Both the position numbers and the translations under genes were made by a program. 64,000 bases of DNA, from IMG/VR virus record IMGVR_UViG_3300010375_000019, positions 1 to 64,000 of that record, one strand, 5' to 3'. Below, in pieces: positions 1 through 64,000 of this stretch. The notes under the pieces were generated by a model. That model saw only the letters and a list, made by a program, of their open reading frames with translations, searched no databases and was not told where the DNA came from. Numbering within the stretch: the first letter of the stretch is position 1; each line of letters starts with the position of its first letter. The DNA comes from a virus.

Positions 1-725
1 CCTATAGTTGTAGACGATGTAGCGTACGGTACTTTTCCTGTCGTCAAACCTGAAATACCGACATGCGTATCAACATAATTCTTATCAACCAATGATCTTG
101 CAGTATAATTTGCTGAAAAATCAGAACTGTATTTAGCACCACCAAAAGAACCATTTGAAGAAGTTATCAACATAGAGTTTGCAGTAATGGTGGTACCAGC
201 AGAAGGATCAAGAGCGATTGAATTATTGATTCCAGAACTCCCTGCGGTTAAAGCGGCTTGGGCACTGCTTATATTTATTGAAGTTGTGCCGCCAGATACA
301 GAATTGAAATTGGTAGTGAAATTGAATTGATTGTATTTACTGGTCAGGGCAGAGTAATTATTTGCATCGTTTGTAAATGAATTCGAAAATCTTCCAGTAC
401 CGTTTCCAATGACCTGTAAAAAAACTCCATTGGCGGTCAAGTTGGTGTTTGATGTCAATGGTGAACCAAGTCTAAAATCATCACCAACCTTAGTGATGCC
501 ATTGGATGCTGTAGAAAATAATTTCCTTTTGGTTCCATTCTCCCACGCTTCCCACAATGGTGACGATGCTTGGGCGTTGTAGAACAACGACCCCCATCCA
601 GATGTATTAACTGCTGTAGTGCTGTCACTCACACGTGATTTTAACACAGTCACAGGAAGTGATCCTGGTTGCGCAAAAAGCCCAATCGAAAAAAATACCA
701 GCAACATGGAAATAATATTTCTCAT
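1..725 (-). CDS. Secreted-looking fibre-like protein, C-terminus outside window
   Basis: The frame stays open from an ATG at 725 through the window edge in every part I translated. The protein starts MRNIISMLLVFFSIGLFAQP, a textbook signal peptide (basic start, hydrophobic core, small residues before the cleavage point). After it comes Ser/Thr/Asn/Gly-rich sequence with motifs such as NGTGRF and SNTNLTANGVF, which resembles tail fibre or appendage repeats. It overlaps the gene before it by ATGA. It lies at the 3' end of the capsid operon, so a host-recognition or surface role is inferred. A signal peptide on a virion fibre would be odd; a secreted phage protein is the alternative. Confidence 0.65.
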   Translation of the reverse strand, partial: MRNIISMLLVFFSIGLFAQPGSLPVTVLKSRVSDSTTAVNTSGWGSLFYNAQASSPLWEAWENGTKRKLFSTASNGITKVGDDFRLGSPLTSNTNLTANGVFLQVIGNGTGRFSNSFTNDANNYSALTSKYNQFNFTTNFNSVSGGTTSINISSAQAALTAGSSGINNSIALDPSAGTTITANSMLITSSNGSFGGAKYSSDFSANYTARSLVDKNYVDTHVGISGLTTGKVPYATSSTTI

Positions 726-1438
726 ACGTTCGGCCCGTCTATTCTCATTATCCATTTTCCGTTGGTCTTGTCAAAAAAAGCAGTGGCTATATATTTTCCT
801 TGATCCAAAGGGCTCCATATCTGTGGTCCACTGATCCCCCACCTTGGATCGCTCATCTCGAAGTTAGAAGGGAACGATTGGTCGTACAACCCTCCATTGA
901 TCGTGAATATCAATACGAACTGTATCCCGTTACCAGAATTATTGAATGACCATGATTTTGGCCCTGTCACATTTGCATTGGAAACAAATTCTACATTACT
1001 GTTCCCTGCAAAATCACATATCACTGGATTTGTTGAAACATTTACGGTAACACTGACCATACCCGTCCCTGGCTGGGGTGCTGGTGTCGATGATGATTGG
1101 CCGAAGAACACAAAATAAGGTGTCCCGTTGTAAAGTATCTTTGGCGAATTGGGAAGTGAATTCACATCCGCAGTCCTTATCAGCGTCCTGAGCAATTTGT
1201 TGTACACATCATCTGTGATACGATTGACCCCAACGAAATTACCGGATGAATCGTACCTTGTGTAGTACATCATCAGGCGGAACATCTTGGTGGATTTTAT
1301 CAATTGCCTGCGAAGGTCGTTTGCCTTCCTTGAGTTCATATACCCGTCCGTGAGCATGCGCCCGTACTGAAGACCCATCCTTCCAAGTCTGTCGTAGGCG
1401 CCTGCAAGGTAATATGGTGCGTTCACGTACAAAGCCAT
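722..1438 (-). CDS. Structural protein of the capsid operon, 238 aa
   Basis: I do not recognise the family. The N-terminal ~85 residues are helical and rich in Arg/Tyr (YDRLGRMGLQYGRML). A Pro/Ser linker (SSSTPAPQPG) then leads to a beta-rich C-terminal half that begins MVSVTVNVSTNPVICDF and looks like an immunoglobulin or jelly-roll domain. Start and upstream stop overlap as TGATG, so translation is probably coupled to the 230 aa gene. Position three genes after the capsid protein suggests a head-tail joining or appendage protein. Confidence 0.75.
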   Translation of the reverse strand: MALYVNAPYYLAGAYDRLGRMGLQYGRMLTDGYMNSRKANDLRRQLIKSTKMFRLMMYYTRYDSSGNFVGVNRITDDVYNKLLRTLIRTADVNSLPNSPKILYNGTPYFVFFGQSSSTPAPQPGTGMVSVTVNVSTNPVICDFAGNSNVEFVSNANVTGPKSWSFNNSGNGIQFVLIFTINGGLYDQSFPSNFEMSDPRWGISGPQIWSPLDQGKYIATAFFDKTNGKWIMRIDGPNV

Positions 1439-2130
1439 CAGTTCAGTGCCCCGTAGTTTACTTGGTAATTGGTCAAATCACGTATGATCTCCTCTGCTTC
1501 CTGTGGTCTGTTGTTTTTGAGTGCTGAGTATGCAGAGTTGAGCAACGAGTCCATATTGTCCCCTTCCGTATAGTCCTGGTTTGAATCCAGTGTAGTAAGG
1601 AAGTTGTCGGCTATCCTTTGGTACTCAAGTCTCATTTTATCCTCGATACGGCATGTATTCAAATCATTCCCTATGGTCAGTACCATCTGCGTGCTTGGGT
1701 TTGAAAGTTCGTTCGTGTAAAGAGTGGCCGATGAAATCTGCATCCAATAGGTAGGATTTGGGGGCAAATGGTTTAAATTATTCAATATGCACTTGTAAAA
1801 GTTGCTGTCGTTGACATTGAAAATGATGTCACCGACAACATAATTTGCTCCTGAAGACCAGATGTTGACCGTGAAAAGTATTTTCTCGAGCCAACCGTCA
1901 TCAGTGCTCACCACCGTCCAGTTCGCCACCAGCAATGGGTTTACATTGTCGGGCGAAACGGCCTGCAATGTCCTTACCCCGTTCTTGTCCGTGCGGCTCA
2001 CGAACAGCACCAATGCCAGCTGGTTCCTTGCGGTGAATGATCCACCGTACACGGTGGCATCATTGTAGACAAACGCGGTGCAATCCACCGCAGATGGCAA
2101 CTTGGTGATTATGGGAAGTGGATTTGCCAT
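1438..2130 (-). CDS. Structural protein with carbohydrate-binding-like module, 230 aa
   Basis: Unrecognised overall. Residues around 90-130 read WSSGANYVVGDIIF, then YKC and NPTYW. This matches the W..Y..GD.V....Y.C......P...W pattern of small type 5/12 chitin-binding-like modules common in phage fibres and baseplates. The C-terminal third is helical and acidic. It starts directly at the stop of the 354 aa gene. A virion protein that contacts cell-surface glycans is inferred from the pattern and the location. Confidence 0.75.
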   Translation of the reverse strand: MANPLPIITKLPSAVDCTAFVYNDATVYGGSFTARNQLALVLFVSRTDKNGVRTLQAVSPDNVNPLLVANWTVVSTDDGWLEKILFTVNIWSSGANYVVGDIIFNVNDSNFYKCILNNLNHLPPNPTYWMQISSATLYTNELSNPSTQMVLTIGNDLNTCRIEDKMRLEYQRIADNFLTTLDSNQDYTEGDNMDSLLNSAYSALKNNRPQEAEEIIRDLTNYQVNYGALN

Positions 2131-3195
2131 TTATTGGGCTGAAACCAAATCTATTTTCGCTGTCACTGGTTTACCGCTGTCATCGGTTACAACCTGTCCT
2201 TTATTGTCCAATACTTCCACTTGCAATGGACTGGCTTTGACGGCCACTGGAACGCCACGTGGCTGCAATATCTTTTTGAGTTCCTCAGTAAGGCGCTTAT
2301 ATGAATTCACGCTTTTTTCATCACGCTTGCCTTTGGCGTCCTTCTTGTCGAAGTACTCGATTAGTCCATCGTATCGGTTCTGTGATATTTCAAGTTCGCA
2401 TATCACTTCGTCCTTCTTGCCAGTGAATACCCACTGCCGTTTGTTGTTCACGCCCATTTCATCGATGTCGAAAAAGGAAATGATCTGGAAGTATTCAGCA
2501 TCCATGATCTGGATGCGCCACTTGGACATCTTGTTGTTGCTGGCCTTCAAAAGGATCATTGGGCTGCTCTGTGCCAGACGGAACATGTCCCTGCGCATGA
2601 TCTCCAGTTCTGAAGTGCCTATTTTTTCCTTTGATGTGGGATCAAGGTTTTCGTAGATGGACTTGAGTTCGTTGATGTCCGCCTTCTTTACCCATTCCAT
2701 CGCATCGGAAAGGAGATAATGTTTTTCGATTTCCTCTACCGCACGTTTTTTGTTGTTGACGCGATAGAACACTGGAATCTTTGATTTGTCACGGAACGGG
2801 TTGTCCCTGTTCCTTGGATGCCTTTCCAAAAAGGCATACGTCCCTTGATGGTTGAAATTCAATGTCAATGCACCGGTTCTTGGAAAATTTACCCGTTCAA
2901 CTTCCGCCACTGCACGCTGGTTTCCTTTTTCATCGGTATCGAACTTTGTGCCAACGATGTTCTGGATGATCTTCTGTTTCTTGTCGAATGGGTCGGTGAT
3001 CGTCTCCTGTTTCTTTAAGGCGCGTCTGGGTGAGTTCTGCTTAGGCTTACCTGTTTTTTCATCGATCCTTGAGTAGTCAACATTGTCCACCTCGCATAAT
3101 TTGTATGTGGCGAACTCGTTTTCCTCCAATGGCTTTACGCGAAGGCGTTCGTTGACTATCTCATTGATTTCGATCGCATTGACTGAATTTTGCAT
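2131..3195 (-). CDS. Conserved-looking structural protein after capsid gene, 354 aa
   Basis: No family recognised. The protein is charged and mostly soluble: a Lys-rich N-terminal segment containing NSPRRALKKQ, a central helical part, and a beta-rich C-terminal tail (PLQVEVLDNKGQVV) like a small Ig-type extension. It is the first gene after the capsid gene and a strong terminator separates the two, so it probably depends on read-through or its own promoter. A capsid vertex, adaptor or connector role is possible but unproven. Confidence 0.75.
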   Translation of the reverse strand: MQNSVNAIEINEIVNERLRVKPLEENEFATYKLCEVDNVDYSRIDEKTGKPKQNSPRRALKKQETITDPFDKKQKIIQNIVGTKFDTDEKGNQRAVAEVERVNFPRTGALTLNFNHQGTYAFLERHPRNRDNPFRDKSKIPVFYRVNNKKRAVEEIEKHYLLSDAMEWVKKADINELKSIYENLDPTSKEKIGTSELEIMRRDMFRLAQSSPMILLKASNNKMSKWRIQIMDAEYFQIISFFDIDEMGVNNKRQWVFTGKKDEVICELEISQNRYDGLIEYFDKKDAKGKRDEKSVNSYKRLTEELKKILQPRGVPVAVKASPLQVEVLDNKGQVVTDDSGKPVTAKIDLVSAQ

Positions 3196-3210
3196 AGACT
3201 TTTATTTAAG

Positions 3211-3241
3211 TGAAAAAGAAAGGCATCTTTCAATGCCTTTC
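3211..3241 (-). terminator. Intrinsic terminator after capsid gene
   Basis: A 9 bp perfect stem (GAAAGGCAT with ATGCCTTTC, loop of about 6) is followed on the minus strand by TTTTT. It lies 10 bases after the capsid stop and would limit the very high expression of capsid mRNA relative to the downstream structural genes. Confidence 0.85.
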
Positions 3242-3250
3242 CTTGTTTGG

Positions 3251-4621
3251 TTACGGCTTGCGTACGATGATGAACTTTTCGCGGTTCCTTACGGCAAGCG
3301 ATTTGTAGCTTACCATATGGATGTCACGAACCTGTTCGTCACTCGTTGGGTTCGAGCGTGCATCGCCACCTGTCTCATACACCTTGATGTCGCCTTGGAT
3401 AGTGTGTGGCGCACCTTTTGGAGGTGAATAGTTCAATTGGAGATAAGGCACACTTGAATTGAGTTCTGGGTCTTTTGTGTTACCGCAAGGGATGAAAATA
3501 CCCATGTTACGGTAAGGCATCGCGCCTGCTCCCAAAGATCCTGCATGTGATAGGATTTCCCATACGTTGAAGTGGAAGGTGATACCACCGATCGCGATGG
3601 TAGTGAAATCAAAACTCAATGCCTGTTCTTTCCCGCCATCGAAATAATCGAAGCTGACGCCTGAACTGTTGAACTTGGAAAAGTCAACCAGCCAGTTCTT
3701 CATCGACAATGAAAGGTTTCTTCCCAATCCACCGAGATATTCGTCATCCCCGTAGTTGTCATCGATGAGCAATACCATGTCATCGAAATCTGCCATGGTG
3801 AAGTCACCGTCATATTCGAAGTTCTGGCCGTTGGTGGTGATCTGAGGGATCAATCCTGTCGCACCAAGCAATGTGTTGCTTGAGGCATCTTGAAGGGTAC
3901 CGTCATTTGCGGGAGTTAAGAAAAGGTTCAGTTCCTCCTGCATAGCGAAGCGGTCAGCTGTTTCAGCGATACCTTTAACGTACAGGAATTTCTGACCATC
4001 ATATTCGAACTCCACTTCGTTCTGTTCTGCCCAGTCCGTTACAGAATAACGTTCGCGGCTTGGGTGGATGAAGTTTGAAATCTTCGAGATGTTTGGTACA
4101 CGCATCTCCGTCTTGAATGATTTCTCTGGCTGTATGTTACCATAGCAGCAAAGTACATCACCAACGGTGGCCGCGGTCTGAACGGCTTGGGCTGCGTTGT
4201 AAGGCGCTACCGTCAACACGTGTGCATTTGGCGTTGCCCTGTTGATACTCACGATGTATCCAACGGTTTCATTGACGAACACGCACAATTGTCCTACTAC
4301 AGGATAACTGTGGGTACCTGAGTCGTAATGGTCGCCTGTCGAAAGCGTGATGAGAACGTTGGAACCTGAGTTGGACTTGGAAGCGATCGTTACCGATGCG
4401 TTGAACCAATCCCCTTCCTCATAGAAGTAGAACGTGTGCCTGCGTACCTGTTTGATGGGTTCCATTTTACCATCCAGTTCGCGCAATATTGACAACGCCT
4501 TGTACTTGGGCACTTTCATGCCAAGCGCCTTTCGGAAATCACGGTCCAAAATGCCGTATCCTGTTGCAATGGACAGGTTCTCAACCGAGGCCTGTCTTGC
4601 TCCTTGACCTGTTAAAGCCAT
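3251..4621 (-). CDS. Major capsid protein (probable HK97 fold), 456 aa
   Basis: Forms the icosahedral shell. The assignment rests on context and size: it follows directly an acidic scaffold-like gene, is followed by a strong terminator, and decoration-type genes lie upstream. The sequence has the mixed alpha/beta character of capsid proteins, with a long segment on residues 225-330 (NLFLTPANDGTLQ, YDGDFTMADFDDMVLLIDD) and a Gly/Pro-rich C-terminal part. The length of ~450-500 residues suits large Bacteroidota podoviruses. No N-terminal prohead protease region is visible. I see no canonical motif that fixes the family, so a structure prediction should confirm it. Confidence 0.8.
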   Translation of the reverse strand: MALTGQGARQASVENLSIATGYGILDRDFRKALGMKVPKYKALSILRELDGKMEPIKQVRRHTFYFYEEGDWFNASVTIASKSNSGSNVLITLSTGDHYDSGTHSYPVVGQLCVFVNETVGYIVSINRATPNAHVLTVAPYNAAQAVQTAATVGDVLCCYGNIQPEKSFKTEMRVPNISKISNFIHPSRERYSVTDWAEQNEVEFEYDGQKFLYVKGIAETADRFAMQEELNLFLTPANDGTLQDASSNTLLGATGLIPQITTNGQNFEYDGDFTMADFDDMVLLIDDNYGDDEYLGGLGRNLSLSMKNWLVDFSKFNSSGVSFDYFDGGKEQALSFDFTTIAIGGITFHFNVWEILSHAGSLGAGAMPYRNMGIFIPCGNTKDPELNSSVPYLQLNYSPPKGAPHTIQGDIKVYETGGDARSNPTSDEQVRDIHMVSYKSLAVRNREKFIIVRKP

Positions 4622-4650
4622 ATTTTTTTCAATTTTTTAAGTCAAACAAT

Positions 4651-5829
4651 TTATTTTCTTTGCGAGCCCTTGACGGCATCAGCCATCGTCTGGGCAAAGT
4701 TCTTCTTTGGAGCGGCAGGTGCACCGTTCCCGTTTTTGGGAACCACGGTGTTCTTGCGTTCCTGGATTAGCTTGAGTTGGCCTAAGTTGAGTCCGGCACG
4801 GTATGCTTCGTCTATTGCACGGTCCACGTTCACGATCTTGTACATGGTGCGCTGATAGGCATCCATGTCAAGTTTACCGTTGATTGTGCAACTCTGTACC
4901 ACCTGGTCGAGAAGTTTGATCGGGTTCACCAATACGTCCTTGAAAACCGAAACCTCTTCGGTGTTCATCGGAAGCTGAACTGTCTCGTCAGGGCCTTCGC
5001 CAAACTGCATGGCAATACCGTCAAAGTCCGACAGGGCAGCGTTTACGTTCTGCTCAAGTTCCTGGATGTTGACCTCTTCCTGCGGAGTTGGCTGTGCGCT
5101 CTTTCCGGCTTTCTCGAAGTCTTTCTGGTAATCCAGGATTTTCTGTTCGGCATTGCGTGTTTCCACGTTGAATTCATCTTGCAGCACCAGATTCTCCTCC
5201 ATTTCGGAGTATTTGCCTGTGTGGCGTGCCTCGAATATCTTGGACGCGGTTTCGCGGCTCAAGTCGGGACGTGCCAGCACGAACGCCTCAAATTGTTTTT
5301 CTTTGGGCGATAGCTTTGTGAGATCCAGTGATTGAAGATGCAGGTATTGGCGTGCAGCGCCAAGTTCGTTGCCGTTGAACTCGGGCTTTGTCGCAAATTC
5401 GTAGATTTTTCTGGCCTGCTCGGATGGGAACTCCAATTGCTTGTTCTTGAGCTGGACCTTGAGCGATTCGTTTTCCTGTAACAGGCTTGTCACCTGTTCA
5501 GGTGTAGATATTCGCCCGTTGGTGGATTCAGACAGGTATGTATTCACGTCCTGCTTGAATTCCTCTTCACCATAGGATAATTCCTCTTCCTTTGGTGCTT
5601 GTTGGTTGTTTTCTTCGTTTACCTCAGTGGAATTTTCACCTTCTTCGTTATCCGCAGATTGGGAATTGATGTTTTCGTCCTGATTGTCGGTTTCCTCAGC
5701 GGTAGGTGTTTCTTGGTTCGCTTCGGTTTCCACTGGTTCATTACCATCATCAGGCGCATCCGCCACCACTGCATCATCTCCCCCTATTTTCAGTTTTGAT
5801 GAATCGAAGTTCTGGAATGGATGGCTCAT
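4651..5829 (-). CDS. Capsid scaffolding protein, 392 aa
   Basis: Residues ~15-95 are extremely acidic and low in complexity (long runs of E, D, N, Q). Predicted coiled coil follows around 110-140 (LLQENESLKVQLKNKQLEF) and again near 215-260. The C-terminus is basic (ERKNTVVPKNGNG then FAQTMADAVKGSQRK). An acidic disordered start, helical middle and basic capsid-binding tail immediately upstream of the capsid gene is the usual layout of phage scaffolding proteins. No protease motif is visible. Confidence 0.75.
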   Translation of the reverse strand: MSHPFQNFDSSKLKIGGDDAVVADAPDDGNEPVETEANQETPTAEETDNQDENINSQSADNEEGENSTEVNEENNQQAPKEEELSYGEEEFKQDVNTYLSESTNGRISTPEQVTSLLQENESLKVQLKNKQLEFPSEQARKIYEFATKPEFNGNELGAARQYLHLQSLDLTKLSPKEKQFEAFVLARPDLSRETASKIFEARHTGKYSEMEENLVLQDEFNVETRNAEQKILDYQKDFEKAGKSAQPTPQEEVNIQELEQNVNAALSDFDGIAMQFGEGPDETVQLPMNTEEVSVFKDVLVNPIKLLDQVVQSCTINGKLDMDAYQRTMYKIVNVDRAIDEAYRAGLNLGQLKLIQERKNTVVPKNGNGAPAAPKKNFAQTMADAVKGSQRK

Positions 5830-5854
5830 GTTGTTTCTATTTGGTAAACTTTTT

Positions 5855-5905
5855 CATTATTGGAATAAGTCCAAAAATTGGAATCGTGAACCAAAAGTGG
5901 AAAAA
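5855..5905 (-). promoter_or_regulatory. Repeated TTCCA-n-TTTTGG motif upstream of scaffold gene
   Basis: On the minus strand two or three copies of a TTCCAATTTTTGG-like element (plus positions 5871-5883, 5891-5902 and a half site near 5858) precede the scaffold start. Similar elements lie before other structural or late-looking genes. A phage late promoter or activator site is inferred; there is no good TAnnTTTG box here. Confidence 0.45.
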
Positions 5906-5979
5906 AAAATTTAGATTAGCAAAACAGGTAAAACAACTTTGCCACGAATTAAATAACGGAAAACTCAAAGGAATTGAAA

Positions 5980-6009
5980 TAAAAAATGGAGACTTGACAG
6001 TCTCCATTT
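5980..6009 (-). terminator. Intrinsic terminator after 182 aa decoration gene
   Basis: An 11 bp stem (AAATGGAGACT with AGTCTCCATTT, 4-base loop) is followed on the minus strand by a T-run. It ends the transcript of the 6031-6579 gene before the scaffold-capsid unit. Confidence 0.85.
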
Positions 6010-6030
6010 GAATCCTACGAAAAAATGATT

Positions 6031-6579
6031 TTACTCAGATGGCACAGCCTGCACCCATGTTCCTGTGGTTATGCAGGCAAAATGCGCACGGGTACCTTTT
6101 GGAACTGTTACACCCACATTGACTGCATTGCCTAAAATTATTTCTCCAACAGAAGGATATACAGTGATGTCGTTTGCCCCATCGTTCTGCACGACCCTTA
6201 CTTTGTTTTTGACAGAAGCATCTAACATGGCCCCTGTGCCAGCGGCAGCAGAATTGAATTGCGTATAATATTTTGTTATCACAAACGCAGTTCCTTGGTT
6301 GGTGCCTATTGCAGTTTGTGCCGATTGCTTGTCTTGTGCATTGATGTCCGTGCTGCTCTGGGCGACCAATATTTCACTGGGTGACTCGAACACCCTTATT
6401 TTTTTTCTTTGCGATCTTACGTCCTGCCCACCGTATTGCAATGTGGAACCCCCTACATATCGCCCACTGCTCGGGTATATCTTGACATCGAATATCCTTG
6501 CGTCCTCAAAAAACTTGATCTTTGGTATTCTCAAGTCCTCCTTTGCGGGGCTCATCCTGGCAATAGTAAGAAAGCTCAT
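6031..6579 (-). CDS. Capsid decoration / head-fibre protein A, 182 aa
   Basis: The C-terminal half carries the pattern N-G-A-N-D-I-T-V-Y-P-S-V-G-E-I-I-L-G followed by VTVPKGTRAHF. This type of beta-rich module is frequent in phage capsid decoration and head-fibre proteins. The same module ends the 188 aa protein at 8393-8959 (ISVYPAASEFI), so the two are paralogues with different N-terminal domains. The N-terminal part (residues 1-70) is probably the capsid-binding portion. It lies alone between a terminator and the glycosyltransferase gene. Confidence 0.7.
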   Translation of the reverse strand: MSFLTIARMSPAKEDLRIPKIKFFEDARIFDVKIYPSSGRYVGGSTLQYGGQDVRSQRKKIRVFESPSEILVAQSSTDINAQDKQSAQTAIGTNQGTAFVITKYYTQFNSAAAGTGAMLDASVKNKVRVVQNDGANDITVYPSVGEIILGNAVNVGVTVPKGTRAHFACITTGTWVQAVPSE

Positions 6580-6624
6580 TGTGGTTTTTGTTTGTCCAAA
6601 GTAAACATGAAATAGCGTTATTTC

Positions 6625-8316
6625 CTATTTTGGGAAACCATTTTCAACGTGCAATTTTTCAAACGATGGGTTTTTGGTGATTTTTTCAGCCTCATTGTAG
6701 GTTGATTCGAACAGTAAGTCCCACGCACATATCTTTCCTGGTGCCTCTACAAGGTTCCATCCATTGCGTTTAAAAAGACTGACCCATGCCTCCGTTGGTC
6801 TGACGTTCACGTGTCCCCATTGTCTGTCGAATTCCACCGATGATTGATAAGGCGTGCTGCTGAAATATAAGTATTTCATGCTCTCCGATAGTTTCCTTAC
6901 AAAACTGTCCCACCATTCGTCTGGCATGTCGATGTGCTCAAACACCTCGATAGAAATACCTAAGTCTGTTTTCTCGATCGTGAGTTCATCTAGGTTTTCC
7001 ATTGCGAAATCACATTTCATGATGCAGTCAGAGAACACGGGGTTTCTCTCTCGGAAGTAGTCGATAAAGTAGTCGTTTATCTCAAGACCAATCGAAGGCA
7101 CGTTTGACATCAGGAACCGCTCAAGCATGGGACCAGGGCCGCATCCGAACTCTATCATGGACTCAGGCGACAGTTTATTGATGAGCCAGTCCGCCACGGC
7201 ATGGTGACCGTTTTTATAGTTCTCATTCTCCTGTATGTAGCCGTTGAGCAGTGCATATTCGAAGAACCTCTTACCATCCCAAGGGGTTGCTTCGATTACA
7301 TTTGGCGAAAACAATTTATGCCCTCTGGATAGTTTGTACATGATTTCCTTTCGTACGGTGTTTACATTGTCAAGGCCTGGAAGGTGCTCTATGCTTTCGA
7401 TGTACAGTTCATGTCTTATTTTCGGATTCTCCGCAAGTGTCGAAAAAGTGTCTATAAAATCCTGTACACCTTCGAATACGGCACATCCCTTGGAGGCATC
7501 GAACACTGGTAAAGCGGAGGCCATCACCGTGGCCCCTGCCAAGGTACCTTCCTGCCAACTGATTGCACTCTTTGCCCTGTTGAAATGGTTGTCCTCCAAC
7601 GGAACCACCATGATCTCCGGCCTGATCTGCATTAGATGCGAAAAATACGCCATCAGGTTGGTGAACTCGTAATGCAATATGCGTTTTGAGTTATAGTTCC
7701 TTTCCAGCATCCAGTCGAACTTGTGGCCGTAGAACACCCATGTGTACTCGGGATATTTTTCGAAACAATGAAGCATGGCCTCTTTGTAGACCTCTGCATC
7801 GCGTGCATGCGTGTCCCCTCCCCTCCACAATACTGTCTTGGTGCGTTCGATATTTTTGGGACTGAATATGGAGAAATCCACCGCGTTAGGTACCACAATA
7901 ATTTCCGCCTGATGCGGAAGTTCCAGCAATGATTTTTTGATGTACTCCGTGCTCACGGTTATCATGTCCGCTTTGGCAATGCACTCCCTGATGTACGCCT
8001 GACGTTGCGTGTCCGCATACAGGTCGTGCCTGGGGTTTGTGCTAGGTATCTTGATGTAGTCATCATCGTAATCTATCCATACTGGCTTGTTGGAACGCTT
8101 GGCCATCTCGATGATGCCAAGGCAGATGTTCGTGCTGGGACGTTGCAGAAAGACAACATCGATGTTCTGCAACGTATGCCAGTTATATTCGAATCCGGCA
8201 CTTCCGTTAATGACCTTGATGTCGTTGTTGGTTTTGGCCAGTCTATTGAAAGGACCGAATCCGCGATAGAAGCTGGTCGCATCTGCCGCAATTGGACAGT
8301 GAATCAATATTTCCAT
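6625..8316 (-). CDS. Glycosyltransferase-methyltransferase fusion, 563 aa
   Basis: The N-terminal ~340 residues look like a GT-B glycosyltransferase of the GT4 kind: ILIHCPIAADATSFYRGF at the start, VWIDYDDDY near 85, VVPNAVD near 155, and MVVPLEDNHFNRAKSAISW followed by QEGTLAGATVMAS near 250. The last ~170 residues are a class I SAM methyltransferase with MIEFGCGPGPMLERF (motif I) and LGISIEVFEHID (post II region). I start it at the ATG at 8316 because the longer GTG start at 8337 lies inside a promoter box. It sits between the two decoration-protein genes, so transfer of a methylated sugar to a virion or host surface target is a reasonable inference. The target is unknown. Confidence 0.8.
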   Translation of the reverse strand: MEILIHCPIAADATSFYRGFGPFNRLAKTNNDIKVINGSAGFEYNWHTLQNIDVVFLQRPSTNICLGIIEMAKRSNKPVWIDYDDDYIKIPSTNPRHDLYADTQRQAYIRECIAKADMITVSTEYIKKSLLELPHQAEIIVVPNAVDFSIFSPKNIERTKTVLWRGGDTHARDAEVYKEAMLHCFEKYPEYTWVFYGHKFDWMLERNYNSKRILHYEFTNLMAYFSHLMQIRPEIMVVPLEDNHFNRAKSAISWQEGTLAGATVMASALPVFDASKGCAVFEGVQDFIDTFSTLAENPKIRHELYIESIEHLPGLDNVNTVRKEIMYKLSRGHKLFSPNVIEATPWDGKRFFEYALLNGYIQENENYKNGHHAVADWLINKLSPESMIEFGCGPGPMLERFLMSNVPSIGLEINDYFIDYFRERNPVFSDCIMKCDFAMENLDELTIEKTDLGISIEVFEHIDMPDEWWDSFVRKLSESMKYLYFSSTPYQSSVEFDRQWGHVNVRPTEAWVSLFKRNGWNLVEAPGKICAWDLLFESTYNEAEKITKNPSFEKLHVENGFPK

Positions 8317-8336
8317 GTTATGTGGTTTGGTTTCCA

Positions 8337-8364
8337 CAAATATAAAAAAAGGGGCTTTATCAAA
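8337..8364 (-). promoter_or_regulatory. Bacteroidota-type promoter for the glycosyltransferase gene
   Basis: On the minus strand TTTG (8364-8361), 16 bases, then TATATTTG (8344-8337), matching the -33 / -7 consensus TTTG...TAnnTTTG. The promoter uses the loop side and T-run of the preceding terminator, so termination of one gene and initiation of the next share the same bases. Confidence 0.7.
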
Positions 8365-8370
8365 GCCCCT
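8344..8370 (-). terminator. Intrinsic terminator after 188 aa decoration gene
   Basis: An 8 bp stem (GGGGCTTT with AAAGCCCC, 3-base loop) is followed on the minus strand by a run of T. It insulates the decoration gene at 8393-8959 from the glycosyltransferase gene. Confidence 0.9.
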
Positions 8371-8392
8371 GATTTCAAACTAAAACCAATGG

Positions 8393-8959
8393 TTACATGT
8401 ACGCTGAAGCGGACTTCCATGCGTTGGAGGCACTCGCGATGAAGTGCAGCCGTTGAAGAGAACCGCAAGTTACAGGTGCATTGGATGCTCCTGCATCGAT
8501 GAACTCGCTTGCCGCAGGGTATACGCTGATCGCAGCGGATGCCGCGTTCTTCACCACGAACGCACCACCGTTGTTGAACTTGGTGGACGCAGGCGGAAGG
8601 ATGATCCCTGCCTGTGAACCTGCCGTCATGGAGGTCACGGAGTTGAAGTAGGCGGTAAGTCCACCCACTGGCAACGCTGCCGCCTGAGTGGTGCCTGAAG
8701 CCGCAAGGTTGGCCGATGCGTCCGCGCCCACGGTAAGTCCCAATGCCAATTTCTGGGCGTTGTCGTAGTCCTGTGGCGTTTCCGCGATACGGTATTTCTT
8801 GTAGGGCCGCTGCGAGGTGCCGTACAGTACTGTGCAACCGAGCTTGAACGGTTTCACTTTGACTATGTTGATGGTCTCAAGCTGGACCATCTTCGGCTGC
8901 GTAAGGTCGATGTTCTTCGAGGGGCTTTCGCGTTTTGCCGTTAAAATTACCTGTGCCAT
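8393..8959 (-). CDS. Capsid decoration / head-fibre protein B, 188 aa
   Basis: A paralogue of the 182 aa protein at 6031-6579, sharing the C-terminal module (FVVKNAASAAISVYPAASEF then LQRLHFIASASNAW). The middle is Ala/Gly/Ser-rich (DASANLAASGTTQAAALP) with segments typical of virion surface domains (AYFNSVTSMTAG, PPASTKFNNGG). It has its own terminator and a repeat-rich upstream region, consistent with high late expression. Which one coats the capsid and which projects as a fibre cannot be told from sequence. Confidence 0.7.
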   Translation of the reverse strand: MAQVILTAKRESPSKNIDLTQPKMVQLETINIVKVKPFKLGCTVLYGTSQRPYKKYRIAETPQDYDNAQKLALGLTVGADASANLAASGTTQAAALPVGGLTAYFNSVTSMTAGSQAGIILPPASTKFNNGGAFVVKNAASAAISVYPAASEFIDAGASNAPVTCGSLQRLHFIASASNAWKSASAYM

Positions 8960-8987
8960 CGTTTTTTTGGGTTAAACGTAACTCTGT

Positions 8988-9070
8988 TCTCCATTTTGGA
9001 GACTCTGGCACTAAGTAAAACCAATTTTGGAAATATTCCTAAATTTGGAAAGTGTTTTGTTTTGGGAAAA
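8988..9070 (-). promoter_or_regulatory. Cluster of CCAA/TTGG elements upstream of decoration gene B
   Basis: This 83-base stretch contains CCATTTTGGAG (from 8992), CCAATTTTGGAA (9021-9032), ATTTGGAAA (from 9042) and TTTGGGAAAA (9061-9070). The same type of element precedes the scaffold gene. No clean TAnnTTTG box is seen, so a phage-specific late promoter is inferred. Confidence 0.4.
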
Positions 9071-9367
9071 TTAATTTCCTATCCGTTGCAGCTTTTTGAT
9101 GGCATTCCTGCGGTTGAGCGCCTGGAAATAGATGCAGCCTTTTTTGCGCTCGAGTATCTTGTGGGTCTGCCTTTTGTGCTTTTTTAGGTGCATCCCTTCA
9201 GTTATAACCGATGAAAAATTGGCTTCTTCCAGTATTTTTGTTTCAGGGTCATACTCAAACAAGGTCAAGCCTCTCTGCACTACCATCTGTCCCAGCAAAG
9301 TCTGTTTTTTGACTTCGCGTACTTCGGTTGTTTTATCAGGCGTTGGTAATTCGTCAAACTCTTTCAT
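9071..9367 (-). CDS. Small hypothetical protein, 98 aa
   Basis: Unrecognised. Acidic N-terminal third, then a beta-like segment (GQMVVQRGLTLFEYDPETK) and a very basic C-terminal third (KKHKRQTHKILERKKG). It overlaps the stop of the DNA methyltransferase gene by ATGA, so it is probably cotranslated with it. Confidence 0.65.
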   Translation of the reverse strand: MKEFDELPTPDKTTEVREVKKQTLLGQMVVQRGLTLFEYDPETKILEEANFSSVITEGMHLKKHKRQTHKILERKKGCIYFQALNRRNAIKKLQRIGN

Positions 9368-10836
9368 GGATTTTGTTTTAAATATCTAAGTATCCAGCAT
9401 ATCACATCGATCGTCCAGCCGTTTCCGCACATTTTGTACTGCTGTGTCTCACTTACTCCTGAACCTTCGAAGTAATTGTCGGGGCAGGTCTGTAACCTCA
9501 AACATTCCTTGGGTGTGAACCGCCTGATGCGCATGTCGTATTCGACATTGTTAGTGTTCGGTGCAGAGTCAAGGCAATATGTTTTGCCATCGGTTCTTTT
9601 CAGTGGACCTGTTCCGCCTTGTTTTTTTCCGCCTGTACGTGGAAGTCCGTGATGGACGACAATATGGTTATTATGCTCGAATGAATTTGAAGAAAGTGTT
9701 GGTGATTTTTCGTGGTGTTCACCTCCCTTGTTTTTTCCTCTACCTCGTTGAACAACAATTTTATGAATACCATTTATATCCGCTGTGATAGCAGGAGATT
9801 TATGGTTTGGGTCATATACCCTATTTTGCTGGAACGGTTGTTTGCCACCGCTCTCTTTACTGTTGTTCAACTGGATTATCATGTTGTCCTTTTGAACTGT
9901 TGAAAGAGTCCCGATTTTTTGATCGAACCTTGGTTCGATCATCTGCTCTGTCTCCAAACCTGAAACGCGACTTTTTGGATTGTCAGGATTGCGTCCACGG
10001 ATTGCGACAACCATGGTGCGAGCACCATGGTTGTCGTGTCCCTTGAAATAATTCGCATCGATGTTAAGTGACTTATCACCTATTTCACGTAAACCATTCA
10101 CATCATTGACCGCTATAAAATTGCCTTTGTAGTTAGCGTACTGTCTTGAAAGAAGCGGGATGCTTTTCTCAGGGTTTATCTTTGAAAATCCTTTCTTTAG
10201 GTCGGAAGACAACAGTAATCTGTTCAATGCCTTTTCGCTCAGGTAATATTTTTCATCAACTTCGTCTTCCAAGATGTCATTCACTATTATCTTTCTGTCC
10301 TTGGGTTGCTGTATTATAGATTCAAGGTGACCGAACAACCCGGTTCGGCTCAAGCCAATGTTCGTCCAATAAAGCCTTTCCCTGTTCTGTGCCGATACCA
10401 ATGTGGAATTTATAAGTATCGGATTTACGCCCAGTGCTTTTGAGATGACAAGTTCATGCTCTTTCTCCATCTTCACGTTCTCAAGGATGAAAAGCAATTC
10501 GGGATTCTTTTCCCCGCATTCTTTCAAAATCCTTACGAACTCAAAGAACAATTTGCTTCTTGGGTCGTTGAAATTGAGCATCTTTCCGGCAAAACTGAAA
10601 CCCTGACAAGGTGACCCTGCGCCTATGAAGTTTATTATAGGCAAATCATGTCCGCTTACTTTTGTGACATCACCAATCTGGATTGTATCAGGAAAATTGT
10701 GCTGAGTTGCTTTGATCGCGTGTTTGTCGATCTCGCTGGCATAGTATTTTTTATAAGAGATACCCGAACGCTGCAAGGCAATCTGTAGGCAACTCATACC
10801 ATCGAAAAGGCTCAGTATGTTCTCGAAGGAAATCAT
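9364..10836 (-). CDS. DNA (cytosine-5) methyltransferase, 490 aa
   Basis: Transfers a methyl group from SAM to C5 of cytosine in a specific DNA site. Motif I is FDGMSC (residues 11-16), motif IV is GSPCQGFSFAG with catalytic Cys77, motif VI is ENV (119-121), motif VIII is QNRERLYW, motif IX is RRFTPKECLRLQ and motif X is MCGNGWTIDV near the end. A long insertion between VIII and IX forms the target-recognition region. I start at 10836 (MISFEN), where ATGA overlaps the upstream stop, rather than at a longer start. No restriction enzyme is adjacent, so it probably protects phage DNA from host restriction. Confidence 0.93.
   Translation of the reverse strand: MISFENILSLFDGMSCLQIALQRSGISYKKYYASEIDKHAIKATQHNFPDTIQIGDVTKVSGHDLPIINFIGAGSPCQGFSFAGKMLNFNDPRSKLFFEFVRILKECGEKNPELLFILENVKMEKEHELVISKALGVNPILINSTLVSAQNRERLYWTNIGLSRTGLFGHLESIIQQPKDRKIIVNDILEDEVDEKYYLSEKALNRLLLSSDLKKGFSKINPEKSIPLLSRQYANYKGNFIAVNDVNGLREIGDKSLNIDANYFKGHDNHGARTMVVAIRGRNPDNPKSRVSGLETEQMIEPRFDQKIGTLSTVQKDNMIIQLNNSKESGGKQPFQQNRVYDPNHKSPAITADINGIHKIVVQRGRGKNKGGEHHEKSPTLSSNSFEHNNHIVVHHGLPRTGGKKQGGTGPLKRTDGKTYCLDSAPNTNNVEYDMRIRRFTPKECLRLQTCPDNYFEGSGVSETQQYKMCGNGWTIDVICWILRYLKQNP
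10005..10036. repeat. Perfect 15 bp inverted repeat inside the methyltransferase gene
   Basis: CGACAACCATGGTGC, two bases, then its exact complement. It codes for part of the target-recognition region (around GHDNHGARTMVV), so it is a constrained place for a perfect palindrome. It may be an RNA hairpin or a protein-binding site. Confidence 0.8.
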
Positions 10837-11060
10837 CTGAACCGTTTGACAACCTTCCACCAAATCCCCTTGACCAACATCCTTGCCATCCTGCACACCT
10901 TGTAAAAATATTCCCACAGCAAAGCAATAACAAGGCTGACCTGACCAATGACAGGAATGGAAAAAAACAACACTAAGGCGAACGTCTCGTTGTGCATTCG
11001 CACCGTGTGCTCATCATCCCTATAGTCGAACCTAAAATCTATTTCCGTTTTGCTTTTCAT
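10833..11060 (-). CDS. Small single-span membrane protein, 75 aa
   Basis: An acidic/charged N-terminal 25 residues are followed by a hydrophobic span (FALVLFFSIPVIGQVSLVIALL, residues ~27-48) and a basic C-terminal tail (MARMLVKGIWWKVVKRFR). The function is unknown. It overlaps the methyltransferase start by ATGA. Confidence 0.65.
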   Translation of the reverse strand: MKSKTEIDFRFDYRDDEHTVRMHNETFALVLFFSIPVIGQVSLVIALLWEYFYKVCRMARMLVKGIWWKVVKRFR

Positions 11061-11213
11061 AATCTTGTTTTTAAAATAAGGGCAGGACCATCAACCTGCC
11101 CAAGGGTTCCAGACCCCACCTAAACATTCACTAAATAGTTAACCTGTAAATACTGCCGCAAACGTCCGATGGTTTTGCGCAGCAGACAGCGGACACAATC
11201 CGCCAGTTTTTTT

Positions 11214-11492
11214 TCAAATGCGTTCCAAATCGCAAAGAACGCTTTCAAGTTCGGACAACTGGCTTCTGAACTTGTCGTGCAGTTTGTTTAGGTCTTCGAT
11301 TTTACTGCATATTTTCAGTTCTTTTTTGTCTGAGTCATTTACAGTTTTGGGCACATCACCCCGAAACCTTATAGCTATTTTTTCCGCTCGCGAGATACAA
11401 TTATTGAGTCTATCAACTTGATTGTACATATTCGATTCAAAGGCATCTATTGCCAATGATTCAACTGCTTGTGATCCTTGTGGTAGTGCCAT
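11214..11492 (-). CDS. Hypothetical helical protein, 92 aa
   Basis: Begins MALPQGSQAVESLAIDAFES and continues as a helical, coiled-coil-like protein (DLNKLHDKFRSQLSELESVL). A longer start at 11567 would overlap the upstream gene by 35 bases. I prefer 11492 because of the A-rich sequence just before it. The family is unknown. The 150 bases after its stop hold no gene I can support. Confidence 0.6.
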   Translation of the reverse strand: MALPQGSQAVESLAIDAFESNMYNQVDRLNNCISRAEKIAIRFRGDVPKTVNDSDKKELKICSKIEDLNKLHDKFRSQLSELESVLCDLERI

Positions 11493-11532
11493 ATTTATTT
11501 TGTTCGGTTTGCGCCGTTCCGCGCTTTTAGTT

Positions 11533-11799
11533 TCATTTTGAATTAATAACCTGTCCATATTCATCAAATGGCCTTTTATTTAAAAGACTTTCAAAACTTG
11601 GAATGAACAATGAACAACCTCTAGGTTTTATTTTACTAATCGCATAAACATTGGGTGTCATCCACATGTTGTACAGTTCTTTTTCGTTTTTATCTTCAAA
11701 CATTGGCATTGGAATAATCCTTCCGATTTGTTGCTGATAATACTTTGCAACCTGATATTGTAATTCAAGTTGTGCATCTATCACTGATCCGCGTTCCAT
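11533..11799 (-). CDS. Hypothetical protein, 88 aa
   Basis: Not recognised. It has a helical N-terminus (AQLELQYQVAKYYQQQIGR) and a mixed C-terminus. It lies between a small membrane protein gene and the 92 aa gene, all on the same strand with short gaps, so it probably belongs to the replication operon transcript. Confidence 0.65.
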   Translation of the reverse strand: MERGSVIDAQLELQYQVAKYYQQQIGRIIPMPMFEDKNEKELYNMWMTPNVYAISKIKPRGCSLFIPSFESLLNKRPFDEYGQVINSK

Positions 11800-11811
11800 T
11801 TTTTATATGTT

Positions 11812-12216
11812 TTAATTTCCTACGATCAAATCCCAGTGATGATAAACCCCGATGCCAACTCCGATCATCCACAGCCTGAAAAAAATCTCTCCCCATGGTG
11901 GAATCCTGTCCCACATTTTGTCCGTCCATGCCCTGTTCGGGTTGCTGGGCTCACCGTGGTAGAAAAAAGGTTTCCTGTTGAACAAGTTCCACAGATAATC
12001 GAACAACGCGAAGTGTATGCACAGCGAATATATCGCGAAACGGTAGAACGGGATTTCCCAAATCAACTGGTTCATAAAACCGATCATCACAGATACGCCT
12101 ATGGTGGCCAATGCCGAAAACCAATGGTGTATAGCATGTTTCGTTTTCTGTTTGTGCATGTCCATCATCAGGTGCATGACGGTTGCTACAAGTAAAAGAA
12201 CATAGGTGGTGAACAT
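11812..12216 (-). CDS. Polytopic membrane protein, 134 aa
   Basis: About four hydrophobic segments (residues ~3-17, 35-51, 58-76, 108-122) with conserved-looking His residues (MHLMMDMHKQKTKHAIHHW) in the first loop. Unknown family. It sits between the helicase gene and small genes. Possible roles include host membrane modification or superinfection exclusion; nothing in the sequence decides. Confidence 0.7.
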   Translation of the reverse strand: MFTTYVLLLVATVMHLMMDMHKQKTKHAIHHWFSALATIGVSVMIGFMNQLIWEIPFYRFAIYSLCIHFALFDYLWNLFNRKPFFYHGEPSNPNRAWTDKMWDRIPPWGEIFFRLWMIGVGIGVYHHWDLIVGN

Positions 12217-12228
12217 ATATTTTTTGGT

Positions 12229-13734
12229 TTAAAATGGTGCAGGTTCGTCTTTGTCTGGATATGGTAATCTGATTCCGCTGTTCAATGGTTTTAAATTTTG
12301 TGGTATCTCCTGTTTCACCGGCATCGAATCCCAGTCGGTGACTTTGGTGTATTTGCCGATGAACTTCAATGGGATAGTGTCAAGTGAACCGTTACGGTGT
12401 TTTGCAATGATTACCTCCATAACTCCTTGCGTGGAATTGCCTTCGTCATCTTGCATTATTTTATAATATTCGGCCCGGTACAGGAAAAGGACTATATCTG
12501 CGTCCTGTTCAAGGTTTCCCGATTCCCTCAAGTCTGCCAATGTGGGACGCTTGTCACCTCCCCTTGTTTCCACCGCCCTGCTCAATTGCGATAAGGCGAT
12601 CACAGGTACGTTGAGTTCTTTGGCGACACGCTTTAGCATAGATGAAATACTGCCTATTTCCTGATCCCTTGTACCGCCTTTTTCGCCCTGCATCAACTGC
12701 ACGTAATCGACATAAAGTATTTTAGCGCCTTCTTCTTTCACCATCTTTCTTGCGCGTGCCCTGAACTCGATGATCGACAATGACGGGGTGTCGTCTATAA
12801 GCATCAATGAATCCTGTATTTTTTGGCTTGCATCACCCATCTGGTACAGTTCCTCATCGGAAAAATAATTCTTGAGAATACGTTCATTGCTTACATTTGA
12901 TTCTGAACTGTGGGCACGCGCCATCAATTGCCGTTCGGACATCTCCAAGGAGAATATTCCGACAGGTATTTGGAACCTGATGCACTGGTTCAGGGCACTG
13001 GACAAAAGCCACCCTGTCTTGCCAACGCCGGGCCGGGCGGCGACCAAAATCAGGTCACTGTTCTGGAAACCGGCAAGCACATGGTCCAACCTTTGGAAGC
13101 CAGAAGGCACGCCAGTGATCCCTTTCCTGTCACGTTGATCCACCAGATTTTTAAGGAATTTCTTTGCCGCGTCACGGCTCCTGACCATGTTGCCCTTGAG
13201 GTACTGACCTCCAACCTTGTCGAACTTCGCCTGAGTGTTGCCGAGCAATTCTATAGCATCGCTTGTATCATCATAGGCATCATGGTGAAGGTACGATGCA
13301 ATACCTATCATCTGCCGTTTGATGGAATATTCGATTATCAGGCGTGCATGGTATTCGATGTTGGCCGCAGAGGCAATCTTTGATGTGAGCTCGGCGATGT
13401 AGAATGCACCTCCTGCAACCTCTATTTTTCCGTTGGTCCTGAGCTTAGCCACCACCGTACGCATGTCGATGGGCTCCGATGATTTGAACAGTTGCAGACA
13501 GGCGTTGTAAATCTCCTTGTGCTGGTCACTGTAGAAATCATCGGGTTGTAGCAGTTCGACAATCTGCGGGAACGCATTTGATTCCATCATTACCGCGCCT
13601 AAGATTGCCTCCTCCAGTTCCAAAGATTGCGGCGGCATCTTGCCGAGTCCTTGGGAAATATCACGTACCAGTTCACGGCTTTTTTCGCCTTCAAAAGCCG
13701 TACTGAGTCTGTATGGAGTGCTCCTTTGATTCAT
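12229..13734 (-). CDS. dnaB: Replicative DNA helicase, DnaB family, 501 aa
   Basis: Unwinds the fork as a hexamer. The N-terminal DnaB domain (residues ~35-140, starting PPQSLELEEAILGAVMM) is followed by the RecA-like domain with Walker A ARPGVGKT at 233-240, EMSERQLMARAH, Walker B ILYVDYVQLM and a sensor region SQLSRAVETR near 395. Length and domain order are those of bacterial DnaB. The initiator/loader-type gene lies immediately upstream on the same strand, the usual pairing. Confidence 0.96.
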   Translation of the reverse strand: MNQRSTPYRLSTAFEGEKSRELVRDISQGLGKMPPQSLELEEAILGAVMMESNAFPQIVELLQPDDFYSDQHKEIYNACLQLFKSSEPIDMRTVVAKLRTNGKIEVAGGAFYIAELTSKIASAANIEYHARLIIEYSIKRQMIGIASYLHHDAYDDTSDAIELLGNTQAKFDKVGGQYLKGNMVRSRDAAKKFLKNLVDQRDRKGITGVPSGFQRLDHVLAGFQNSDLILVAARPGVGKTGWLLSSALNQCIRFQIPVGIFSLEMSERQLMARAHSSESNVSNERILKNYFSDEELYQMGDASQKIQDSLMLIDDTPSLSIIEFRARARKMVKEEGAKILYVDYVQLMQGEKGGTRDQEIGSISSMLKRVAKELNVPVIALSQLSRAVETRGGDKRPTLADLRESGNLEQDADIVLFLYRAEYYKIMQDDEGNSTQGVMEVIIAKHRNGSLDTIPLKFIGKYTKVTDWDSMPVKQEIPQNLKPLNSGIRLPYPDKDEPAPF

Positions 13735-13756
13735 TTATATTAAAGCCGTGTTTTTT

Positions 13757-14608
13757 TTATTTCTCTGGTTCCCTTTCGAATCGTTCCATGTTTTTGAACA
13801 CCGATGGAGGGGCGACAACACCCTGAACGCCGTTCTTTGGCGGCCTGTAAGGTTTCCCTTTGTTCATTTCCGCCTTTTCAAGATAACCAATAAATTTTCC
13901 ACTGAGCAATGTTTCAGGATCGAAATATTCGAACGTGCTTGTCCCGAACCATTCCTTGGCCTTGTACTCGAAGGCGAAACTGCACGCCGCCAAAAAATCA
14001 CGCCCAGGCCAATGTGAATTGAATTTCTTGAGGCATCTGGCAACTGCTTTTTTCCTATCCTCGGTGATTTTGTATTCACGAAGTTTTTGGTTAAGGTATT
14101 TCTCGCGTATGCCTTTTATGATTCCCAAAACAAACTCGGTTTTGTCTTTCGTCATTTCTTTTGAAATGACAGTAGTATTATTTGTAGTATCCTTATCAGG
14201 TATTGTAGTAGTATTATTTGTCGGATTTTTTTCCGAACCAAACTCGGAAATTTCTCCGACTTGGCTCGGATTTTTTTCCACGTTGTCGGATTTTTTTCCG
14301 AGTTTGCCCCATTCCTTGGCTTTGTCTGTAAGTTGAATAAAATCCTTCTTTCCGACCTTCATCAGCACTATTAATCCTGCTTGTTCAAGTTGCTTATAAT
14401 ACCTGTACATCGTGTCTATTTTATCGGTCAATAACGGGAGTTCCTCAATTGCTTTATTTCTTGAGGCGAAGAAGAATGTTTCATTGTTGATTATTACTTT
14501 CTCAGCCCAACTTGGCAAAGAATAAATCCATTCAAAAAGATATGCTTGTTGGATTGACAATTGCCATCTTTTTGCTGTTACGTTATCGATCGATGAAGTG
14601 AACCTCAT
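13757..14608 (-). CDS. Replication initiator / helicase-loader-type protein, 283 aa
   Basis: The N-terminal ~100 residues form a winged helix-turn-helix (QAYLFEWIYSLPSWAE, then IDTMYRYYKQLEQAGLIV), the DNA-binding fold of phage initiators. A Thr/Asn/Lys-rich linker (~105-165) follows, then a conserved-looking C-terminal domain (GIREKYLNQKLREYKITEDR, FGTSTFEYFDPETLLSGKF) like those of phage replication proteins that recruit DnaB. The linker DNA contains four palindromic iterons, which is the arrangement of lambda O. It lies directly upstream of dnaB. Confidence 0.8.
   Translation of the reverse strand: MRFTSSIDNVTAKRWQLSIQQAYLFEWIYSLPSWAEKVIINNETFFFASRNKAIEELPLLTDKIDTMYRYYKQLEQAGLIVLMKVGKKDFIQLTDKAKEWGKLGKKSDNVEKNPSQVGEISEFGSEKNPTNNTTTIPDKDTTNNTTVISKEMTKDKTEFVLGIIKGIREKYLNQKLREYKITEDRKKAVARCLKKFNSHWPGRDFLAACSFAFEYKAKEWFGTSTFEYFDPETLLSGKFIGYLEKAEMNKGKPYRPPKNGVQGVVAPPSVFKNMERFEREPEK
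14171..14301. other. Candidate replication origin: four iterons plus AT-rich repeats
   Basis: Four 16 bp imperfect palindromes of the form TCGGA-N6-TCCGA start at 14221, 14244, 14266 (last base differs) and 14286, spaced 20-23 bp, i.e. about two helical turns. Beside them are two copies of AGTAGTATTATTTGT (14171-14185 and 14207-14221) in AT-rich DNA. The whole block codes for the linker of the initiator, as in lambdoid phages. Seen directly; the origin role is inferred. Confidence 0.65.
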
Positions 14609-14632
14609 TCAAATACCAATTCTTTTTAAAAA

Positions 14633-15100
14633 TTAAAATCCTTGATAAACTGAATGGTCTTCTTCATTCAGATCAAACCATTCGCCACGAACTCTTTTGT
14701 GTTTAAAAATTTTGTGCAATTCTTTTTCTATAGAACTTTCGCAATGTGGACTGACAAAAAATAACTCAATGGAAGATTTGTCTGAGATAAGTGTTTTTTC
14801 ACGTTGTTGTGGTTTAAAACTACGACCTATTTTTGTATGTCCTGTGGACTTGTCGTACATCAAATAAACGTGAGTAAAATGAGTGGATTGAAACTTTTTT
14901 ATTGGTTCACCATGGAAAGCAGCCATTTCATCACGATAGCCTTGTAATTTTGCCACCAACCAATCAAGATCAGATACAACATCTTCAAAATCAGAATGAT
15001 GTATCCCTACAATTTTACTGTACTCAAATACCAGATCAAGTCTTAAAACAGATGTTTTCTCAATGTTTCTCCAAATATTTAACGGTCTTTTTGGTTCCAT
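14633..15100 (-). CDS. T5orf172/MUG113-type (GIY-YIG-like) domain protein, 155 aa
   Basis: Residues ~75-148 fit the T5orf172 pattern: HVYLMYDKSTGHTKIGRS, a helix, SSIEKELHKIFKHKRVRGEWF and a terminal acidic stretch. This fold belongs to the GIY-YIG nuclease superfamily and often occurs in phage and viral DNA-processing proteins. The N-terminal 70 residues are helical and unassigned. It sits between the exonuclease and the replication initiator. Confidence 0.75.
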   Translation of the reverse strand: MEPKRPLNIWRNIEKTSVLRLDLVFEYSKIVGIHHSDFEDVVSDLDWLVAKLQGYRDEMAAFHGEPIKKFQSTHFTHVYLMYDKSTGHTKIGRSFKPQQREKTLISDKSSIELFFVSPHCESSIEKELHKIFKHKRVRGEWFDLNEEDHSVYQGF

Positions 15101-15103
15101 ATA

Positions 15104-15898
15104 TCAATGACTAGTTGAAACAATTTTCCTCTCCGATCCCACCAAAACAAGGTAACATTCGGCATCGGCACGGACATCGCCTTCGCAATAATCGGTTATT
15201 TTTTTAAATGCTTCCTGTTCGACATCGAAGGCAAGTTCATCGCTTTTTACATCACGGTAAAAAATTTCCGCAACCTTGCTTCCATCCATTTCACCTTTAG
15301 GCGAATCGACCCCTAGCGTGTTGCACAAAAGATCAAGTGAGCACTTGTACTTGAACTGACCCGCTGCCCATATTTCCATTGTGTCCTTCCATGTGAGTTC
15401 CCACGGTTTTTTCGAGCCGATGTTGAGTATCGCAGGTAATTTGATCCGATTGGCCAGATAGCGCCTTGTCAAAAACGGAGCATCGAAGTCTTTGATGTTG
15501 TGCCCGACAAGTGAATAGTTTGGTATTTTATCCAAGACAACCGCCAATTCACTCAGGACGGTGCTTTCGTTCCTGTTGATGATGGAATGCAGTTTGAGGT
15601 TGAGCCCGTCAGCAGTCTCGGAAAGCAGTCCCATGGACACGCAGGCAACACGGGAGAATTCTGCATAGAGTGCTGCGTTTTCTTTCCAAATGATGTTTAA
15701 TTTTTCATCATAGGACATGTTCCTTGTGCAACGAATACCAGCTATTTCAACAATCTGTTCTTGGTTCGGTATTTCAACTATTTTGTGACCTAATTTTTTA
15801 ATGAAAAGATGCTTCGTGCGTTCATCCAACAGTTCGAAGTCCTTGACCATTGGTACTGTTTCTATATCTAGAAACAAAAGGTTAATGTAGTACTCCAT
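15104..15898 (-). CDS. DnaQ-like 3'-5' exonuclease, 264 aa
   Basis: The DEDD-type nuclease motifs are visible: LLFLDIETVP (Asp11, Glu13), LVGHNIKDFDAPFL in the middle (Exo II Asp) and YCEGDVRADAECYL near the end (Exo III). It resembles the predicted PolB-associated proofreading exonucleases found in phages. Two-metal 3'-5' degradation or proofreading of DNA is the likely role. It overlaps the neighbouring nuclease gene by 17 bases, so the two are cotranslated. Confidence 0.88.
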   Translation of the reverse strand: MEYYINLLFLDIETVPMVKDFELLDERTKHLFIKKLGHKIVEIPNQEQIVEIAGIRCTRNMSYDEKLNIIWKENAALYAEFSRVACVSMGLLSETADGLNLKLHSIINRNESTVLSELAVVLDKIPNYSLVGHNIKDFDAPFLTRRYLANRIKLPAILNIGSKKPWELTWKDTMEIWAAGQFKYKCSLDLLCNTLGVDSPKGEMDGSKVAEIFYRDVKSDELAFDVEQEAFKKITDYCEGDVRADAECYLVLVGSERKIVSTSH

Positions 15899-16640
15899 TG
15901 GAAAGTGTTTTTATTCCGTCAGATATATTTTCATGGATACGCTTGGCTTCAACCTCTAGATTTGACAATCTCTTTTTGAAGTTTTCAAGTCCGTCATTGT
16001 TCATTATGAACTTTACTGCATCACCCATTTTTGATGGTTTGTAACCATTCCATTGTGTTGAATGGAGGTCGATCCCTGAAGACTCCTTGAAGTCGTTCAT
16101 GATTTTTGTGAGTCTATCGTTCTCTTCGTGTAGACGTTTCAATTCCCACTCCTTGCTTATTTTGGTGGATTCCTTTTGCTTTTCAATTTCGTCTTTTATA
16201 GAATCACGATGGACAAATTCAGTTTTATCTACTGCTCGCTTCAACATCGAGCACATGAAATGCCTGCTGACCTGTTTTGGTTCTAATTTTGGCGCTTCCT
16301 TTTTAACAAATACTTTTTCGTTTTTGATTGTCATCCATCCCCATGAAATTGGGATTTCTTCAATCTTGGCCACGTTGTCGTCAGAAGTTAGTAACCAGAA
16401 ATAATCGCAGTACTGGAAAATATTTTCGGCCTTCTGTGGTTTTTTGAGTTCCGACAGCCAGTCGCTCCTGAAACTTTTCAGTTCTATTCCATTGATCGCC
16501 AGGCCACGCGATGGCCAAAGATTGACAGCGATAAAATCAGCCGATCTGGAACGATGAAAGCCGGCTGCATCACTGACTTCTTGCATCAAAGCATATTCGT
16601 TTGGCGGAAAGCGTTTTTGTAAAATTTCCCAGGTATTCAT
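15882..16640 (-). CDS. Putative PD-(D/E)XK nuclease with coiled-coil tail, 252 aa
   Basis: Residues ~30-95 contain RSADFIAVNLWPSRGLAING then IELKSFRSDWLSELKK, compatible with the PD-(D/E)xK core (Asp35, Glu-x-Lys), followed by FQYCDYFWLLTSDD. The C-terminal half is a coiled coil. I would place it near the MmcB-like nucleases often seen in phages. Its place in the replication block beside an exonuclease fits DNA repair or recombination. Confidence 0.65.
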   Translation of the reverse strand: MNTWEILQKRFPPNEYALMQEVSDAAGFHRSRSADFIAVNLWPSRGLAINGIELKSFRSDWLSELKKPQKAENIFQYCDYFWLLTSDDNVAKIEEIPISWGWMTIKNEKVFVKKEAPKLEPKQVSRHFMCSMLKRAVDKTEFVHRDSIKDEIEKQKESTKISKEWELKRLHEENDRLTKIMNDFKESSGIDLHSTQWNGYKPSKMGDAVKFIMNNDGLENFKKRLSNLEVEAKRIHENISDGIKTLSNGVLH

Positions 16641-16822
16641 AATGAGATTTCTATTTCCTCACGTGTCTGTTCGTACCAATTTATATCGTACTGAACCTTT
16701 TCCTGAAACTCATCTATGCTTTTCAGGTCGGATTCATTATCATGCCTCAACTGCCAATAAAGCCTTCTCAATACCCTGTCGCAGGCACGTATCCTTCGCT
16801 GCTGATAACTCAGGCGGCTCAT
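16637..16822 (-). CDS. Small basic protein, 61 aa
   Basis: Arg-rich N-terminus (RLSYQQRRIRACDRVLRRLYW) followed by a helical part. No family recognised. ATGA overlaps at both ends show that it belongs to a coupled gene string. Confidence 0.6.
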   Translation of the reverse strand: MSRLSYQQRRIRACDRVLRRLYWQLRHDNESDLKSIDEFQEKVQYDINWYEQTREEIEISL

Positions 16823-17025
16823 TCAGGACTGCCAGTATCTGTTGGATCATCGACATCTTCCAGTTGACGCATTGCCTTGAAAAGCAGATCACCTGCTTTC
16901 TTGTGGACTTCGGCAAAATGCTTTTCGTCTTTTATCTTATGCGCGAGGAACATCTGTTCCACGTAGTTTGCCGCAGCGTCTATTTTTTCATAGACTGTTT
17001 TAGGGTCGTTCATTTCTATACTCAT
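16819..17025 (-). CDS. Small acidic helical protein, 68 aa
   Basis: Unrecognised. Helical (DAAANYVEQMFLAHKIKDEK) with an acidic end (EDVDDPTDTGSPE). It overlaps both neighbours by 4 bases. Confidence 0.6.
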   Translation of the reverse strand: MSIEMNDPKTVYEKIDAAANYVEQMFLAHKIKDEKHFAEVHKKAGDLLFKAMRQLEDVDDPTDTGSPE

Positions 17026-17288
17026 ACGAATTCAAGTTCAAAATTCATTCCTTCCTCCTTGTGGATGGCCTCGACAATGTCGAAGATCAAATCGTTGTAG
17101 TCAATGGTCAAATCCTTCTGTATGTCGAAGACATGGATTATTTTCTGTTTGTCGAACCAATGCTCGAAGACGGCATAACCCACTCTCACTTCATGCTTTT
17201 GTTCGTTGGCATCGAATGCTATCGCGGTGATCGCTTTTTCCGTGGGCGATGAAAGTATTTCCTTTCCTATTTCCTCTACGATGGTCAT
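17022..17288 (-). CDS. Hypothetical protein, 88 aa
   Basis: I start it at the ATG at 17288 (MTIVEEIGKEI), which overlaps the stop of a 58 aa gene by ATGA, not at 17363. Alternating strands (AITAIAFDANEQKHEVRVGY, ELEFV) suggest a small alpha/beta fold. No function is apparent. Confidence 0.65.
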   Translation of the reverse strand: MTIVEEIGKEILSSPTEKAITAIAFDANEQKHEVRVGYAVFEHWFDKQKIIHVFDIQKDLTIDYNDLIFDIVEAIHKEEGMNFELEFV

Positions 17289-17461
17289 TTGCAGATTGCT
17301 TTTATCCTGTTCTTTGGTTTGTCCAGTCCTAATACTTCGTTCAAGCGGTCGCCTGAATACCATTCGTTCGAAATGAACCTTTTCTTTTGCGGTTCCCCAT
17401 AGACTAGTATGTGGACTCCCTTGACGGTAGGGACAAAAAGTTTGTTGTCGATATGGTTCAT
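17285..17461 (-). CDS. Short protein, 58 aa
   Basis: Found by translating the gap: MNHIDNKLFVPTVKGVHILV to RIKAICK. Its start overlaps the HAD gene stop (ATGA) and its stop overlaps the next start (ATGA), which is strong evidence that it is a gene despite its size. Function unknown; the N-terminal half looks beta-rich. Confidence 0.65.
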   Translation of the reverse strand: MNHIDNKLFVPTVKGVHILVYGEPQKKRFISNEWYSGDRLNEVLGLDKPKNRIKAICK

Positions 17462-17877
17462 TTTACTGTCAATGATGACTCAGGAGCAAATCCATAATGA
17501 TACCCAAGTATTCCTTTTGCAAGTAACAATCCCTCTACAGCAAGCCAGTCAACAAATGGTCTGTCAGATATTTTTTTGTCTGTCAACAAAGGACATCCCA
17601 GTGCGGCATCATCGATGTAAAGATTGGCATAGCATTTATTGCTCGAAGTCCATAACGATTGTTCTGGATTGTACTGTATGCCGTGGAGTTTTATTTCGTT
17701 GCGCAGAAACCATTGAACGGCAGCCTCAAGATGTACTCTGTCGCGCATGGTGTAAAGTATCAATAGATGACCTTCTTTCACCAGTCTTTTAAGTACAGGG
17801 GCAGCACCTATGTCCTTGCCTTCATTGGGGAATTCATGGGTGACGCACGTGCCGTCAAAATCAATTGCTATGAGCAT
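17458..17877 (-). CDS. HAD-family phosphatase-like protein, 139 aa
   Basis: Starts MLIAIDFDGTCVTHEFP, with motif I DFDGT (nucleophile Asp6). Motif II is LLILYTMRD and an acidic motif IV region reads LYIDDAALGCPL. Short HAD proteins of this kind occur in Bacteroidota phages and may remove phosphate from nucleotides or nucleic acid ends. The ATG at 17877 is chosen over 17985, leaving a 17-base overlap with the upstream gene. Confidence 0.8.
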   Translation of the reverse strand: MLIAIDFDGTCVTHEFPNEGKDIGAAPVLKRLVKEGHLLILYTMRDRVHLEAAVQWFLRNEIKLHGIQYNPEQSLWTSSNKCYANLYIDDAALGCPLLTDKKISDRPFVDWLAVEGLLLAKGILGYHYGFAPESSLTVK

Positions 17878-18346
17878 AGGGAATGAGTTTTGGTTTATGG
17901 TCTTTGATGTACACCATAGCACGTGGATGCCAAGGTGTACCGTTTGCGTTCTTGCCGAAGCATTTCCCATTGGGAAAGTTTTCAACTACCTGCTTAGCGC
18001 GCCATTCGATGTTCTTGAATGTGCCCCAGCAGAATATTATCTCTTGAACGGAATAGGCTGTTATTTTAAGCCATGCAAGGTCTGATTCAAATGAGTAAAA
18101 TGACTTCTCGAAAAGTTCTTTTGGCTTAGGCGTGATGTATGTCCATAGGTTGCACATCTTGAATCCACCGAATCCGAGTTCGCCAAGTTTTTTGATTAGC
18201 AAGTGGATGGTGGCATCGTCTTTAGAATCATCACCCTTGCTTGGATTCAATCCAATACACATCGCCAAAGGTTTGTTTTCGTCCCACACCCTTGTGAGCA
18301 CGAACCTTCTTTTTTTGTCGTCTGAAAACTCTGCGTGTCGGATCAT
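17861..18346 (-). CDS. DUF1643 protein, 161 aa
   Basis: Matches the DUF1643 layout: RFVLTRVWDENKPLAMCIGL followed by NPSKGDDSKDDATI, then GGFKMCNLWTYITPKPKELF and a C-terminal GTPWHPRAMVYIK. DUF1643 proteins are frequent in phages and bacteria and their biochemical role is not established as far as I know. It is coupled to its neighbours by short overlaps. Confidence 0.85.
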   Translation of the reverse strand: MIRHAEFSDDKKRRFVLTRVWDENKPLAMCIGLNPSKGDDSKDDATIHLLIKKLGELGFGGFKMCNLWTYITPKPKELFEKSFYSFESDLAWLKITAYSVQEIIFCWGTFKNIEWRAKQVVENFPNGKCFGKNANGTPWHPRAMVYIKDHKPKLIPYAHSN

Positions 18347-18807
18347 ACGAACTTGATAAGTTTTTTCTGTTCCTCTTTGAGAAAACCGATGCCTTGTTTG
18401 CCTTTGAAGAGGAAAGGTTTGATTCTCCTTACATCAGTGAAATGGAGTCCCCACAAAGTGTAAGGCTGGATGTCATTGTTCTCATCGATGTCGAAGTCTA
18501 TGTAGGCGAGACTTTTTTCCTCTTGCGTGAGTTTCTTGACTTGCGTCAGTTCACCGAGTGCCAATGCGTGGCCCGTCAACGTACTTGTCTCCTCGCGCGA
18601 AATGATATTCCTTGCCTTTTGGTGCCATTGCCCAGACAATCGCCTGAACTCCTCTACGGTATATTCCTTTTTGGTGGAGTAAATCAGATAAGTCCCCAAT
18701 GGGAAAGGTGGCTTCTTTCCGTTCTCCACCCATCTACTTTCTATTTTTCCGTGGAGCATCAATGAGGCGTATGGTTGGTAAAGACCAAGTGTGCGTATCA
18801 AATTCAT
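18343..18807 (-). CDS. ASCH/PUA-fold domain protein, 154 aa
   Basis: The start LGLYQPYASLMLHGKIESRW and the strand GTYLIYSTKK are typical of ASCH-type domains of the PUA superfamily, with a later strand ALALGELTQVKKL. Such proteins bind RNA or modified bases. It overlaps DUF1643 by ATGA, so the pair probably acts together in nucleic-acid metabolism; this is inference. Confidence 0.8.
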   Translation of the reverse strand: MNLIRTLGLYQPYASLMLHGKIESRWVENGKKPPFPLGTYLIYSTKKEYTVEEFRRLSGQWHQKARNIISREETSTLTGHALALGELTQVKKLTQEEKSLAYIDFDIDENNDIQPYTLWGLHFTDVRRIKPFLFKGKQGIGFLKEEQKKLIKFV

Positions 18808-19124
18808 TTTTTTCTATTTTTATATTTCTGCATCTGCGCAGGAAAAAAAGCACCTAAAACTTTCCAACAAGAATTATAAAATTCTTTCTCATCACAAGGG
18901 ATGGCATATCCATAAGGCATGTAATTGCTATAAAAAGTAGTTTGTGAAATGAGATAAATACCAATTGAATTTGATCTTCCTCTTCTTGTTTCACTTCCAG
19001 ATGACTCAAGGCATTGCAAGACATTGAAATCAGAAACGGAGACACGGAAGAACCTTATGCCATGATATTGCTGATGCCTAGGAGCAATTTTGAAGTACTG
19101 ATATTGAATTGAAAAATTACTCAT
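18804..19124 (-). CDS. Hypothetical protein, 106 aa
   Basis: Not recognised. Aromatic, basic sequence with QYHGIRFFRVSVSDFNVLQ and a basic end (QMQKYKNRKK). It overlaps the ASCH gene by ATGA. Confidence 0.65.
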   Translation of the reverse strand: MSNFSIQYQYFKIAPRHQQYHGIRFFRVSVSDFNVLQCLESSGSETRRGRSNSIGIYLISQTTFYSNYMPYGYAIPCDEKEFYNSCWKVLGAFFPAQMQKYKNRKK

Positions 19125-19194
19125 GTCAATAATTTTTAAAAACTAAAGGAGCGCCTTTCAAAGACCTACGATGGTTCTCTAGCGCACGCTTTGG

Positions 19195-19404
19195 CTATCT
19201 TTCAGCATCGACCACACAGCCCGCAAACTTCTTTTTCAATTGGAGAGTGTTTTTACCACTATCCTCCATAGACTTTTTACGACCGAGTTTTAACGTTACC
19301 ATCCCGAAACTGTCAGAGTGAGAAAGTGTCCAGGTTCTTCGCCTGTAACTTATCATCCTCAATTTTCTAGCCTCTCGTTCGCGCCTACCTAAATGTGTAT
19401 TCAT
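19195..19404 (-). CDS. Small Arg-rich hypothetical protein, 69 aa
   Basis: Very basic (LGRREREARKLRMISYRRRT) with a mixed C-terminus. An internal start at MISYRRRT is also possible. The coding evidence is weak: no overlap with neighbours and 60-70 base gaps on each side. Confidence 0.4.
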   Translation of the reverse strand: MNTHLGRREREARKLRMISYRRRTWTLSHSDSFGMVTLKLGRKKSMEDSGKNTLQLKKKFAGCVVDAER

Positions 19405-19466
19405 TAGAATTGCAAGTCTGCCGCGTTATCTCAATTGCTTACTTTTGATGCGCGACTCCCTTAGTT

Positions 19467-19670
19467 TTATTTTTTTATAGTGTTCAACTTCAACGGTAAC
19501 TGCTTCATCCTTTTTTCCTCCTCGCGTATTTTTTCAAGACCTTCGTTTATCTTCCGCCTGAGCCATGCCGCCTTCCTTCTCCAAATTTTCAACTGGGCTG
19601 GGCTTTGATGAACCTTGTCGTCCAGTTTTGATTTTATGCGCTGCAGTTCTTCAACCAAGTTCATAGGCAT
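19467..19670 (-). CDS. Small coiled-coil protein, 67 aa
   Basis: Helical and highly charged (LVEELQRIKSKLDDKVHQ, INEGLEKIREEEKRMKQL). Its ATG directly follows a hairpin plus T7 run, so expression probably depends on read-through or regulation of that leader. Function unknown. Confidence 0.55.
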   Translation of the reverse strand: MPMNLVEELQRIKSKLDDKVHQSPAQLKIWRRKAAWLRRKINEGLEKIREEEKRMKQLPLKLNTIKK

Positions 19671-19789
19671 AAAAAAACATCGAACCCGATAAATCCAAGG
19701 AGGTTGACGGAGTCACTCGCCAAGCCATCCCCAAAAGTATCGGGTTCGATGGTATAAATGTCTTGGATTTTGGTGACTCTATCAAAACC
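19671..19789 (-). ncRNA. Structured leader with hairpin and T7: attenuator or small RNA
   Basis: On the minus strand, 14 bases (CATCGAACCCGATA) pair perfectly with 14 bases just before TTTTTTT and the ATG of the 67 aa gene. Two further complementary pairs occur: AAATCCAAG with CTTGGATTT, and GAGTCAC with GTGACTC. The six segments run in the order a-b-c-a'-b'-c', so all pairs cross. A strong promoter lies just upstream. The segments are seen directly; a regulated terminator or small RNA is inferred. Confidence 0.55.
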
Positions 19790-19795
19790 ATGTAC

Positions 19796-19825
19796 CAAAC
19801 GTAGAACAAATTCTACACTTTCAAA
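19796..19825 (-). promoter_or_regulatory. Promoter for the structured leader
   Basis: TTTG (19825-19822), 18 bases, then TACGTTTG (19803-19796) on the minus strand, a full match to the Bacteroidota consensus. Transcription would start about 19789 and run into the leader and the 19467-19670 gene. Confidence 0.75.
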
Positions 19826-19939
19826 ATTATTTTGTCAACATTTTATCCACACGACTCTGATTTAGTGTGTATCTTATTGTATTTCAAATGATAAATTCCC
19901 AATTTTGAGTCCTAATATTTTTTACTTAAAACAAAAAAC

Positions 19940-20128
19940 ATGACACAGGAACACATCGATGAACTGGAAGCACGCAAACTGGCCGAGGCTTTCAGGGATG
20001 CCAAAGTACTTGAAAGACTTGAGGCATTGGAAGCCAAAATTGGGTTGGCCAAGGAAACGCCTACAGAAAAGTTAGATCCACAAGACGAAACCAAGGCACC
20101 TTCTGCCAACGAACCCGAAGGCAATTAA
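19940..20128 (+). CDS. Small acidic helical protein, 62 aa
   Basis: A single plus-strand gene inside a minus-strand region. The first 35 residues form a charged helix (DELEARKLAEAFRDAKVLER), the tail is Pro/Glu-rich and disordered. It is bounded by a divergent promoter region and a bidirectional terminator, so it is its own transcription unit. Function unknown. Confidence 0.7.
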   Translation: MTQEHIDELEARKLAEAFRDAKVLERLEALEAKIGLAKETPTEKLDPQDETKAPSANEPEGN

Positions 20129-20130
20129 AC

Positions 20131-20165
20131 AAAAAGGATGCAACCACTACGGAGCATCCTTTTTT
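20131..20165. terminator. Bidirectional terminator between convergent genes
   Basis: AAAAAGGATGC and GCATCCTTTTT form an 11 bp stem around a 12-base loop; T-runs follow on both strands. It serves the 62 aa gene (plus) and the portal operon end (minus). Confidence 0.85.
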
Positions 20166-20180
20166 ATTTATATCGTATTA

Positions 20181-20600
20181 TTAATTGGCGTGACCTGCTG
20201 GCACACCTGCACTTCCTATCCATCCATGCCATTGGCAATGTCCTGCATTAATTAAAATTGAAGGAGATAATTGTAAATCGTTCAATCCAGTTCCGCCAAT
20301 TATATCCCATTTTGCGGGTTGTCCTTCACTGTTTCTTGATACACATTCATCAGATACATTCCTGTTTTCAAATGAAATGCAAATACTGTGTGTACCGATT
20401 GGGCCATTATTGTTTTTGAAACACAAAGGACATAAGAACATTATCCCTTGCGCCTCAGACAATAACTCAGTTGGAATCAATACCCAAGTTTCAAATCCGC
20501 CATACTGATAACTGCCATCAGGCATCAGTCGGCCATGACCTGATCCTGCTATTCTTTTTTCATAGCGAATGAAATAGGCTTCTAATTCTTTAAGAGTCAT
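20181..20600 (-). CDS. Cys/His-containing protein resembling DUF6527, 139 aa
   Basis: Carries FLCPLCFKNNNGPIGTHSI near residue 55-75 and LSPSILINAGHCQWHGWIG near the end, a pattern of paired Cys and His that suggests metal binding and recalls DUF6527. The N-terminal part has RIAGSGHGRLMPDGSYQYGG. It follows the portal gene on the same strand with a 4-base gap. Confidence 0.65.
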   Translation of the reverse strand: MTLKELEAYFIRYEKRIAGSGHGRLMPDGSYQYGGFETWVLIPTELLSEAQGIMFLCPLCFKNNNGPIGTHSICISFENRNVSDECVSRNSEGQPAKWDIIGGTGLNDLQLSPSILINAGHCQWHGWIGSAGVPAGHAN

Positions 20601-20604
20601 ATTA

Positions 20605-23025
20605 TCACGCCCTCACTTGAACCTTGCTTCCCTCTTTTTTCGACTGCGCCAAGATATTCGCCTTGGTCAAGTCCCCTTTCACTTTCATCTCCGTCTGCAA
20701 CAGTGCAAGGTATGTCTGGTTTTCCTCTGCGGTCAGTTCCATCCCTTTGGTAAGTTTTGCCAGCATCATGTCGATCACACCTTTTTCCCTAATTACTGCT
20801 ATCTCGGATTCAGTGTCGATGTTCTTTTTCTCTTTGTACGATTGCAAATCCAAAAACATGCTTTTCTGTTTCTCCTGCTCGAGTGCAACCGCGGTCTGGG
20901 TGTTGCCTTGTGCCTGCGCGTTCATCTTCTCTATTTCCATCTGCTGCAACTCAGCCTCGCGTTGTCTTCTCTTTTGGGCGAGCAGTTGGTATGCCCTCCA
21001 AATGTTCTTTTCGTTCTCGATCAGGAACGCGTCCTCAGGCAATAATACCCCTCCGTTGGTCTTCAACGAAGCCACCACATAATCGTGCAGGTTGGCCCTC
21101 ATCTCCTCGGTGATACCTGCGTCTATACTGATGGCAAGATCCATCAACGCAAGACGTTTGGTATCGATAAAGAACGCATGTGAATCGCTCCCCAATGCCA
21201 ATTCCTTGCCCTTGCTGCGTCCCATCATTTCGGCATCTGGCACCAATAAAGCCACACGTCTAGCGGTGTTCTCATAAATATTTATGAACCCGTGGTACAT
21301 GTCGCCAAGGGCATTATCACTGTTGGCAACCGCTGTCTCGGCAACGAACTTACCTGTCTTTGTAGGCGGCAGGCTGCTGTCTGTGACTTCGTTCAATCCG
21401 ATGATCCCGCGCATGATGTCTATGTCACGGATGATGAAGTCAAGATGCTGAACTGCCGCCTCAGAGATACCGCCCTTGATGTTCTCCAATGGCTTATAAG
21501 GATAAGGCCTTCCGTTCGGGTCTGTTCCCACGTACACGAACGAACCTGTCTCCGCGTACATCTGGAGCAAATCCTGCATCTTGAACTTCTTATTGCCTAT
21601 CTCCACCATACCTAAGGCGCGTCTTTCGATCGCTAGTCCATCGGGTTTTGATTTGGCGATGTGGTGCTGGTATTGCAGCCAGTTCACCTGTATGTTGTCC
21701 AGCAAAGGCTCGCACTGCCTCATGATGCTGTCGAAGTCCATGGTGTACATGGTGGAACTCAGCATGCAGTCGTTGATGCTGCCAACGGCACGGATCATGT
21801 TGGACTTGCGTCCGTAGTTGAAAATGTAGTCCGTGTCGCAGATCCACTCAGCCCCGTACACGTTATTGACGGTATCACGGATGATGGTCCTTTCCTCTCC
21901 TTTGGTGGCATAGAAAGTCTGGTATTCGGCATCGGTCAGACCTTTTTTGTTGAGCCATTGCGGGTTGTCACGTTTCTGGAAGGTGGTGTTCCCTTTGCTG
22001 TTCTTGGTCTTCACGTAGGCGATGTCGTCCGCTGAATACCATTCAGCATCCAGTATCGTAACTTTTTCGTGGTCCCAAGGGTAGCGGTTCCAAGTAAGGA
22101 AATAACTCTGTGCCCCGATTGCGGTGTAATCGCGTCCGCTGGTCTTCGAGGCGATCTTTGCCAGGTCCTCATCGGTGAAAGTACCTGCCGGCACGCTGGC
22201 CCTCAATTCCGACAAAGTAACCTGACGGTAATCCCCTATCCTGTTTAGGTCGGAAAAATCGTTGTTGATGCAGCTGTTGCAGATCGTCTGTTCCGGAATC
22301 CTGCGCCTGATGCGTATGCGTCCGATCTGGTCTATGAAAATCTTTGTTGAGGCGATACCAACTTCTATCAGGTCATCAAGAATCTGGTCCTCCAACTGCT
22401 TCCAGTCGCTCTGCAAAAAGGCCATGTCCACCTGGTCCTGCATGTACATAACGTATTTGTTCTTGGGGTACATGTCCTGGTACATCTTGATCTGGTCGGT
22501 ATTCTCAGGCGTTGGTTGCCCTTTTTCGAAAGGCACCTGCGGTTTGTAGCCATGCACGTTCTTGGCCACGCTTTCGTGGAAGTCCCTGTTCACGAGCCAT
22601 TCGGTGATCGTTGCGCGTTGGTCCTCGATCTCCTTCGCAGAGGTCTGGTCGATCGCCGAAATAACAATCTCACGGGGGATCTTCTTCAGGCGGTTCTTGA
22701 TGACCTTCTTGAAACGAGGGAAAACGGCAAGTATATTCCAGTCAAGGTTGCGCCAGCTCATGTCCTTCTTGCCGTGGCGCTTGCGTGTCCCTAGCAAATC
22801 CTTGTACTGATCGATCGGCTGTTTGCCACGTGCGTACATGCGCCATTCCTGATATTGTTGATACGCCCAGCGGAGTATCTGGGAATTGCCCGTGGTGTAC
22901 TCGCGGTTGAACGCCTTCATGTATTGCAAGCACCACTTTTTGTCCTTTTTCTCGGGCGGTACCTGATGTGACGGGTAGCCGAAATTCATAGGTTCCTGCT
23001 TGAACGCTTGGTTTTCTGTTGCCAT
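20605..23025 (-). CDS. Portal protein, 806 aa
   Basis: The dodecameric ring at the packaging vertex. Identified by size, its place directly after the terminase (1-base gap) and characteristic segments: MSWRNLDWNILAVFPRFKKV near 95-115, a body with WDHEKVTILDAEWYSADD, and a long helical C-terminus (LLAQKRRQREAELQQMEIEK) that would form the barrel. The length matches the large portals of crAss-like podoviruses. No fused protease or other domain is seen. Confidence 0.85.
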   Translation of the reverse strand: MATENQAFKQEPMNFGYPSHQVPPEKKDKKWCLQYMKAFNREYTTGNSQILRWAYQQYQEWRMYARGKQPIDQYKDLLGTRKRHGKKDMSWRNLDWNILAVFPRFKKVIKNRLKKIPREIVISAIDQTSAKEIEDQRATITEWLVNRDFHESVAKNVHGYKPQVPFEKGQPTPENTDQIKMYQDMYPKNKYVMYMQDQVDMAFLQSDWKQLEDQILDDLIEVGIASTKIFIDQIGRIRIRRRIPEQTICNSCINNDFSDLNRIGDYRQVTLSELRASVPAGTFTDEDLAKIASKTSGRDYTAIGAQSYFLTWNRYPWDHEKVTILDAEWYSADDIAYVKTKNSKGNTTFQKRDNPQWLNKKGLTDAEYQTFYATKGEERTIIRDTVNNVYGAEWICDTDYIFNYGRKSNMIRAVGSINDCMLSSTMYTMDFDSIMRQCEPLLDNIQVNWLQYQHHIAKSKPDGLAIERRALGMVEIGNKKFKMQDLLQMYAETGSFVYVGTDPNGRPYPYKPLENIKGGISEAAVQHLDFIIRDIDIMRGIIGLNEVTDSSLPPTKTGKFVAETAVANSDNALGDMYHGFINIYENTARRVALLVPDAEMMGRSKGKELALGSDSHAFFIDTKRLALMDLAISIDAGITEEMRANLHDYVVASLKTNGGVLLPEDAFLIENEKNIWRAYQLLAQKRRQREAELQQMEIEKMNAQAQGNTQTAVALEQEKQKSMFLDLQSYKEKKNIDTESEIAVIREKGVIDMMLAKLTKGMELTAEENQTYLALLQTEMKVKGDLTKANILAQSKKEGSKVQVRA

Positions 23026-23026
23026 T

Positions 23027-25282
23027 TTATGCGGTTTTTGACCAAATCTTAGACCTGTTTCCGCTCTGGTCGAATTGCGGAAACACTTCGTTTATATCGA
23101 ACGAATCCTCTTTCTGTTCCACCCTGACATTTGCCTGGGACGCTAGTATCGTGAAGCCTGCCGCGGTCACTGCATCGAACTTGGTGCGGTCCTTCGCCTG
23201 ATAGCCGATCATCTGCTTTATCAAGGCTGGGAACGGTATCCTGTGTCCGTTGTGCTCCACGAAACTAACCAATTGCTGTAAGTAGGCGTTGACCGTCTCG
23301 TCCGCGTTGTAGAGCCCTTTGTAGGAGTCGTCACGCGATGTCTGTTTGATGATCGTTTCATCGAAATCGCCCTTGTAAAGGAAGAACTGACCGTAATTCC
23401 TGCTGTTGAGGTACTGGTTCAAAGTCTGCACGTTGTCCTCTGCGCAAATGCTGCATCCGAAGTATCGCATCGCCTTAATCATGTCCTCTCCGAAGACACT
23501 GAAATCGTTAGGGCGATAGAGGTATTCCCCACAGAAATTGTTCGTCTTCCAGTTTTTCTTCTGCACGTTGAGATCTATAGCCGGGTTGTACATCTCCCAC
23601 ACGTATGCCCCCGCCTTGGAGAACCTGGGGTCATCGGTGCGTGTCAGGCGTATCGGGTCAGCGCCCATTCGGAAATATTTGTTGTTGAGCGGGTACCACA
23701 GTTTCTTGCTGTCGTAAAATTCATGCGACACGCGATTGCTCTCGCGCTTGTCGCCCTCCACTTTCATCACTCCTTCCTTGTCAAGTAGTTTGGTGAGTGC
23801 CCAGCGCCCCGCAAGGTCATCCCTTACAAACTCCACAAGACCGTCCTCATGGTCCACCCATTCGAAATTGCCTTTGATAAATGGATAACTCTGCGATCCT
23901 TCCAGAAAATCCAACCGTTTTTGAAGGATCATCACATTGAAAGGGCTCGCCTGGGAGGTCATCATCTTGGCCTCGTCCCATGAAAGGGGGTATTTTCTTA
24001 TCTGTTGGGCGAGAAGCTGGTAGTTATGTCTAAAAGGCTCCCTGTCCTGCAAAATACGTGTCTTTGCTCCTATGAAAACACGCTGTCCGTCCTCACCTAT
24101 CACCACTTCATCGGGCTTTGGATCATCCACCACTGAGCGTCCATATTCATCGAACACGTAACCTTCAGCTGCGGAAATGAACAACGAAAGCAGATTGGAG
24201 GTGGTCTTGCCATTGGCGTTCTTTTTCATCAACGATGGTCTTCCGTGCTCGAACATCTCGATGAAGTTCTCACCACCACGCTCGAGTTCCTCTATTGTCG
24301 TAGGCGCGAAAATGAAGCCTATTTTCTGGTAGTTGTCACGTGTGGATGGGATCAGAATGCGCAATGTCTCATAAACATCAGCCTCCACCCATTTACCTGG
24401 TTCCTCCATGGAATAGTCATGGAGCTTGTACCCATCATAACTGGTGGGTTTGGTCTCCCTGAAATCTATCTTGCAGTTGAGCGTGTCGTCATCTTCCTGA
24501 TCCTCCTCGATCTGGGACTTTCCTTTGGCGACAGGTTTTTTGAAGAGCATCTCGTTCTTGTGGGTCGAATTATAGTCATGCACAGGCTTGAAGAAATCAG
24601 GTTGGTTCCTCCACCCCAAAATGAAACTTTCCTCGAACTTGTCGCTGGCATCGTTTCTGGTCTGCGCCTGCATTCCTGCCCTTCGGTTTTTCTTGAAACT
24701 CTGTTCATACCACAGATTGTGCATTGAAATGCTGGTTTTCCCCCTTCTGCGGTTTGTGCTTAATGAAACACCATGTACAAGGTCATGGTCTTTGGCGTAT
24801 TGTATGGAATAAAATTCCTTCCGTAAAGTCAGTCTCAATTTGGGATAACCAAAATCCTGATACCACCAGTTGACGAAATCGTAAAACTGGCCCGTGATGT
24901 ACACATATTCGGTCGGCTGGTTGTTGCGGTTGCCTATGGCCACCCACAAACCGTTGATCTTTCGCTTCCATTCCTGTGTTCGGAATTCATTGCATTTGGG
25001 GTGCACATAAGAAGGATCAATTTTTTGCTGGGTGGTTTCTTCCTTCCTCCATTTTTTCCACTCAGGCGGGATCGGTGTGCGGTGCCATTTCTGGTCCTCG
25101 ATGGCCAAATGCTCGTTGAGTATCTCGCAGCGGACAAGTTCGTATGACGGCCTTCCTGTCTCAAGGTCTGGCACTCGATCTATGGTGAAACCCAACGGTG
25201 GAAGATGCACTTCAATGGTCTCATCGTCCCATTGGATGGGGAACATGCTGCCTCCTGGTATGGGGTTGCAAATGGTGTGCAT
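23027..25282 (-). CDS. Terminase large subunit, 751 aa
   Basis: The packaging motor ATPase and nuclease. A deviant Walker A (STNRRRGKTS) lies near residue 175-184, and a P-loop ATPase coupling region follows. The C-terminal nuclease half starts near 555 with YFRMGADPIRLTRTDDPRFS and AYVWEMYNPAIDL, then EYLYRPNDFSVFGEDMIKAM, whose acidic residues could bind the metals. I start at 25282, where TAATG overlaps the upstream stop, instead of a longer start at 25324. Size and the portal next door support the call. Confidence 0.87.
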   Translation of the reverse strand: MHTICNPIPGGSMFPIQWDDETIEVHLPPLGFTIDRVPDLETGRPSYELVRCEILNEHLAIEDQKWHRTPIPPEWKKWRKEETTQQKIDPSYVHPKCNEFRTQEWKRKINGLWVAIGNRNNQPTEYVYITGQFYDFVNWWYQDFGYPKLRLTLRKEFYSIQYAKDHDLVHGVSLSTNRRRGKTSISMHNLWYEQSFKKNRRAGMQAQTRNDASDKFEESFILGWRNQPDFFKPVHDYNSTHKNEMLFKKPVAKGKSQIEEDQEDDDTLNCKIDFRETKPTSYDGYKLHDYSMEEPGKWVEADVYETLRILIPSTRDNYQKIGFIFAPTTIEELERGGENFIEMFEHGRPSLMKKNANGKTTSNLLSLFISAAEGYVFDEYGRSVVDDPKPDEVVIGEDGQRVFIGAKTRILQDREPFRHNYQLLAQQIRKYPLSWDEAKMMTSQASPFNVMILQKRLDFLEGSQSYPFIKGNFEWVDHEDGLVEFVRDDLAGRWALTKLLDKEGVMKVEGDKRESNRVSHEFYDSKKLWYPLNNKYFRMGADPIRLTRTDDPRFSKAGAYVWEMYNPAIDLNVQKKNWKTNNFCGEYLYRPNDFSVFGEDMIKAMRYFGCSICAEDNVQTLNQYLNSRNYGQFFLYKGDFDETIIKQTSRDDSYKGLYNADETVNAYLQQLVSFVEHNGHRIPFPALIKQMIGYQAKDRTKFDAVTAAGFTILASQANVRVEQKEDSFDINEVFPQFDQSGNRSKIWSKTA

Positions 25283-25683
25283 TATGATCCGTAATCGATT
25301 ATGACCAGCCTTCCGTTGAGCCATCCAAAACTATCAGCCTTCCATTCACATGGCATAGGAGGCATTCTGTCCTCTTCCACACCATCCAACCATACATAAT
25401 ACGCAATGGATTCCTTTAATTCTAAAAACTCCTTTTGTGTCAGCACTTTCACGCGAGGCATCACAACTATGAACCTTCCAAAGCATGTCCAGTAGATGGG
25501 GCATAGTTTTTTTGTCCATTGAAACGATCTTCCCCACTGTACTTCCTGATCGTTGCCCAAAAGCCCTTTCAGGAACAATAGCCATGAATAAAAACTGGGG
25601 AATTTGATGGCATAACTGCCGATCAAAAGCACCCATCTGGTAGTTCCTGTTTTTATCAATTGCATTTTCGTTCGTAAAAGCAC
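25282..25683 (-). CDS. Small protein with degenerate kinase-like pattern, 133 aa
   Basis: Unassigned. TGTTRWVLLIGSYAIKFPS resembles a kinase glycine-loop strand and its Lys, and WLNGRLVIIDYGS at the C-terminus resembles the strand-DYG metal site of kinase-like proteins. The middle catalytic loop is missing at this length. It lies between the putative small terminase block and the terminase. This could be chance similarity or a phage family of reduced kinase fold. Confidence 0.6.
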   Translation of the reverse strand: MLLRTKMQLIKTGTTRWVLLIGSYAIKFPSFYSWLLFLKGLLGNDQEVQWGRSFQWTKKLCPIYWTCFGRFIVVMPRVKVLTQKEFLELKESIAYYVWLDGVEEDRMPPMPCEWKADSFGWLNGRLVIIDYGS

Positions 25684-25862
25684 TTACCGCAAGTGCATGA
25701 AAGTTTTGTTGTCCAGAACCAAATCTCAACTCCTTTTATTTGATAACTTTTGTATTCATGCACTTCTTGATGAAACGAAAGTTTCCCAGTGTAAAAAAAA
25801 CTGAACAAGTGTTTCAGTAAGTGTGATTGCAACAATATCCAAGCGAATATCTTTCTCATCAA
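25656..25862 (-). CDS. Short Cys-containing protein, 68 aa
   Basis: Hydrophobic N-terminus (MMRKIFAWILLQSHLLKHLF) and a terminal CTCGKCFYERKC cluster that could bind zinc. It overlaps the upstream stop by ATGA and the next gene by 28 bases. Moderately supported. Confidence 0.5.
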   Translation of the reverse strand: MMRKIFAWILLQSHLLKHLFSFFYTGKLSFHQEVHEYKSYQIKGVEIWFWTTKLSCTCGKCFYERKCN

Positions 25863-26485
25863 CTGGCTTTTTTCACGCCTGCGAAGTTTTCAGGACTTAA
25901 AAATCTTGACTTTATCGCAATCTCTTTTACGTCATCGTTGTCACCGAAAATCTCTTTCTCTATGGCATCGATGAGTTTGTGTATGCTGCTGGCCTGATCG
26001 CGCAAAGTGCCCTTCTTTTTGGCGGCCTCGAACATGTCCACTTCATCGACCTCACTGTCCTTGTCCTTTTTGTTGCTCTTGGTGGTGATAGGTTCCAATC
26101 TCAGGCGGTTGTTCTCCTCTAGTTCCTGTTGCAATACCTGCCACTCGGTGTATTTCCTGTTGTGGTAGACCTGCGTCAAAAAGCATTGCAGGAAATCCAG
26201 TGCCGTCTTGTCCCTGAGTTCGAAGATGTCCTTTAGGTATGCGCTTTCGTGCTGGAAACCTGCAAGTTCGGCTGCACGTATTTTCCTTCTGGCAAGTTCC
26301 GTTATCTCTTTCAGCAGGTCGCTTTGCGGATCGTACATGAATATCATGTACCGCAGCAATAAATTCTTGAATGGAGCCTTTGAGTTGACCAGCACTTTAT
26401 GTCTTTGCAATTCGGGATACTCTTCCAGCACATCCTTTTCAGGCGGCATGTCGAATATCCTGAACTTTAGTTTCTGGAAATTCAT
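25859..26485 (-). CDS. Possible terminase small subunit, 208 aa
   Basis: Start taken at 26485 (MNFQKLKFRIFDMPPEKD), overlapping the GroES-like gene stop by ATGA. The protein is helical and charged (LLKEITELARRKIRAAELAG), with a Lys/Asp-rich linker and a C-terminal helix pair. It lies upstream of terminase and portal where small terminases are often found, and its composition fits, but I see no diagnostic motif. The call is positional. Confidence 0.5.
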   Translation of the reverse strand: MNFQKLKFRIFDMPPEKDVLEEYPELQRHKVLVNSKAPFKNLLLRYMIFMYDPQSDLLKEITELARRKIRAAELAGFQHESAYLKDIFELRDKTALDFLQCFLTQVYHNRKYTEWQVLQQELEENNRLRLEPITTKSNKKDKDSEVDEVDMFEAAKKKGTLRDQASSIHKLIDAIEKEIFGDNDDVKEIAIKSRFLSPENFAGVKKAS

Positions 26486-26736
26486 TGGATTGCGATGATG
26501 TGGTGCGGTTTTATGATGAGCATTTTTTTGCCTTCGAACTCGATCATGTTGTCCTGCCACGTGTTGAACAGTATTTCTTCACCTTCTGAAACTATCGCAT
26601 CTGGACCGCACTTAACGGTAATGCCTTTCATTGTTTCCTTATGTCTGCGCCTGAACATTGGCGGAACGAACACCTGTCCATCTTTTTCCGTCAGCGGTTC
26701 AACAAAAATATTGTCGTAGGTTGGTTTTATTCCCAT
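26482..26736 (-). CDS. GroES-like co-chaperonin, 84 aa (copy 1)
   Basis: Starts MGIKPTYDNIFVEPLTEKDG and ends IEFEGKKMLIIKPHHIIAIQ, following the GroES order IKP..D...V.P, a mobile-loop region, G..V..GPDA, V.EGEEILF, and a closing strand. It would cap GroEL and help fold a phage protein, as gp31 does for T4. I reject the longer start at 26811 because it crosses the promoter. It begins the terminase-portal operon. Confidence 0.85.
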   Translation of the reverse strand: MGIKPTYDNIFVEPLTEKDGQVFVPPMFRRRHKETMKGITVKCGPDAIVSEGEEILFNTWQDNMIEFEGKKMLIIKPHHIIAIQ

Positions 26737-26748
26737 TTTGAAAAAGTC

Positions 26749-26790
26749 ATTCCAAAAATAGACAAATTCCATAAAATAGACATACATTTG
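26749..26790. promoter_or_regulatory. Divergent promoter region with tandem 17 bp repeats
   Basis: Two adjacent copies of ATTCCAnAAATAGACA (26749-26765 and 26766-26782) lie between the GroES-like gene (minus) and the 203 aa gene (plus). A plus-strand TACATTTG at 26783-26790 and a minus-strand TATTTTTG at 26760-26753 fit TAnnTTTG -7 boxes. The repeats likely bind a regulator or form a phage-specific promoter element. Confidence 0.6.
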
Positions 26791-26809
26791 GTTAGTAAAT
26801 CCAAAAACC

Positions 26810-27421
26810 ATGGCTTACGGAAACTATTCCCAAGGTGTCTTCAAGAGAAAGGACACGTCCATCAACAGATTGGCTTCAGCTGTCAAGAGTGCCACTGGTG
26901 GTAATACGATCAAACTGCCAAACGGAAAAAAAGCCGTTAAATATCCACCTGTGCAAGGAAACATGAACAGGGTCACCGACCAACCACGCATCAAAGTGCA
27001 GGATTTTGACACAGGCCGAAAGACCAATAAACTACAGACAACTCCTACTTCAACGGACTCAGGCGCTATCGTAACAAAGCAGAAGGACAACACCGTACCT
27101 GCAAAGACAGCCGTGAAGTTCACACCAAAAGTTAACGCACCTGCAAAAGCGGTACAGACCACCAGAGGCACATCTAAATCACCAAACGATATGAATTACG
27201 CAACAGAGACAGGAAAGAAAGTTGACGGGACAGGCAAACCACAGAACCATGTAGGCATCGGTGGTCCAGCCGGAAGCAAAAAAGTGGCATTTGCCACCAT
27301 GAAGAAAGGAAAGACGATGCCATCAAAAAAACCAAAGGTGACAGGTGTCACTGAGGTCGCCCAAAAGAACAACAATGTTGCGGGGGCAAATTCATACGGC
27401 TATCGCAAATTGAAAAAATAA
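26810..27421 (+). CDS. Basic low-complexity protein, 203 aa
   Basis: Lys/Thr/Asn/Gly/Pro-rich throughout (KLPNGKKAVKYPPVQGNMNR, TKQKDNTVPAKTAVKF), few hydrophobic residues, probably disordered. Such proteins can be DNA-bound virion components. It overlaps the next gene by one base and is transcribed away from the terminase operon. Confidence 0.7.
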   Translation: MAYGNYSQGVFKRKDTSINRLASAVKSATGGNTIKLPNGKKAVKYPPVQGNMNRVTDQPRIKVQDFDTGRKTNKLQTTPTSTDSGAIVTKQKDNTVPAKTAVKFTPKVNAPAKAVQTTRGTSKSPNDMNYATETGKKVDGTGKPQNHVGIGGPAGSKKVAFATMKKGKTMPSKKPKVTGVTEVAQKNNNVAGANSYGYRKLKK

Positions 27422-27954
27422 TGGCAAAGAAGGTCAAACCGTCAGCGCCTGCCGATTTGGGTGCATCGGACATTAATTCCAATCTCAGGAACGCCAAGGA
27501 TGTCGTCAATGCAACACATACCGTCCGTACCAAGACCCATCCGCACGCGGAGCACATTGAAAAGAACAGGGGGTTCATGCACAAGGCCAACTCAGGCGAC
27601 TACAAGGCATACACGGATACCTTGGATACCCGTATAAGAAAGAAGATCGAGGGCAAGTACAACGGCAACATCAATGCCCCTGTGGCTGGACGAGGTGGAG
27701 TTTTTTCAGGTTACCACGGTAATGAACTCATCAAGCATTTCAATGGTGCTGACATGGACAAAAAGCACGAAGACCCAAATTACAACAAGACCGTATACTA
27801 CGGAAAAATGAACCATCCGGACAAAGGTTATTTTGAGGGCGTGTACAAAACCGAGGAACATTTTCCGCACAAGGAGGAGGCCGAAAAACCAGTGCCAAAG
27901 AAAGCGCCAGAGACAAAAAAGCTGTACCAGCCTACGGGCAATATGGCCTATTAA
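27421..27954 (+). CDS. Basic protein, 177 aa
   Basis: Lys/His/Asn-rich (THTVRTKTHPHAEHIEKNRG) with a Gly/Tyr segment VAGRGGVFSGYHGNELIKHF and a Pro/Lys tail. It shares composition with the 203 aa protein upstream and is probably made with it. Possibly a packaged protein. It ends convergently with a minus-strand gene, overlapping by 4 bases. Confidence 0.7.
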   Translation: MAKKVKPSAPADLGASDINSNLRNAKDVVNATHTVRTKTHPHAEHIEKNRGFMHKANSGDYKAYTDTLDTRIRKKIEGKYNGNINAPVAGRGGVFSGYHGNELIKHFNGADMDKKHEDPNYNKTVYYGKMNHPDKGYFEGVYKTEEHFPHKEEAEKPVPKKAPETKKLYQPTGNMAY

Positions 27955-28226
27955 TCATATTCAACAATATCATCACATTCAATAAATTGCGGTGGATTTC
28001 CTCTTTGGCCATCGTAAACAAGTACGCCTGTTTCTGCATAAAGTTCTAGTGCTTTTTTGGCATTCCATCCGTCAGACGAACTAGATATACTTCTTATATC
28101 CACAATAAGTTTTGATTTTGATGGATTCTTCACTTTCACTTGGGACAAGTTTGACCCAAACATTTTCATAGGGACACTGGATGCGACCAGTAATCCTACG
28201 GACTTGAAAAAATCACCTCTTGTCAT
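27951..28226 (-). CDS. Small exported-looking protein, 91 aa
   Basis: The N-terminus RGDFFKSVGLLVASSVPMKMF is a possible signal peptide or membrane anchor. The rest reads as a small domain (KSKLIVDIRSISSSSDGW, GVLVYDGQRGNPPQF). It is downstream of the 276 aa gene. Unknown function. Confidence 0.55.
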   Translation of the reverse strand: MTRGDFFKSVGLLVASSVPMKMFGSNLSQVKVKNPSKSKLIVDIRSISSSSDGWNAKKALELYAETGVLVYDGQRGNPPQFIECDDIVEYD

Positions 28227-28230
28227 AAAT

Positions 28231-29061
28231 TTATTGGATTTGTTCCTCTAAAACCTTGCAAACTATCTGATCCTGCCTTAGCACGAAATAACTTTTGTTT
28301 TCGATGCGTATCAAACTTTTCATGTTCGGTTTGAAAAGTATTTTGTCGCCTTTCGAAAGATAGCATTTTTCTCCTTTCAAAGGACTTCCAATTTCTGCCA
28401 CTATTCCTTGCTTATCCTTTTTCGAAGGAGCTGTCTTTATCTGCAACCATTGTTCCTTTGGGCGCGGGATTAAATTCCCCTGCTTGTCCTTGATGTCGTA
28501 ATAGGTAGGCCTTAAAATGCTGTCCCATGACTCCATCACCGGGTCGATGAGCACGTGGCTGCCGACCATGATTATTTTACTGTCACGTATTGCACAATAG
28601 ATGTTATCGTAGGACACACGGAATATCCAAGTCGGTGGATCTATGCTCTGTGCCACCAGGTTCTTGTGGTTGAAGGTGACACGCCACTTGAAATATATGC
28701 GGTCGCCCAATTGAACCTCTTGTTCTATGTCAGACATCATCTTGTAGTTGTAGATGCCACCGATGGGTGAATAAAGTTCAGGGATGTTTTCGTCCATGTC
28801 CTCGTTGAACATTTCCCTTGCCATTCCGTACGCTGGATAACCAACTGGCAGCTGTGAAATAGGTGCATTGCCCATGAAGAACGGTAATTGGATTACTTCC
28901 CCATCGATACGTGCGCGTTTTTCCTTTTGGAATGTGGCATCAATGGTTATCTCCTGTCCATTGACTCCTTTTTTGCCTGAGTTGGTGTCGAACAGGTTGC
29001 CCTTGATTTTGATGAGCACGTATCCGGAACCGCCTTTTTTGTAGTTGAGGAAGTTCATCAA
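28231..29061 (-). CDS. Two-domain protein with C-terminal GroES-like fold, 276 aa (copy 2)
   Basis: The C-terminal ~70 residues read KQGIVAEIGSPLKGEKCYLS, KGDKILFKPNMKSLIRIENK, SYFVLRQDQIVCKVLEE, which follows the GroES order G.V...G, .GD.ILF, I.I....Y.VL....I...L. The first 200 residues are an unassigned beta-rich domain (YVLIKIKGNLFDTNSGKKG, DPPTWIFRVSYDNIYCAIRD). A fused co-chaperonin-like domain is unusual. It overlaps the SSB-like gene by ATGA. Confidence 0.7.
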   Translation of the reverse strand: MMNFLNYKKGGSGYVLIKIKGNLFDTNSGKKGVNGQEITIDATFQKEKRARIDGEVIQLPFFMGNAPISQLPVGYPAYGMAREMFNEDMDENIPELYSPIGGIYNYKMMSDIEQEVQLGDRIYFKWRVTFNHKNLVAQSIDPPTWIFRVSYDNIYCAIRDSKIIMVGSHVLIDPVMESWDSILRPTYYDIKDKQGNLIPRPKEQWLQIKTAPSKKDKQGIVAEIGSPLKGEKCYLSKGDKILFKPNMKSLIRIENKSYFVLRQDQIVCKVLEEQIQ

Positions 29062-29414
29062 AATGGGGTGTCATCGTTTGATGTACTCTCAGGCGCGTTG
29101 CTAACAGCCGACTCTTGGTTCCCAGGTTGCCATTTCCTTTTCTGCTGCGAGTCCCATTCCAGTTTATGGGTTCTAATTTCTGTGTACCACCTACCGTTGT
29201 ATTCTCGGCTTTCGATGTTGATGTGCGCGGTCAATTCCAATCCTATTTCCAGATCGTATTTGTTGATCGCTTCTTCGCCCCACAATGAAATGCAGATTTT
29301 GCGTGGGTATTGGTCTTTTGTCTCGATAATAAATTCTTGCTTGCTCCATTGGCCTTTTTTGCCTTGGCCTGTTACTATGGGAAGCAATTGGATTACTTTT
29401 CCGCTTACGTTCAT
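29058..29414 (-). CDS. DUF3127 / SSB-like protein, 118 aa
   Basis: An OB-fold type protein of Bacteroidota: MNVSGKVIQLLPIVTGQGKK, QEFIIETKDQYPRKICISLW, then RHIGW-like strand ELTAHINIESREYNGRWYTE. It has a disordered tail ending NDDTPF, close to the DDxIPF tip of bacterial SSB that binds partner proteins. It would coat single-stranded phage DNA and recruit replication and recombination enzymes. Confidence 0.8.
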   Translation of the reverse strand: MNVSGKVIQLLPIVTGQGKKGQWSKQEFIIETKDQYPRKICISLWGEEAINKYDLEIGLELTAHINIESREYNGRWYTEIRTHKLEWDSQQKRKWQPGNQESAVSNAPESTSNDDTPF

Positions 29415-29632
29415 CAGTTTTGTGGTTTGGCCATTTCGTTGAGTGCAGCCGCCATAGTGGATTCGGAACGGCCGTTGAAGATGATGACCTCGTAGTCATC
29501 GTAATATTCCGGACTGAGTTTCAGTTTCAGGTCTTTCATCTTGAACTTGATCGGCTCATTGTTGGCAAGCCTTCTCATGTTCTCGTCTGAGAGTCCCAAA
29601 AGTATTAGGTTGCCCCTGCGTGCTTTTATCAT
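29414..29632 (-). CDS. Hypothetical protein, 72 aa
   Basis: Starts MIKARRGNLILLGLSDENMR (a start 12 codons upstream, 29668, is also possible). KFKMKDLKLKLSPEYYDDYE suggests a small beta-rich fold. It ends one base into the SSB-like start, so the two are coupled. The 210 bases from here to the tmRNA contain no other gene that I can support. Confidence 0.6.
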   Translation of the reverse strand: MIKARRGNLILLGLSDENMRRLANNEPIKFKMKDLKLKLSPEYYDDYEVIIFNGRSESTMAAALNEMAKPQN

Positions 29633-29844
29633 AAGAGCGTTCGGTTTTTCAATTAATGGGGATGCCAATCTTTCAGGTCATCCCCATCTGGTCAATTTTA
29701 CCTCTCGCTCTTTAGGCGTATGGAGGTTATCATCTTGGGGCTGCTTGGTGCAATTTATCCATCTAATGTTCTGGTGCAAAATGTGCAAAAACACCTGAAC
29801 TGGAATTACCAACCTTTATAGCGCAGCCCCTTTCTTCGGGTTTG

Positions 29845-30187
29845 TGGAGCCGATGGGAATCGAACCCATGTCCAGCTAGCAAAGCGATAAACAATTTGTA
29901 CAGGTTTTTGAGGCTGACTTTTTAGGCCAGTTCCACCATCAGGATTTTAAAGTTCCTGAAAACTTATAGTTGGCCTTCCAAAGCGAACATTTTAAAGTCT
30001 ATACGCTTATTGACTTTGTCGATTAGGCCGCCTTGCGGAGACCCACGAAAATACCCTCTCCTTGAGAGAACATCTTCACAACTTTTGAGTTGTCGATTGT
30101 TGTTGCATGTGTATTTTAAGGTTCTCACCATGCTTTGAACCACCTGATCGTTTACTATTACGCTCCTTGTCAATACCGAGCGGCCCC
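29845..30187 (-). ncRNA. ssrA: Transfer-messenger RNA (tmRNA)
   Basis: Rescues stalled ribosomes by acting first as tRNA then as mRNA. The 5' end GGGGCCG pairs with CGGCTCC at the 3' end (with the usual G-U), followed by the D-arm-like GGTATTGACAAGG. The 3' end has the canonical T arm GGACATGGGTTCGATTCCCA. A P2 helix forms between CAAAGC (offset 51-56) and GCTTTG near offset 303. CCA is not encoded. Length 343 suits a tmRNA. The best tag frame (30061 to 30023) reads GEGIFVGLRKAA then UAA, like the Bacteroidota GE..[FY]ALAA tags. An alternative frame near the centre gives FKMFALEGQL. Confidence 0.82.
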
Positions 30188-30246
30188 ATGTCAAACAACG
30201 TTTTTGCCTCTTAGGCGATCCGCTAGCACCATTGATTTTGTCCGTT

Positions 30247-30447
30247 CTAGCTCCGGTTTTTTTGCCCAATTCGGTGGGCTCCTATCCTTCGGCTTAAAGG
30301 CCAATCATCGCCAGTGGTAAGAACAAGTTCTATTTCATCGGTGGCTATCTTCGGCAAATGGATAGCCACTTCCATCCGCCTAAGTCCGACTGTGCTTTGG
30401 CAACACGTGCCCTGCACCACTGACATTTCTATTCGGTTATCTTTCAA
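30247..30447 (-). CDS. Hypothetical protein, 66 aa
   Basis: MKDNRIEMSVVQGTCCQSTV to IGQKNRS. It overlaps the upstream stop by ATGA, which supports it. It ends 60 bases before the tmRNA, so the tmRNA may be processed from the same transcript. Confidence 0.55.
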   Translation of the reverse strand: MKDNRIEMSVVQGTCCQSTVGLRRMEVAIHLPKIATDEIELVLTTGDDWPLSRRIGAHRIGQKNRS

Positions 30448-30659
30448 GCCACCTCCAACACATAGGAGGACGGCAGTTCGTGTTCGTGTTCTACGTTCTC
30501 CTTGGTGTGGACCAACAAGTGCATCCTTCCCCTCACCAAGTGCTTGTAGTCTTCGTTTTCGTGCAAAATGACATCACTATCGCGTACCAAAAGTTCGCTG
30601 ATCTCCACAAGGTTGTGGCCTAAACAAATTGGGCAGTGGTAGTTCACTTCGCTTGTCAT
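30444..30659 (-). CDS. Small protein with CPIC motif, 71 aa
   Basis: Started at 30659 (MTSEVNYHCPICLGHNLVEI), just after a CCAAAATTGG element. One CxxC pair and several His residues in the C-terminal half (HLLVHTKENVEHEHELP) suggest a metal site. Function unknown. Confidence 0.6.
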   Translation of the reverse strand: MTSEVNYHCPICLGHNLVEISELLVRDSDVILHENEDYKHLVRGRMHLLVHTKENVEHEHELPSSYVLEVA

Positions 30660-30714
30660 ATTCCAAACCAAAATTGGGGAAAATATTTTTTCTTTCAAAC
30701 TGTTTTGATGGAAA

Positions 30715-30948
30715 TTAATTTTCCTTCCGTTTTGTATTGTTTTTAGGCGGTGCGTTCCTGATCCTTTTCTCCAAGGCCTCGAGTTTGTGCCTCATGTCGC
30801 GAAGGGCTTCAACTGCTCCTTTGCCGTTGTTCTTATTGAGCATCGCCTGAACCTCCAATATGCGCTCCTTGGTTATTATCTTCCGCAGGCTCACCTGTGG
30901 TTTCATGTCGTTGAAGCCGAAGAGTTCGCGCTGGCTCATGCCTTCCAT
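30715..30948 (-). CDS. Small helical protein, 77 aa
   Basis: EGMSQRELFGFNDMKPQVSL then a charged helix (LRDMRHKLEALEKRIRNAPP). Overlaps the upstream gene by 13 bases. No family recognised. Confidence 0.65.
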   Translation of the reverse strand: MEGMSQRELFGFNDMKPQVSLRKIITKERILEVQAMLNKNNGKGAVEALRDMRHKLEALEKRIRNAPPKNNTKRKEN

Positions 30949-31538
30949 TTATTGAACACCTTATGGCACATGGTACAGATGGCATTTACGAAGGCGGCAC
31001 TGTCGAACCGTTTGTCCTCCTCTTTGAAGGGACGTGAGCAATGGAGGCAACTGTCGAATTTGAATTTCGCTGTTTGCTGCACTTCTTTCTTTGGGCGCGA
31101 TGGGTACCAGGTCATTGTTTGAATATTTCTGTTTGGTTCTTGTTTAAGACTATTGGCTGCAAGTCCCTCCGAAAGATCAATGTCAAATCCTGTGATAGTT
31201 TCGCCTTTGCCGAACTTTTCAAATACTGTCTCCCACGCTTCGGTGCATGTCCATTCCTTTGACAGTTGCAAAAGACGGATCAATCCCAGTGCGTAATAAT
31301 CAGGTACCGAGTACATGTTCCAGTGCATGTTGCCCGTCCACATGGACCTGCCTGAATACTTCACTGTTCCGTTGTCTAATTGTATCAGGCGGTCGTTGGT
31401 CTTGACTGTCCGAGGCATCAAGTCTATGGTTTCAAAAGTGGCCACTAGTTCACCGTGCGCCTCAATTTTAATCATCATCACTTGGTCGGTGATGTCACCA
31501 TTGGAATCGTTCTGGCAAAGACTTACGTGGAGGTTCAT
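30936..31538 (-). CDS. Protein with C-terminal zinc-ribbon-like motif, 200 aa
   Basis: Beta-rich N-terminal half (IKIEAHGELVATFETIDLMP) and a helical middle. The end has CLHCSRPFKEEDKRFDSAAF and CTMCHKVF, i.e. two CxxC pairs ~22 residues apart, consistent with zinc binding. Unknown family; a DNA- or RNA-associated phage protein is plausible. Confidence 0.7.
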   Translation of the reverse strand: MNLHVSLCQNDSNGDITDQVMMIKIEAHGELVATFETIDLMPRTVKTNDRLIQLDNGTVKYSGRSMWTGNMHWNMYSVPDYYALGLIRLLQLSKEWTCTEAWETVFEKFGKGETITGFDIDLSEGLAANSLKQEPNRNIQTMTWYPSRPKKEVQQTAKFKFDSCLHCSRPFKEEDKRFDSAAFVNAICTMCHKVFNKWKA

Positions 31539-31540
31539 GT

Positions 31541-31687
31541 TTAATCGATTTGTTCTTCAGGTAACACTACTATTTCACAACACGATTTCACTTCTTCATA
31601 GGTAAGACCAGTGACATCCATTACTATGTCAATAGGTGTCAATCCTTCTGGTTCATCTCCAATGAATCCTACAACAAATTCGTCCAT
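31541..31687 (-). CDS. Short acidic protein, 48 aa
   Basis: Found by translating the gap: MDEFVVGFIGDEPEGLTPID to VVLPEEQID. It starts inside the vWA stop (TGATG) and stops 2 bases before the next start, so it is very likely translated. Unknown function. Confidence 0.6.
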   Translation of the reverse strand: MDEFVVGFIGDEPEGLTPIDIVMDVTGLTYEEVKSCCEIVVLPEEQID

Positions 31688-32268
31688 CAGATGCACACAT
31701 TCAGTTTAGCCATCTCATCGTGCAGCGATCCGTAATCGGTCTCAAGGTAGCAGTCGCTGGATATGTCCTTCATGAAATCAGGTCTTGGTGTATTGTCGAG
31801 TATGAGCACTGAGCATATTTTTATACCGTTGTTCTTGATGCTTTTGGCGATCATCAAACAAAGCATGTCATGGTCAACGGCCCCGTCAGACACAACGATC
31901 ATCATTCTTTTGGCGTTGCGCCTGATGTTGCTTGAGAACTGGTCAAGTGCCGTGTTGAAAGCCTCCTCCATGTATGTGTTGCCTGCCGTCCTTTGCGTTG
32001 CGATGCTATCGGAGCACCTGATTAGTTTTTTCTTGTCGGATGTGAGTGCACAGTTAGTCCTTGCACCGCTGTTGAACGTAACGATGCCCATCCTAATGCC
32101 GTCATCGGATAGTTCGTATTTGTTTATGAACTCGGAGAACGCTTGGGCCATCTGTTTCTGGTTTCCGTCCACCGATGGGGACATGTCGCCTATGAGTAAT
32201 AAGTCTACTTTTAGACATTGGGGCGTTGAGTTCATCAAGAAGATCAAAGCCAGTGCTATGGTTTTCAT
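31687..32268 (-). CDS. Secreted von Willebrand factor A domain protein, 193 aa
   Basis: The N-terminal signal peptide (MKTIALALIFLMNSTPQC; the Cys suggests a possible lipoprotein) is followed by one vWA domain. The metal-ion-dependent adhesion site is complete: DMSPS (DxSxS) near residue 29, TAGNTYMEEAF with the Thr, and VVSDGAVDHD with the Asp. The domain would sit outside the cytoplasmic membrane and bind a protein ligand. A phage-encoded secreted vWA protein could block receptors or secretion, or modify lysis; the role is open. Confidence 0.82.
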   Translation of the reverse strand: MKTIALALIFLMNSTPQCLKVDLLLIGDMSPSVDGNQKQMAQAFSEFINKYELSDDGIRMGIVTFNSGARTNCALTSDKKKLIRCSDSIATQRTAGNTYMEEAFNTALDQFSSNIRRNAKRMMIVVSDGAVDHDMLCLMIAKSIKNNGIKICSVLILDNTPRPDFMKDISSDCYLETDYGSLHDEMAKLNVCI

Positions 32269-32447
32269 TTTTGTTTGGTTTTATAGTCTGTCCAATAGGA
32301 AATTATCAAATCATGTATCTGTCTGTCTTTTTTAAGTTCACGTTGGGCTTCGCCTGAATTTATCATTTTGAGAAAGCCCTGAAAATCATTTGACTCAAAC
32401 TGTTCCTTTGTCGTTGTGAATTTGATGGTAACTATTGTCTTTATCAT
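32265..32447 (-). CDS. Short protein, 60 aa
   Basis: MIKTIVTIKFTTTKEQFESN, helical C-terminus. Overlaps the vWA start by ATGA. Not recognised. Confidence 0.55.
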   Translation of the reverse strand: MIKTIVTIKFTTTKEQFESNDFQGFLKMINSGEAQRELKKDRQIHDLIISYWTDYKTKQK

Positions 32448-32448
32448 A

Positions 32449-32898
32449 TTATAAAGGTTTCACAAACCATTTTATGAAGAATGGAATCCTGCGCCAAATC
32501 TCTTCTATATTTTGTTTCAATTCACTGGATAACTTTTCCAATTCAATTGTTTTTTTGTTTGCTTCATCAGTGGCATCTTTCATTATTTTCAAGAATTTTC
32601 TACTGTCATCTCTAGCCATCGCCAAAATATCCTTTATGTCACCGGACAATAAATCGTTTTGTTCAGGCGTATAGAATTTTGCATTCAATTCCGATGAATA
32701 ACGTTCTCTGTAAAAATGGCCGTCCCCCAAAGTACTTTGGTGGTTTACCATAAAAAGTATCTTGTGCTTCAATGTGATAGTTCTTGAATCAACCAATCGT
32801 TCTAGTTCAGCATTCCTACCGACAAGTTTATCATAGGCATCCTTGGTCATGGTGATTAACCTTTCGCTGTCGGACAACATTACTTTTTCCATATTCAA
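32449..32898 (-). CDS. Helical protein with hydrophobic C-terminal end, 149 aa
   Basis: Long charged helices (YDKLVGRNAELERLVDSRTI; MKDATDEANKKTIELEKLSS) end in an amphipathic WRRIPFFIKWFVKPL that could contact membrane. Unknown family. Overlaps the upstream gene by ATGA. Confidence 0.65.
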   Translation of the reverse strand: MNMEKVMLSDSERLITMTKDAYDKLVGRNAELERLVDSRTITLKHKILFMVNHQSTLGDGHFYRERYSSELNAKFYTPEQNDLLSGDIKDILAMARDDSRKFLKIMKDATDEANKKTIELEKLSSELKQNIEEIWRRIPFFIKWFVKPL

Positions 32899-33152
32899 TT
32901 CAAAATTATTTCGTTGTCTTTATCGGTGTCGATCAAAACATATTTATCGTCAGTGTCAACAATCATTTTTTTGATTGCATCAAAAGGTACAAGCATTAAT
33001 TCCCTCCCATTGAATTGTGTGTGTATTTCAACACCGACAGGTATATTTGTTTTCAATGAGAAGTGTTCTTCAAGGTCCATTTCAACCATATTCTCATTGG
33101 GTATACCTTTCATGAATTCATCTTTTTTAATCAACCTGAATATTTGTTTCAT
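32895..33152 (-). CDS. Hypothetical protein, 85 aa
   Basis: Start set at 33152 (MKQIFRLIKKDEFMKGIPNE) because its ATGA overlaps the stop of the 55 aa gene; the longer start at 33251 would run over that gene. An alternating beta pattern (GVEIHTQFNGRELMLVPF, KYVLIDTDKDNEI) suggests a small beta domain. Confidence 0.65.
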   Translation of the reverse strand: MKQIFRLIKKDEFMKGIPNENMVEMDLEEHFSLKTNIPVGVEIHTQFNGRELMLVPFDAIKKMIVDTDDKYVLIDTDKDNEIILN

Positions 33153-33316
33153 AGATAATTGCTTTTCCTGCACCCGAAACCGTTCCTGCAAGTCCATCCT
33201 TTCTGATCCTTGTAGTAGCACTGCGTGGACTTCCTTTTTTTGTCGCAGCACTGTGTCCTGACCACCAAATGCCTTTTGGGTTTTACCATGTCCTCGCCTT
33301 CCTTGGTTATATTCAT
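33149..33316 (-). CDS. Short Cys-rich protein, 55 aa
   Basis: Translated from the gap: basic start MNITKEGEDMVKPKRH, then CC, C, C and C spread over residues 23-49 (RTQCCDKKRKSTQCYYKDQ, WTCRNGFGCRKSN). ATGA overlap with the next gene. Could be a small zinc or disulfide-bonded protein. Confidence 0.55.
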   Translation of the reverse strand: MNITKEGEDMVKPKRHLVVRTQCCDKKRKSTQCYYKDQKGWTCRNGFGCRKSNYL

Positions 33317-33317
33317 T

Positions 33318-33479
33318 TCAGTAAATTCTAATGTCCGATAAAGGTATTTCTTCTTTGAGCCATTTGAATGCCAGCATTCTTAATTCAGGTTCAAGTTCAA
33401 CAAAGTATTTAGGATCATCTATCCTCACATTCAGGATTACATTTTTACCGTTACGTTTATAAACTACCAGCCAAGTCAT
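33318..33479 (-). CDS. Short protein, 53 aa
   Basis: MTWLVVYKRNGKNVILNVRI to LSDIRIY. It abuts the Cys-rich gene (one base between stop and next start). Beta-alpha layout; unknown. Confidence 0.5.
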   Translation of the reverse strand: MTWLVVYKRNGKNVILNVRIDDPKYFVELEPELRMLAFKWLKEEIPLSDIRIY

Positions 33480-33562
33480 GGAATATTCGTTCTTATTATG
33501 AGTTCATCTATGTCGTTGAGCATCTCTTCCAGTTTGTCATCGGGTATCACGGGCGCGAACAT
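33476..33562 (-). CDS. Very short open frame, 28 aa
   Basis: MFAPVIPDDKLEEMLNDIDE to NIP; its stop overlaps the next start as ATGA. The only evidence is this coupling, so the call is weak. It follows a truncated RIGNL-family gene and could be residue of decay. Confidence 0.25.
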   Translation of the reverse strand: MFAPVIPDDKLEEMLNDIDELIIRTNIP

Positions 33563-33566
33563 CTTC

Positions 33567-33743
33567 TCAGCGTACTGCCTTGACTAGCCATTCTTCATCT
33601 AGCGGAATAGGTTCAACAATTTTAATGGCTGAATAAATATTGCCTTTGCCCAATACTATTGAATCATATCCGATAAGCACCACAGGCAAAACAACGCTGT
33701 TGTTAGAAACAAGATTACCTATACGTAGTTCGTTGGCTTTCAT
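33567..33743 (-). CDS. RIGNL-family protein, short form, 58 aa
   Basis: MKANELRIGNLVSNNSVVLP ... EPIPLDEEWLVKAVR shares the ELRIGNLV start and the P(I/L)xLxEEWxxKxxx end with the 131 aa protein at 47216-47611. The C-terminal ~60 residues present there are absent. Such proteins are common in Bacteroidota phages without known function. It may be a truncated copy. Confidence 0.65.
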   Translation of the reverse strand: MKANELRIGNLVSNNSVVLPVVLIGYDSIVLGKGNIYSAIKIVEPIPLDEEWLVKAVR

Positions 33744-33753
33744 GTGATATTTT

Positions 33754-34125
33754 TTATTCCACCATCGCCAAAGTATCGCTCTTCGATAGGATGTTCTTGA
33801 CCTCATCTATGCCTATTTTCTCTACCAGTTCATCGGGAAAGTCCACTTCAAATGATATTTCTGGTAATTTGAGACGTTTTTCAGGTGTTGATTCTAGACT
33901 ATCAAATAATTGGATAAAATTCCACGCCACATCTGGAAGTGGAGAATCAGTGGATGGAAAGGATGTTCCAAATCCCCAATCAATATTGCAATACACTTGG
34001 GCGTTGGGAGCAATTTCCATTACAGCCAATGCAATAGCACAATTCATTGATGCAAACATTATTTTTGAATTGCACATCATGCTCTTCCTGAGTATCTCCT
34101 TGGTTACCTTAATAGTTATTTTCAT
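33754..34125 (-). CDS. Hypothetical phage protein, 123 aa
   Basis: Starts MKITIKVTKEILRKSMMCNS, followed by NCAIALAVMEIAPNAQVYCN. The opening resembles that of the repeat protein at 41487 (MKITFRITKEHL), as in a common phage N-terminal module. The C-terminal part is acidic (ISFEVDFPDELVEKIGIDEV). Function unknown. Confidence 0.7.
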   Translation of the reverse strand: MKITIKVTKEILRKSMMCNSKIMFASMNCAIALAVMEIAPNAQVYCNIDWGFGTSFPSTDSPLPDVAWNFIQLFDSLESTPEKRLKLPEISFEVDFPDELVEKIGIDEVKNILSKSDTLAMVE

Positions 34126-34136
34126 AAAGTTTTGGT

Positions 34137-34469
34137 TTACATCCCGAAAATACTTCCCAGTTTTTGGGCGTTCTGTTCGGCCTTGACCAGTGCCACGGTC
34201 TTTTCGAATATCTCGTGCTGGTTCTCCGCCAGTTTGAGCATCAATTCCAGCCCTTTTATCTTTGTAAGGTCCAGATCAAGTTGCTGCTGCACGGTGAACC
34301 GGTTGGGGTTCAATATGCTCGCGCATTCCCTGAAGGAATGCTGTTCCTTCAATCCGACCAATACCTCCTTGAGGTATTCCATGTCCAGCGTCCTTGCGAG
34401 TTCGGCCATCGCCTTCACAGGCTTTGCCGCTTCAAGGCTTTTTTCGTAGGTGAGTTGTTCTGAGGTCAT
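34137..34469 (-). CDS. Helical hypothetical protein, 110 aa
   Basis: Leu/Glu/Lys-rich helices (AKPVKAMAELARTLDMEYLK; IKGLELMLKLAENQHEIFEK). Unknown; coupled to the upstream gene by a 4-base overlap. Confidence 0.65.
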   Translation of the reverse strand: MTSEQLTYEKSLEAAKPVKAMAELARTLDMEYLKEVLVGLKEQHSFRECASILNPNRFTVQQQLDLDLTKIKGLELMLKLAENQHEIFEKTVALVKAEQNAQKLGSIFGM

Positions 34470-34768
34470 TTGCTTTTGAGTTTGATTATCAATTTGTTCC
34501 TGTCCACTTCCATGTCATCCTTTGTTCTTAGGCCATGTTCACACGTCAGCCTATCCAATATCATATTGAAAAGGTGCTCATTCGCCTCTTTGTGCCTGCC
34601 GTGCTCCCAGTGGTCAAGCACCTGAACCGTCTCACCCTTGAAAAGCATCTGCACTGCAAGATTCACCTGCCTAGTGGAGTTTCCGTCTTGTCTGAAGTAC
34701 GTCAGGTTCAACTTGTCCAAATCAGACTGGTCAAGGGTTGTCTTTGTTGGCTTGAGCATTATCATCAC
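34466..34768 (-). CDS. Hypothetical protein, 100 aa
   Basis: MIMLKPTKTTLDQSDLDKLN; central strand VNLAVQMLFKGETVQVLDHW. It shares one base with the upstream gene stop. Not recognised. Confidence 0.6.
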   Translation of the reverse strand: MMIMLKPTKTTLDQSDLDKLNLTYFRQDGNSTRQVNLAVQMLFKGETVQVLDHWEHGRHKEANEHLFNMILDRLTCEHGLRTKDDMEVDRNKLIIKLKSK

Positions 34769-35019
34769 TAGAATTTTCCGTCCTTCCCGCGCCCCTTCAC
34801 CTTCAGCACCTCCACATCCTCCTTCGTGAACCAGAAGTCCTGCTTCCCTTTCTCGTTGACACTGACATAGTCGTCCTTCGACTTGCCCTTCGCTATGCCG
34901 TACCTTCTTGGGCTCACACCTATCCTCTTCAAAACAACGCTCTTCGTGCTCCCGACCACCACCTCCGGCAGTTTTATGGCCACAAACACCTTCTTGTTAC
35001 CTGTTTTTTTGCCTTTCAC
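34768..35019 (-). CDS. Basic protein, 83 aa, first gene of minus operon
   Basis: Lys/Gly/Val-rich (GKKTGNKKVFVAIKLPEVVV, GISPRRYGIAKG-like loop) with a beta pattern. It is the promoter-proximal gene of the 28-35 kb block, and a terminator lies 65 bases upstream of its start. Unknown function, possibly nucleic-acid binding. Confidence 0.65.
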   Translation of the reverse strand: MKGKKTGNKKVFVAIKLPEVVVGSTKSVVLKRIGVSPRRYGIAKGKSKDDYVSVNEKGKQDFWFTKEDVEVLKVKGRGKDGKF

Positions 35020-35084
35020 GACATAAACGTATTACTTACCGTGGAATAGTGCAACATTTCCGTGATATTTATTTATCCACAAAC

Positions 35085-35115
35085 AAAAAAGGGCAGCCTT
35101 CCTCAAAGCTGCCCC
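35085..35115 (-). terminator. Leader terminator upstream of the 35 kb minus operon
   Basis: GGGCAGC and GCTGCCC (7 bp, 10-base loop) followed on the minus strand by TTTTTT. No recognised gene lies upstream of it on this strand, so it terminates a leader or a small RNA rather than an operon. Confidence 0.7.
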
Positions 35116-35553
35116 AAACCAAACCTCACAAACCAACCACCAAAATACCTCCTGTTTCAGCCATAAGCAAGCGTAAGCCATCTTTTTATCAAACCAAAGC
35201 CCAGTTTCAACCGATCCTTAACACATGCACAAGCCTTCTATAGCTGTTTTTGAAACATCAACTAGTACTGAGGGAATACAAACGTAGGGTTACTGGTAAA
35301 TAACGATACCCGCGCGATCTAGGGGAAAACGCGATCCAAAGAAGCCCTCCCCACCTCATCAACCAGGCAAACAGGCCTTTTTTGTCATCCTACAAAGCTG
35401 AAGGAAGGAAAGCAAAAGGTGGAAATGCGATACAATTGACGCTAAAAAACAGTCTTAATAATACTTATTATGTTAAATCAGCAATGTTGGCAGATAAAAA
35501 TAGATAGCCCCTCCCCTACCCTACCGTGTTTTTAAAAGGTATTTTCGCGTTCA
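35116..35553. other. Intergenic control region without a convincing gene
   Basis: Holds a minus-strand -7-like box TACGTTTG (35286-35279) with no clear -33 element. From it a ~190-base transcript would reach the 35085 terminator. A Trp-rich 49 aa minus frame (MAYACLWLKQEVFWWLVC) runs through the terminator but has no other support. The plus half before 35554 is AT-rich (35450-35475). I see no tRNA or repeat. Confidence 0.4.
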
Positions 35554-36177
35554 ATGGCTGTCAATACACGTGGAAGAAAGCGGCAAAAGCATTGTAAAAG
35601 GCTTGATTTGGGCAACGTGGCTACATTAGTAAATCAATTGAGAGGGATTGTAGATGAGTTTAGGTATGTGAAACATGAGCACAAACCGCGTTTTGATGAG
35701 ATGTTTTCCCGTAAGTTGTTTTGTTTGCTTTATCTGTACGGTGTAGAGTCTGAACAGGGCTATTTTAGCGGAAGGGATGTTCACTATTTTTTTTTGAACA
35801 ACCTGAATTGGGCCAAATCCTACTTTGAAAGGCTTGTTAGTGAGGGATGGATAACAAAGATTGAAATGGCCAAGGCCCGCACCCCTTATACTGGCATGCT
35901 CTCCCCGCTCTCCCTTGAGTTCATTTCACTGCTTAGGCGGAGGCTTGAAATGGTGGCCGATGAGATTGACCCGAATTTGCCAGTTGTTCCTGGGAAACAG
36001 AGCAAACACTACAAACAATGGCTTATAGACCATCCCAATGGCAACCGACCTGATCCTAAACCTGATGCCGATGAGCCTATCCCCGCTACGGAGCCCAACA
36101 ATGCTAAGGCGAGCGCTCCGATTGAGCCAAATATTGATAGTGACGACATTTTCACCGATCTATCCGATACACGGTAG
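35554..36177 (+). CDS. Putative winged-helix regulator with acidic tail, 207 aa
   Basis: First plus-strand gene of the accessory region. Basic start (NTRGRKRQKHCKRLDLGNVA), a helical central part with WAKSYFERLVSEGWITKIEM like a winged helix, then a Pro/Asp/Glu-rich disordered tail ending DSDDIFTDLSDTR. The protein at 38246 ends in the similar SDDNIFNDFNVVR. DNA binding plus a partner-docking tail is inferred. Confidence 0.65.
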   Translation: MAVNTRGRKRQKHCKRLDLGNVATLVNQLRGIVDEFRYVKHEHKPRFDEMFSRKLFCLLYLYGVESEQGYFSGRDVHYFFLNNLNWAKSYFERLVSEGWITKIEMAKARTPYTGMLSPLSLEFISLLRRRLEMVADEIDPNLPVVPGKQSKHYKQWLIDHPNGNRPDPKPDADEPIPATEPNNAKASAPIEPNIDSDDIFTDLSDTR

Positions 36178-36274
36178 GGTTATTGGTTGTTTTTGTTGTT
36201 ATTTGTAGTGATTTACGGAAAAATAAATTGGTAATTATGTGGCAGTTTGACCATAATTTTGCATATTTGCCTTG

Positions 36275-36488
36275 ATGGCTTCCGAATTCAAGACCAAATT
36301 CAAGGAAATAAAAGACAGGCTCGCTGTGGATCGAAGCGACCACGCAGAAAATGATCGGTGAACTGGAGAAGGAATATCAGGATTACAATCTCTCCGTGTT
36401 TGTGCCCAAAAAGTATTTCGAGCACAAAGGATATTGCAAGGTGTCTTTCGGGTTCAGTCTAGACCGTACTCACGGGGGGGGATCGTAA
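36275..36488 (+). pseudogene. Frameshifted small gene
   Basis: ATG at 36275 gives MASEFKTKFKEIKDRLAVDR and stops early at 36361. One frame over, TTQKMIGELEKEYQDYNLSV continues to FGFSLDRTHGGGS with a stop at 36486, through a run of eight G at 36474-36481. Together they would encode about 70 residues. It is either a decayed gene or one or two sequencing indels. The flanking 36178-36274 and 36489-36531 hold nothing I can name. Confidence 0.45.
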
Positions 36489-36531
36489 TAAAAGTTAATC
36501 TTCTGGTATCTCGGTATCTTGAAGGAACTCT

Positions 36532-36774
36532 TTAGCCCACGTAGCCGTAGTGATCCAATCCTTTGGCCAACCCGTACGGATCGGTTGAGATTATTTTCTT
36601 CACCCCATTAAGTTCGAACTCGAAAGTCAAGTTGTTGGCCGGGATTTTTATTCCCTCTCCAGCGATGACATAATCCATGTCCTTTCCACCACACACAAGT
36701 TCCTGTCCCTCCGAAGTGATGCGCACTTTCAATTGTGTCCTGATTCTGAAATGTTCCTTTAAAACTGGGTTCAT
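36532..36774 (-). CDS. Hypothetical protein, 80 aa
   Basis: Beta-rich (RTQLKVRITSEGQELVCGGK, NLTFEFELNGVKKIISTDPY). It runs against the flanking plus-strand genes. Unknown function. Confidence 0.6.
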   Translation of the reverse strand: MNPVLKEHFRIRTQLKVRITSEGQELVCGGKDMDYVIAGEGIKIPANNLTFEFELNGVKKIISTDPYGLAKGLDHYGYVG

Positions 36775-36779
36775 TGTGA

Positions 36780-37187
36780 TTATTTTTTAGGCGATGGATT
36801 ATAGAAAACATTGCAACCACGAAAAATCAATGATTGGAGGGTAATTTGGTCGCCCAAGCTCCTTGAGTTATGCCTTATCCAATTGGTTTTACGGGTATCG
36901 TGTTCATCACAAACCCCTATTGATTTTATTTCTTTGTACAATATCCAGTTACGGAACTTATAACGCGTGGTTTTTACCATTATAGGTACTTTGAACGGTG
37001 CGACTAGCACTGAAACAAATACATTGAGCCATCCGAAAGGGAACAACTTTTTCCTTTTCTCGAAATGCACTATTTGTGAATCACCGTCAGGGCATTCTTT
37101 CCAGTCATCACGAAAATTTATTCCGCGGTGGAGACGGTAAATGTACCCGTGGTTGATGATGTATTTCCCTAAGCGCATTTTGTTCAC
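36780..37187 (-). CDS. Basic hypothetical protein with hydrophobic centre, 135 aa
   Basis: Residues ~48-75 (FPFGWLNVFVSVLVAPFKVP) could span or lie on a membrane. The flanks are strongly basic and aromatic (RTWILYKEIK-like segments, RKTNWIRHNSRSLG). MRLGKYII three codons in may be the real start. Not recognised. Confidence 0.55.
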   Translation of the reverse strand: MNKMRLGKYIINHGYIYRLHRGINFRDDWKECPDGDSQIVHFEKRKKLFPFGWLNVFVSVLVAPFKVPIMVKTTRYKFRNWILYKEIKSIGVCDEHDTRKTNWIRHNSRSLGDQITLQSLIFRGCNVFYNPSPKK

Positions 37188-37220
37188 TTTTTCCGTGTTT
37201 CGAATGCTTTCCGCATCATT

Positions 37221-37349
37221 TTAGGCGCATATGGTATCAGAGGCCATTTCCATGGTTTCGCCTTTGAATAAAGGCACAAGTTTTTCGGCTTTCTTTTTGG
37301 CAATGGATACCCTTTCCTCGAAAGAAAGATTTTTAGGCGTGGTTTTCAT
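37221..37349 (-). CDS. Short protein, 42 aa
   Basis: MKTTPKNLSFEERVSIAKKK to SDTICA. It has a near-consensus TATATTTA box at 37379-37372 on the minus strand and lies divergently from the 37426 promoter. This parallels the arrangement at 38716/38807. Confidence 0.5.
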   Translation of the reverse strand: MKTTPKNLSFEERVSIAKKKAEKLVPLFKGETMEMASDTICA

Positions 37350-37402
37350 TGTATTGTTTGGTTTAATGGTATAAATATAGGCTTTTTTCACTCAACTATA
37401 CA

Positions 37403-37457
37403 GAAAAATAATTTTCCTATATTGCTTGACTCATATAACTACTTAGTTATATATTTG
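37403..37457 (+). promoter_or_regulatory. Promoter A with ATAACT-N4-AGTTAT operator
   Basis: TTGACT (37426-37431), 18 bases, TATATTTG (37450-37457). Between them a perfect inverted repeat ATAACT-ACTT-AGTTAT (37435-37450) overlaps the -7 box. Upstream is the palindrome-like GAAAAATAATTTTCC (37403-37417). The same layout recurs at 38751-38803. A repressor-controlled early promoter is inferred. Confidence 0.75.
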
Positions 37458-37486
37458 AATCATCAAAGAAACAAAAACATTATCCT

Positions 37487-37603
37487 ATGAAACAACTCAT
37501 CCACAAAACCCAAAAAGCGGCCAAGCGGCTTACCTTTATCGATGCCCTGTTATGGGGGCAAATGGCACTTACGGTTACTATTTTCTCAATCCTTAAATTA
37601 TAA
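37487..37603 (+). CDS. Short membrane peptide, 38 aa
   Basis: MKQLIHKTQKAAKRLTFIDA then a hydrophobic span LLWGQMALTVTIFSILKL. It is the first frame after promoter A. Its start is in the same operon as the 108 aa gene, 4 bases downstream. Unknown. Confidence 0.45.
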   Translation: MKQLIHKTQKAAKRLTFIDALLWGQMALTVTIFSILKL

Positions 37604-37607
37604 GGCG

Positions 37608-37934
37608 ATGGAAACAAAGAGAAAATACCTCGTTTGCGATTTGGGCAATTTTTACTTTATCAATGATAAGAAAGTTATGCAAATCGATCCAGAAAAAGCA
37701 GAAGTGACTAATTACGGTAAAGCTACTTTTGATATTGTCCAAAAAGACACTTCTTTCACTATGATTAACAAAAGAAGGTTTTTGGAGGAACTATTAAATG
37801 CTCAAACAAAGCAAATCAATGACGTTGCAATTGAGCCTCAAGACCTTTACGGCTCATCCCTCTATTTATTCAGGCGCAAACCAAAAAATCGGATTTTATT
37901 TACCATGGGTTGGAAGCCTCCTATTTGGCATTGA
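37608..37934 (+). CDS. Hypothetical protein, 108 aa
   Basis: Starts METKRKYLVCDLGNFYFIND (not at 37542, which would overlap the membrane peptide). Beta-alpha pattern with NKRRFLEELLNAQTKQINDV. Its last ~8 codons overlap, in another frame, the beginning of the broken membrane gene that follows. Unknown function. Confidence 0.55.
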   Translation: METKRKYLVCDLGNFYFINDKKVMQIDPEKAEVTNYGKATFDIVQKDTSFTMINKRRFLEELLNAQTKQINDVAIEPQDLYGSSLYLFRRKPKNRILFTMGWKPPIWH

Positions 37935-38196
37935 ACGCAGCTGATATAACCCTTACCTTCAGGATCCATAGACCCACGGGGGCACGGAATTAAACCCAAT
38001 ACTTAAACCGTTTGAACACAGTAAACCAGCGATGATTACCGCTAAGGCGATAGGAACATTGGTTCCTCTGGTGTTGCTACGCCAATTGAGAAAGGACAAC
38101 CCGAAACTTGCGTTTGCCAGTTTGATAGTGCTTAACGCTGGCTATTCGTACGTGGGTTGGCACAATTACCAAGTTACAGTCCAGTTCCGATTTTAA
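37910..38196 (+). pseudogene. Small membrane protein broken by a one-base shift at a G5 run
   Basis: From a TTG at 37910 the frame reads LEASYLALNAADITLTFRIH RPTG up to GGGGG at 37978-37982 and soon stops. In the frame one base over, GGTELNPILKPFEHSKPAMI continues to VLNAGYSYVGWHNYQV and a stop at 38194. Adding one G joins both into a typical three-helix protein with the LN..D..LT....GG.E.NP pattern. An intact 54 aa downstream frame from 38032 (MITAKAIGTLVPLVLL) may still be translated. Confidence 0.5.
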
Positions 38197-38201
38197 GGGC
38201 C

Positions 38202-38228
38202 GCCAGTAAAACGGCCCGTGGCATTTTG
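38202..38228 (+). repeat. 27-base direct repeat, copy 1, with terminator-like hairpin
   Basis: A 27-base segment beginning GCCAGTAAAACGGCCC is identical to 42423-42449. Here GGGCCG (38197-38202) pairs with CGGCCC (38212-38217), making a weak terminator after the broken membrane gene. The second copy lacks the left arm. Confidence 0.75.
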
Positions 38229-38245
38229 GTTTAGGCGCAGCCCGA

Positions 38246-38716
38246 TCACCTCACCACATTGAAGTCATTGAAAATATTGTCATCACTTTCACTTCCAACA
38301 TCCACCTGTTCCTCGGGAGGCTTTTCAAAAGCCTCCTTTTCTTTTTCAGGTGCATGGCCATTCGATTGCACGCTAGGCAAAACAGAATCCAGCCTTTCAA
38401 CTCCAGGTAAATCCAGCAAGTCGAGTAAATCCGGCTTTTCTTGAAACATGCGTTTAACTTCGTCAGTAACCAGTTGCACCCCTGGCTGCCCGTGCGTCAT
38501 CATCACATCGAAGAAACCGTTCCCGAACAGATCCTTGGCACGCAGGTTCAGGTGCCAGCACATGAAGATCATCTCGTTGGGGTAAAGCCTTCCGAGCCTG
38601 GCCCGAACTGAGAACGCTTTATGGTTGCAATGCAGGTATTTGGTGCAGTAGTCATTTAGCGAAAGCCCCGTTGCTTTAAAGACCATCTCGTAAATCCTGC
38701 TTTTTTTTAATTTCAT
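38246..38716 (-). CDS. Putative DNA-binding regulator with acidic tail, 156 aa
   Basis: Start set at 38716 (MKLKKSRIYEMVFKATGLSL) because TATATTTG ends only 5 bases before it; a longer start would overlap the promoter, so the mRNA may be leaderless. The N-terminal ~75 residues are compact and helical (NDYCTKYLHCNHKAFSVRAR, FMCWHLNLRAKDLFG). A linker then leads to the tail SDDNIFNDFNVVR, similar to the one at 36177. It is transcribed divergently from promoter B, so autoregulation of its operator is plausible. Confidence 0.65.
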   Translation of the reverse strand: MKLKKSRIYEMVFKATGLSLNDYCTKYLHCNHKAFSVRARLGRLYPNEMIFMCWHLNLRAKDLFGNGFFDVMMTHGQPGVQLVTDEVKRMFQEKPDLLDLLDLPGVERLDSVLPSVQSNGHAPEKEKEAFEKPPEEQVDVGSESDDNIFNDFNVVR

Positions 38717-38721
38717 ACGGA

Positions 38722-38803
38722 CAAATATAATCCCATTTTGTTGAATAGCGGAAAAATAATTTTCCACAAACACTTGACTTGAATAACTTATGAGTTATAT
38801 TTG
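38722..38803. promoter_or_regulatory. Divergent promoters B with ATAACT-N4-AGTTAT operator
   Basis: Plus strand: TTGACT (38774-38779), 16 bases, TATATTTG (38796-38803), with operator ATAACT-TATG-AGTTAT (38783-38798) and upstream GAAAAATAATTTTCC (38751-38765), all as in promoter A. Minus strand: TATATTTG (38729-38722) for the 156 aa gene. Both directions leave almost no 5' leader. Confidence 0.75.
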
Positions 38804-38806
38804 GAC

Positions 38807-38953
38807 ATGAAAAAGACGCAACTGGAACAAATCGACAAACAGATTGAAACACTTGATGGCACTATAGCTGGATTAAAAAAAAGGCTTGCTGATTTGAGGA
38901 AAAGAAGGAAACTGATCGCCCAGTTGGAGGAACTTGACAGGAACAAAAAATGA
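38807..38953 (+). CDS. Short coiled-coil protein, 48 aa
   Basis: MKKTQLEQIDKQIETLDGTI continuing as a heptad-like charged helix to ELDRNKK. The ATG lies 3 bases after the -7 box, so translation would be leaderless. The stop overlaps the next start (ATGA). Confidence 0.6.
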   Translation: MKKTQLEQIDKQIETLDGTIAGLKKRLADLRKRRKLIAQLEELDRNKK

Positions 38954-39351
38954 TATTGAAGACTATCAAAGATCGCTGTTTCAAAGCAGCAAGCATTGCT
39001 AAGCCTAAGCAGATAACGTTAACGGCAATGTATTTTGAGAGCAATTCGGTAGTATATAATCTGTTTGAGCTTGGGGAGCCCGCTATGGGGGAAGACAGAT
39101 GGGATATGGGTAGAAGTCCCCGATTTAAAGTAGCCAGAGCTACCGACTTTGTAAAAACTGATCTTATGGCAAAATGTAAAAACATAAAATGTCGCAAGGA
39201 ATTGAAAAAAGGACAGACTAACTATTGCAGCCGCGCTTGCAGGAATGAATACATAAACAGGCCAAAGCCAAAGTTCAAACGGAGCGATGATTCTTTGCTG
39301 GGGGCTGGTATTACAGGCAGAGGGATGTTTGACCATGAAGGCAACGATTAA
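38950..39351 (+). CDS. Zinc-ribbon-like protein, 133 aa
   Basis: The C-terminal half has CKNIKCRKELKKGQTNYCSR ACRNEY, a C4 pattern like small FCS/MYM-type or ribosomal-hibernation-type fingers, followed by a basic tail. The N-terminal 70 residues (LKTIKDRCFKAASIAKPKQI) are unassigned. Coupled to the coiled-coil gene. Confidence 0.65.
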   Translation: MILKTIKDRCFKAASIAKPKQITLTAMYFESNSVVYNLFELGEPAMGEDRWDMGRSPRFKVARATDFVKTDLMAKCKNIKCRKELKKGQTNYCSRACRNEYINRPKPKFKRSDDSLLGAGITGRGMFDHEGND

Positions 39352-39365
39352 CATTCACTGATTTT

Positions 39366-39575
39366 ATGGACAACATAGAAAAACAGTTCTTCAAGATAAT
39401 CACGGGCTATGATTATGATCCAGAAAGCCCACACATGACTTTAGTGAATGATAAAATAATTCCGATCCGTGAAGAGGATATTAGAATTGCCCAAGCCTGC
39501 GCCCGTAAATACGAGGAAGGATTGAGAGAGGCTTGGAGAGATGGATATGACGCTGGTTATGGAAGAGAAGGATAA
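39366..39575 (+). CDS. Hypothetical protein, 69 aa (paralogue of 41279 frame)
   Basis: MDNIEKQFFKIITGYDYDPE ... a helix IRIAQACARKYEEGLREAWR. The first ~25 residues align with MELSKLEKQIFKVMTGLDYS at 41279, so the two are duplicated genes, the second truncated. Unknown role. Confidence 0.6.
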   Translation: MDNIEKQFFKIITGYDYDPESPHMTLVNDKIIPIREEDIRIAQACARKYEEGLREAWRDGYDAGYGREG

Positions 39576-39576
39576 A

Positions 39577-39703
39577 AGTCTATAGAGAACTACAGTCAAA
39601 AGAAATTGAAGGAACAATAGCGTATGCGAATGGTGAGTTGTTGATAAGCGAACTGACTATACTGAAAGATCAAGAGATCGATGAAGTAACACCCCTTAAA
39701 TGA
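39577..39703 (+). other. Open frame without a normal start codon
   Basis: A frame reading KVYRELQSKEIEGTIAYANG ELLISELTILKDQEIDEV to a TGA at 39701 looks like real protein but has no ATG, GTG or TTG. It could be the remains of a gene fused to, or shifted from, the 69 aa gene before it. Confidence 0.3.
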
Positions 39704-39710
39704 CAAAGCA

Positions 39711-39974
39711 ATGGAATGGATAAGCGTAAATAAGAAATTACCAGCAATTGGAGTAGAAGTAATAGGATATTCTAGAAAATGGATTCACTCTGACTTCAAT
39801 TCAAATGGAATAAGAATATGCTTTCTTGGCATAGATGACGAGTGGTCATCAGCAAAATGGGATAACGATCAAGACTCATGGCATACCCACGCAAAATGGA
39901 GATGTGAAAATCCAGAAAAAGATGATTTTACACCAACTCATTGGCAAAACTTGCCTAAGCCACCTAAACCCTGA
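39711..39974 (+). CDS. DUF551 protein, 87 aa
   Basis: Matches DUF551: MEWISVNKKLPAIGVEVIGY at the start and FTPTHWQNLPKPPKP at the end (W I.V...LP ... THW..LP.PP). A small protein very common in phages and prophages, function not established. Confidence 0.88.
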   Translation: MEWISVNKKLPAIGVEVIGYSRKWIHSDFNSNGIRICFLGIDDEWSSAKWDNDQDSWHTHAKWRCENPEKDDFTPTHWQNLPKPPKP

Positions 39975-39977
39975 CCT

Positions 39978-40250
39978 ATGGAAGAAACAAAGAAAAACCC
40001 ATGCCCTGAATTCCCGCATTTTGGGGCTCATTATCCAGATGCTTGCTGTATCGATGGATTTCTTTGGGATTTGGACAGTTGTGATTCTTCAAATGATAAT
40101 GGAACGGTTGTTCTTACGTATGGAGGTGAAGACCCCTGTCCATTTTGCAATACCGAAGCTTATCTGGAATGGGTTGTAGATGAAGAAAATTCACGCGAGG
40201 ATGTTTTGAAATACATTGAACAATTAAAAGAAAGATATGGGGCAAGCTAA
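39978..40250 (+). CDS. Small Cys-rich protein, 90 aa
   Basis: DACCIDGFLWDLDSCDSSND and GEDPCPFCNTEAYLEW give paired Cys residues that could bind zinc. Families of this type occur among phage early genes. It follows DUF551 by 3 bases. Confidence 0.65.
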   Translation: MEETKKNPCPEFPHFGAHYPDACCIDGFLWDLDSCDSSNDNGTVVLTYGGEDPCPFCNTEAYLEWVVDEENSREDVLKYIEQLKERYGAS

Positions 40251-40301
40251 AAAACTTAAAGCCATCTCCTTGGTAAAGCAAACAATGAAAACAGAATAGA
40301 T

Positions 40302-40469
40302 ATGAAAATACTACACCCAAGAGATTTTATCAAACTGTTAACTAAGCAAGAAATAACCGATGAAAATGAGTCCGATGATTGTGATCTAACTTGGACACAA
40401 GTGGAAGATTTATTAGCAGCATACGCACAAGTAATAATTGATTCCATTCCCAAAGAAGCAAAGAAATGA
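40302..40469 (+). CDS. Short protein, 55 aa
   Basis: MKILHPRDFIKLLTKQEITD ... DLTWTQVEDLLAAYAQVIID. Found by translation of the gap; its stop overlaps the next start by ATGA. Helical; unknown. Confidence 0.55.
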   Translation: MKILHPRDFIKLLTKQEITDENESDDCDLTWTQVEDLLAAYAQVIIDSIPKEAKK

Positions 40470-40669
40470 AGACAAAAAAGACAGTGATATACGAATGGAT
40501 TTGCCCAGTATGTGGATGTATCAATTCAACTTCATCCAAGGGCATTGGATTGTGTAAAAGATGCCAATGCAATGCTGCTAATTATGATTTTTGCGAAGAG
40601 CTTTACATACAGGATCCAAATATTTTGAACTCGGTATGCAATTGCCCTCTGACGATTCAGGGTTTATGA
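40466..40669 (+). CDS. Zinc-ribbon-type protein, 67 aa
   Basis: YEWICPVCGCINSTSSKGIG LCKRCQCNA: two CxxC pairs 17 residues apart, a classic zinc ribbon, with more Cys near the end. Possibly a nucleic-acid or polymerase-binding early protein. Confidence 0.65.
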   Translation: MKTKKTVIYEWICPVCGCINSTSSKGIGLCKRCQCNAANYDFCEELYIQDPNILNSVCNCPLTIQGL

Positions 40670-40776
40670 AAAAAGTGCATCAACAAGAAAAAGAAATTGC
40701 CTTAAAAAGAAAAAATAGGTATGAAAAACCCCAAACTCCAATTCGACAGCAAATGGTTCGTGATAGACGCGCCTGA
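40666..40776 (+). CDS. Very short basic frame, 36 aa
   Basis: MKKVHQQEKEIALKRKNRYE to VRDRRA, coupled to the zinc ribbon gene by ATGA. It overlaps the next frame by 56 bases, so only one of the two may be real at that point. Confidence 0.3.
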   Translation: MKKVHQQEKEIALKRKNRYEKPQTPIRQQMVRDRRA

Positions 40777-40930
40777 GATAATTGATAGAACTAGTCCTAA
40801 AATTAAAGGACCAGTTTTAACAGAGATGGGGGATACGAGAGCAATACCAAGAAGCCCTCTCCAAAGCCCCACGATGGGAGGTGAAGAACCAAGAAACAGT
40901 AAAGATATTAATCTGGAAACAATATTATGA
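40721..40930 (+). CDS. Hypothetical protein, 69 aa
   Basis: MKNPKLQFDSKWFVIDAPEI IDRTSPKIKG with a Pro/Ser-rich second half. It overlaps neighbours on both sides by ~50 bases, which is unusual here and may signal another frame disruption. Confidence 0.4.
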   Translation: MKNPKLQFDSKWFVIDAPEIIDRTSPKIKGPVLTEMGDTRAIPRSPLQSPTMGGEEPRNSKDINLETIL

Positions 40931-41075
40931 ACTTATAGATGAAGAAGGCGGATGGAGATACTGGAATCCAGACCCAACAAAGCTGTATGATATACCTAAA
41001 GATTGGAAAGTCGAGATAATAGATAATAGTTTTCATCAAGAAGAAAAAGTAGCCATCCTCATCCCTGAAGAATAG
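40881..41075 (+). CDS. Hypothetical protein, 64 aa
   Basis: MKNQETVKILIWKQYYELID EEGGWRYWNPDPTKLYDIP. The 50-base overlap with the preceding frame makes the true start uncertain (40929 ATGAACTT is in another frame). The core WRYWNPDP..LYD looks like real coding sequence. Confidence 0.45.
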   Translation: MKNQETVKILIWKQYYELIDEEGGWRYWNPDPTKLYDIPKDWKVEIIDNSFHQEEKVAILIPEE

Positions 41076-41120
41076 GTGAAGGAATAGAATAATTCATTTC
41101 TTACTTTTTAAATTAATTTT

Positions 41121-41276
41121 ATGCATAAAGAATTGAACAAAGAAAAGATCGATAAAATAAAAGCTAAGTCTGATAAAGTAAGCAACTATCATAGACAATT
41201 AGATAAATTATTAGGATTGCGTCCTTTGATTTACGATAAAACCGATTTGAATTTTAAAAAATCTAAAAGAAAATAA
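41121..41276 (+). CDS. Short basic protein, 51 aa
   Basis: MHKELNKEKIDKIKAKSDKV SNYHRQLDKLLGLRPLIYD to KKSKRK. More A/T-rich than its neighbours, which hints at recent acquisition. It ends 2 bases before the next start. Confidence 0.5.
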   Translation: MHKELNKEKIDKIKAKSDKVSNYHRQLDKLLGLRPLIYDKTDLNFKKSKRK

Positions 41277-41278
41277 AA

Positions 41279-41401
41279 ATGGAATTATCTAAATTAGAAA
41301 AACAAATATTTAAAGTAATGACAGGATTAGATTACTCTGATGATAATCCCATCATTTTAATTCCTCATATTGAATATGCAAAAACATTAGGCGGGTTTTA
41401 G
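41279..41401 (+). pseudogene. Truncated copy of the 69 aa gene, 40 aa
   Basis: MELSKLEKQIFKVMTGLDYS DDNPIILIPHIEYAKTLGGF then TAG. It aligns with residues 1-40 of the protein at 39366 but lacks the rest. The ~85 bases that follow are GC-rich without a frame. Confidence 0.45.
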
Positions 41402-41486
41402 GGATAAAGTTCCCGACCTGTAGCGTAAGGGGAGGCCGCGTGAGAGCCGCCCAATTTTAAACCCAAAAAACTTTAAACCAAATTTT

Positions 41487-42212
41487 ATGAAAATCACTTT
41501 CAGGATAACCAAAGAACACCTTGACAAAGACAATTTTTACCAAGGGGAACAATCGTTAGAGAATTTTGACGGCAATTTGGAGGCCGATGAATCACTGGGA
41601 TATGTGCGGTTTAAAAAATCATTAATCGTATCTGGGTATATTTCATTCAAGGCAGGTTCGGGCATCAAGGCAGGTGAGGGCATCAAGGCAGGTTCGGGCA
41701 TCGAGGCAGGTGAGGGCATCGAGGCAGGTTCGGGCATCGAGGCAGGTGAGGGCATCGAGGCAGGTTCGGGCATCAAGGCAGGTTCGGGCATCAAGGCAGG
41801 TTCGGGCATCGAGGCAGGTGATGCATCGAGGCAGGTTGGGGCATCAAGGCAGGTTCGGGCATCGAGGCAGGTGAGGGCATCAAGGCAGCTTGGGGCCATC
41901 AAGGCAGCTTAGGGCATCGAGGCAGGTGAGGGCATCGAGGCATCATTTGTTTTTTCGTTCTCATTCTCTATTGAATGCAAAAAAATGATAACCTATAAAC
42001 TTCCGTTTTTGAGGAAATACTATTCCAGAATCCAAGGAATGGAGGAATTTAAGCCCATCATAGAAAACGAAAACAAGTGCTGGGAAAATATCCGATATAA
42101 GCTTAAACCAAAATCAGATTACATACTTTCATTGTCGTGGCATCCGCACATTAAGGCACAAATCAAAATGTTCCTTCAAGTGGAGAAAGAAATAGACGGA
42201 TCAGAACTTTAA
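41487..42212 (+). pseudogene. AG-G-GI hexapeptide-repeat protein, frame broken inside its repeat array
   Basis: N-terminal domain MKITFRITKEHLDKDNFYQG and LIVSGYISF, then AGSGIKAGEGIKAGSGIEAG repeats (left-handed beta-helix-like), and an in-frame C-terminal domain (ASFVFSFSFSIECKKMITYK ... QIKMFLQVEKEIDGSEL to 42212). In the array one base is lost near 41820, one gained near 41897 and TAG stands at 41910 where the repeats have TGG. The first frame therefore stops at 41912 and the 42 kb part (ATG at 41985) is separated. An intact form would be about 240 aa; this architecture occurs in other phages. Confidence 0.65.
41651..41942 (+). repeat. 18-base tandem repeat array
   Basis: About 16 units alternating GGCAGGTTCGGGCATCAA and GGCAGGTGAGGGCATCGA with few differences, coding for the hexapeptide repeats. 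Such arrays change copy number and frame by slippage, and this one shows an indel pair and a nonsense change. Confidence 0.9.
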
Positions 42213-42233
42213 CACTTCAAACCGATAACAAAC

Positions 42234-42404
42234 ATGGATAACAAAATAACAAAATATCAAGTAACATTAGGCGAATCGGAGTCTTTGCGAGCCTTCGCCA
42301 TAATAAGCAAATCAAAACCGCAGCAATTATTTTTGGTGCCTGTCTACATTGCTGGGAGTTTGGTGATTTTAAAAGTTCAAAACAAACTTTTGAAAAACCT
42401 ATAA
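42234..42404 (+). CDS. Short protein, 56 aa
   Basis: MDNKITKYQVTLGESESLRA FAIISKSKPQQLFLVPVYIA to KNL. Hydrophobic C-terminal half. Unknown. Confidence 0.4.
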   Translation: MDNKITKYQVTLGESESLRAFAIISKSKPQQLFLVPVYIAGSLVILKVQNKLLKNL

Positions 42405-42422
42405 AACCGTGATAAAAGTCGA

Positions 42423-42449
42423 GCCAGTAAAACGGCCCGTGGCATTTTG
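42423..42449 (+). repeat. 27-base direct repeat, copy 2
   Basis: Identical to 38202-38228. It ends directly before the ATG of a 35 aa frame (42450), so it may act as a translation or transcription signal, or mark a past recombination point. Confidence 0.75.
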
Positions 42450-42557
42450 ATGACAGAATCACATTTGAAGCAGCTCAACTCCCCGGAACTATTGGAGGCA
42501 ATTTCACCGATTGTTGAATTGGATCCGACCAAAGAATGGATGGATTATGGACATTGA
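42450..42557 (+). CDS. Very short frame, 35 aa
   Basis: MTESHLKQLNSPELLEAISP IVELDPTKEWMDYGH. Overlaps an 18-codon frame (42547-42603) by ATGGACATTGA. Weak evidence. Confidence 0.3.
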   Translation: MTESHLKQLNSPELLEAISPIVELDPTKEWMDYGH

Positions 42558-42606
42558 TAAAATCAGCAGAATAATTTTGAAAGCCAAAGGACAAAACAAC
42601 TGAATT

Positions 42607-42810
42607 ATGACCTACGAACGACTGATAGAGGAATTCAAAAAAGCACGGCAGTCCAAAGGCCTGAGCAGCCAGGATGTGGCAGGCCCCAACAACTGCCAAG
42701 TGTATTCCTTCGAAAAGAAAAAGCGCTTCATTAAGGCGACCACCCTCATGGAATGGCTGGACAAGATGGGGCTGACGTTGAAGATTGTGAAACAGAAAAC
42801 CAAAAAATAA
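42607..42810 (+). CDS. Small helix-turn-helix regulator, 67 aa
   Basis: TYERLIEEFKKARQSKGLSS QDVAG..NNCQVYSFEKKKR FIKATTLMEWLDKMGLTLKI: layout of a minimal Cro/XRE-type domain (helix-turn-helix around residues 18-40). First gene of the recombination operon, 4 bases before recT. It could regulate it. Confidence 0.65.
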   Translation: MTYERLIEEFKKARQSKGLSSQDVAGPNNCQVYSFEKKKRFIKATTLMEWLDKMGLTLKIVKQKTKK

Positions 42811-42814
42811 AATC

Positions 42815-43711
42815 ATGAGCGAAGAAAAAAAGGAAGTGGCACAACTCACACCAGTGCAGACATTCCAAAACCAATTGAAAGGATATGAAGGCAATATCCG
42901 TGACCTGCTGGCCATCCACGGAATGACCGAACGCGAGTTCATGGTGGTAACGTTGAACTCCATCAAAAAAGTACCAAAACTCTTGGAGTGCGATCGCAAG
43001 ACATTGATAGCTGCCATCCTTACGAGTGCGGAACTGGGATTGCCTCCAAACACACCACTAGGACTGTCGTACATACTCCCCTACAACCGCAAGGTCAAAG
43101 TCGGAAACCAATGGACACACGTTCTTGAGGCGCAGTGGCAACCGGGATACCAAGGTCTATTGGAAGTTGTCCTCCGCAATCCCAGAGTGGAAAGCATTGA
43201 CTCAGGCATCGTGTATTCCAATGAGACGTGGGTATTCAACAAAGGACTACGCGATCCTTTCAGCCATACCCCTCTTCCCCCATCGAAACGAGGGGAGCCT
43301 GTAGGTGCTTATGCGATAGCGTGGTTGAAGGATTCCGTCAAGCCAAAGGTTGTGTTCCTTTACAAAGAGGAAATCGACATGTTCAAGAAAATTTCCCAAG
43401 GCGCTAACTCGGAATATTCCCCTTGGAACAGCGATGAGAAAGACCCGGCCAAATGGATGTGGAGGAAGACCTGCATCAAACAGTTGATAAAGGAACTCCC
43501 CAAGACCAAGGAGATGGCACGCGCCTACGTACACGACAACGTTGTGGAAATGGGCGGCAGCCAAACCGTCACCGAGGAAGGCACCGTTGAGGTCATAGAA
43601 AGCGATTTCCAGAAGAACCAGCCAAAGATCGAGCAGAAGGAAGCCAAGGACGCCAACATAGCCTCCACCATACAGGACGGGCTCTTTGACAAAAACAAAA
43701 AAGAGTCATGA
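42815..43711 (+). CDS. recT: RecT-family single-strand annealing protein, 298 aa
   Basis: Anneals complementary single strands. Family signatures: LTPVQTFQNQLKGYEGNIRD, ILTSAELGLPPNTPLGLSYI LPYNRKVK, QWQPGYQGLLEVVLRNPRV, and WMWRKTCIKQLIKELPKTKE near 220. The disordered acidic C-terminus (KNQPKIEQKEAKDAN) may bind SSB-type partners. It works with the YqaJ-type exonuclease at 45087-46157, like lambda Red. ATGA overlap with the next gene. Confidence 0.95.
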   Translation: MSEEKKEVAQLTPVQTFQNQLKGYEGNIRDLLAIHGMTEREFMVVTLNSIKKVPKLLECDRKTLIAAILTSAELGLPPNTPLGLSYILPYNRKVKVGNQWTHVLEAQWQPGYQGLLEVVLRNPRVESIDSGIVYSNETWVFNKGLRDPFSHTPLPPSKRGEPVGAYAIAWLKDSVKPKVVFLYKEEIDMFKKISQGANSEYSPWNSDEKDPAKWMWRKTCIKQLIKELPKTKEMARAYVHDNVVEMGGSQTVTEEGTVEVIESDFQKNQPKIEQKEAKDANIASTIQDGLFDKNKKES

Positions 43712-43941
43712 GGGCTTCGTTATCATATAGGCCAGTTGTTCCACATGCAGGTAAAACCTTAGGCGATGCACTCAAATCTGTGCTTCGTGAAAAGTATGAA
43801 TTGGACAGTGTAAGTCATCTTTTGAGGGAAAGCGACATTCCATATTTGGAAGGATTGAGAGATGCTGGAATTAAAGATGCAAAGGAATTGATCGATTGTA
43901 TTGAACAGCACAAAAAAGTTGAAATATTTTTGAGTTATTAA
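43708..43941 (+). CDS. Small helical protein, 77 aa
   Basis: MRASLSYRPVVPHAGKTLGD ALKSVLREKYELDS, then helices GLRDAGIKDAKELIDCIEQH. Coupled to recT. Unknown. Confidence 0.65.
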   Translation: MRASLSYRPVVPHAGKTLGDALKSVLREKYELDSVSHLLRESDIPYLEGLRDAGIKDAKELIDCIEQHKKVEIFLSY

Positions 43942-44091
43942 ATGACCAAACGCGAAAAACTGATAGTATCCATCATCAAGTTCAACCAAAATGAACTCTA
44001 CGACTGGAAATTGAGCAGCAATAAAGCGGACAACAAAATGAAGGTACTGGCAAAACTCAATGAACGGATCACCAAAACCATAAAAACATAA
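43942..44091 (+). CDS. Short basic protein, 49 aa
   Basis: MTKREKLIVSIIKFNQNELY DWKLSSNKADNKMKV to IKT. Starts one base after the previous stop; helical. Confidence 0.55.
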   Translation: MTKREKLIVSIIKFNQNELYDWKLSSNKADNKMKVLAKLNERITKTIKT

Positions 44092-44095
44092 ACCT

Positions 44096-44284
44096 ATGGA
44101 CATCCTGCAATACCTGGAGGACTTCGATAATGCAGAACTCAACGATTACGATTGGGAGGAACAGATGAGGGAAGCAGTGGACAACTTCAACGCTGAGTTC
44201 AACGCGGCCTTTGATAAGGCGAAGACGATCGCCAGATACAAACGCTGGAAGTACAATTTGAAACACGCAGAGCCAACGAAATGA
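44096..44284 (+). CDS. Small acidic helical protein, 62 aa
   Basis: MDILQYLEDFDNAELNDYDW EEQMREAVDNFNAEF with a basic end (ARYKRWKYNLKHAEPTK). Unknown role in the recombination operon. Confidence 0.6.
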   Translation: MDILQYLEDFDNAELNDYDWEEQMREAVDNFNAEFNAAFDKAKTIARYKRWKYNLKHAEPTK

Positions 44285-44302
44285 CAGCATTGCAAAAGGT
44301 GT

Positions 44303-44695
44303 ATGAAGAGATCGCGATCCGAGAGACCACACGTGTGCTCAGGCTGTGGAACGACCCAGCATTTGAGCCACAGCCATCTCATACCTAGAAGTTATCGCAA
44401 GGATTTGGAGGCAGTGAAAGAGAATATAACATTCCATTGTTTAAGTGTTGGTAAGAAAGGTTGCCACGAGCATTTTGAGGGAATGGGAGCACCGCTACTC
44501 ATGGATTTTCAATCTAACATGGAGATAATCCGAAGGCTGGACGAAACATATTTCCTTAAAAAACTTTTCAAACTGCATCAGTATTGGAATGTAAATGACC
44601 GCTCAAATTCATTCTCTTCTTTTGTGGCGAAAAAAGCATTGAGTCCATTTCTTTCTGAACTTCCAAAAATAAATACCGTGAAACTAAATTCGTGA
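44303..44695 (+). CDS. HNH-type endonuclease, 130 aa
   Basis: VCSGCGTTQHLSHSHLIPRS YRKDLEAVKENITFHCLSVG KKGCHEHFEG: zinc Cys pairs around an HNH core (H-S-H-L, Asn, then CHEHFE). Small HNH proteins next to RecT resemble NinG/Rap-type or packaging-linked nucleases. A 35 aa frame from 44281 overlaps its start; I prefer 44303 for the HNH frame. Confidence 0.75.
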   Translation: MKRSRSERPHVCSGCGTTQHLSHSHLIPRSYRKDLEAVKENITFHCLSVGKKGCHEHFEGMGAPLLMDFQSNMEIIRRLDETYFLKKLFKLHQYWNVNDRSNSFSSFVAKKALSPFLSELPKINTVKLNS

Positions 44696-44698
44696 ACT

Positions 44699-44878
44699 AT
44701 GACAAACAGACGCACTTGGAAGATCAGGGGGTTTCGTGGCATTAAGAATCCTCGTAATTTCAGTTTTGCTTATAAGCTGGATTTTGAGGTACTTGAAAAA
44801 ATTCTTAAAATACAATTCAAAAGGTATATAAAAGGAAAGCAAAATATTGAAGCGTACAAAAAGCAATTAGGTTTATGA
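44699..44878 (+). CDS. Short basic protein, 59 aa
   Basis: MTNRRTWKIRGFRGIKNPRN FSFAYKLDFEVLEKILKIQF. Found by translating the gap; stop overlaps next start by ATGA. Strongly basic, perhaps nucleic-acid binding. Confidence 0.6.
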   Translation: MTNRRTWKIRGFRGIKNPRNFSFAYKLDFEVLEKILKIQFKRYIKGKQNIEAYKKQLGL

Positions 44879-45090
44879 AACCACAAAGAGAAGAAGGTTT
44901 TTATAAAATCAAAGTTACTGAATTTGGTCCGCCTTTTTGGACAATTGGTCTTTACCAGCATTACGGAAAAGATATGGCATGTTGGAGATTTGCCGAAGGT
45001 GACGGTGATGAAATGTCTTCCTCATTCAACGTCCTTGAAATAGATGAAAAAATGATAATGAAAGATCGTATTTACGAAGAGAAATTATGA
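44875..45090 (+). CDS. Hypothetical protein, 71 aa
   Basis: MKPQREEGFYKIKVTEFGPP FWTIGLYQHYGKDMACWRFA. The beta pattern FY.I......WTIG.Y....W is frequent in small Bacteroidota phage proteins. Overlaps the exonuclease start by ATGA. Confidence 0.65.
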   Translation: MKPQREEGFYKIKVTEFGPPFWTIGLYQHYGKDMACWRFAEGDGDEMSSSFNVLEIDEKMIMKDRIYEEKL

Positions 45091-46157
45091 TAAAACAAAT
45101 CAGAATACCTCAACATACACCTCAATGGCACCAATGGCGTTTTGAACATGGCTTTGGCGGAAGCGACATCGCAGCTGTGGTAGCCACCAAATCAAAGACC
45201 ATTGCTGATCTATCGTACACTTCGCCTGTGAAGCAATTCCTTACGTTCATCGGAGAACCGGTCGATCAATTTTCCGGAAACATTGCGTCAGAATCCGGTC
45301 ATTACTTCGAGAATATAATTTTGGAATGGCTCAAATACTATGATCTTGAAGATCACGATCAGCTTGCAATGTTCAGGCGCATCAAGGCAAAAGAAAGACG
45401 GATCAACAAAGTAATCCAGCCTAAAGTGTTCATGGTTAACTCCAAATATCCACATCTTTTTTATTCACCCGATGCGTGGGTTTTCCCTAACCACGGAAAA
45501 GACAAATGGCTCGGGGAATGTAAAAATACGACCTCAATGGAGGCAAATCGCTACCTAGCAAAGGTGAGTCCTGCGTTCTATTTGCAGGTACAACAAGGAT
45601 TAATGATAACCGAACTTCCTTATGCGCTGCTAAACATTTTGATCGATGGCCGCTGGCTGAACGTTATCCGTATAGAACCACATCAACCTACTTGGGACTT
45701 AATTATTGAAGCAAGCACTGAAATGTGGGATAAAATTCAAAGGGCACGCACTATCAAAAAGCAATACTCGTTGCCCAGTTATTTCGGAGTGAACCATGAA
45801 ACACTTACAGAAGAACAACGCAAGGCAGTGGAGATGCTCACTGAACTGGAACCTGACATCACAGGAACAGAAAGCGAACTAGCATTTATACGGGAGATGA
45901 TAAAACCTTCAGAGGTTGACAACCCCATGCAAGGGACAGAAACCCAGAGAACGCTTTGTGAAGAGTACCTTGGATTGGGAGACGAACAAGACCTTCTCGA
46001 GATAGAACGCAAGAAACGTCAGGTATGGCTCATACAGTCGTTGCAAGGATCGAACAAAGCAGAATTCGAGGATGGGACATTTTTTTCTTATAAATCAGAT
46101 ACTCGTGGTTCTCGAAGATTGTATGTTTCACCTAAAATTTTAACATCAATAAAATGA
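45087..46157 (+). CDS. YqaJ/lambda-type recombination exonuclease, 356 aa
   Basis: Probably 5'-3' double-strand exonuclease partner of RecT. QWHQWRFEHGFGGSDIAAVV, GHYFENIILEWL, PDAWVFPNHGKDKWLGECKN (catalytic Asp and E-x-K) and SPAFYLQVQQGLMITELPYA give the PD-(D/E)XK order of the YqaJ family. A ~120-residue C-terminal extension is helical and charged. Overlaps the next gene by ATGA. Confidence 0.9.
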   Translation: MIKQIRIPQHTPQWHQWRFEHGFGGSDIAAVVATKSKTIADLSYTSPVKQFLTFIGEPVDQFSGNIASESGHYFENIILEWLKYYDLEDHDQLAMFRRIKAKERRINKVIQPKVFMVNSKYPHLFYSPDAWVFPNHGKDKWLGECKNTTSMEANRYLAKVSPAFYLQVQQGLMITELPYALLNILIDGRWLNVIRIEPHQPTWDLIIEASTEMWDKIQRARTIKKQYSLPSYFGVNHETLTEEQRKAVEMLTELEPDITGTESELAFIREMIKPSEVDNPMQGTETQRTLCEEYLGLGDEQDLLEIERKKRQVWLIQSLQGSNKAEFEDGTFFSYKSDTRGSRRLYVSPKILTSIK

Positions 46158-46736
46158 AAAAAGGAACTGAAATACTCAATGGGGTGGAAAACCCGATCAC
46201 AATGGAAACGCCTTACATTGTGGACATTGAAATTATAGGCGCGTGCCCCATTATCTTCCACCGCTGGTCATGCGAGGACGTAGCAAACAAAGCATCGGCC
46301 AAAAAAGGTAGTAAGGAAAAGAAATCAGACAACATTGAGGCTTTCATTTATCGCGATCAGGAAGGCCATATCTGCCTTCCAGGTGAGTATCTGCGCATGG
46401 CAATGGTATATGCCGCCAAATTCAAGCAAGACCCACGCAGTCCACGCAAATCGGCATTTGACCTGTTCAAGGCTGGAATAGTGCCTTTGACAGACTTGGC
46501 CAAAATAAATGGAGGTACAAAAAACTGGGATTTTATAGATCAGCGCAATTACAAGAATGCGTCCGGCTTTTTTGAAAGGATGGAGTGCGGAACTGCAATT
46601 GATGGTCAATACGCCTGAGTACATCGACTATCAGTTTTTCAGCGAGGTTCTTTCGATGGCCGGCAGGTTGATCGGGTTGGGCGATTTCAGGCCAACTTAC
46701 GGAAGGTTCGATATTGCAAAATGTAAAATTTTATAA
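46154..46736 (+). pseudogene. Conserved phage gene with a one-base frameshift, about 193 aa if whole
   Basis: The first frame gives METPYIVDIEIIGACPIIFH RWSCEDV ... LPGEYLRMAMVYAAKFKQDP and ends at 46618. From ~46545 the other frame reads AITRMRPAFLKGWSAELQLM, then FFSEVLSMAGRLIGLGDFRP TYGRFDIAKC to a stop at 46734. The RMRPAF..GW and GLGDFRPTYGRF parts are the expected C-terminal half of this phage family, usually next to recombinases. A +1 shift near 46541-46550 explains it. Confidence 0.7.
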
Positions 46737-46842
46737 ATTTTTGCTGAGGAGGGGTGTTGCAAGGTATGGTAGGTGTATGGTTCGGCGGGGCAGTGTCCGG
46801 TGCGGTCTGGAACCTTTCGGTGGAGGTTAACCGAATTTTTTT

Positions 46843-47229
46843 ATGAATCCATTTGAAAAATATTTATCAAAAGAAGATTTGCTTCACAAATCTGTTTTGG
46901 ATTTTGTGAGGTATAAATACCCTCACGCAATAATTGCTCATCCACCCAATGAAGGAAAAAGAACTCCGTTTGAGAGATTCAAAACAAAATGGCTTGGGAT
47001 TTCAAGTGGATTACCTGATTTAATGATATTTTCACCATCGCATAGTTACTTTGGTCTAGCGATAGAAATAAAAGTAAAGCCCAACAAAATGACCGATAGC
47101 CAACTCAAATGGCACGAGAACCTCTTCAACTGTAGATGGCAGTGCGCCTGTGTGTACAACATAGACGAGGCCATGGATGTGATAAACGAATACTTCAACC
47201 CTGCAACTAAAAAATATGGAAATAACTGA
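46843..47229 (+). CDS. VRR-NUC nuclease, 128 aa
   Basis: PD-(D/E)XK-fold nuclease: HPPNEGKRTPFERFKTKWLG, then SGLPDLMIFSPSHSYFGLAI EIKVKPNKMTDSQLKWHENL with the Asp and E-x-K triad. VRR-NUC proteins cut branched DNA, and this one could resolve replication or recombination forks. The 106 bases before it are G-rich (46741-46815) without a frame. Confidence 0.88.
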   Translation: MNPFEKYLSKEDLLHKSVLDFVRYKYPHAIIAHPPNEGKRTPFERFKTKWLGISSGLPDLMIFSPSHSYFGLAIEIKVKPNKMTDSQLKWHENLFNCRWQCACVYNIDEAMDVINEYFNPATKKYGNN

Positions 47230-47611
47230 ATTTAGAATTGGTAACTTAATCAAAGTAAAAGACAAGATTGTTACAATTAATTCATTGAGTGCTGATGGAT
47301 ACAATCATTATGTAGATGATTATGGGCACTTTCCAATTTGTTGCTGGGAAAAAATATCTGAATCATCTCCTATTCTCCTCACTGAGGAATGGTTTTTTAA
47401 ATTTGGGTTTAAGAGACTAAATTATGCTTTAGTTGGTCCAGCTACTGATAGTTATCTTCATCCTGAAGTAAGTATATGGAATCCACCAGGTGATGAAGAA
47501 TTTAGACTTAATGACACTGTTCATTGCCCAATTATTGTATTTGTCCATCAACTTCAAAACCTTTATTTCGCTTTGACAGGACAAGAACTAAAAATAATCG
47601 ATAAACAATAA
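47216..47611 (+). CDS. RIGNL-family protein, long form, 131 aa
   Basis: EITEFRIGNLIKVKDKIVTI ... PILLTEEWFFKFGFKRLN ... FVHQLQNLYFALTGQEL. The end (H.LQNLYFALTG.EL) and the start are hallmarks of a family very common in Bacteroidota phages with unknown function. The 58 aa gene at 33567 is a shortened relative. Overlaps VRR-NUC by 14 bases. Confidence 0.8.
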   Translation: MEITEFRIGNLIKVKDKIVTINSLSADGYNHYVDDYGHFPICCWEKISESSPILLTEEWFFKFGFKRLNYALVGPATDSYLHPEVSIWNPPGDEEFRLNDTVHCPIIVFVHQLQNLYFALTGQELKIIDKQ

Positions 47612-47614
47612 AAA

Positions 47615-47977
47615 ATGGAAACCTCAACAGACATCCGTAAAATCAAATTCATACCCTTGGGCGACCGCGTGCTCATAGAGCCTGATCCAGCTGCGTCCAT
47701 TACCGATACTGGCATCATCATCCCTGAGACAGCAAAGGAACGCCCACAACTTGGAACAATCGTTGCCTGCGGTGAAGGCAAGGACAACGACAACGAAATC
47801 ATCCAAAAACTCAACATGATCCTTGTCAAACTGGACGTGTCGTTCAAGTATTCACCGTTGCACAAGTTTGTTCCTGGTATGCGTGTCCTTTACGGAAGGA
47901 ACGCTGGCAGCGAAATAGACTATGACGGAAGGAAATTGCTGATTATGCGGTTTTCAGACATCGCAGGAATTTTGTAG
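47615..47977 (+). CDS. GroES-like co-chaperonin, 120 aa (copy 3)
   Basis: The most GroES-like of the three: FIPLGDRVLIEPDPAASITD TGIIIPETAKERPQLGTIVA CGEGK, then FVPGMRVLYGRNAGSEIDYD GRKLLIMRFSDIAGIL. All core elements are present (P..DRV...P, mobile loop ending IIIPETA, G.IVA.G.G, G..V.Y....G.EI....., L.M...DI.GI). An extra ~20-residue insertion lies between the two halves. It would act with host GroEL on a phage substrate. Early-type operon, unlike copy 1. Confidence 0.9.
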   Translation: METSTDIRKIKFIPLGDRVLIEPDPAASITDTGIIIPETAKERPQLGTIVACGEGKDNDNEIIQKLNMILVKLDVSFKYSPLHKFVPGMRVLYGRNAGSEIDYDGRKLLIMRFSDIAGIL

Positions 47978-48150
47978 TGAGCAAACGTAAACAAAATATC
48001 GATCTCAAGACCAGAAGCGGACAAATAGATTTTCTTGAGAAATATTCAAAGTTCCTTGAAGAACATGGATACCTTGATACTGATTGGAGAACAGAACTGC
48101 CTTTTGCTATTGATCGTTTTATGGCTACACTCAATAAGAAAACAAAATGA
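47977..48150 (+). CDS. Short protein, 57 aa, GTG start
   Basis: Begins at a GTG that overlaps the GroES-like stop (TAGTG): SKRKQNIDLKTRSGQIDFLE KYSKFLEEHGYLDTDWRTEL. The stop overlaps the next start by ATGA. The couplings at both ends support the unusual start. Confidence 0.6.
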   Translation: MSKRKQNIDLKTRSGQIDFLEKYSKFLEEHGYLDTDWRTELPFAIDRFMATLNKKTK

Positions 48151-48446
48151 AACTGATCCTCAGCCCCAAACACCTTGCAAGGCATCTCTCCAAAATAGAT
48201 TTCCCATTGGAAGGTGTGGCCACTGTCCGATTGGAACCAAAGGACAGGTTGGTAATCACTTCAACCTCAAAACAGGAAATAAAACTGTTGTATCACGCAG
48301 TTATTGAGAAGCCTGAATCAGAAGAAGAAATAAAGCAAATAGTCTGCGCTTGGGACAAACTTCTTGAAGTGGTCAAAACCATGCCCGACAGACCGATCAT
48401 GTTCACCATAGATCACAATAAATTAGAGATGCTTATTCGGTTTTGA
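48147..48446 (+). CDS. Hypothetical protein, 99 aa
   Basis: MKLILSPKHLARHLSKIDFP LEGVATVRLEPKDRLVI, alpha/beta; the end HNKLEMLIRF is like the last strand of an effector-type fold. Unknown. Confidence 0.65.
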   Translation: MKLILSPKHLARHLSKIDFPLEGVATVRLEPKDRLVITSTSKQEIKLLYHAVIEKPESEEEIKQIVCAWDKLLEVVKTMPDRPIMFTIDHNKLEMLIRF

Positions 48447-48447
48447 G

Positions 48448-48729
48448 ATGGATTCCATACAGATAAAATATTGGATTGTTGAAAGGTTGAATCAAATTTC
48501 GATCGTTGAACTGACCGATGCTTCTTTTTACAAAGCCTTCCCGAATCCGAAAGGTTCTTTTGTCGATGTGGCCATAAAGAATATGCTTTTGGTGAATAAC
48601 GGTAACAGGCCAATCGAAACCAGTGAGGAAATACTAGAATATTTTTGTAAAGCAAATGATTTGAAGTATTGGCGTGGCAATGATTTTCCGTTCAATCATT
48701 ATTTCTGCAAAAAAATCACTCGGTTTTGA
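48448..48729 (+). CDS. Hypothetical protein, 93 aa, last plus-strand gene
   Basis: MDSIQIKYWIVERLNQISIV ELTDASFYKAFPNPKGSFVD. Its 3' end overlaps the 3' end of the 1711 aa minus gene by 14 bases (tail to tail). No terminator is visible between them. Unknown function. Confidence 0.6.
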   Translation: MDSIQIKYWIVERLNQISIVELTDASFYKAFPNPKGSFVDVAIKNMLLVNNGNRPIETSEEILEYFCKANDLKYWRGNDFPFNHYFCKKITRF

Positions 48730-51700
48730 GTTCCTCGAGCAAATTGTCCATCTCATTTTCGATCTCTCCTTTGGTCTGTTTGATGTCCACACCCAATTGC
48801 AATGCAGCCAATTTAAGTGCTCGGTAATCCTTGAAGATGTTAGTGAACGTTTCCTTTTTGCGTTTCAATGCGTGTTCCTTGTCCTCGGGCTTTGAAGATG
48901 GGTTGCGCATCACAAGGTTGAATTCCTTTTTTGTCTGCTTGATCGCATCGCTCAGGCGGTAGACACGGTAACGGAATGCTTGAGAAATATCCTTCACCTC
49001 TGTCTTCTGGCCGGTGAACAAAGCAGTGAGTTCTTTCCCAAAGTCATATTGCTTGCCGTAGGTGTCCGTGGTGCCTTTTAGTGCTTTGGCAAGATTCTCA
49101 ACCGATTTTACAGTTCCAACCTGTGTAATACTCTCAACATGCATGAAAATATCCATCGCTATTTCCCCTGGGGTTGAATAGGGGTTGTAAATCTGTCCAC
49201 CTGTCTTTTTCTGGTTTCTTGTAACATCCTGATAAGCAGTCAGCACCATTTCCTCTGAAAGGAACGGTTGGAGTATCTGCCACGACATATCGAAAGCCGA
49301 TTCTGGTATACTGTTACCGTTCATGAAGGCATAGAAAGGACGCTTGAGGTAACTGAAAGGATCGGAATAACCCATGTCCAGCAAGGTGATTTTGTCCGCC
49401 TGATGGCCAAGGTACAGGAACTCGCTGGTTTCCTGCCATGGGGCCACGAATTTGCGCAAGGCCTTGTCATCGTCATCGTCCATGCCCAAGAATGCCCTTG
49501 AGGCTATGGACGCTCCCAAAGGCAAGGAAACGGCTGTCATAAGTCCAGCCATACGCTGTGCACCAATAGATGCGGTTTCCTTTGAACTTAGTTCACTCTT
49601 GGCCAAGGCAGCTGTATTGTATGCCGTCCTGATTACCTCCGCAGGGAAGGCCACAAAGGAGCCTATGAACGGGTTGAATCGGAGCTCCTTCACGATCTTT
49701 GGCACCAAGGAATAAGTCGGATATGTGGAACGGACTATTTCTGCTGCTTTATCCTTTACCTGTTGTTTATTCCAATTTGGGAATGCTTTTTTGTAGCGCG
49801 AGTATTCGTTCTCGAAAGCGTATATCTTGTAAAGGTCGTCCTCGAACTGGTAAAGGTTCTGTGCCGTGCTTAAAACACCGTTTTTCACTTTCTGCAAACG
49901 CCCTTCATTAAGGCGCTCGAAGAAATCGTTGCCTTCCTTGATGTCACCGATGATCTTCCTCAATTCCCCGGCCGATGCTGAATCCTGGACGATGCCCAGT
50001 TTGATGTACTCCTGTAATTTCTCGCGCATGGCCTTGTCATTGGAATACAGGTTGGCAAATGCCGTCTGTGCCGCCTTTCCGAACTTGTCCAGCCGCCAAT
50101 GGCCGTTGGCTATCACAAACCCAAGGTTGCCGAAGAAGTTGCGTGCGTGGGTCTGTATGGAGAAAATGGTCTTGCCTGCCTTGATGTAGCCGAAGAACTT
50201 CAAGAGGTACTGTATGAACTTGCTGTTGGCTTCGTTTGCGTTGAACTCAGCGAACGCCTGCGCTATCTCAGGCGTGGTGTAGAGTCCGTTCAATGGCGCC
50301 ATGGTGCGCGAGCCTTCAGCTGCTATCGGTGCATAGAACTGTCCCTGTGGTTTATCGAACAGGAACTTCTCCATACCGTCCTTTCTAACATCCTGAAGGA
50401 AATGGTTCTTCGCGATCAGGTTTGCCATCTTGGTCACCGATCTGGCATAGTTGAGCAACGGGTCTCCGTATTCACCCATCAATGCCCTTATCTCAGGCGC
50501 GATCTCACCGCGTTTCTTAAGGATGGACAGATCCTTGGACCCGAGTTTTGAGCCTTTCATGATGGCCATAGGTGCATCGGGAGAATACAAAAGGTAATTG
50601 ACAAGCCCCTGCATCTCCTCTTGGCTGTAGTTGGCGTATTTTTGACGAAGGAACGCCATAGCCTTGTTCTTCACTTCCTCTGGCACCGACCAGAACGGGT
50701 CATCGTATTTACGATAGCTTCTGGTCAAGTAAGTCCCTAAGTTGTCTGTGAACTTGGCCGATAGGTCGCCTGAGACAATACCTTCGTCTATGAACCGTTT
50801 GCTCAGGTTGTCCACTTGTGCGCGCATGTCCTGAATGATCTCGAGTGTCCTTTGCGGTATGGGGTTCAGCGGTTTCTTGCCGCTGAGAACTGCGTTCAAA
50901 TCGGTCACCTGCGCATCGGTGATCTTTCCGTAGTCTTTCTCAATGGCTTTTTTGAGGTCACTAATGGTAAACTTTATCTGCGATTCGTATGCACTTATCT
51001 CAGCACGTGTCTTGTTCCAACGGTCGAAGACATGTTGTGGAAGGTACCCTTTTGAGGTGAACTGTTCCTTGAAGAACTTCTTGATCTTGTCGCCAAGGTC
51101 GGTGTCGAACAGGAAATTGTGCGACAGTCCGTTTGATACCACACCGATCGGGTTTTTCTTGCGTCTGTTGTATGCAACCACATCACTGGCTGTTTCAGGT
51201 GCCTGGTGCTGCAACTTGGAACGGTCAACGGTATAGGTCTTTTTGCCCGACTTTATCTTCACCTTAGATCCTTCTCGGGAGACAACAACACCTTGTTTGG
51301 TGGAGTTCTTCCATTCGAAGTTCACTTTGTCCTCTTCGCGCACATTGGTGGTTTCGTTCAATGTGGTCTTGGGCGAAGGCTCAGCGGTTTCGGTTTTAGT
51401 CTCGGTCTGTATGATCGAGGACTTATGCACCGGATACACCGTGTTACCGCTCTTGATCTTGTAACGGTCGTGCGATTCGGAGACTATTTCTCCTTCTCTT
51501 TCACCACCAAGCCATTCGAAGGTTACTTTTTTGCCTATTTTTTCTCCGACTCCATTCTCCTCCGTCCCGCTTTGGCTAGGCTCTGGAACTTCACTTTGCC
51601 GTACGTTTTCCTCCCTATTGACGCTGTCACTGCCGCTGGGTTCTTCACCCCCGGCTCCTTGCTGATTTTGCTCTCCAGTTCCTTGAACCGTTGACCCGAT

Positions 51701-53851
51701 CCCAGCTTCGGTTTCTTTTGGTAGTTGTACATTGTCCTCTGGTGTTAAAATTGATTTATCAGTTTTTGGAGACTTGCTTCGCTTTGGTTTTTTAACGCCT
51801 GCTTCAACAGTTGGCAGTTTTTCAGCTTGTTGCGCTTGTGGTGTTTTTTCTTTGGTATTTTCTGGAACAGTTGGCTGTCCTGGTTGAGGTTGCTCAGTTT
51901 CAGGCGTTTCATTTTGCTTGGTTTCTGTGGATGTCTCCGACATAGATGTCGGAGACATGGCTGTTACATATTCGGAACGTTGGACTTTTCTGTTGCCTTC
52001 ATTGTCTGTATAAGAATGCTCAAAAAGATCGGATGCGCCTTTTGTGTCCAATCCCTCAAGTTTTGTCCCTTTGTTTTTGTCGGAAAGTATTTTTATCCCC
52101 GATGGGTTGTTTTCAAATTCACCTGTTTCGTCATTCTTTACAAAATGATGCAATTCTATTTCAACGAATCCTTTTTTGGTTTTCTTTCTTTCAACTTCAT
52201 AGTATTCGTCATCGCTGACTTTTACTTTGTCGCCTGTTTGGGCGTTTTCAACAAGCCAATTACCCAATGCTTTAGGCGATTGATCCGTTTTTGATTGTTC
52301 GCCTGCCGATTGAAATCCTTCATTTGCGTTTTGTGGTTTCTCAGGCGGATTTGGTTCCTCTTTGGGAACTACTTTTTCTTCTTGCGGGACTGGAACTTCA
52401 CTTTGGACGCTGCTGACCGTTTGTCCCCCTTGTGCATTGGAAGGTTCTTTGGTCCCTGTCCGGGGAATTCGTGACTCCACTTTTCCGCTATCTGTGGATG
52501 CTTCATCCACATGTACCGGCGTTGCGCTTCTGACTGAAAGGGCATCGTTTTGTTGTTTAACGTTTCCTAAATCTGTTTTTGGATATTTCAAATTCTGTTC
52601 TGGCGAATTATTGGTCACTGAATGGGCACCAAGGCCTCCTACAGCACCTTGCGCCATTGCTTCCAAGCGTTCGCGGGACTTCTCGTTGGTGTTCGCATCG
52701 TTCCAAGATTTGCCAAGGTCGTTGCCTGCCGTCTGGCCAGCACCGATCTGTTCCATCCATGTCTGGGAATATTCCGTACCTCCTTCGATAGCACCTGCTT
52801 TGGCCATCATTGAGGCTCGGTTTCGTAGACTTTTCAACAACTGGTTCTTGGGAAATACCTTGGTGACGTTCTTTGCGCCAACGTAATCCAAAAGCCCTGC
52901 TGCTGTACCATAAGCAACCGATGCAGCTGGATGGTCCAGTTTCTGGTCGATGACCTGTTTTATCGTAAGATTATTGTCTGCTGCTATTTTCTTGATGCCG
53001 TCAAGGTAGATGCTGCCAACCTCTTGGCCTATTGAAGTTGTGCCAGCTGTTGCTATGCTTACTGGTATCTGTGCCGATGCTTGACCCAATGCAAAACTCA
53101 GCCAGTTAAGTGCATCTATAGGGTCTTTCACTTTTTGCAGGTTGGAGACCAAATCCTTTGACAGTTCCTCGCCTTTCTCACCGTGCTTTATGGACCAATC
53201 GATCAAGCCCTGTTTCGTACGCTTGATGCTTTCCTCTTGCTCTTTGGTATAAAGATTGGGCTGGGAGAAACTTTCGTGCTTGTCGGCCATGGTGGCCATG
53301 GCTCCTACTAAAGAAGATGGTAAATCATACGCCAACGTTTTCCATGCGCTTTTTGCAGCTGTGACTATAGGGTTTGATTCCTTTGGGCCTTCGCCCATCT
53401 GTTCAGCGATATATTCTTTTGCCTTCTGTTCATCGTTCTGCTGCATTGACTGCTCAAAACGTTTTTGCTCAGGCGTTTTTTGGTTCTCCGCCATGACTTT
53501 GGCGAACTGTGCATCCTGTTCAGGCGTGGGATTGATTGGTGTTCCTACCTTACCATTTGCCGCGGGCTGTGAAATATTTCCCTCTGGTGGAGGTTGAGGC
53601 AAAGAGGTTTCCGAACCAGGAAGCGATTCGGGTACTGAAATATCTTTTTTTTTTACAAATCCGAACTGGTCTTGAAACTCCTGTAGACTTTTGCTGTAAA
53701 GACCACGGCCCTTGAGTCCTTCATAAAGTTTGCCTATCGATACATCGTTGCTGAACTGGTCCTGGAAATCATTGAAGGTCTTTGTGTAAAGGCCTTTCTC
53801 GACCATTCCGTCATAGAGTTTCTGCTTTGGGTCCAATACCTGCTTTCCCAT
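48716..53851 (-). CDS. Giant internal virion / polyvalent-type protein, 1711 aa
   Basis: Two N-terminal repeats (residues 11-33 and 41-63) share KLY.G....GLY.K...FQDQF. A Pro/Gln/Glu-rich linker follows, with a hydrophobic stretch near 250-320. The centre has SH3/KOW-like repeats (KVTFEWLGGEREGEIVSESH, KVNFEWKNSTKQGVVVSREG). The C-terminal half is helical, with NFFGNLGFVIANGHWRLDKF and FNPFIGSFVAFPAEVIRTAY like the large polyvalent-protein domains of podophages. Size, position beside tail proteins and composition fit an internal virion protein ejected into the cell. Confidence 0.75.
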   Translation of the reverse strand: MGKQVLDPKQKLYDGMVEKGLYTKTFNDFQDQFSNDVSIGKLYEGLKGRGLYSKSLQEFQDQFGFVKKKDISVPESLPGSETSLPQPPPEGNISQPAANGKVGTPINPTPEQDAQFAKVMAENQKTPEQKRFEQSMQQNDEQKAKEYIAEQMGEGPKESNPIVTAAKSAWKTLAYDLPSSLVGAMATMADKHESFSQPNLYTKEQEESIKRTKQGLIDWSIKHGEKGEELSKDLVSNLQKVKDPIDALNWLSFALGQASAQIPVSIATAGTTSIGQEVGSIYLDGIKKIAADNNLTIKQVIDQKLDHPAASVAYGTAAGLLDYVGAKNVTKVFPKNQLLKSLRNRASMMAKAGAIEGGTEYSQTWMEQIGAGQTAGNDLGKSWNDANTNEKSRERLEAMAQGAVGGLGAHSVTNNSPEQNLKYPKTDLGNVKQQNDALSVRSATPVHVDEASTDSGKVESRIPRTGTKEPSNAQGGQTVSSVQSEVPVPQEEKVVPKEEPNPPEKPQNANEGFQSAGEQSKTDQSPKALGNWLVENAQTGDKVKVSDDEYYEVERKKTKKGFVEIELHHFVKNDETGEFENNPSGIKILSDKNKGTKLEGLDTKGASDLFEHSYTDNEGNRKVQRSEYVTAMSPTSMSETSTETKQNETPETEQPQPGQPTVPENTKEKTPQAQQAEKLPTVEAGVKKPKRSKSPKTDKSILTPEDNVQLPKETEAGIGSTVQGTGEQNQQGAGGEEPSGSDSVNREENVRQSEVPEPSQSGTEENGVGEKIGKKVTFEWLGGEREGEIVSESHDRYKIKSGNTVYPVHKSSIIQTETKTETAEPSPKTTLNETTNVREEDKVNFEWKNSTKQGVVVSREGSKVKIKSGKKTYTVDRSKLQHQAPETASDVVAYNRRKKNPIGVVSNGLSHNFLFDTDLGDKIKKFFKEQFTSKGYLPQHVFDRWNKTRAEISAYESQIKFTISDLKKAIEKDYGKITDAQVTDLNAVLSGKKPLNPIPQRTLEIIQDMRAQVDNLSKRFIDEGIVSGDLSAKFTDNLGTYLTRSYRKYDDPFWSVPEEVKNKAMAFLRQKYANYSQEEMQGLVNYLLYSPDAPMAIMKGSKLGSKDLSILKKRGEIAPEIRALMGEYGDPLLNYARSVTKMANLIAKNHFLQDVRKDGMEKFLFDKPQGQFYAPIAAEGSRTMAPLNGLYTTPEIAQAFAEFNANEANSKFIQYLLKFFGYIKAGKTIFSIQTHARNFFGNLGFVIANGHWRLDKFGKAAQTAFANLYSNDKAMREKLQEYIKLGIVQDSASAGELRKIIGDIKEGNDFFERLNEGRLQKVKNGVLSTAQNLYQFEDDLYKIYAFENEYSRYKKAFPNWNKQQVKDKAAEIVRSTYPTYSLVPKIVKELRFNPFIGSFVAFPAEVIRTAYNTAALAKSELSSKETASIGAQRMAGLMTAVSLPLGASIASRAFLGMDDDDDKALRKFVAPWQETSEFLYLGHQADKITLLDMGYSDPFSYLKRPFYAFMNGNSIPESAFDMSWQILQPFLSEEMVLTAYQDVTRNQKKTGGQIYNPYSTPGEIAMDIFMHVESITQVGTVKSVENLAKALKGTTDTYGKQYDFGKELTALFTGQKTEVKDISQAFRYRVYRLSDAIKQTKKEFNLVMRNPSSKPEDKEHALKRKKETFTNIFKDYRALKLAALQLGVDIKQTKGEIENEMDNLLEELKTE

Positions 53852-53854
53852 CTG

Positions 53855-55297
53855 TCAAAGGTCGTCAAATGCGCCTTTTTCAAAGTTAGCGTTATTTTCC
53901 TTCCACTTCAAATACGCGTTCTCGTTCATCTTTTCAGCCAGTTTCTTGCCGTGGTTGTGCTTCATGTAGTTGAAATACTCTGGGTTCTTCATGTCCACTG
54001 GAATATCGTGCACGGTAGTGAATGGCTTTTTGTTTCCCATCAAATCATTGGAAGTTCCTTCCTTCAGCACCAGTCTTATCACTGGCTTGTTGTCCTTATA
54101 GGCGGTGGTTGCACTCTGTATCTCCTTGCCGTCCCATTTGTTGTCGGAAGGTATTGGCACTTGTGCATTAAGGAATTCAGGGTTTTCAATTTTACCCTTA
54201 AAGAATTTGGGTACGATATTTCCTACCTTACCAATAATTGGGAATCCCATACTTGGAATTTCTTTTGTAGTTGCAAGGTTGTTCAATGCCTGCATCTGGT
54301 CGTTGGTTACCTTATAATGGTCTTCCTGTACACTTGTACCCTCTTTTTGTGCTTGGGTATATGTTCCGATCGATCTAGTGTATTTTTTGTTGACTTCTGT
54401 CTGCAATTGTCTGACAACTGGTTCTACTTTATCGTACACCAACGAATTGAACTTGGGGTCCGTCCTGATCTGGTTGTACACTTCTTGGACACGGTTTAGG
54501 TTGCTTGGGTCTTCCCCGTTTGCACGTAATTGATCCTCTGCAACCTGCCAATAGGCTTTGTTCTCTATGCGGGGATCACTGTGGATCAAAAAATTTGTGG
54601 TCTCACCGATGTTCTTGAAACGCACGCCATGCTGTTGTGTTTTTTCCAGTTGGCCGAATGGTGTATTTATAATTGTTCCTTCAGGCGCGTAGGTCATCTG
54701 TGACTTGATTGGTCCCAATGAATCAGTCACCAAGGCATTGACATTGTAAGCACTAGGATGTGAGTTCATAGCCCTTAGTTCATCTGTATTGATGTTGTTA
54801 ATGTGTTTATCTATGAGTCTTCCATTGGGATCTACATCATACAATAAACTTGACCTGAGTTTGGTCATGGCATTAGTATCGAACTTGTTCCTGTCCTTCA
54901 AATATTCCTGTTGGTGCTGTTTAACAATATCTTGGGCTTCATTTCTTTTGGCTATATTACTGTTCACTGTTGATTCATCCTCAGCCAATGCCTGCTTTAT
55001 CTCAAGCCCAGACAAATGCGGGTTTTTCAACGCCATGTCATAAGTTTTCTTTTTGTGTGCACCTATTTCGCGTAGGCTTTCCTCTTGTTGGAATGTACCT
55101 GGTTTGTTGAAATCACTTTTCAAAAGTTCTTGATCTCGTTGATGTTGCTGCCGCTGCAACATCTGGTCATAATAGCGCTTGTTCAAAAGGTTCTGGTTCA
55201 TGAACTGCTGCCTGCGCAACAGTACATCCAATCCCTTGTTGCCCTGGAATATCTGTGCCTCTCCTGCACCTGTGCCTATTACTCCTAGGGTGGTCAT
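53855..55297 (-). CDS. Internal virion / ejection-type protein, 480 aa
   Basis: Gln/Asn/Lys-rich and mostly helical, with coiled coil near 30-80 (NKRYYDQMLQRQQHQRDQEL). The C-terminal part is more ordered (GNIVPKFFKGKIENPEFLNA). It lies between the 211 aa and 1711 aa proteins with 0-3 base gaps, like the ejection-protein trio of podoviruses. No enzymatic motif is visible. Confidence 0.65.
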   Translation of the reverse strand: MTTLGVIGTGAGEAQIFQGNKGLDVLLRRQQFMNQNLLNKRYYDQMLQRQQHQRDQELLKSDFNKPGTFQQEESLREIGAHKKKTYDMALKNPHLSGLEIKQALAEDESTVNSNIAKRNEAQDIVKQHQQEYLKDRNKFDTNAMTKLRSSLLYDVDPNGRLIDKHINNINTDELRAMNSHPSAYNVNALVTDSLGPIKSQMTYAPEGTIINTPFGQLEKTQQHGVRFKNIGETTNFLIHSDPRIENKAYWQVAEDQLRANGEDPSNLNRVQEVYNQIRTDPKFNSLVYDKVEPVVRQLQTEVNKKYTRSIGTYTQAQKEGTSVQEDHYKVTNDQMQALNNLATTKEIPSMGFPIIGKVGNIVPKFFKGKIENPEFLNAQVPIPSDNKWDGKEIQSATTAYKDNKPVIRLVLKEGTSNDLMGNKKPFTTVHDIPVDMKNPEYFNYMKHNHGKKLAEKMNENAYLKWKENNANFEKGAFDDL

Positions 55298-55933
55298 TTA
55301 CGATGGTGTTTCATTAGGCGATGGATAATCCCTCATGCTCCAGAATGATGAAGATGGTCTGTTCCAATAATTTGGTATTCCATAAGAGCCACCGTAACCA
55401 CCGCCACCATAGCCACCCTTCAATGAAGCTGTCTGTGCAGCGATACCTGTCAGATCGTTGACCGCGCCATATCTGTTCTGCATGGCTGCCCCTTCAAGTT
55501 GACGCTGGTAATTAAGAAACTGTTGTTGATCTTGGTTTTGAAATCCTGCCACATTGGAATTTGCGGCCATCAATTTGCCCAAAGCGTTCTGTTTGAAGTT
55601 TTGGTACCTTGAGGCAATGTCATTGTTCATTTTGTTTTTCAATCCCCCTTCGATATTGGCTGCACTGTTGAGAATATCGGTTGCCGATCTTGCGTTGCGT
55701 TGGACATTGCCTATTGCATTTGAAACAGTCTTGTCATTGCGTGCTTCGTCAGCGCTCTGACCTGCGTATGTTGTCGCATTGGCTTGTTGTTGCGCAAGTT
55801 TTTGATTGTCCAATGCAGCAGGAGGAACATAGTTTGTTGGCTTCTGGCGCTTGGCAGCAGTATCCTGCTGGTTCGCCTGATAGAGTTTGTATGTTGTGCC
55901 TGCTACGGCAACTGCACTTGCGACCCAGGTCAT
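55298..55933 (-). CDS. Ejection-type protein with N-terminal hydrophobic span, 211 aa
   Basis: Starts MTWVASAVAVAGTTYKLYQA (membrane-like), continues as a Gln/Ala/Asn-rich helix (ADEARNDKTVSNAIGNVQRN), and ends in a Gly/Tyr/Ser-rich tail (KGGYGGGGYGGSYGIPNYWN). It recalls gp14-type podovirus proteins that form the inner-membrane channel. The assignment is by pattern and position. Confidence 0.65.
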   Translation of the reverse strand: MTWVASAVAVAGTTYKLYQANQQDTAAKRQKPTNYVPPAALDNQKLAQQQANATTYAGQSADEARNDKTVSNAIGNVQRNARSATDILNSAANIEGGLKNKMNNDIASRYQNFKQNALGKLMAANSNVAGFQNQDQQQFLNYQRQLEGAAMQNRYGAVNDLTGIAAQTASLKGGYGGGGYGGSYGIPNYWNRPSSSFWSMRDYPSPNETPS

Positions 55934-56463
55934 CGTAACGATAATTTAAGTTTGAATTTTCTCAAAAACCTAATAATAGGATTCTCTTGCAATTTCCTAA
56001 ATTTTTCATACTCTTCATAATCCTTGGCAATCACGATATTTTCCAGTTTTTCAAGGTCTTCCGTATTGCTCGGGTTTGAGTGAACAGTAATCCACCAAGT
56101 GTCGGTCAAGCAATGGAGCATCCTTTTAGTGCCATCTTCTGAAATCATGGACAATGGGCCTTCCAATAATTCAGGTCCGCGTCCTTCTGTTATCACTTCC
56201 ACTATTCCTGACATCAAAAAGTTAGGATGTTTGTGCTTGTGGATTTTGCCTGTCAAATATGTGCCTGCGGGTATCCTTATCTCGCGCACGTAAATACCAT
56301 CAGTGAATGAATGTTTCAGTGGACATACTTGATTATCGCCTATCAACACGTTTTCGTTTTGCATCAACAATTCCTCGAAATCGAATATCTTCTCCCTGAG
56401 TTCCTTTCTGAGGGGATGCGATCTGTCCAATGATTTTTTATTCAGTGTACTCACTTTTAACAT
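55930..56463 (-). CDS. Cupin-fold protein, 177 aa
   Basis: Residues ~45-145 match a cupin beta-barrel: GIYVREIRIPAGTYLTGKIH KHKHPNFLMSGIVEVITEG, then GPLSMISEDGTKRMLHCLTD TWWITVHSN. The two His in HKHKH could bind a metal. Cupins sit in tail modules of several Bacteroidota podophages, role unknown. It overlaps the 1327 aa gene by 26 bases. Confidence 0.75.
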   Translation of the reverse strand: MLKVSTLNKKSLDRSHPLRKELREKIFDFEELLMQNENVLIGDNQVCPLKHSFTDGIYVREIRIPAGTYLTGKIHKHKHPNFLMSGIVEVITEGRGPELLEGPLSMISEDGTKRMLHCLTDTWWITVHSNPSNTEDLEKLENIVIAKDYEEYEKFRKLQENPIIRFLRKFKLKLSLR

Positions 56464-59400
56464 AGGCGAGGTTTATGAACTGCATGGAGTTCTTGTTTGT
56501 GGAGTCATCGTTCACTTGTAGCAATAAATATTTTGAACGCATGTCATCTCCTTGACGTAGCGATATAGTTGCATATACAACCAATGAATCTATCACTATA
56601 TGTGCACTACCCAATCCTGAACCATCATCTTCATTTTTAACACGTACACAGATAGAATCAAAATTACTTGGTGATGGTACATTTATAATATCAGAAAAAG
56701 TACCGTTCCCTTCTACCGATACCAAAGCAGTGTAAACCACCACACCAGATAAAATAAGTTCAATTGTAAAATCAAATGCTTTTGTAAATCCATTTGTGAT
56801 GGTGAATGAATAATTTATTTTATATGCAATACCTGCCAATCCAGATACAGGAAGTTTATACCTATTGCTTGCATAAAATAAAGCAGTGTTCAGCAAATTC
56901 ACACTTGGATTTGATGATATGGTCCATGCTGCCGTACCTACACTTGCATCATTTGAACCGCTTGACAATACAGGAGCTATGTTTATCGTATTGAAAGTAA
57001 GTAATTCTATCAGTGTGTTGACATCCTTTAATATGTTCGCATAAAACGTGTTCTCCTTTTTCTCGAACTCGTCAGATTTGAGATATGAATACTGTCCTTC
57101 CTCAGTGAAAAGTTCCACCTGTTTGAAGTCCACATCTGATGAAATGGATTCCATAGCAAGATCGATACCCATGAAGTCCTTTGACCATCCAGGGTGAGGG
57201 TTCACTGCAAGTTTAAGGAACGAGGTGTACTGCACTCCATAGAAATTATTGTAAATGCTGTTTTCGTTATGCACCCAAAATTGTCCGTTCTTGAAAGAGA
57301 CAAGCTTGTTGTTGATTTTTCCATAAAATTCAGGGATGAATGCATACCTGATCGTCCATTTGTCTTTCTCATAATTGAAAGCGATAGTCTCGCTTGCGCC
57401 TGTCCCGTCATTGAAAGTCAATAGGTATTCTTTGTTGAAAGGATCATGTCCCCCGATGATTTTTACACCGTCCTTGTTGGGAAGGTACAATTCGGATTTT
57501 GTCCTGAAATATTCCTTCCTTCCGTAATTGCTGATCGGGAACTGTCCTTCGTTGGTATACCTCCAAACTGCGCCTGCGTAAATATCGAAACCGAAAACAT
57601 TTCCTTCTATGTAAACAACCGATTCAGGATGGTAACTTCCATAACCACCATCTTGTAGCGCTCTGTTATAGGCGACCACATCAGAACTGGCAATCAAATC
57701 CTGTGATCCGTCTGATTTTGTGATGACATTTTCATTGGTATACACCACCGTTGAATTGAATTCATGTACTATCAACAACCTGTTTCCTACCGTCAAAATC
57801 TTGGTGATCGCTCCGCGTTCATAGGGCAATGAATACTGATTGCCAGAATCGAACGAACTGAGTCCGTTGATATTGGTGTCCTGTACATAAGTATTGCTGA
57901 AACGGATGACCGATGTCCGTGGAAAGGCTTTTTTATCCAAAACATCCGCTATTGTTTTGCCTTGGCTTCTTGCAACTTTAGTGTAGTCAGAAACTATTAT
58001 TTTAACATTGCTGAACACACTTGGTTGCGATGGATATACATTGGCGTTTTCCACATTTTGTGTGTTCACCAAAGTAGTTGTAGGTGTTGGGCTTTCGGCA
58101 AACAACAGACTATCTGCGTTCTGTTGCAACTTGGTGACACCTGGAAATCCACCCCGCCCATCGATGGCACTTACGTAAGTCGTCTCGGGACTATGGGTAT
58201 TATACGTTTGTTGAAAATAAAATTGAGATTCACCATTTGTTTTATACAGTGCATCGGAAAAGAAAGCGCCACTATATAAAATGTTTGCTCCTTTTGAGTA
58301 CAGATAGGTTGGACCTTGCAGATCCTTGATGGATGGAAAAGTAAATGTGCCATCTGCATTAACCTCTATCCTTTTGCCTATTTCATAAAAAACATTGTTG
58401 GAAGGAGCATCTTTTGGCACAAAAAACTCAACAGCAAATGAAGAAGGAAGGCTTGACCAATCGGTTATCCCGAAGTTGTTTATAACTACGTAATCACCTA
58501 TGATATTCTGTATTTTCTCAATGTTCGTTGTTATAGGAAGCGAATTTGCTTTTATGTAATTATCGATACCGACTGGCCGTACATAAAAAGTAGTATCCAA
58601 AGTGACCGCAAAATCCTTTGGTATCTGCAACCATATTTGCGAAAAGTCGGCTTGCAATGCAGGTTTTGCCTTTGTGAAAATCCTTCCATTTATCAATACT
58701 TCTGTACCTGCAACTGAATACCCTGTCACGTTATCGTACTTATAGAAATAAGGCCTTACATTGGACTGATGGTATGTTTGATAAAATTGGTCCTCAGTGA
58801 CGCAAAGGCTTATGAACCTTACCTTTGGGCTAGTTGAAAAATTACCGGAGACATCAAAATCCAAAGTCCTGTTATTGTACGAGCCGTAATGTTCTATTTC
58901 GCCTCCCAATGGCCTGCTGTCCCTTTTGGTAAAATCATTTGCAATTGTCAGTTTGGTGGGCGAAACAACGCCCATGCAACGTAATTGATAATCAAAGACT
59001 GCTATACCGAACAGATGGACTGCATTGTTTTTCCAATAGGTTTTGAAAGGATTGGGCATCACCCTAATCAATTCCCAATTTCTTGTATATGTCCCGACAA
59101 GTGCAGTATAGGCAGCATCTATTCTTATGGTGGCAACCCCAGCAGTTATTGATATTACATTTCCGCCAAGAAAAAAACCTCCTGAAGCAAATCCTGGCAA
59201 CGCGTCTGATGTGTAGAACATAACCCTATCGCCAACCACGAAACTTGTGACAAATGGAGTTATAAAACTCTGGTTGCTGGCAATGGTCAAAGATCCATTC
59301 CATACATCGTGTGATGAATCCTTTGTGTAACGTGGTGTTATTGTTATAGTAGGCGAATCAAGAACATCGAAATTCTCTTCATCGGCCGTAACGAAAACCC

Positions 59401-60421
59401 TGTTCTTGTGTAGACAAAGTGCTTTTGAGAAATTGGGTACCGCTTCAAAAAGTTTGCTGGTGCTAGTAATGTCTACATCGATCAGATTTGCATTTTTCAA
59501 ATCAAAAACAGCGCTTAATACGCCTGCCGAATTGAATATTTTCCATATTCTCCAATTCCCTGTATTGTTTTCCCTATAAAGGAATTCCACCTGCTTAACT
59601 ATGGCAACATTGACATTGTCAAATCCGCCATTGACAAATACTGAAATCGTGTTTTTGTAATTATACACAAATTCACCATCGACAACGTTTGTCTTTGTCT
59701 TGTTGAAAAAATCAGGATCGAAATCGGCATAACTCAAATCGGAATAAGGGGCAATGACCGAATATTCATTGTCAAGATATTTGTACCTATAACTGAACTG
59801 TATGTTTTTGTCGGTTATTTTATTGATGATGTCCCCGTCATCTACCCTTGCATACTCAGGATGTTGCAATCCGTAAAACGTGTCCTGCGCCAAAATAGGA
59901 GGTATTATCGGGACAGGTCTTATCAATGTGATGTCCTCCACAAAGGAACTTGAATAATCACGCTGCATATTGATTACGCGCTGTGGATTAAACCCATCGC
60001 TCCAATAAAGCAATTGACCTATGGAACCTACGCCTGTTATTAAATACCTTCTGTCGTTCTGGAAATTCAATCCTAATATTTGGATCAAGGTAACTATCGA
60101 ATCAGTCTCAGGCGAATACGCATATACTCCATGGTCACCGTTGCTGTTGTAGTTCCAGAAAACAAGCCTGTTGTTCAATTGATCTTCGTAAGTACCTATA
60201 CACACATTGCTGCCAGACGGAAGCGAATTGCTTTTTAGCACGTTCCCTTTCACGTTCTCTGCCCTGAGCGATGAACCGCTCTCCGAGGTATAGTAATGTT
60301 TATTGAGCCCGTCGATGACAGGGTTGATGATGGATCTGTTGCCATCATTGCCCAGTTCTACCGCCAAGGGGGAAATATCAGTATTGATACCGACAGGTTT
60401 TATTTTCTCGATCAGGATCAT
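56438..60421 (-). CDS. Large tail tube/nozzle-type protein, 1327 aa
   Basis: Beta-rich throughout, with repeated Tyr/Asn/Gly strands such as DRRYLITGVGSIGQLLYWSD GFNPQRVIN and GVYAYSPETDSIVTLIQILG. It resembles beta-propeller tail proteins (T7 gp12 / crAss-like tail nozzle). Later domains (NVFGFDIYAGAVWRYTNEGQ; a Ser/Thr-rich C-terminal domain near 1130-1290) look like Ig or receptor-facing domains. It lies between a head-tail adaptor-like protein and the cupin. No enzymatic motif is visible. Confidence 0.75.
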   Translation of the reverse strand: MILIEKIKPVGINTDISPLAVELGNDGNRSIINPVIDGLNKHYYTSESGSSLRAENVKGNVLKSNSLPSGSNVCIGTYEDQLNNRLVFWNYNSNGDHGVYAYSPETDSIVTLIQILGLNFQNDRRYLITGVGSIGQLLYWSDGFNPQRVINMQRDYSSSFVEDITLIRPVPIIPPILAQDTFYGLQHPEYARVDDGDIINKITDKNIQFSYRYKYLDNEYSVIAPYSDLSYADFDPDFFNKTKTNVVDGEFVYNYKNTISVFVNGGFDNVNVAIVKQVEFLYRENNTGNWRIWKIFNSAGVLSAVFDLKNANLIDVDITSTSKLFEAVPNFSKALCLHKNRVFVTADEENFDVLDSPTITITPRYTKDSSHDVWNGSLTIASNQSFITPFVTSFVVGDRVMFYTSDALPGFASGGFFLGGNVISITAGVATIRIDAAYTALVGTYTRNWELIRVMPNPFKTYWKNNAVHLFGIAVFDYQLRCMGVVSPTKLTIANDFTKRDSRPLGGEIEHYGSYNNRTLDFDVSGNFSTSPKVRFISLCVTEDQFYQTYHQSNVRPYFYKYDNVTGYSVAGTEVLINGRIFTKAKPALQADFSQIWLQIPKDFAVTLDTTFYVRPVGIDNYIKANSLPITTNIEKIQNIIGDYVVINNFGITDWSSLPSSFAVEFFVPKDAPSNNVFYEIGKRIEVNADGTFTFPSIKDLQGPTYLYSKGANILYSGAFFSDALYKTNGESQFYFQQTYNTHSPETTYVSAIDGRGGFPGVTKLQQNADSLLFAESPTPTTTLVNTQNVENANVYPSQPSVFSNVKIIVSDYTKVARSQGKTIADVLDKKAFPRTSVIRFSNTYVQDTNINGLSSFDSGNQYSLPYERGAITKILTVGNRLLIVHEFNSTVVYTNENVITKSDGSQDLIASSDVVAYNRALQDGGYGSYHPESVVYIEGNVFGFDIYAGAVWRYTNEGQFPISNYGRKEYFRTKSELYLPNKDGVKIIGGHDPFNKEYLLTFNDGTGASETIAFNYEKDKWTIRYAFIPEFYGKINNKLVSFKNGQFWVHNENSIYNNFYGVQYTSFLKLAVNPHPGWSKDFMGIDLAMESISSDVDFKQVELFTEEGQYSYLKSDEFEKKENTFYANILKDVNTLIELLTFNTINIAPVLSSGSNDASVGTAAWTISSNPSVNLLNTALFYASNRYKLPVSGLAGIAYKINYSFTITNGFTKAFDFTIELILSGVVVYTALVSVEGNGTFSDIINVPSPSNFDSICVRVKNEDDGSGLGSAHIVIDSLVVYATISLRQGDDMRSKYLLLQVNDDSTNKNSMQFINLAYVKSEYTE

Positions 60422-61233
60422 GGTATTTTAGGCGTCATTTGATAGCCTTGGTAGAACAGCCATTGATATATGTCCTCGAGCCTCAAGTCCCAGTTGCGAT
60501 CCATGATCTTCAAAGTCTGGCGCCTGAACTCTTCTTTGGAATCTTCTTTCTGTGACACACTTGCCGTTTTGCTGTGGTGGTAATATTCCTTGAGTATACC
60601 TGCCACAATATACTCTGCTTGAAATGGATGTATCAACGTTTCTTTCTTAGGATCCCAGATATTAGATAAGTACATGAGGTACACTGGCTTCTGCAAATTG
60701 ATGTTGAGGAACGTGCCTGCGAATTGCAGTTCACTCACATCTTTGTTCCTGTTCTCTGTGAAATATCCGAGTCCGTTGTCCTTTACAACAAGCCCGTACA
60801 GTTTTCCTGGGTCTTCACCAAGCGGTGTAAGGTTCAAATAAGGGAACATGTAATCAGCCTGCGTTGGCAACTGTGTGATATCCTGCATGTATGTCGGCTG
60901 AGGATTCGGAAGTTTCTGATTATTGTTGTTAGGATCTTTGTCAAAATACAAAGCGATATTGTCGTCTTTGACGAAGGTCATTACATCGCTGCCGTTCTCG
61001 ATCCCTACTGAAATCCAGTCAATTGCATCGTCAGGTAACTGAATAGCTAACCATGGCTTCCAATTTACTCGGATAGTTCTGATGTCTTTGTTGAAGTCAA
61101 AATGAATTTCTTCTGCGTACTTTTCAGCCCATCTCAAAAATTGGAATTGTCTGTGCATGGTTTCGCCAACATCATTTAATGCGTCATTGACAATTTCCAT
61201 CAAAGGCCTATATGTCAATTTTGAACCCCTCAT
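60418..61233 (-). CDS. Tail stabilisation / head-tail ring-type protein, 271 aa
   Basis: Start set at 61233 (MRGSKLTYRPLMEIVNDALN), overlapping the endonuclease stop as ATGA. Helical start, a middle with PWLAIQLPDDAIDWISVGIE that matches neck/tail-tube adaptor proteins of podophages, and a helical end (EFRRQTLKIMDRNWDLRLED). Position before the 1327 aa tail protein supports a role in the portal-to-tail joint. Confidence 0.7.
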   Translation of the reverse strand: MRGSKLTYRPLMEIVNDALNDVGETMHRQFQFLRWAEKYAEEIHFDFNKDIRTIRVNWKPWLAIQLPDDAIDWISVGIENGSDVMTFVKDDNIALYFDKDPNNNNQKLPNPQPTYMQDITQLPTQADYMFPYLNLTPLGEDPGKLYGLVVKDNGLGYFTENRNKDVSELQFAGTFLNINLQKPVYLMYLSNIWDPKKETLIHPFQAEYIVAGILKEYYHHSKTASVSQKEDSKEEFRRQTLKIMDRNWDLRLEDIYQWLFYQGYQMTPKIP

Positions 61234-61790
61234 AATTTTGTCCAACTTTTAAAATTCTTAATTGCTGAAATCTGAGATTGTGAAACCTTAAATTTTTTAG
61301 CTAAGTCTTTTTGAACCCCTCCCATGGAAAGATAATTTCTTATCTCAATGACATCATTTAAGGTCAATCGTGCATTTCCTGAATTTTCACCATGTGGATT
61401 ACGATAAGTTATAAGACCTATTTTATAAGCATGTTTACTATTTTCAGATATAGTTACCCACTCTAAGTTTTCCACACGGTTGTCGGTCTTGATGCCATTG
61501 ATGTGGTTGACACATGGTTTGTTTTCTGGGTTTGGAATGAAGGCTTGAGCAACCAAACGATGAACCCATACTCTTGTTTTTACATTATTTTTAACCAAAG
61601 TAACTTTTGGATAAAAATTACGCATCGTTTTACTAATGTCTAATACTAATATTCTTCCTTTTATTTTTCTACTAGAATTATTTCTTCCTCTTAAAATCTG
61701 ATCGAAAGATTTAACCCTCCCAATATTTGATATTTGATATAGATTTTCATAATCAATAATATCTTTCCATATTTCTGTTTCACATTTCAT
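61230..61790 (-). CDS. Free-standing HNH homing endonuclease with NUMOD4, 186 aa
   Basis: NUMOD4 start (EIWKDIIDYENLYQISNIGR VKSF), HNH core (VWVHRLVAQAFIPNPENKPC VNHINGIKTDNRVENLEWV), and a C-terminal DNA-binding helix pair (GVQKDLAKKFKVSQSQISAI). Such genes cut alleles that lack them and copy themselves in. It overlaps both structural neighbours by 4 bases, so the insertion kept translational coupling. It is A/T-richer than its neighbours, as expected for recent transfer. Confidence 0.92.
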   Translation of the reverse strand: MKCETEIWKDIIDYENLYQISNIGRVKSFDQILRGRNNSSRKIKGRILVLDISKTMRNFYPKVTLVKNNVKTRVWVHRLVAQAFIPNPENKPCVNHINGIKTDNRVENLEWVTISENSKHAYKIGLITYRNPHGENSGNARLTLNDVIEIRNYLSMGGVQKDLAKKFKVSQSQISAIKNFKSWTKL

Positions 61791-62431
61791 TTTGCAGGTG
61801 TTTCAATTCTCAAAGGTGGTGACATTTCCATAGCCATGAACCTATCATAAACTTTGTCGATCATCTCGGGCATGATCGGCAATGGATCGTTTTCCCCAAT
61901 TGAATCAGGCGCGGCAACGATCAATTGCACGATCACTTTGTTTGTTCCGGGAACATTCGGATTCGCGCCTTGTGGTTCAGCGTATAGGTTATAGAACTTT
62001 ATTTTGAACCCTTCCACCCATGCAATGTTGATGCCTGCATAACGTGCGGTTCTTGTCTTGAGATTGACCGCAGGATTGTGCGACAAAACAAACTCAGTTC
62101 CAGTGGGATTGCCACTGGCCTTCATTGCCCTTTGGTAAATCCTGTGGATACCTCGATTGAACGGAAGTGCCATATAAAAATCAGGAAGCAATATGTAGGC
62201 GCAATCGGGATCGTTCGTCAGTGTGAGTTCATACGAAGCGATACACTGTGTTATGGCGCTGCGGTCGTTTTCGTTCCATTTTTCGAAATAGATAGGCTTT
62301 AAAATCTCGTTGAGTATTGTTCTGAGTTTGAAGATCACATCCTGATATGTGAATTCGGATTTGTTCTCTTTGTCCCCACCGACACCTCTGTCAATGATTG
62401 TCGCAGCCAATTGTTTCAAAGTGACACTCAT
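61787..62431 (-). CDS. Head-tail / tail assembly protein, 214 aa
   Basis: SVTLKQLAATIIDRGVGGDK start; body with AIPMLPFNRGIHR-like segment ALPFNRGIHRIYQRAMKASG and NIAWVEGFKIKFYNLYAEPQ, beta-rich. Same string as the 309 aa and 271 aa proteins, so a connector or tail-ring component is likely. No family named with confidence. Confidence 0.65.
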   Translation of the reverse strand: MSVTLKQLAATIIDRGVGGDKENKSEFTYQDVIFKLRTILNEILKPIYFEKWNENDRSAITQCIASYELTLTNDPDCAYILLPDFYMALPFNRGIHRIYQRAMKASGNPTGTEFVLSHNPAVNLKTRTARYAGINIAWVEGFKIKFYNLYAEPQGANPNVPGTNKVIVQLIVAAPDSIGENDPLPIMPEMIDKVYDRFMAMEMSPPLRIETPAK

Positions 62432-63357
62432 TTTGCTATCGGTTCAAGTTGACGCTGTTGATTACTGTATTGGACGAGCTCCGCAGAACGCATATTTATT
62501 CCAAGGTTTGCCAATGTGCGCTCCATGAGCACATCATAAAGTTCCTCGCTCCATTCGGTATCAATGCTGTTGGCATCATCGTATATGTAACGGTCGCCGC
62601 TCTGGGTGAAAGCATAGACAGGTTTTGTCGGACGCTTCAACGATGAAATTCCTACATAAGTGAAGGCATTCGCTGGAAGAACCGTCAATTGCTGACTGAA
62701 ATTACTTGCAATAGGATAAGTTGCGGTAGGTGTTTTAACGGGATGGTTTGCCCTGTACAGATATTTCTGGTTGTCAATCCACAAAATCTCAGTGTTGTTG
62801 GATGTGGGTGTGATCTTCCAAAGTGACAATGTGATACCTGCACCAGCAACAACCACTGTCAACGTCTTTTGTGAGGTGAATGTGTAGGGGATTATCATTT
62901 GGGCGTTGGTGACTGTACCCGTGAAAATCTGGACTCCATCAAGTTTCAATGTCACCGTTGCAGGTGCAGCATAAGTAACTGTGTTTATTACTATCCAATG
63001 TGAAAACCCATTGTCATAACCATTCAATGCTATATCGACAGATCCGACCGCGTAAGAACCTGCATCTATGAGTTTTGTTATTGTCGGGTTGTTGAACCCT
63101 TCCATCAAATAGATGTAATCCTGTGAAGAATAATTTGCCAGACCATTGTACATCTGTACTATCTCCTGTTGTTGGAACACACGCAGATAAGTGTCCATTA
63201 CACGGATCTTCTCAAACAATTTGATGTACTCGCGCCAAAGGTTCAATGATTCCGCATGGAGTTCGGTGACTATTTTATCAGGCGAATGGTATCCCGACAA
63301 CCCTTTTTTGGTTGCGAAATTGACACGATTCACCAAATCACTTATGAATTTCGCCAT
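62428..63357 (-). CDS. Structural (tail/connector) protein, 309 aa
   Basis: Helical N-terminus (NRVNFATKKGLSGYHSPDKI) and a central beta-sandwich-like domain near 110-190 (GFSHWIVINTVTYAAPATVT LKLDGVQIFTG, carbohydrate-binding-like). The C-terminus has DDANSIDTEWSEELYDVLME. Overlaps the 214 aa gene by ATGA. Inferred virion protein. Confidence 0.65.
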   Translation of the reverse strand: MAKFISDLVNRVNFATKKGLSGYHSPDKIVTELHAESLNLWREYIKLFEKIRVMDTYLRVFQQQEIVQMYNGLANYSSQDYIYLMEGFNNPTITKLIDAGSYAVGSVDIALNGYDNGFSHWIVINTVTYAAPATVTLKLDGVQIFTGTVTNAQMIIPYTFTSQKTLTVVVAGAGITLSLWKITPTSNNTEILWIDNQKYLYRANHPVKTPTATYPIASNFSQQLTVLPANAFTYVGISSLKRPTKPVYAFTQSGDRYIYDDANSIDTEWSEELYDVLMERTLANLGINMRSAELVQYSNQQRQLEPIAK

Positions 63358-63361
63358 TTCT

Positions 63362-63940
63362 TTACAGAATCAATACCACTAAGATACTACCAATAACACC
63401 AAACAACCCTCCTTTGAACAGGTTTTTTCTGGCTTTTTTGACTAGTGCCTTTTCTGTCTGCACATGAAGACTATCCGCTTTTGCGTAAGCATCGTTCTCG
63501 GATGTAAGTTTTTTGTTAACTTCCTTGAGTGTGACCACAATGCCTTCCGACTTTTCGAGTTCCATAGAGTATGAGGAAACCAATCCTTTCAATGCCACAT
63601 TAACCGTGTCACAGTCCGCAGCGGTGACCGAAAAATAAATGATACTGTCCTTATGCGTAATAGGTTTGACAGACTTTGCAAAATTGTACTTTGCCTCTGC
63701 ATCCTTGGCCTTTTTCTCAGCTGCCACCCTTTTGATATGGGAGTCATCAAGTTTTTTTTCCTTTTGCTTCAAGGTATCGTTCAATGAAGCGATGTCTTTT
63801 TTGTCCTGTTTTATTACTTCGTGTAGACTATCCAGTTTTTTGAAATCAACAGAAACCACTTTTTCTTTTTGGGCGAACAACATCCAGCCTATCAGAAATC
63901 CGATTGCAATTGCCACCAATAAATGGATCGGTTTTATCAT
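63362..63940 (-). CDS. Spanin-like coiled-coil protein with two membrane ends, 192 aa
   Basis: N-terminal anchor MIKPIHLLVAIAIGFLIGWM LFA, a long charged coiled coil (residues ~30-85 and 130-165), one Cys (Cys109), and a C-terminal hydrophobic segment GGLFGVIGSILVVLIL. This resembles the i-spanin-type proteins of Bacteroidota phages that disrupt the outer membrane at lysis. It follows a gene that may be the endolysin. Confidence 0.65.
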   Translation of the reverse strand: MIKPIHLLVAIAIGFLIGWMLFAQKEKVVSVDFKKLDSLHEVIKQDKKDIASLNDTLKQKEKKLDDSHIKRVAAEKKAKDAEAKYNFAKSVKPITHKDSIIYFSVTAADCDTVNVALKGLVSSYSMELEKSEGIVVTLKEVNKKLTSENDAYAKADSLHVQTEKALVKKARKNLFKGGLFGVIGSILVVLIL

Positions 63941-64000
63941 GCCTTCAATATTTTCTTTGCCCTTTCGTAAAACTCTAGCCTTTGCGCATAACCGTTGGCA
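63937..64000 (-). CDS. C-terminus of a truncated gene, possibly endolysin
   Basis: Only the last 20 residues are in the window: ANGYAQRLEFYERAKKILKA. The stop overlaps the spanin-like start by ATGA. The Tyr/Arg-rich helix resembles ends of phage muramidases, and the location supports it, but 20 residues are too few for a firm call. Confidence 0.35.
   Translation of the reverse strand, partial: ANGYAQRLEFYERAKKILKA

Follow-up and report, generated by a model that had tools for sequence, protein, structure and literature searches.

Although phage-encoded tmRNAs are known, they have received little study, and the usual assumption is that their tags are ordinary degrons. The locus described here lies within a 64,000-nucleotide stretch of a virus record (hereafter the window), and the question that it raises is whether the phage codes for a functional tmRNA of its own and what its unusual tag would mean for the proteins that receive it.

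Identification of the tmRNA gene

ARAGORN identifies a one-piece tmRNA gene (ssrA) of 344 nt at positions 29844 to 30187 on the minus strand, to which all the window features located below belong unless stated otherwise. The tmRNA covariance model, named by the first-pass annotation as the check on its proposal of a phage-encoded tmRNA, matches this gene from end to end (Rfam RF00023, model positions 1 to 374) with 71.3 bits and an E value of 9.4e-26, above the gathering cut-off of 47 bits; together with the ARAGORN call and the phage nature of the record, this match bears the proposal out. It is the only tmRNA in the whole virus record of 68,332 bases, and ARAGORN finds no other tRNA-like gene in the window. 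A two-piece (permuted) organization was also considered and is ruled out by ARAGORN and Rfam, both of which return a standard one-piece gene.

The acceptor stem, T arm, and P2 helix had been described as directly visible, and direct reading and the Rfam alignment agree on the first two. In the acceptor stem, GGGGCCG (30181 to 30187) pairs with CGGCUCC (29846 to 29852) in seven of seven positions, including G3.U70, the identity pair for alanine, and the T arm AUGGG-UUCGAUU-CCCAU (29853 to 29869) forms five of five pairs. There is no anticodon arm beside this alanine-type acceptor stem and T arm, and the CCA end is not encoded. The long P2 helix has 14 pairs in the MFE fold, between GUAAACGAUCAGGU (30142 to 30155) and ACCUG-UACAA-AUUGUUUAU (29887 to 29905), and comparison with phage and host tmRNAs places the latter strand closer to the phage-family CUGUAUAAAUUGUAU than to the host AUGUAGAAAGC. 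The fold of the whole RNA is more stable than those of its shuffles (z = -2.8). No promoter-like match was found near the gene in a scan for the sigma-70 type.

A tmRNA typically has several pseudoknots, usually four. Pseudoknot 1 (30105 to 30141) can be read directly as GGUUC/GAACC crossing GCAUG/CAUGC, and a knot with two 5-pair stems arises in 4% of the shuffles of this stretch. Past the tag, a possible second pseudoknot seen by eye (AAAGUC/GACUUU crossing AAGCG/CGCUU, 29981 to 30017) is not significant alone, as some 5+5 knot appears in 9% of the shuffles of the same positions, and further on comparison reveals a hairpin (UCAGGA/UCCUGA, 29932 to 29959) followed by UGGUGGA that is common to the phage tmRNA family. 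The suggestion that the pseudoknots were rearranged holds, with a short post-tag part and a tag frame that is itself folded into three hairpins.

Phage context

The record is a relative of the Flavobacterium and Cellulophaga podoviruses. Its terminase large subunit (TerL, 23027 to 25324; phrog_6681, E value of 2e-63, with tblastn matches to Flavobacterium and Cellulophaga phages) is about 23 to 26% identical to those of Flavobacterium elemo-, Cellulophaga (Pachyviridae and Pervagoviridae), Tenacibaculum, and Maribacter phages, and the GroES-TerL-portal order is common to most of these TerL relatives. The portal protein (20605 to 23025; phrog_6547, E value of 3e-53) and further structural genes of the window also match phage families. 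Because the related phages infect Bacteroidota, the host is probably a member of this phylum as well. A single-protein TerL search of IMG/VR found no close relative.

The tmRNA has as its neighbor a gene for a single-strand DNA-binding protein (29058 to 29414), assigned by a DUF3127 domain match. Between TerL and the tmRNA, two separate Cpn10/GroES-like proteins (26482 to 26811 and 28231 to 29061, both on the minus strand) lie on either side of a short pair of plus-strand genes, and a von Willebrand factor A domain protein (31687 to 32268, minus strand) is found upstream of it. The Cellulophaga phages phi38:1 and Calle have about a dozen to twenty tRNA genes plus a tRNA ligase, whereas the window has no tRNA genes.

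Tag reading frame

The open frame called by ARAGORN (30023 to 30094) starts at the resume codon GAC (30094), 10 nt past pseudoknot 1, and runs for 23 codons to the stop UAA (30023 to 30025). The encoded peptide is DNSKVVKMFSQGEGIFVGLRKAA, which ends in Arg-Lys-Ala-Ala, so the gene has the open tag frame, the resume codon shortly past pseudoknot 1, and the stop of a tmRNA. An open frame ending in Ala-Ala-stop, in any frame, arises by chance in about 0.3% of cases in shuffles and genomic controls. As this ending is rare and a homologous frame is kept in a second phage (see below), we consider that the frame is, from its sequence, now settled as the 23-codon GAC frame. The first-pass annotation had chosen this same frame but not its full length, its GEGIFVGLRKAA being the last 12 of the 23 residues. 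The alternative tag that it offered, FKMFALEGQL, finds no support, since it sits 3' of the stop codon and in a different frame.

Conservation of the tag in a distant phage

We scanned IMG/VR for VGLRKAA followed by a stop, and four contigs matched, in one of which (3300048672_001411) the match lies within a tmRNA (RF00023, 63.8 bits). ARAGORN misreads the tag frame of this contig, in which the homologous frame is DDCKVVPMFAQGAGMSVGLRKAA followed by a stop. The two tags agree at 16 of 23 residues and, at the nucleotide level, at 54 of 72 positions, counts to be read knowing that this is the one homologous tag found and that its VGLRKAA end was the search pattern, so that the last residues do not count as independent support. 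The first 16 residues are outside the pattern, and their score is reached in none of 20,000 shuffles. The 18 nucleotide changes fall 4, 4, and 10 times at codon positions 1, 2, and 3, respectively, and of 20,000 random placements of these changes, 38 leave the frame intact and preserve as many residues. The other frames of the contig carry stops across the tag region. Of the two stems of pseudoknot 1, the second is identical to that of the window and the first is different (GCAG/CUGC).

The TerL of this contig is 24% identical to that of the window, and the tag has therefore been preserved over a long separation; a near-identical tag in such a distantly related virus argues that the window tag is under selection and no accident. 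The description of the tag as unusual was well founded, as it has 23 residues and an Arg-Lys-Ala-Ala end that is also kept in the distant phage. Patterns specific to the window matched no relative and gave one chance protein match, and the phages collection contained no tmRNA similar beyond the end of the T arm and no similar tag.

A folded tag frame

The tag frames of the window and of the contig have three back-to-back hairpins in common, with z values of -4.05 and -3.83, respectively. In the window, hairpin A (ACAACU/AGUUGU, 30078 to 30093) stands directly at the resume codon, hairpin B (30047 to 30077) has 14 pairs, a CUCUC-AAG-GAGAG tip, and four compensatory pairs relative to the contig, and hairpin C (30024 to 30045) contains the last tag codons, all three being supported by the fold and by the alignment of both sequences. 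In this alignment 96% of the cells are paired and 4 of 28 pairs are changed on both sides, and sliding the partner sequence along it lowers the pairing to 39 to 48%, in a comparison that involves two sequences and a structure derived from one of them. A z value at or below -3.8 over equal length is seen in 1 of 31 host tmRNAs and in 0 of the 77 ANM phage tags (described below) among the matches listed. As hairpins, compensatory pairs, and residues are all conserved, the tag frame appears to be constrained both as RNA and as peptide, and we regard the gene, its frame, and this double conservation as demonstrated at the level of sequence. It is unusual for a tag frame to be spanned by three strong hairpins, with one at the resume codon, and this arrangement could impede translation.

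A folded frame that includes the resume codon would also suit a decoy, whose tRNA-like domain binds SmpB and AlaRS while the frame stays untranslated and host trans-translation is blocked; expression in E. coli of the tmRNA of mycobacteriophage DS6A, which is made up only of the tRNA-like domain, was reported to inhibit tmRNA (PMC4131195, PMC11915505). However, a decoy needs no open frame, and here the frame is open with the 0.3% Ala-Ala-stop ending, is kept at the amino acid level in contig 3300048672_001411 next to frames with stops, and retains both pseudoknot 1 and the spacing of the resume codon. This conservation of the frame weakens the decoy explanation, which we consider quite improbable.

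Comparison with host tags

A strong tmRNA was found in 179 of 198 Bacteroidia genomes. The host tags called by ARAGORN (n = 32) nearly all have 8 to 10 residues, are of the GENNYALAA kind, and end in A-(L/M)-A-A, with ANENSYAAAA, GNYSYSVAA, and one 16-residue call as exceptions, and none of them has Lys or Arg before Ala-Ala. With its 23 residues and R-K-A-A end, the window tag does not belong to this host type. The first-pass annotation saw correctly that it is longer than these tags and has Arg-Lys before the final alanines; its resemblance to host Bacteroidota tags extends only to an Asp/Gly-Asn-type start and the final Ala-Ala.

E. coli ClpX makes its key contacts with the two terminal alanines and the carboxylate, and mutating the residue before Ala-Ala increases the KM of ClpXP modestly (PMC7652416). 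As these contacts are kept and the preceding residue is changed, ClpXP would be expected to recognize the RKAA end less well, but still to recognize it.

Long-tag tmRNAs in other Bacteroidota phages

One of the TerL relatives (G033) has a tmRNA with the tag core NAQIEANM. A degenerate scan for this core found 55 stretches in viral contigs, all in the tag frame, and 12 in 84,980 genomes of bacteria and archaea, of which none was within a tmRNA. Another scan, directed at a conserved motif upstream, led to a set of at least 77 distinct tags. These long tags have 24 to 49 residues and start with Gly or Asp at the host resume-codon position. Among the matches listed, 73 of 77 end in Ala-Ala, and the core Q..ANM..V (Q-x-x-A-N-M-x-x-V) has its Q in 77 of 77 and its A, N, M, and V in 76 to 77 of 77, encoded by a variety of synonymous codons. 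To judge from these codons and residues, the core is conserved as a peptide, and the set is, as far as searched, private to phages.

Isolates with these tmRNAs include phi38:1, Calle, FpV4/FPSV (FPSV-S29), and Cellulophaga phage phi14:2 (Crassvirales), to which many IMG/VR contigs are added. In FpV4, a phage of F. psychrophilum, and its relatives the gene is unannotated (L173:2500-2915, tag GNTNNSVVSLEDNAQVEANMNMAFSLIREDVAVAA), and for many of the long-tag tmRNAs ARAGORN gives only the end of the tag, misframes it, or misses the gene. Full-text searches of openly licensed PMC papers found no description of long phage tags, and the set is apparently undescribed. In some of its members the T loop is apparently interrupted, with a group I intron (RF00028, 92 to 96 bits) directly downstream of the interrupted T arm (L116:3998-4221, L117:2766-2989, and L158:3280-3538, all on the minus strand).

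The published tmRNA of Maribacter phage Panino (L021:7558-7890) overlaps genes for tRNA-Asp and tRNA-Thr, is found only as a permuted tmRNA, and is probably an ARAGORN false positive. Chryseobacterium phage MA9V-3 and crAss-like Suoliviridae have permuted two-piece tmRNAs with tags of 13 to 17 residues, such as GNFYVTDYTRIAA and GNVIDINKYVAKLEVAA, unlike the Bacteroidia genomes examined, where ARAGORN calls standard one-piece tmRNAs only.

We also considered the window tag as an ANM-family tag that has lost 13 residues, but its profile score of -0.7 is no better than those of shuffles and the pairwise comparison gives a p of ~0.17. On present evidence, the window tmRNA is not a member of the Q..ANM..V set, and we would class it as an RKAA-type phage tmRNA of its own, found so far in two phages. 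The 3' halves of both scored higher with a phage-tmRNA profile than with a host profile (36.9 versus 24.2 bits for the window and 35.9 versus 20.4 bits for contig 3300048672_001411), and in a tmRNA tree, arbitrarily rooted, the window falls on the branch between the host and phage groups. Since tmRNA genes commonly serve as integration sites and the 5' end of the window tmRNA resembles those of host tmRNAs, a host gene picked up recently, as an integration-site relic or as cargo and without selection in the phage, has to be weighed. Such an origin is very improbable, given the phage-like 3' half, a tag that is unlike the 32 host tags and has its closest counterpart in another phage, and the lack of an integrase among the ORFs scanned.

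With regard to partner proteins, SmpB was found in none of 20 records searched and the window phage has none, and in the phages searched there was no SspB and no ClpP above the cut-off, with one sub-threshold match. The long-tag tmRNAs have no universal neighbor gene, the best one being present at 32 of 147 loci. These absences bear on whether the window tag could be a hand-off signal instead of a degron, in which case rescue would work and its products would meet another fate, being slowly turned over, sequestered, or recognized by some factor of the phage or the host that reads the long tag. That the RKAA end is kept in two distant phages, while 0 of 77 long phage tags among the matches listed have K or R within the last four residues, would agree with a special role, as would the modest KM effect of the residue before Ala-Ala (PMC7652416). 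Nevertheless, the main ClpX contacts, Ala-Ala and the free carboxylate, are kept and neither a phage SspB or ClpP nor a constant neighbor gene accompanies these tags, and we consider a hand-off signal unlikely. A wider idea, which we offer only tentatively, is that Bacteroidota phages possess tmRNA lineages of their own, in which long conserved tags divert the rescued polypeptides or recruit a factor and a folded, dual-coding frame governs the manner or timing of tag synthesis.

Proposed function

Judged from its sequence features, the window gene is likely to be a functional phage tmRNA that uses host SmpB and EF-Tu and adds a 23-codon tag from GAC to rescue ribosomes. In the infected, probably Bacteroidota, cell, we infer that this tmRNA would be charged with alanine via the kept G3.U70 and, accompanied by EF-Tu and SmpB, would enter ribosomes that have stalled on broken messages; if the tmRNA is functional, the SmpB must come from the host, as the phage has none. 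Translation would then switch to the 23-codon frame at GAC, and at UAA the ribosome would be set free, with Ala-DNSKVVKMFSQGEGIFVGLRKAA now attached to the abandoned protein. The phage would most likely benefit by not running short of ribosomes at a time when messages are being cut in the infected cell. With the Ala-Ala core of the ClpXP degron kept and Lys in place of Leu or Met before it, the tagged products would probably be degraded more slowly or need something else for their degradation. Both roles initially suggested for the gene, a replacement of host rescue or an altered handling of tagged proteins, are plausible.

We can conclude that the window contains a real phage tmRNA with a genuinely unusual conserved tag, and that the long-tag phage tmRNAs are the broader lead. 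Distant phages preserve the window tag at both the peptide and the RNA level, and it departs from host tags at the residue right beside the Ala-Ala that contacts ClpX. The long-tag set includes culturable isolates (phi38:1, Calle, FpV4, and phi14:2), so that the benefit of a phage having its own rescue tag can be tested, and tags of this kind are truncated or misframed by standard callers.

Comparison with known tmRNAs

The window tmRNA shares with Bacteroidia ssrA (RF00023) the acceptor stem with G3.U70, the T arm, P2, pseudoknot 1, a resume codon about 10 nt on, and the final Ala-Ala, but it differs in its long tag, the Lys before Ala-Ala, a tag frame that is wholly folded, the reduced pseudoknots after the tag, and its location in a phage that has no SmpB. 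Like the long-tag tmRNAs, it is phage encoded and in one piece, with a long tag and a 3' half containing UGGUGGA and CUGUAxAAAUUGU, although the Q..ANM..V core is missing from its tag. The tmRNA of contig 3300048672_001411 is alike in the 23-residue tag, the three in-frame hairpins, the position of the resume codon, and the TerL superfamily of its phage, and differs in about half of the remaining tmRNA, including P1 and the first stem of pseudoknot 1. The phage tmRNAs in the literature are those of Bacillus phage G, of the mycobacteriophages Bxz1, Catera, Wildcat, and DS6A, and of Melnitz. The tag of phage G is called as AKLNITNNELQVA, and the Melnitz tmRNA is a two-piece, riboswitch-linked one (PMC9004378). 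All of them resemble the window tmRNA in being encoded by phages and presumably involved in ribosome rescue, while their hosts, tags, and architectures are different.
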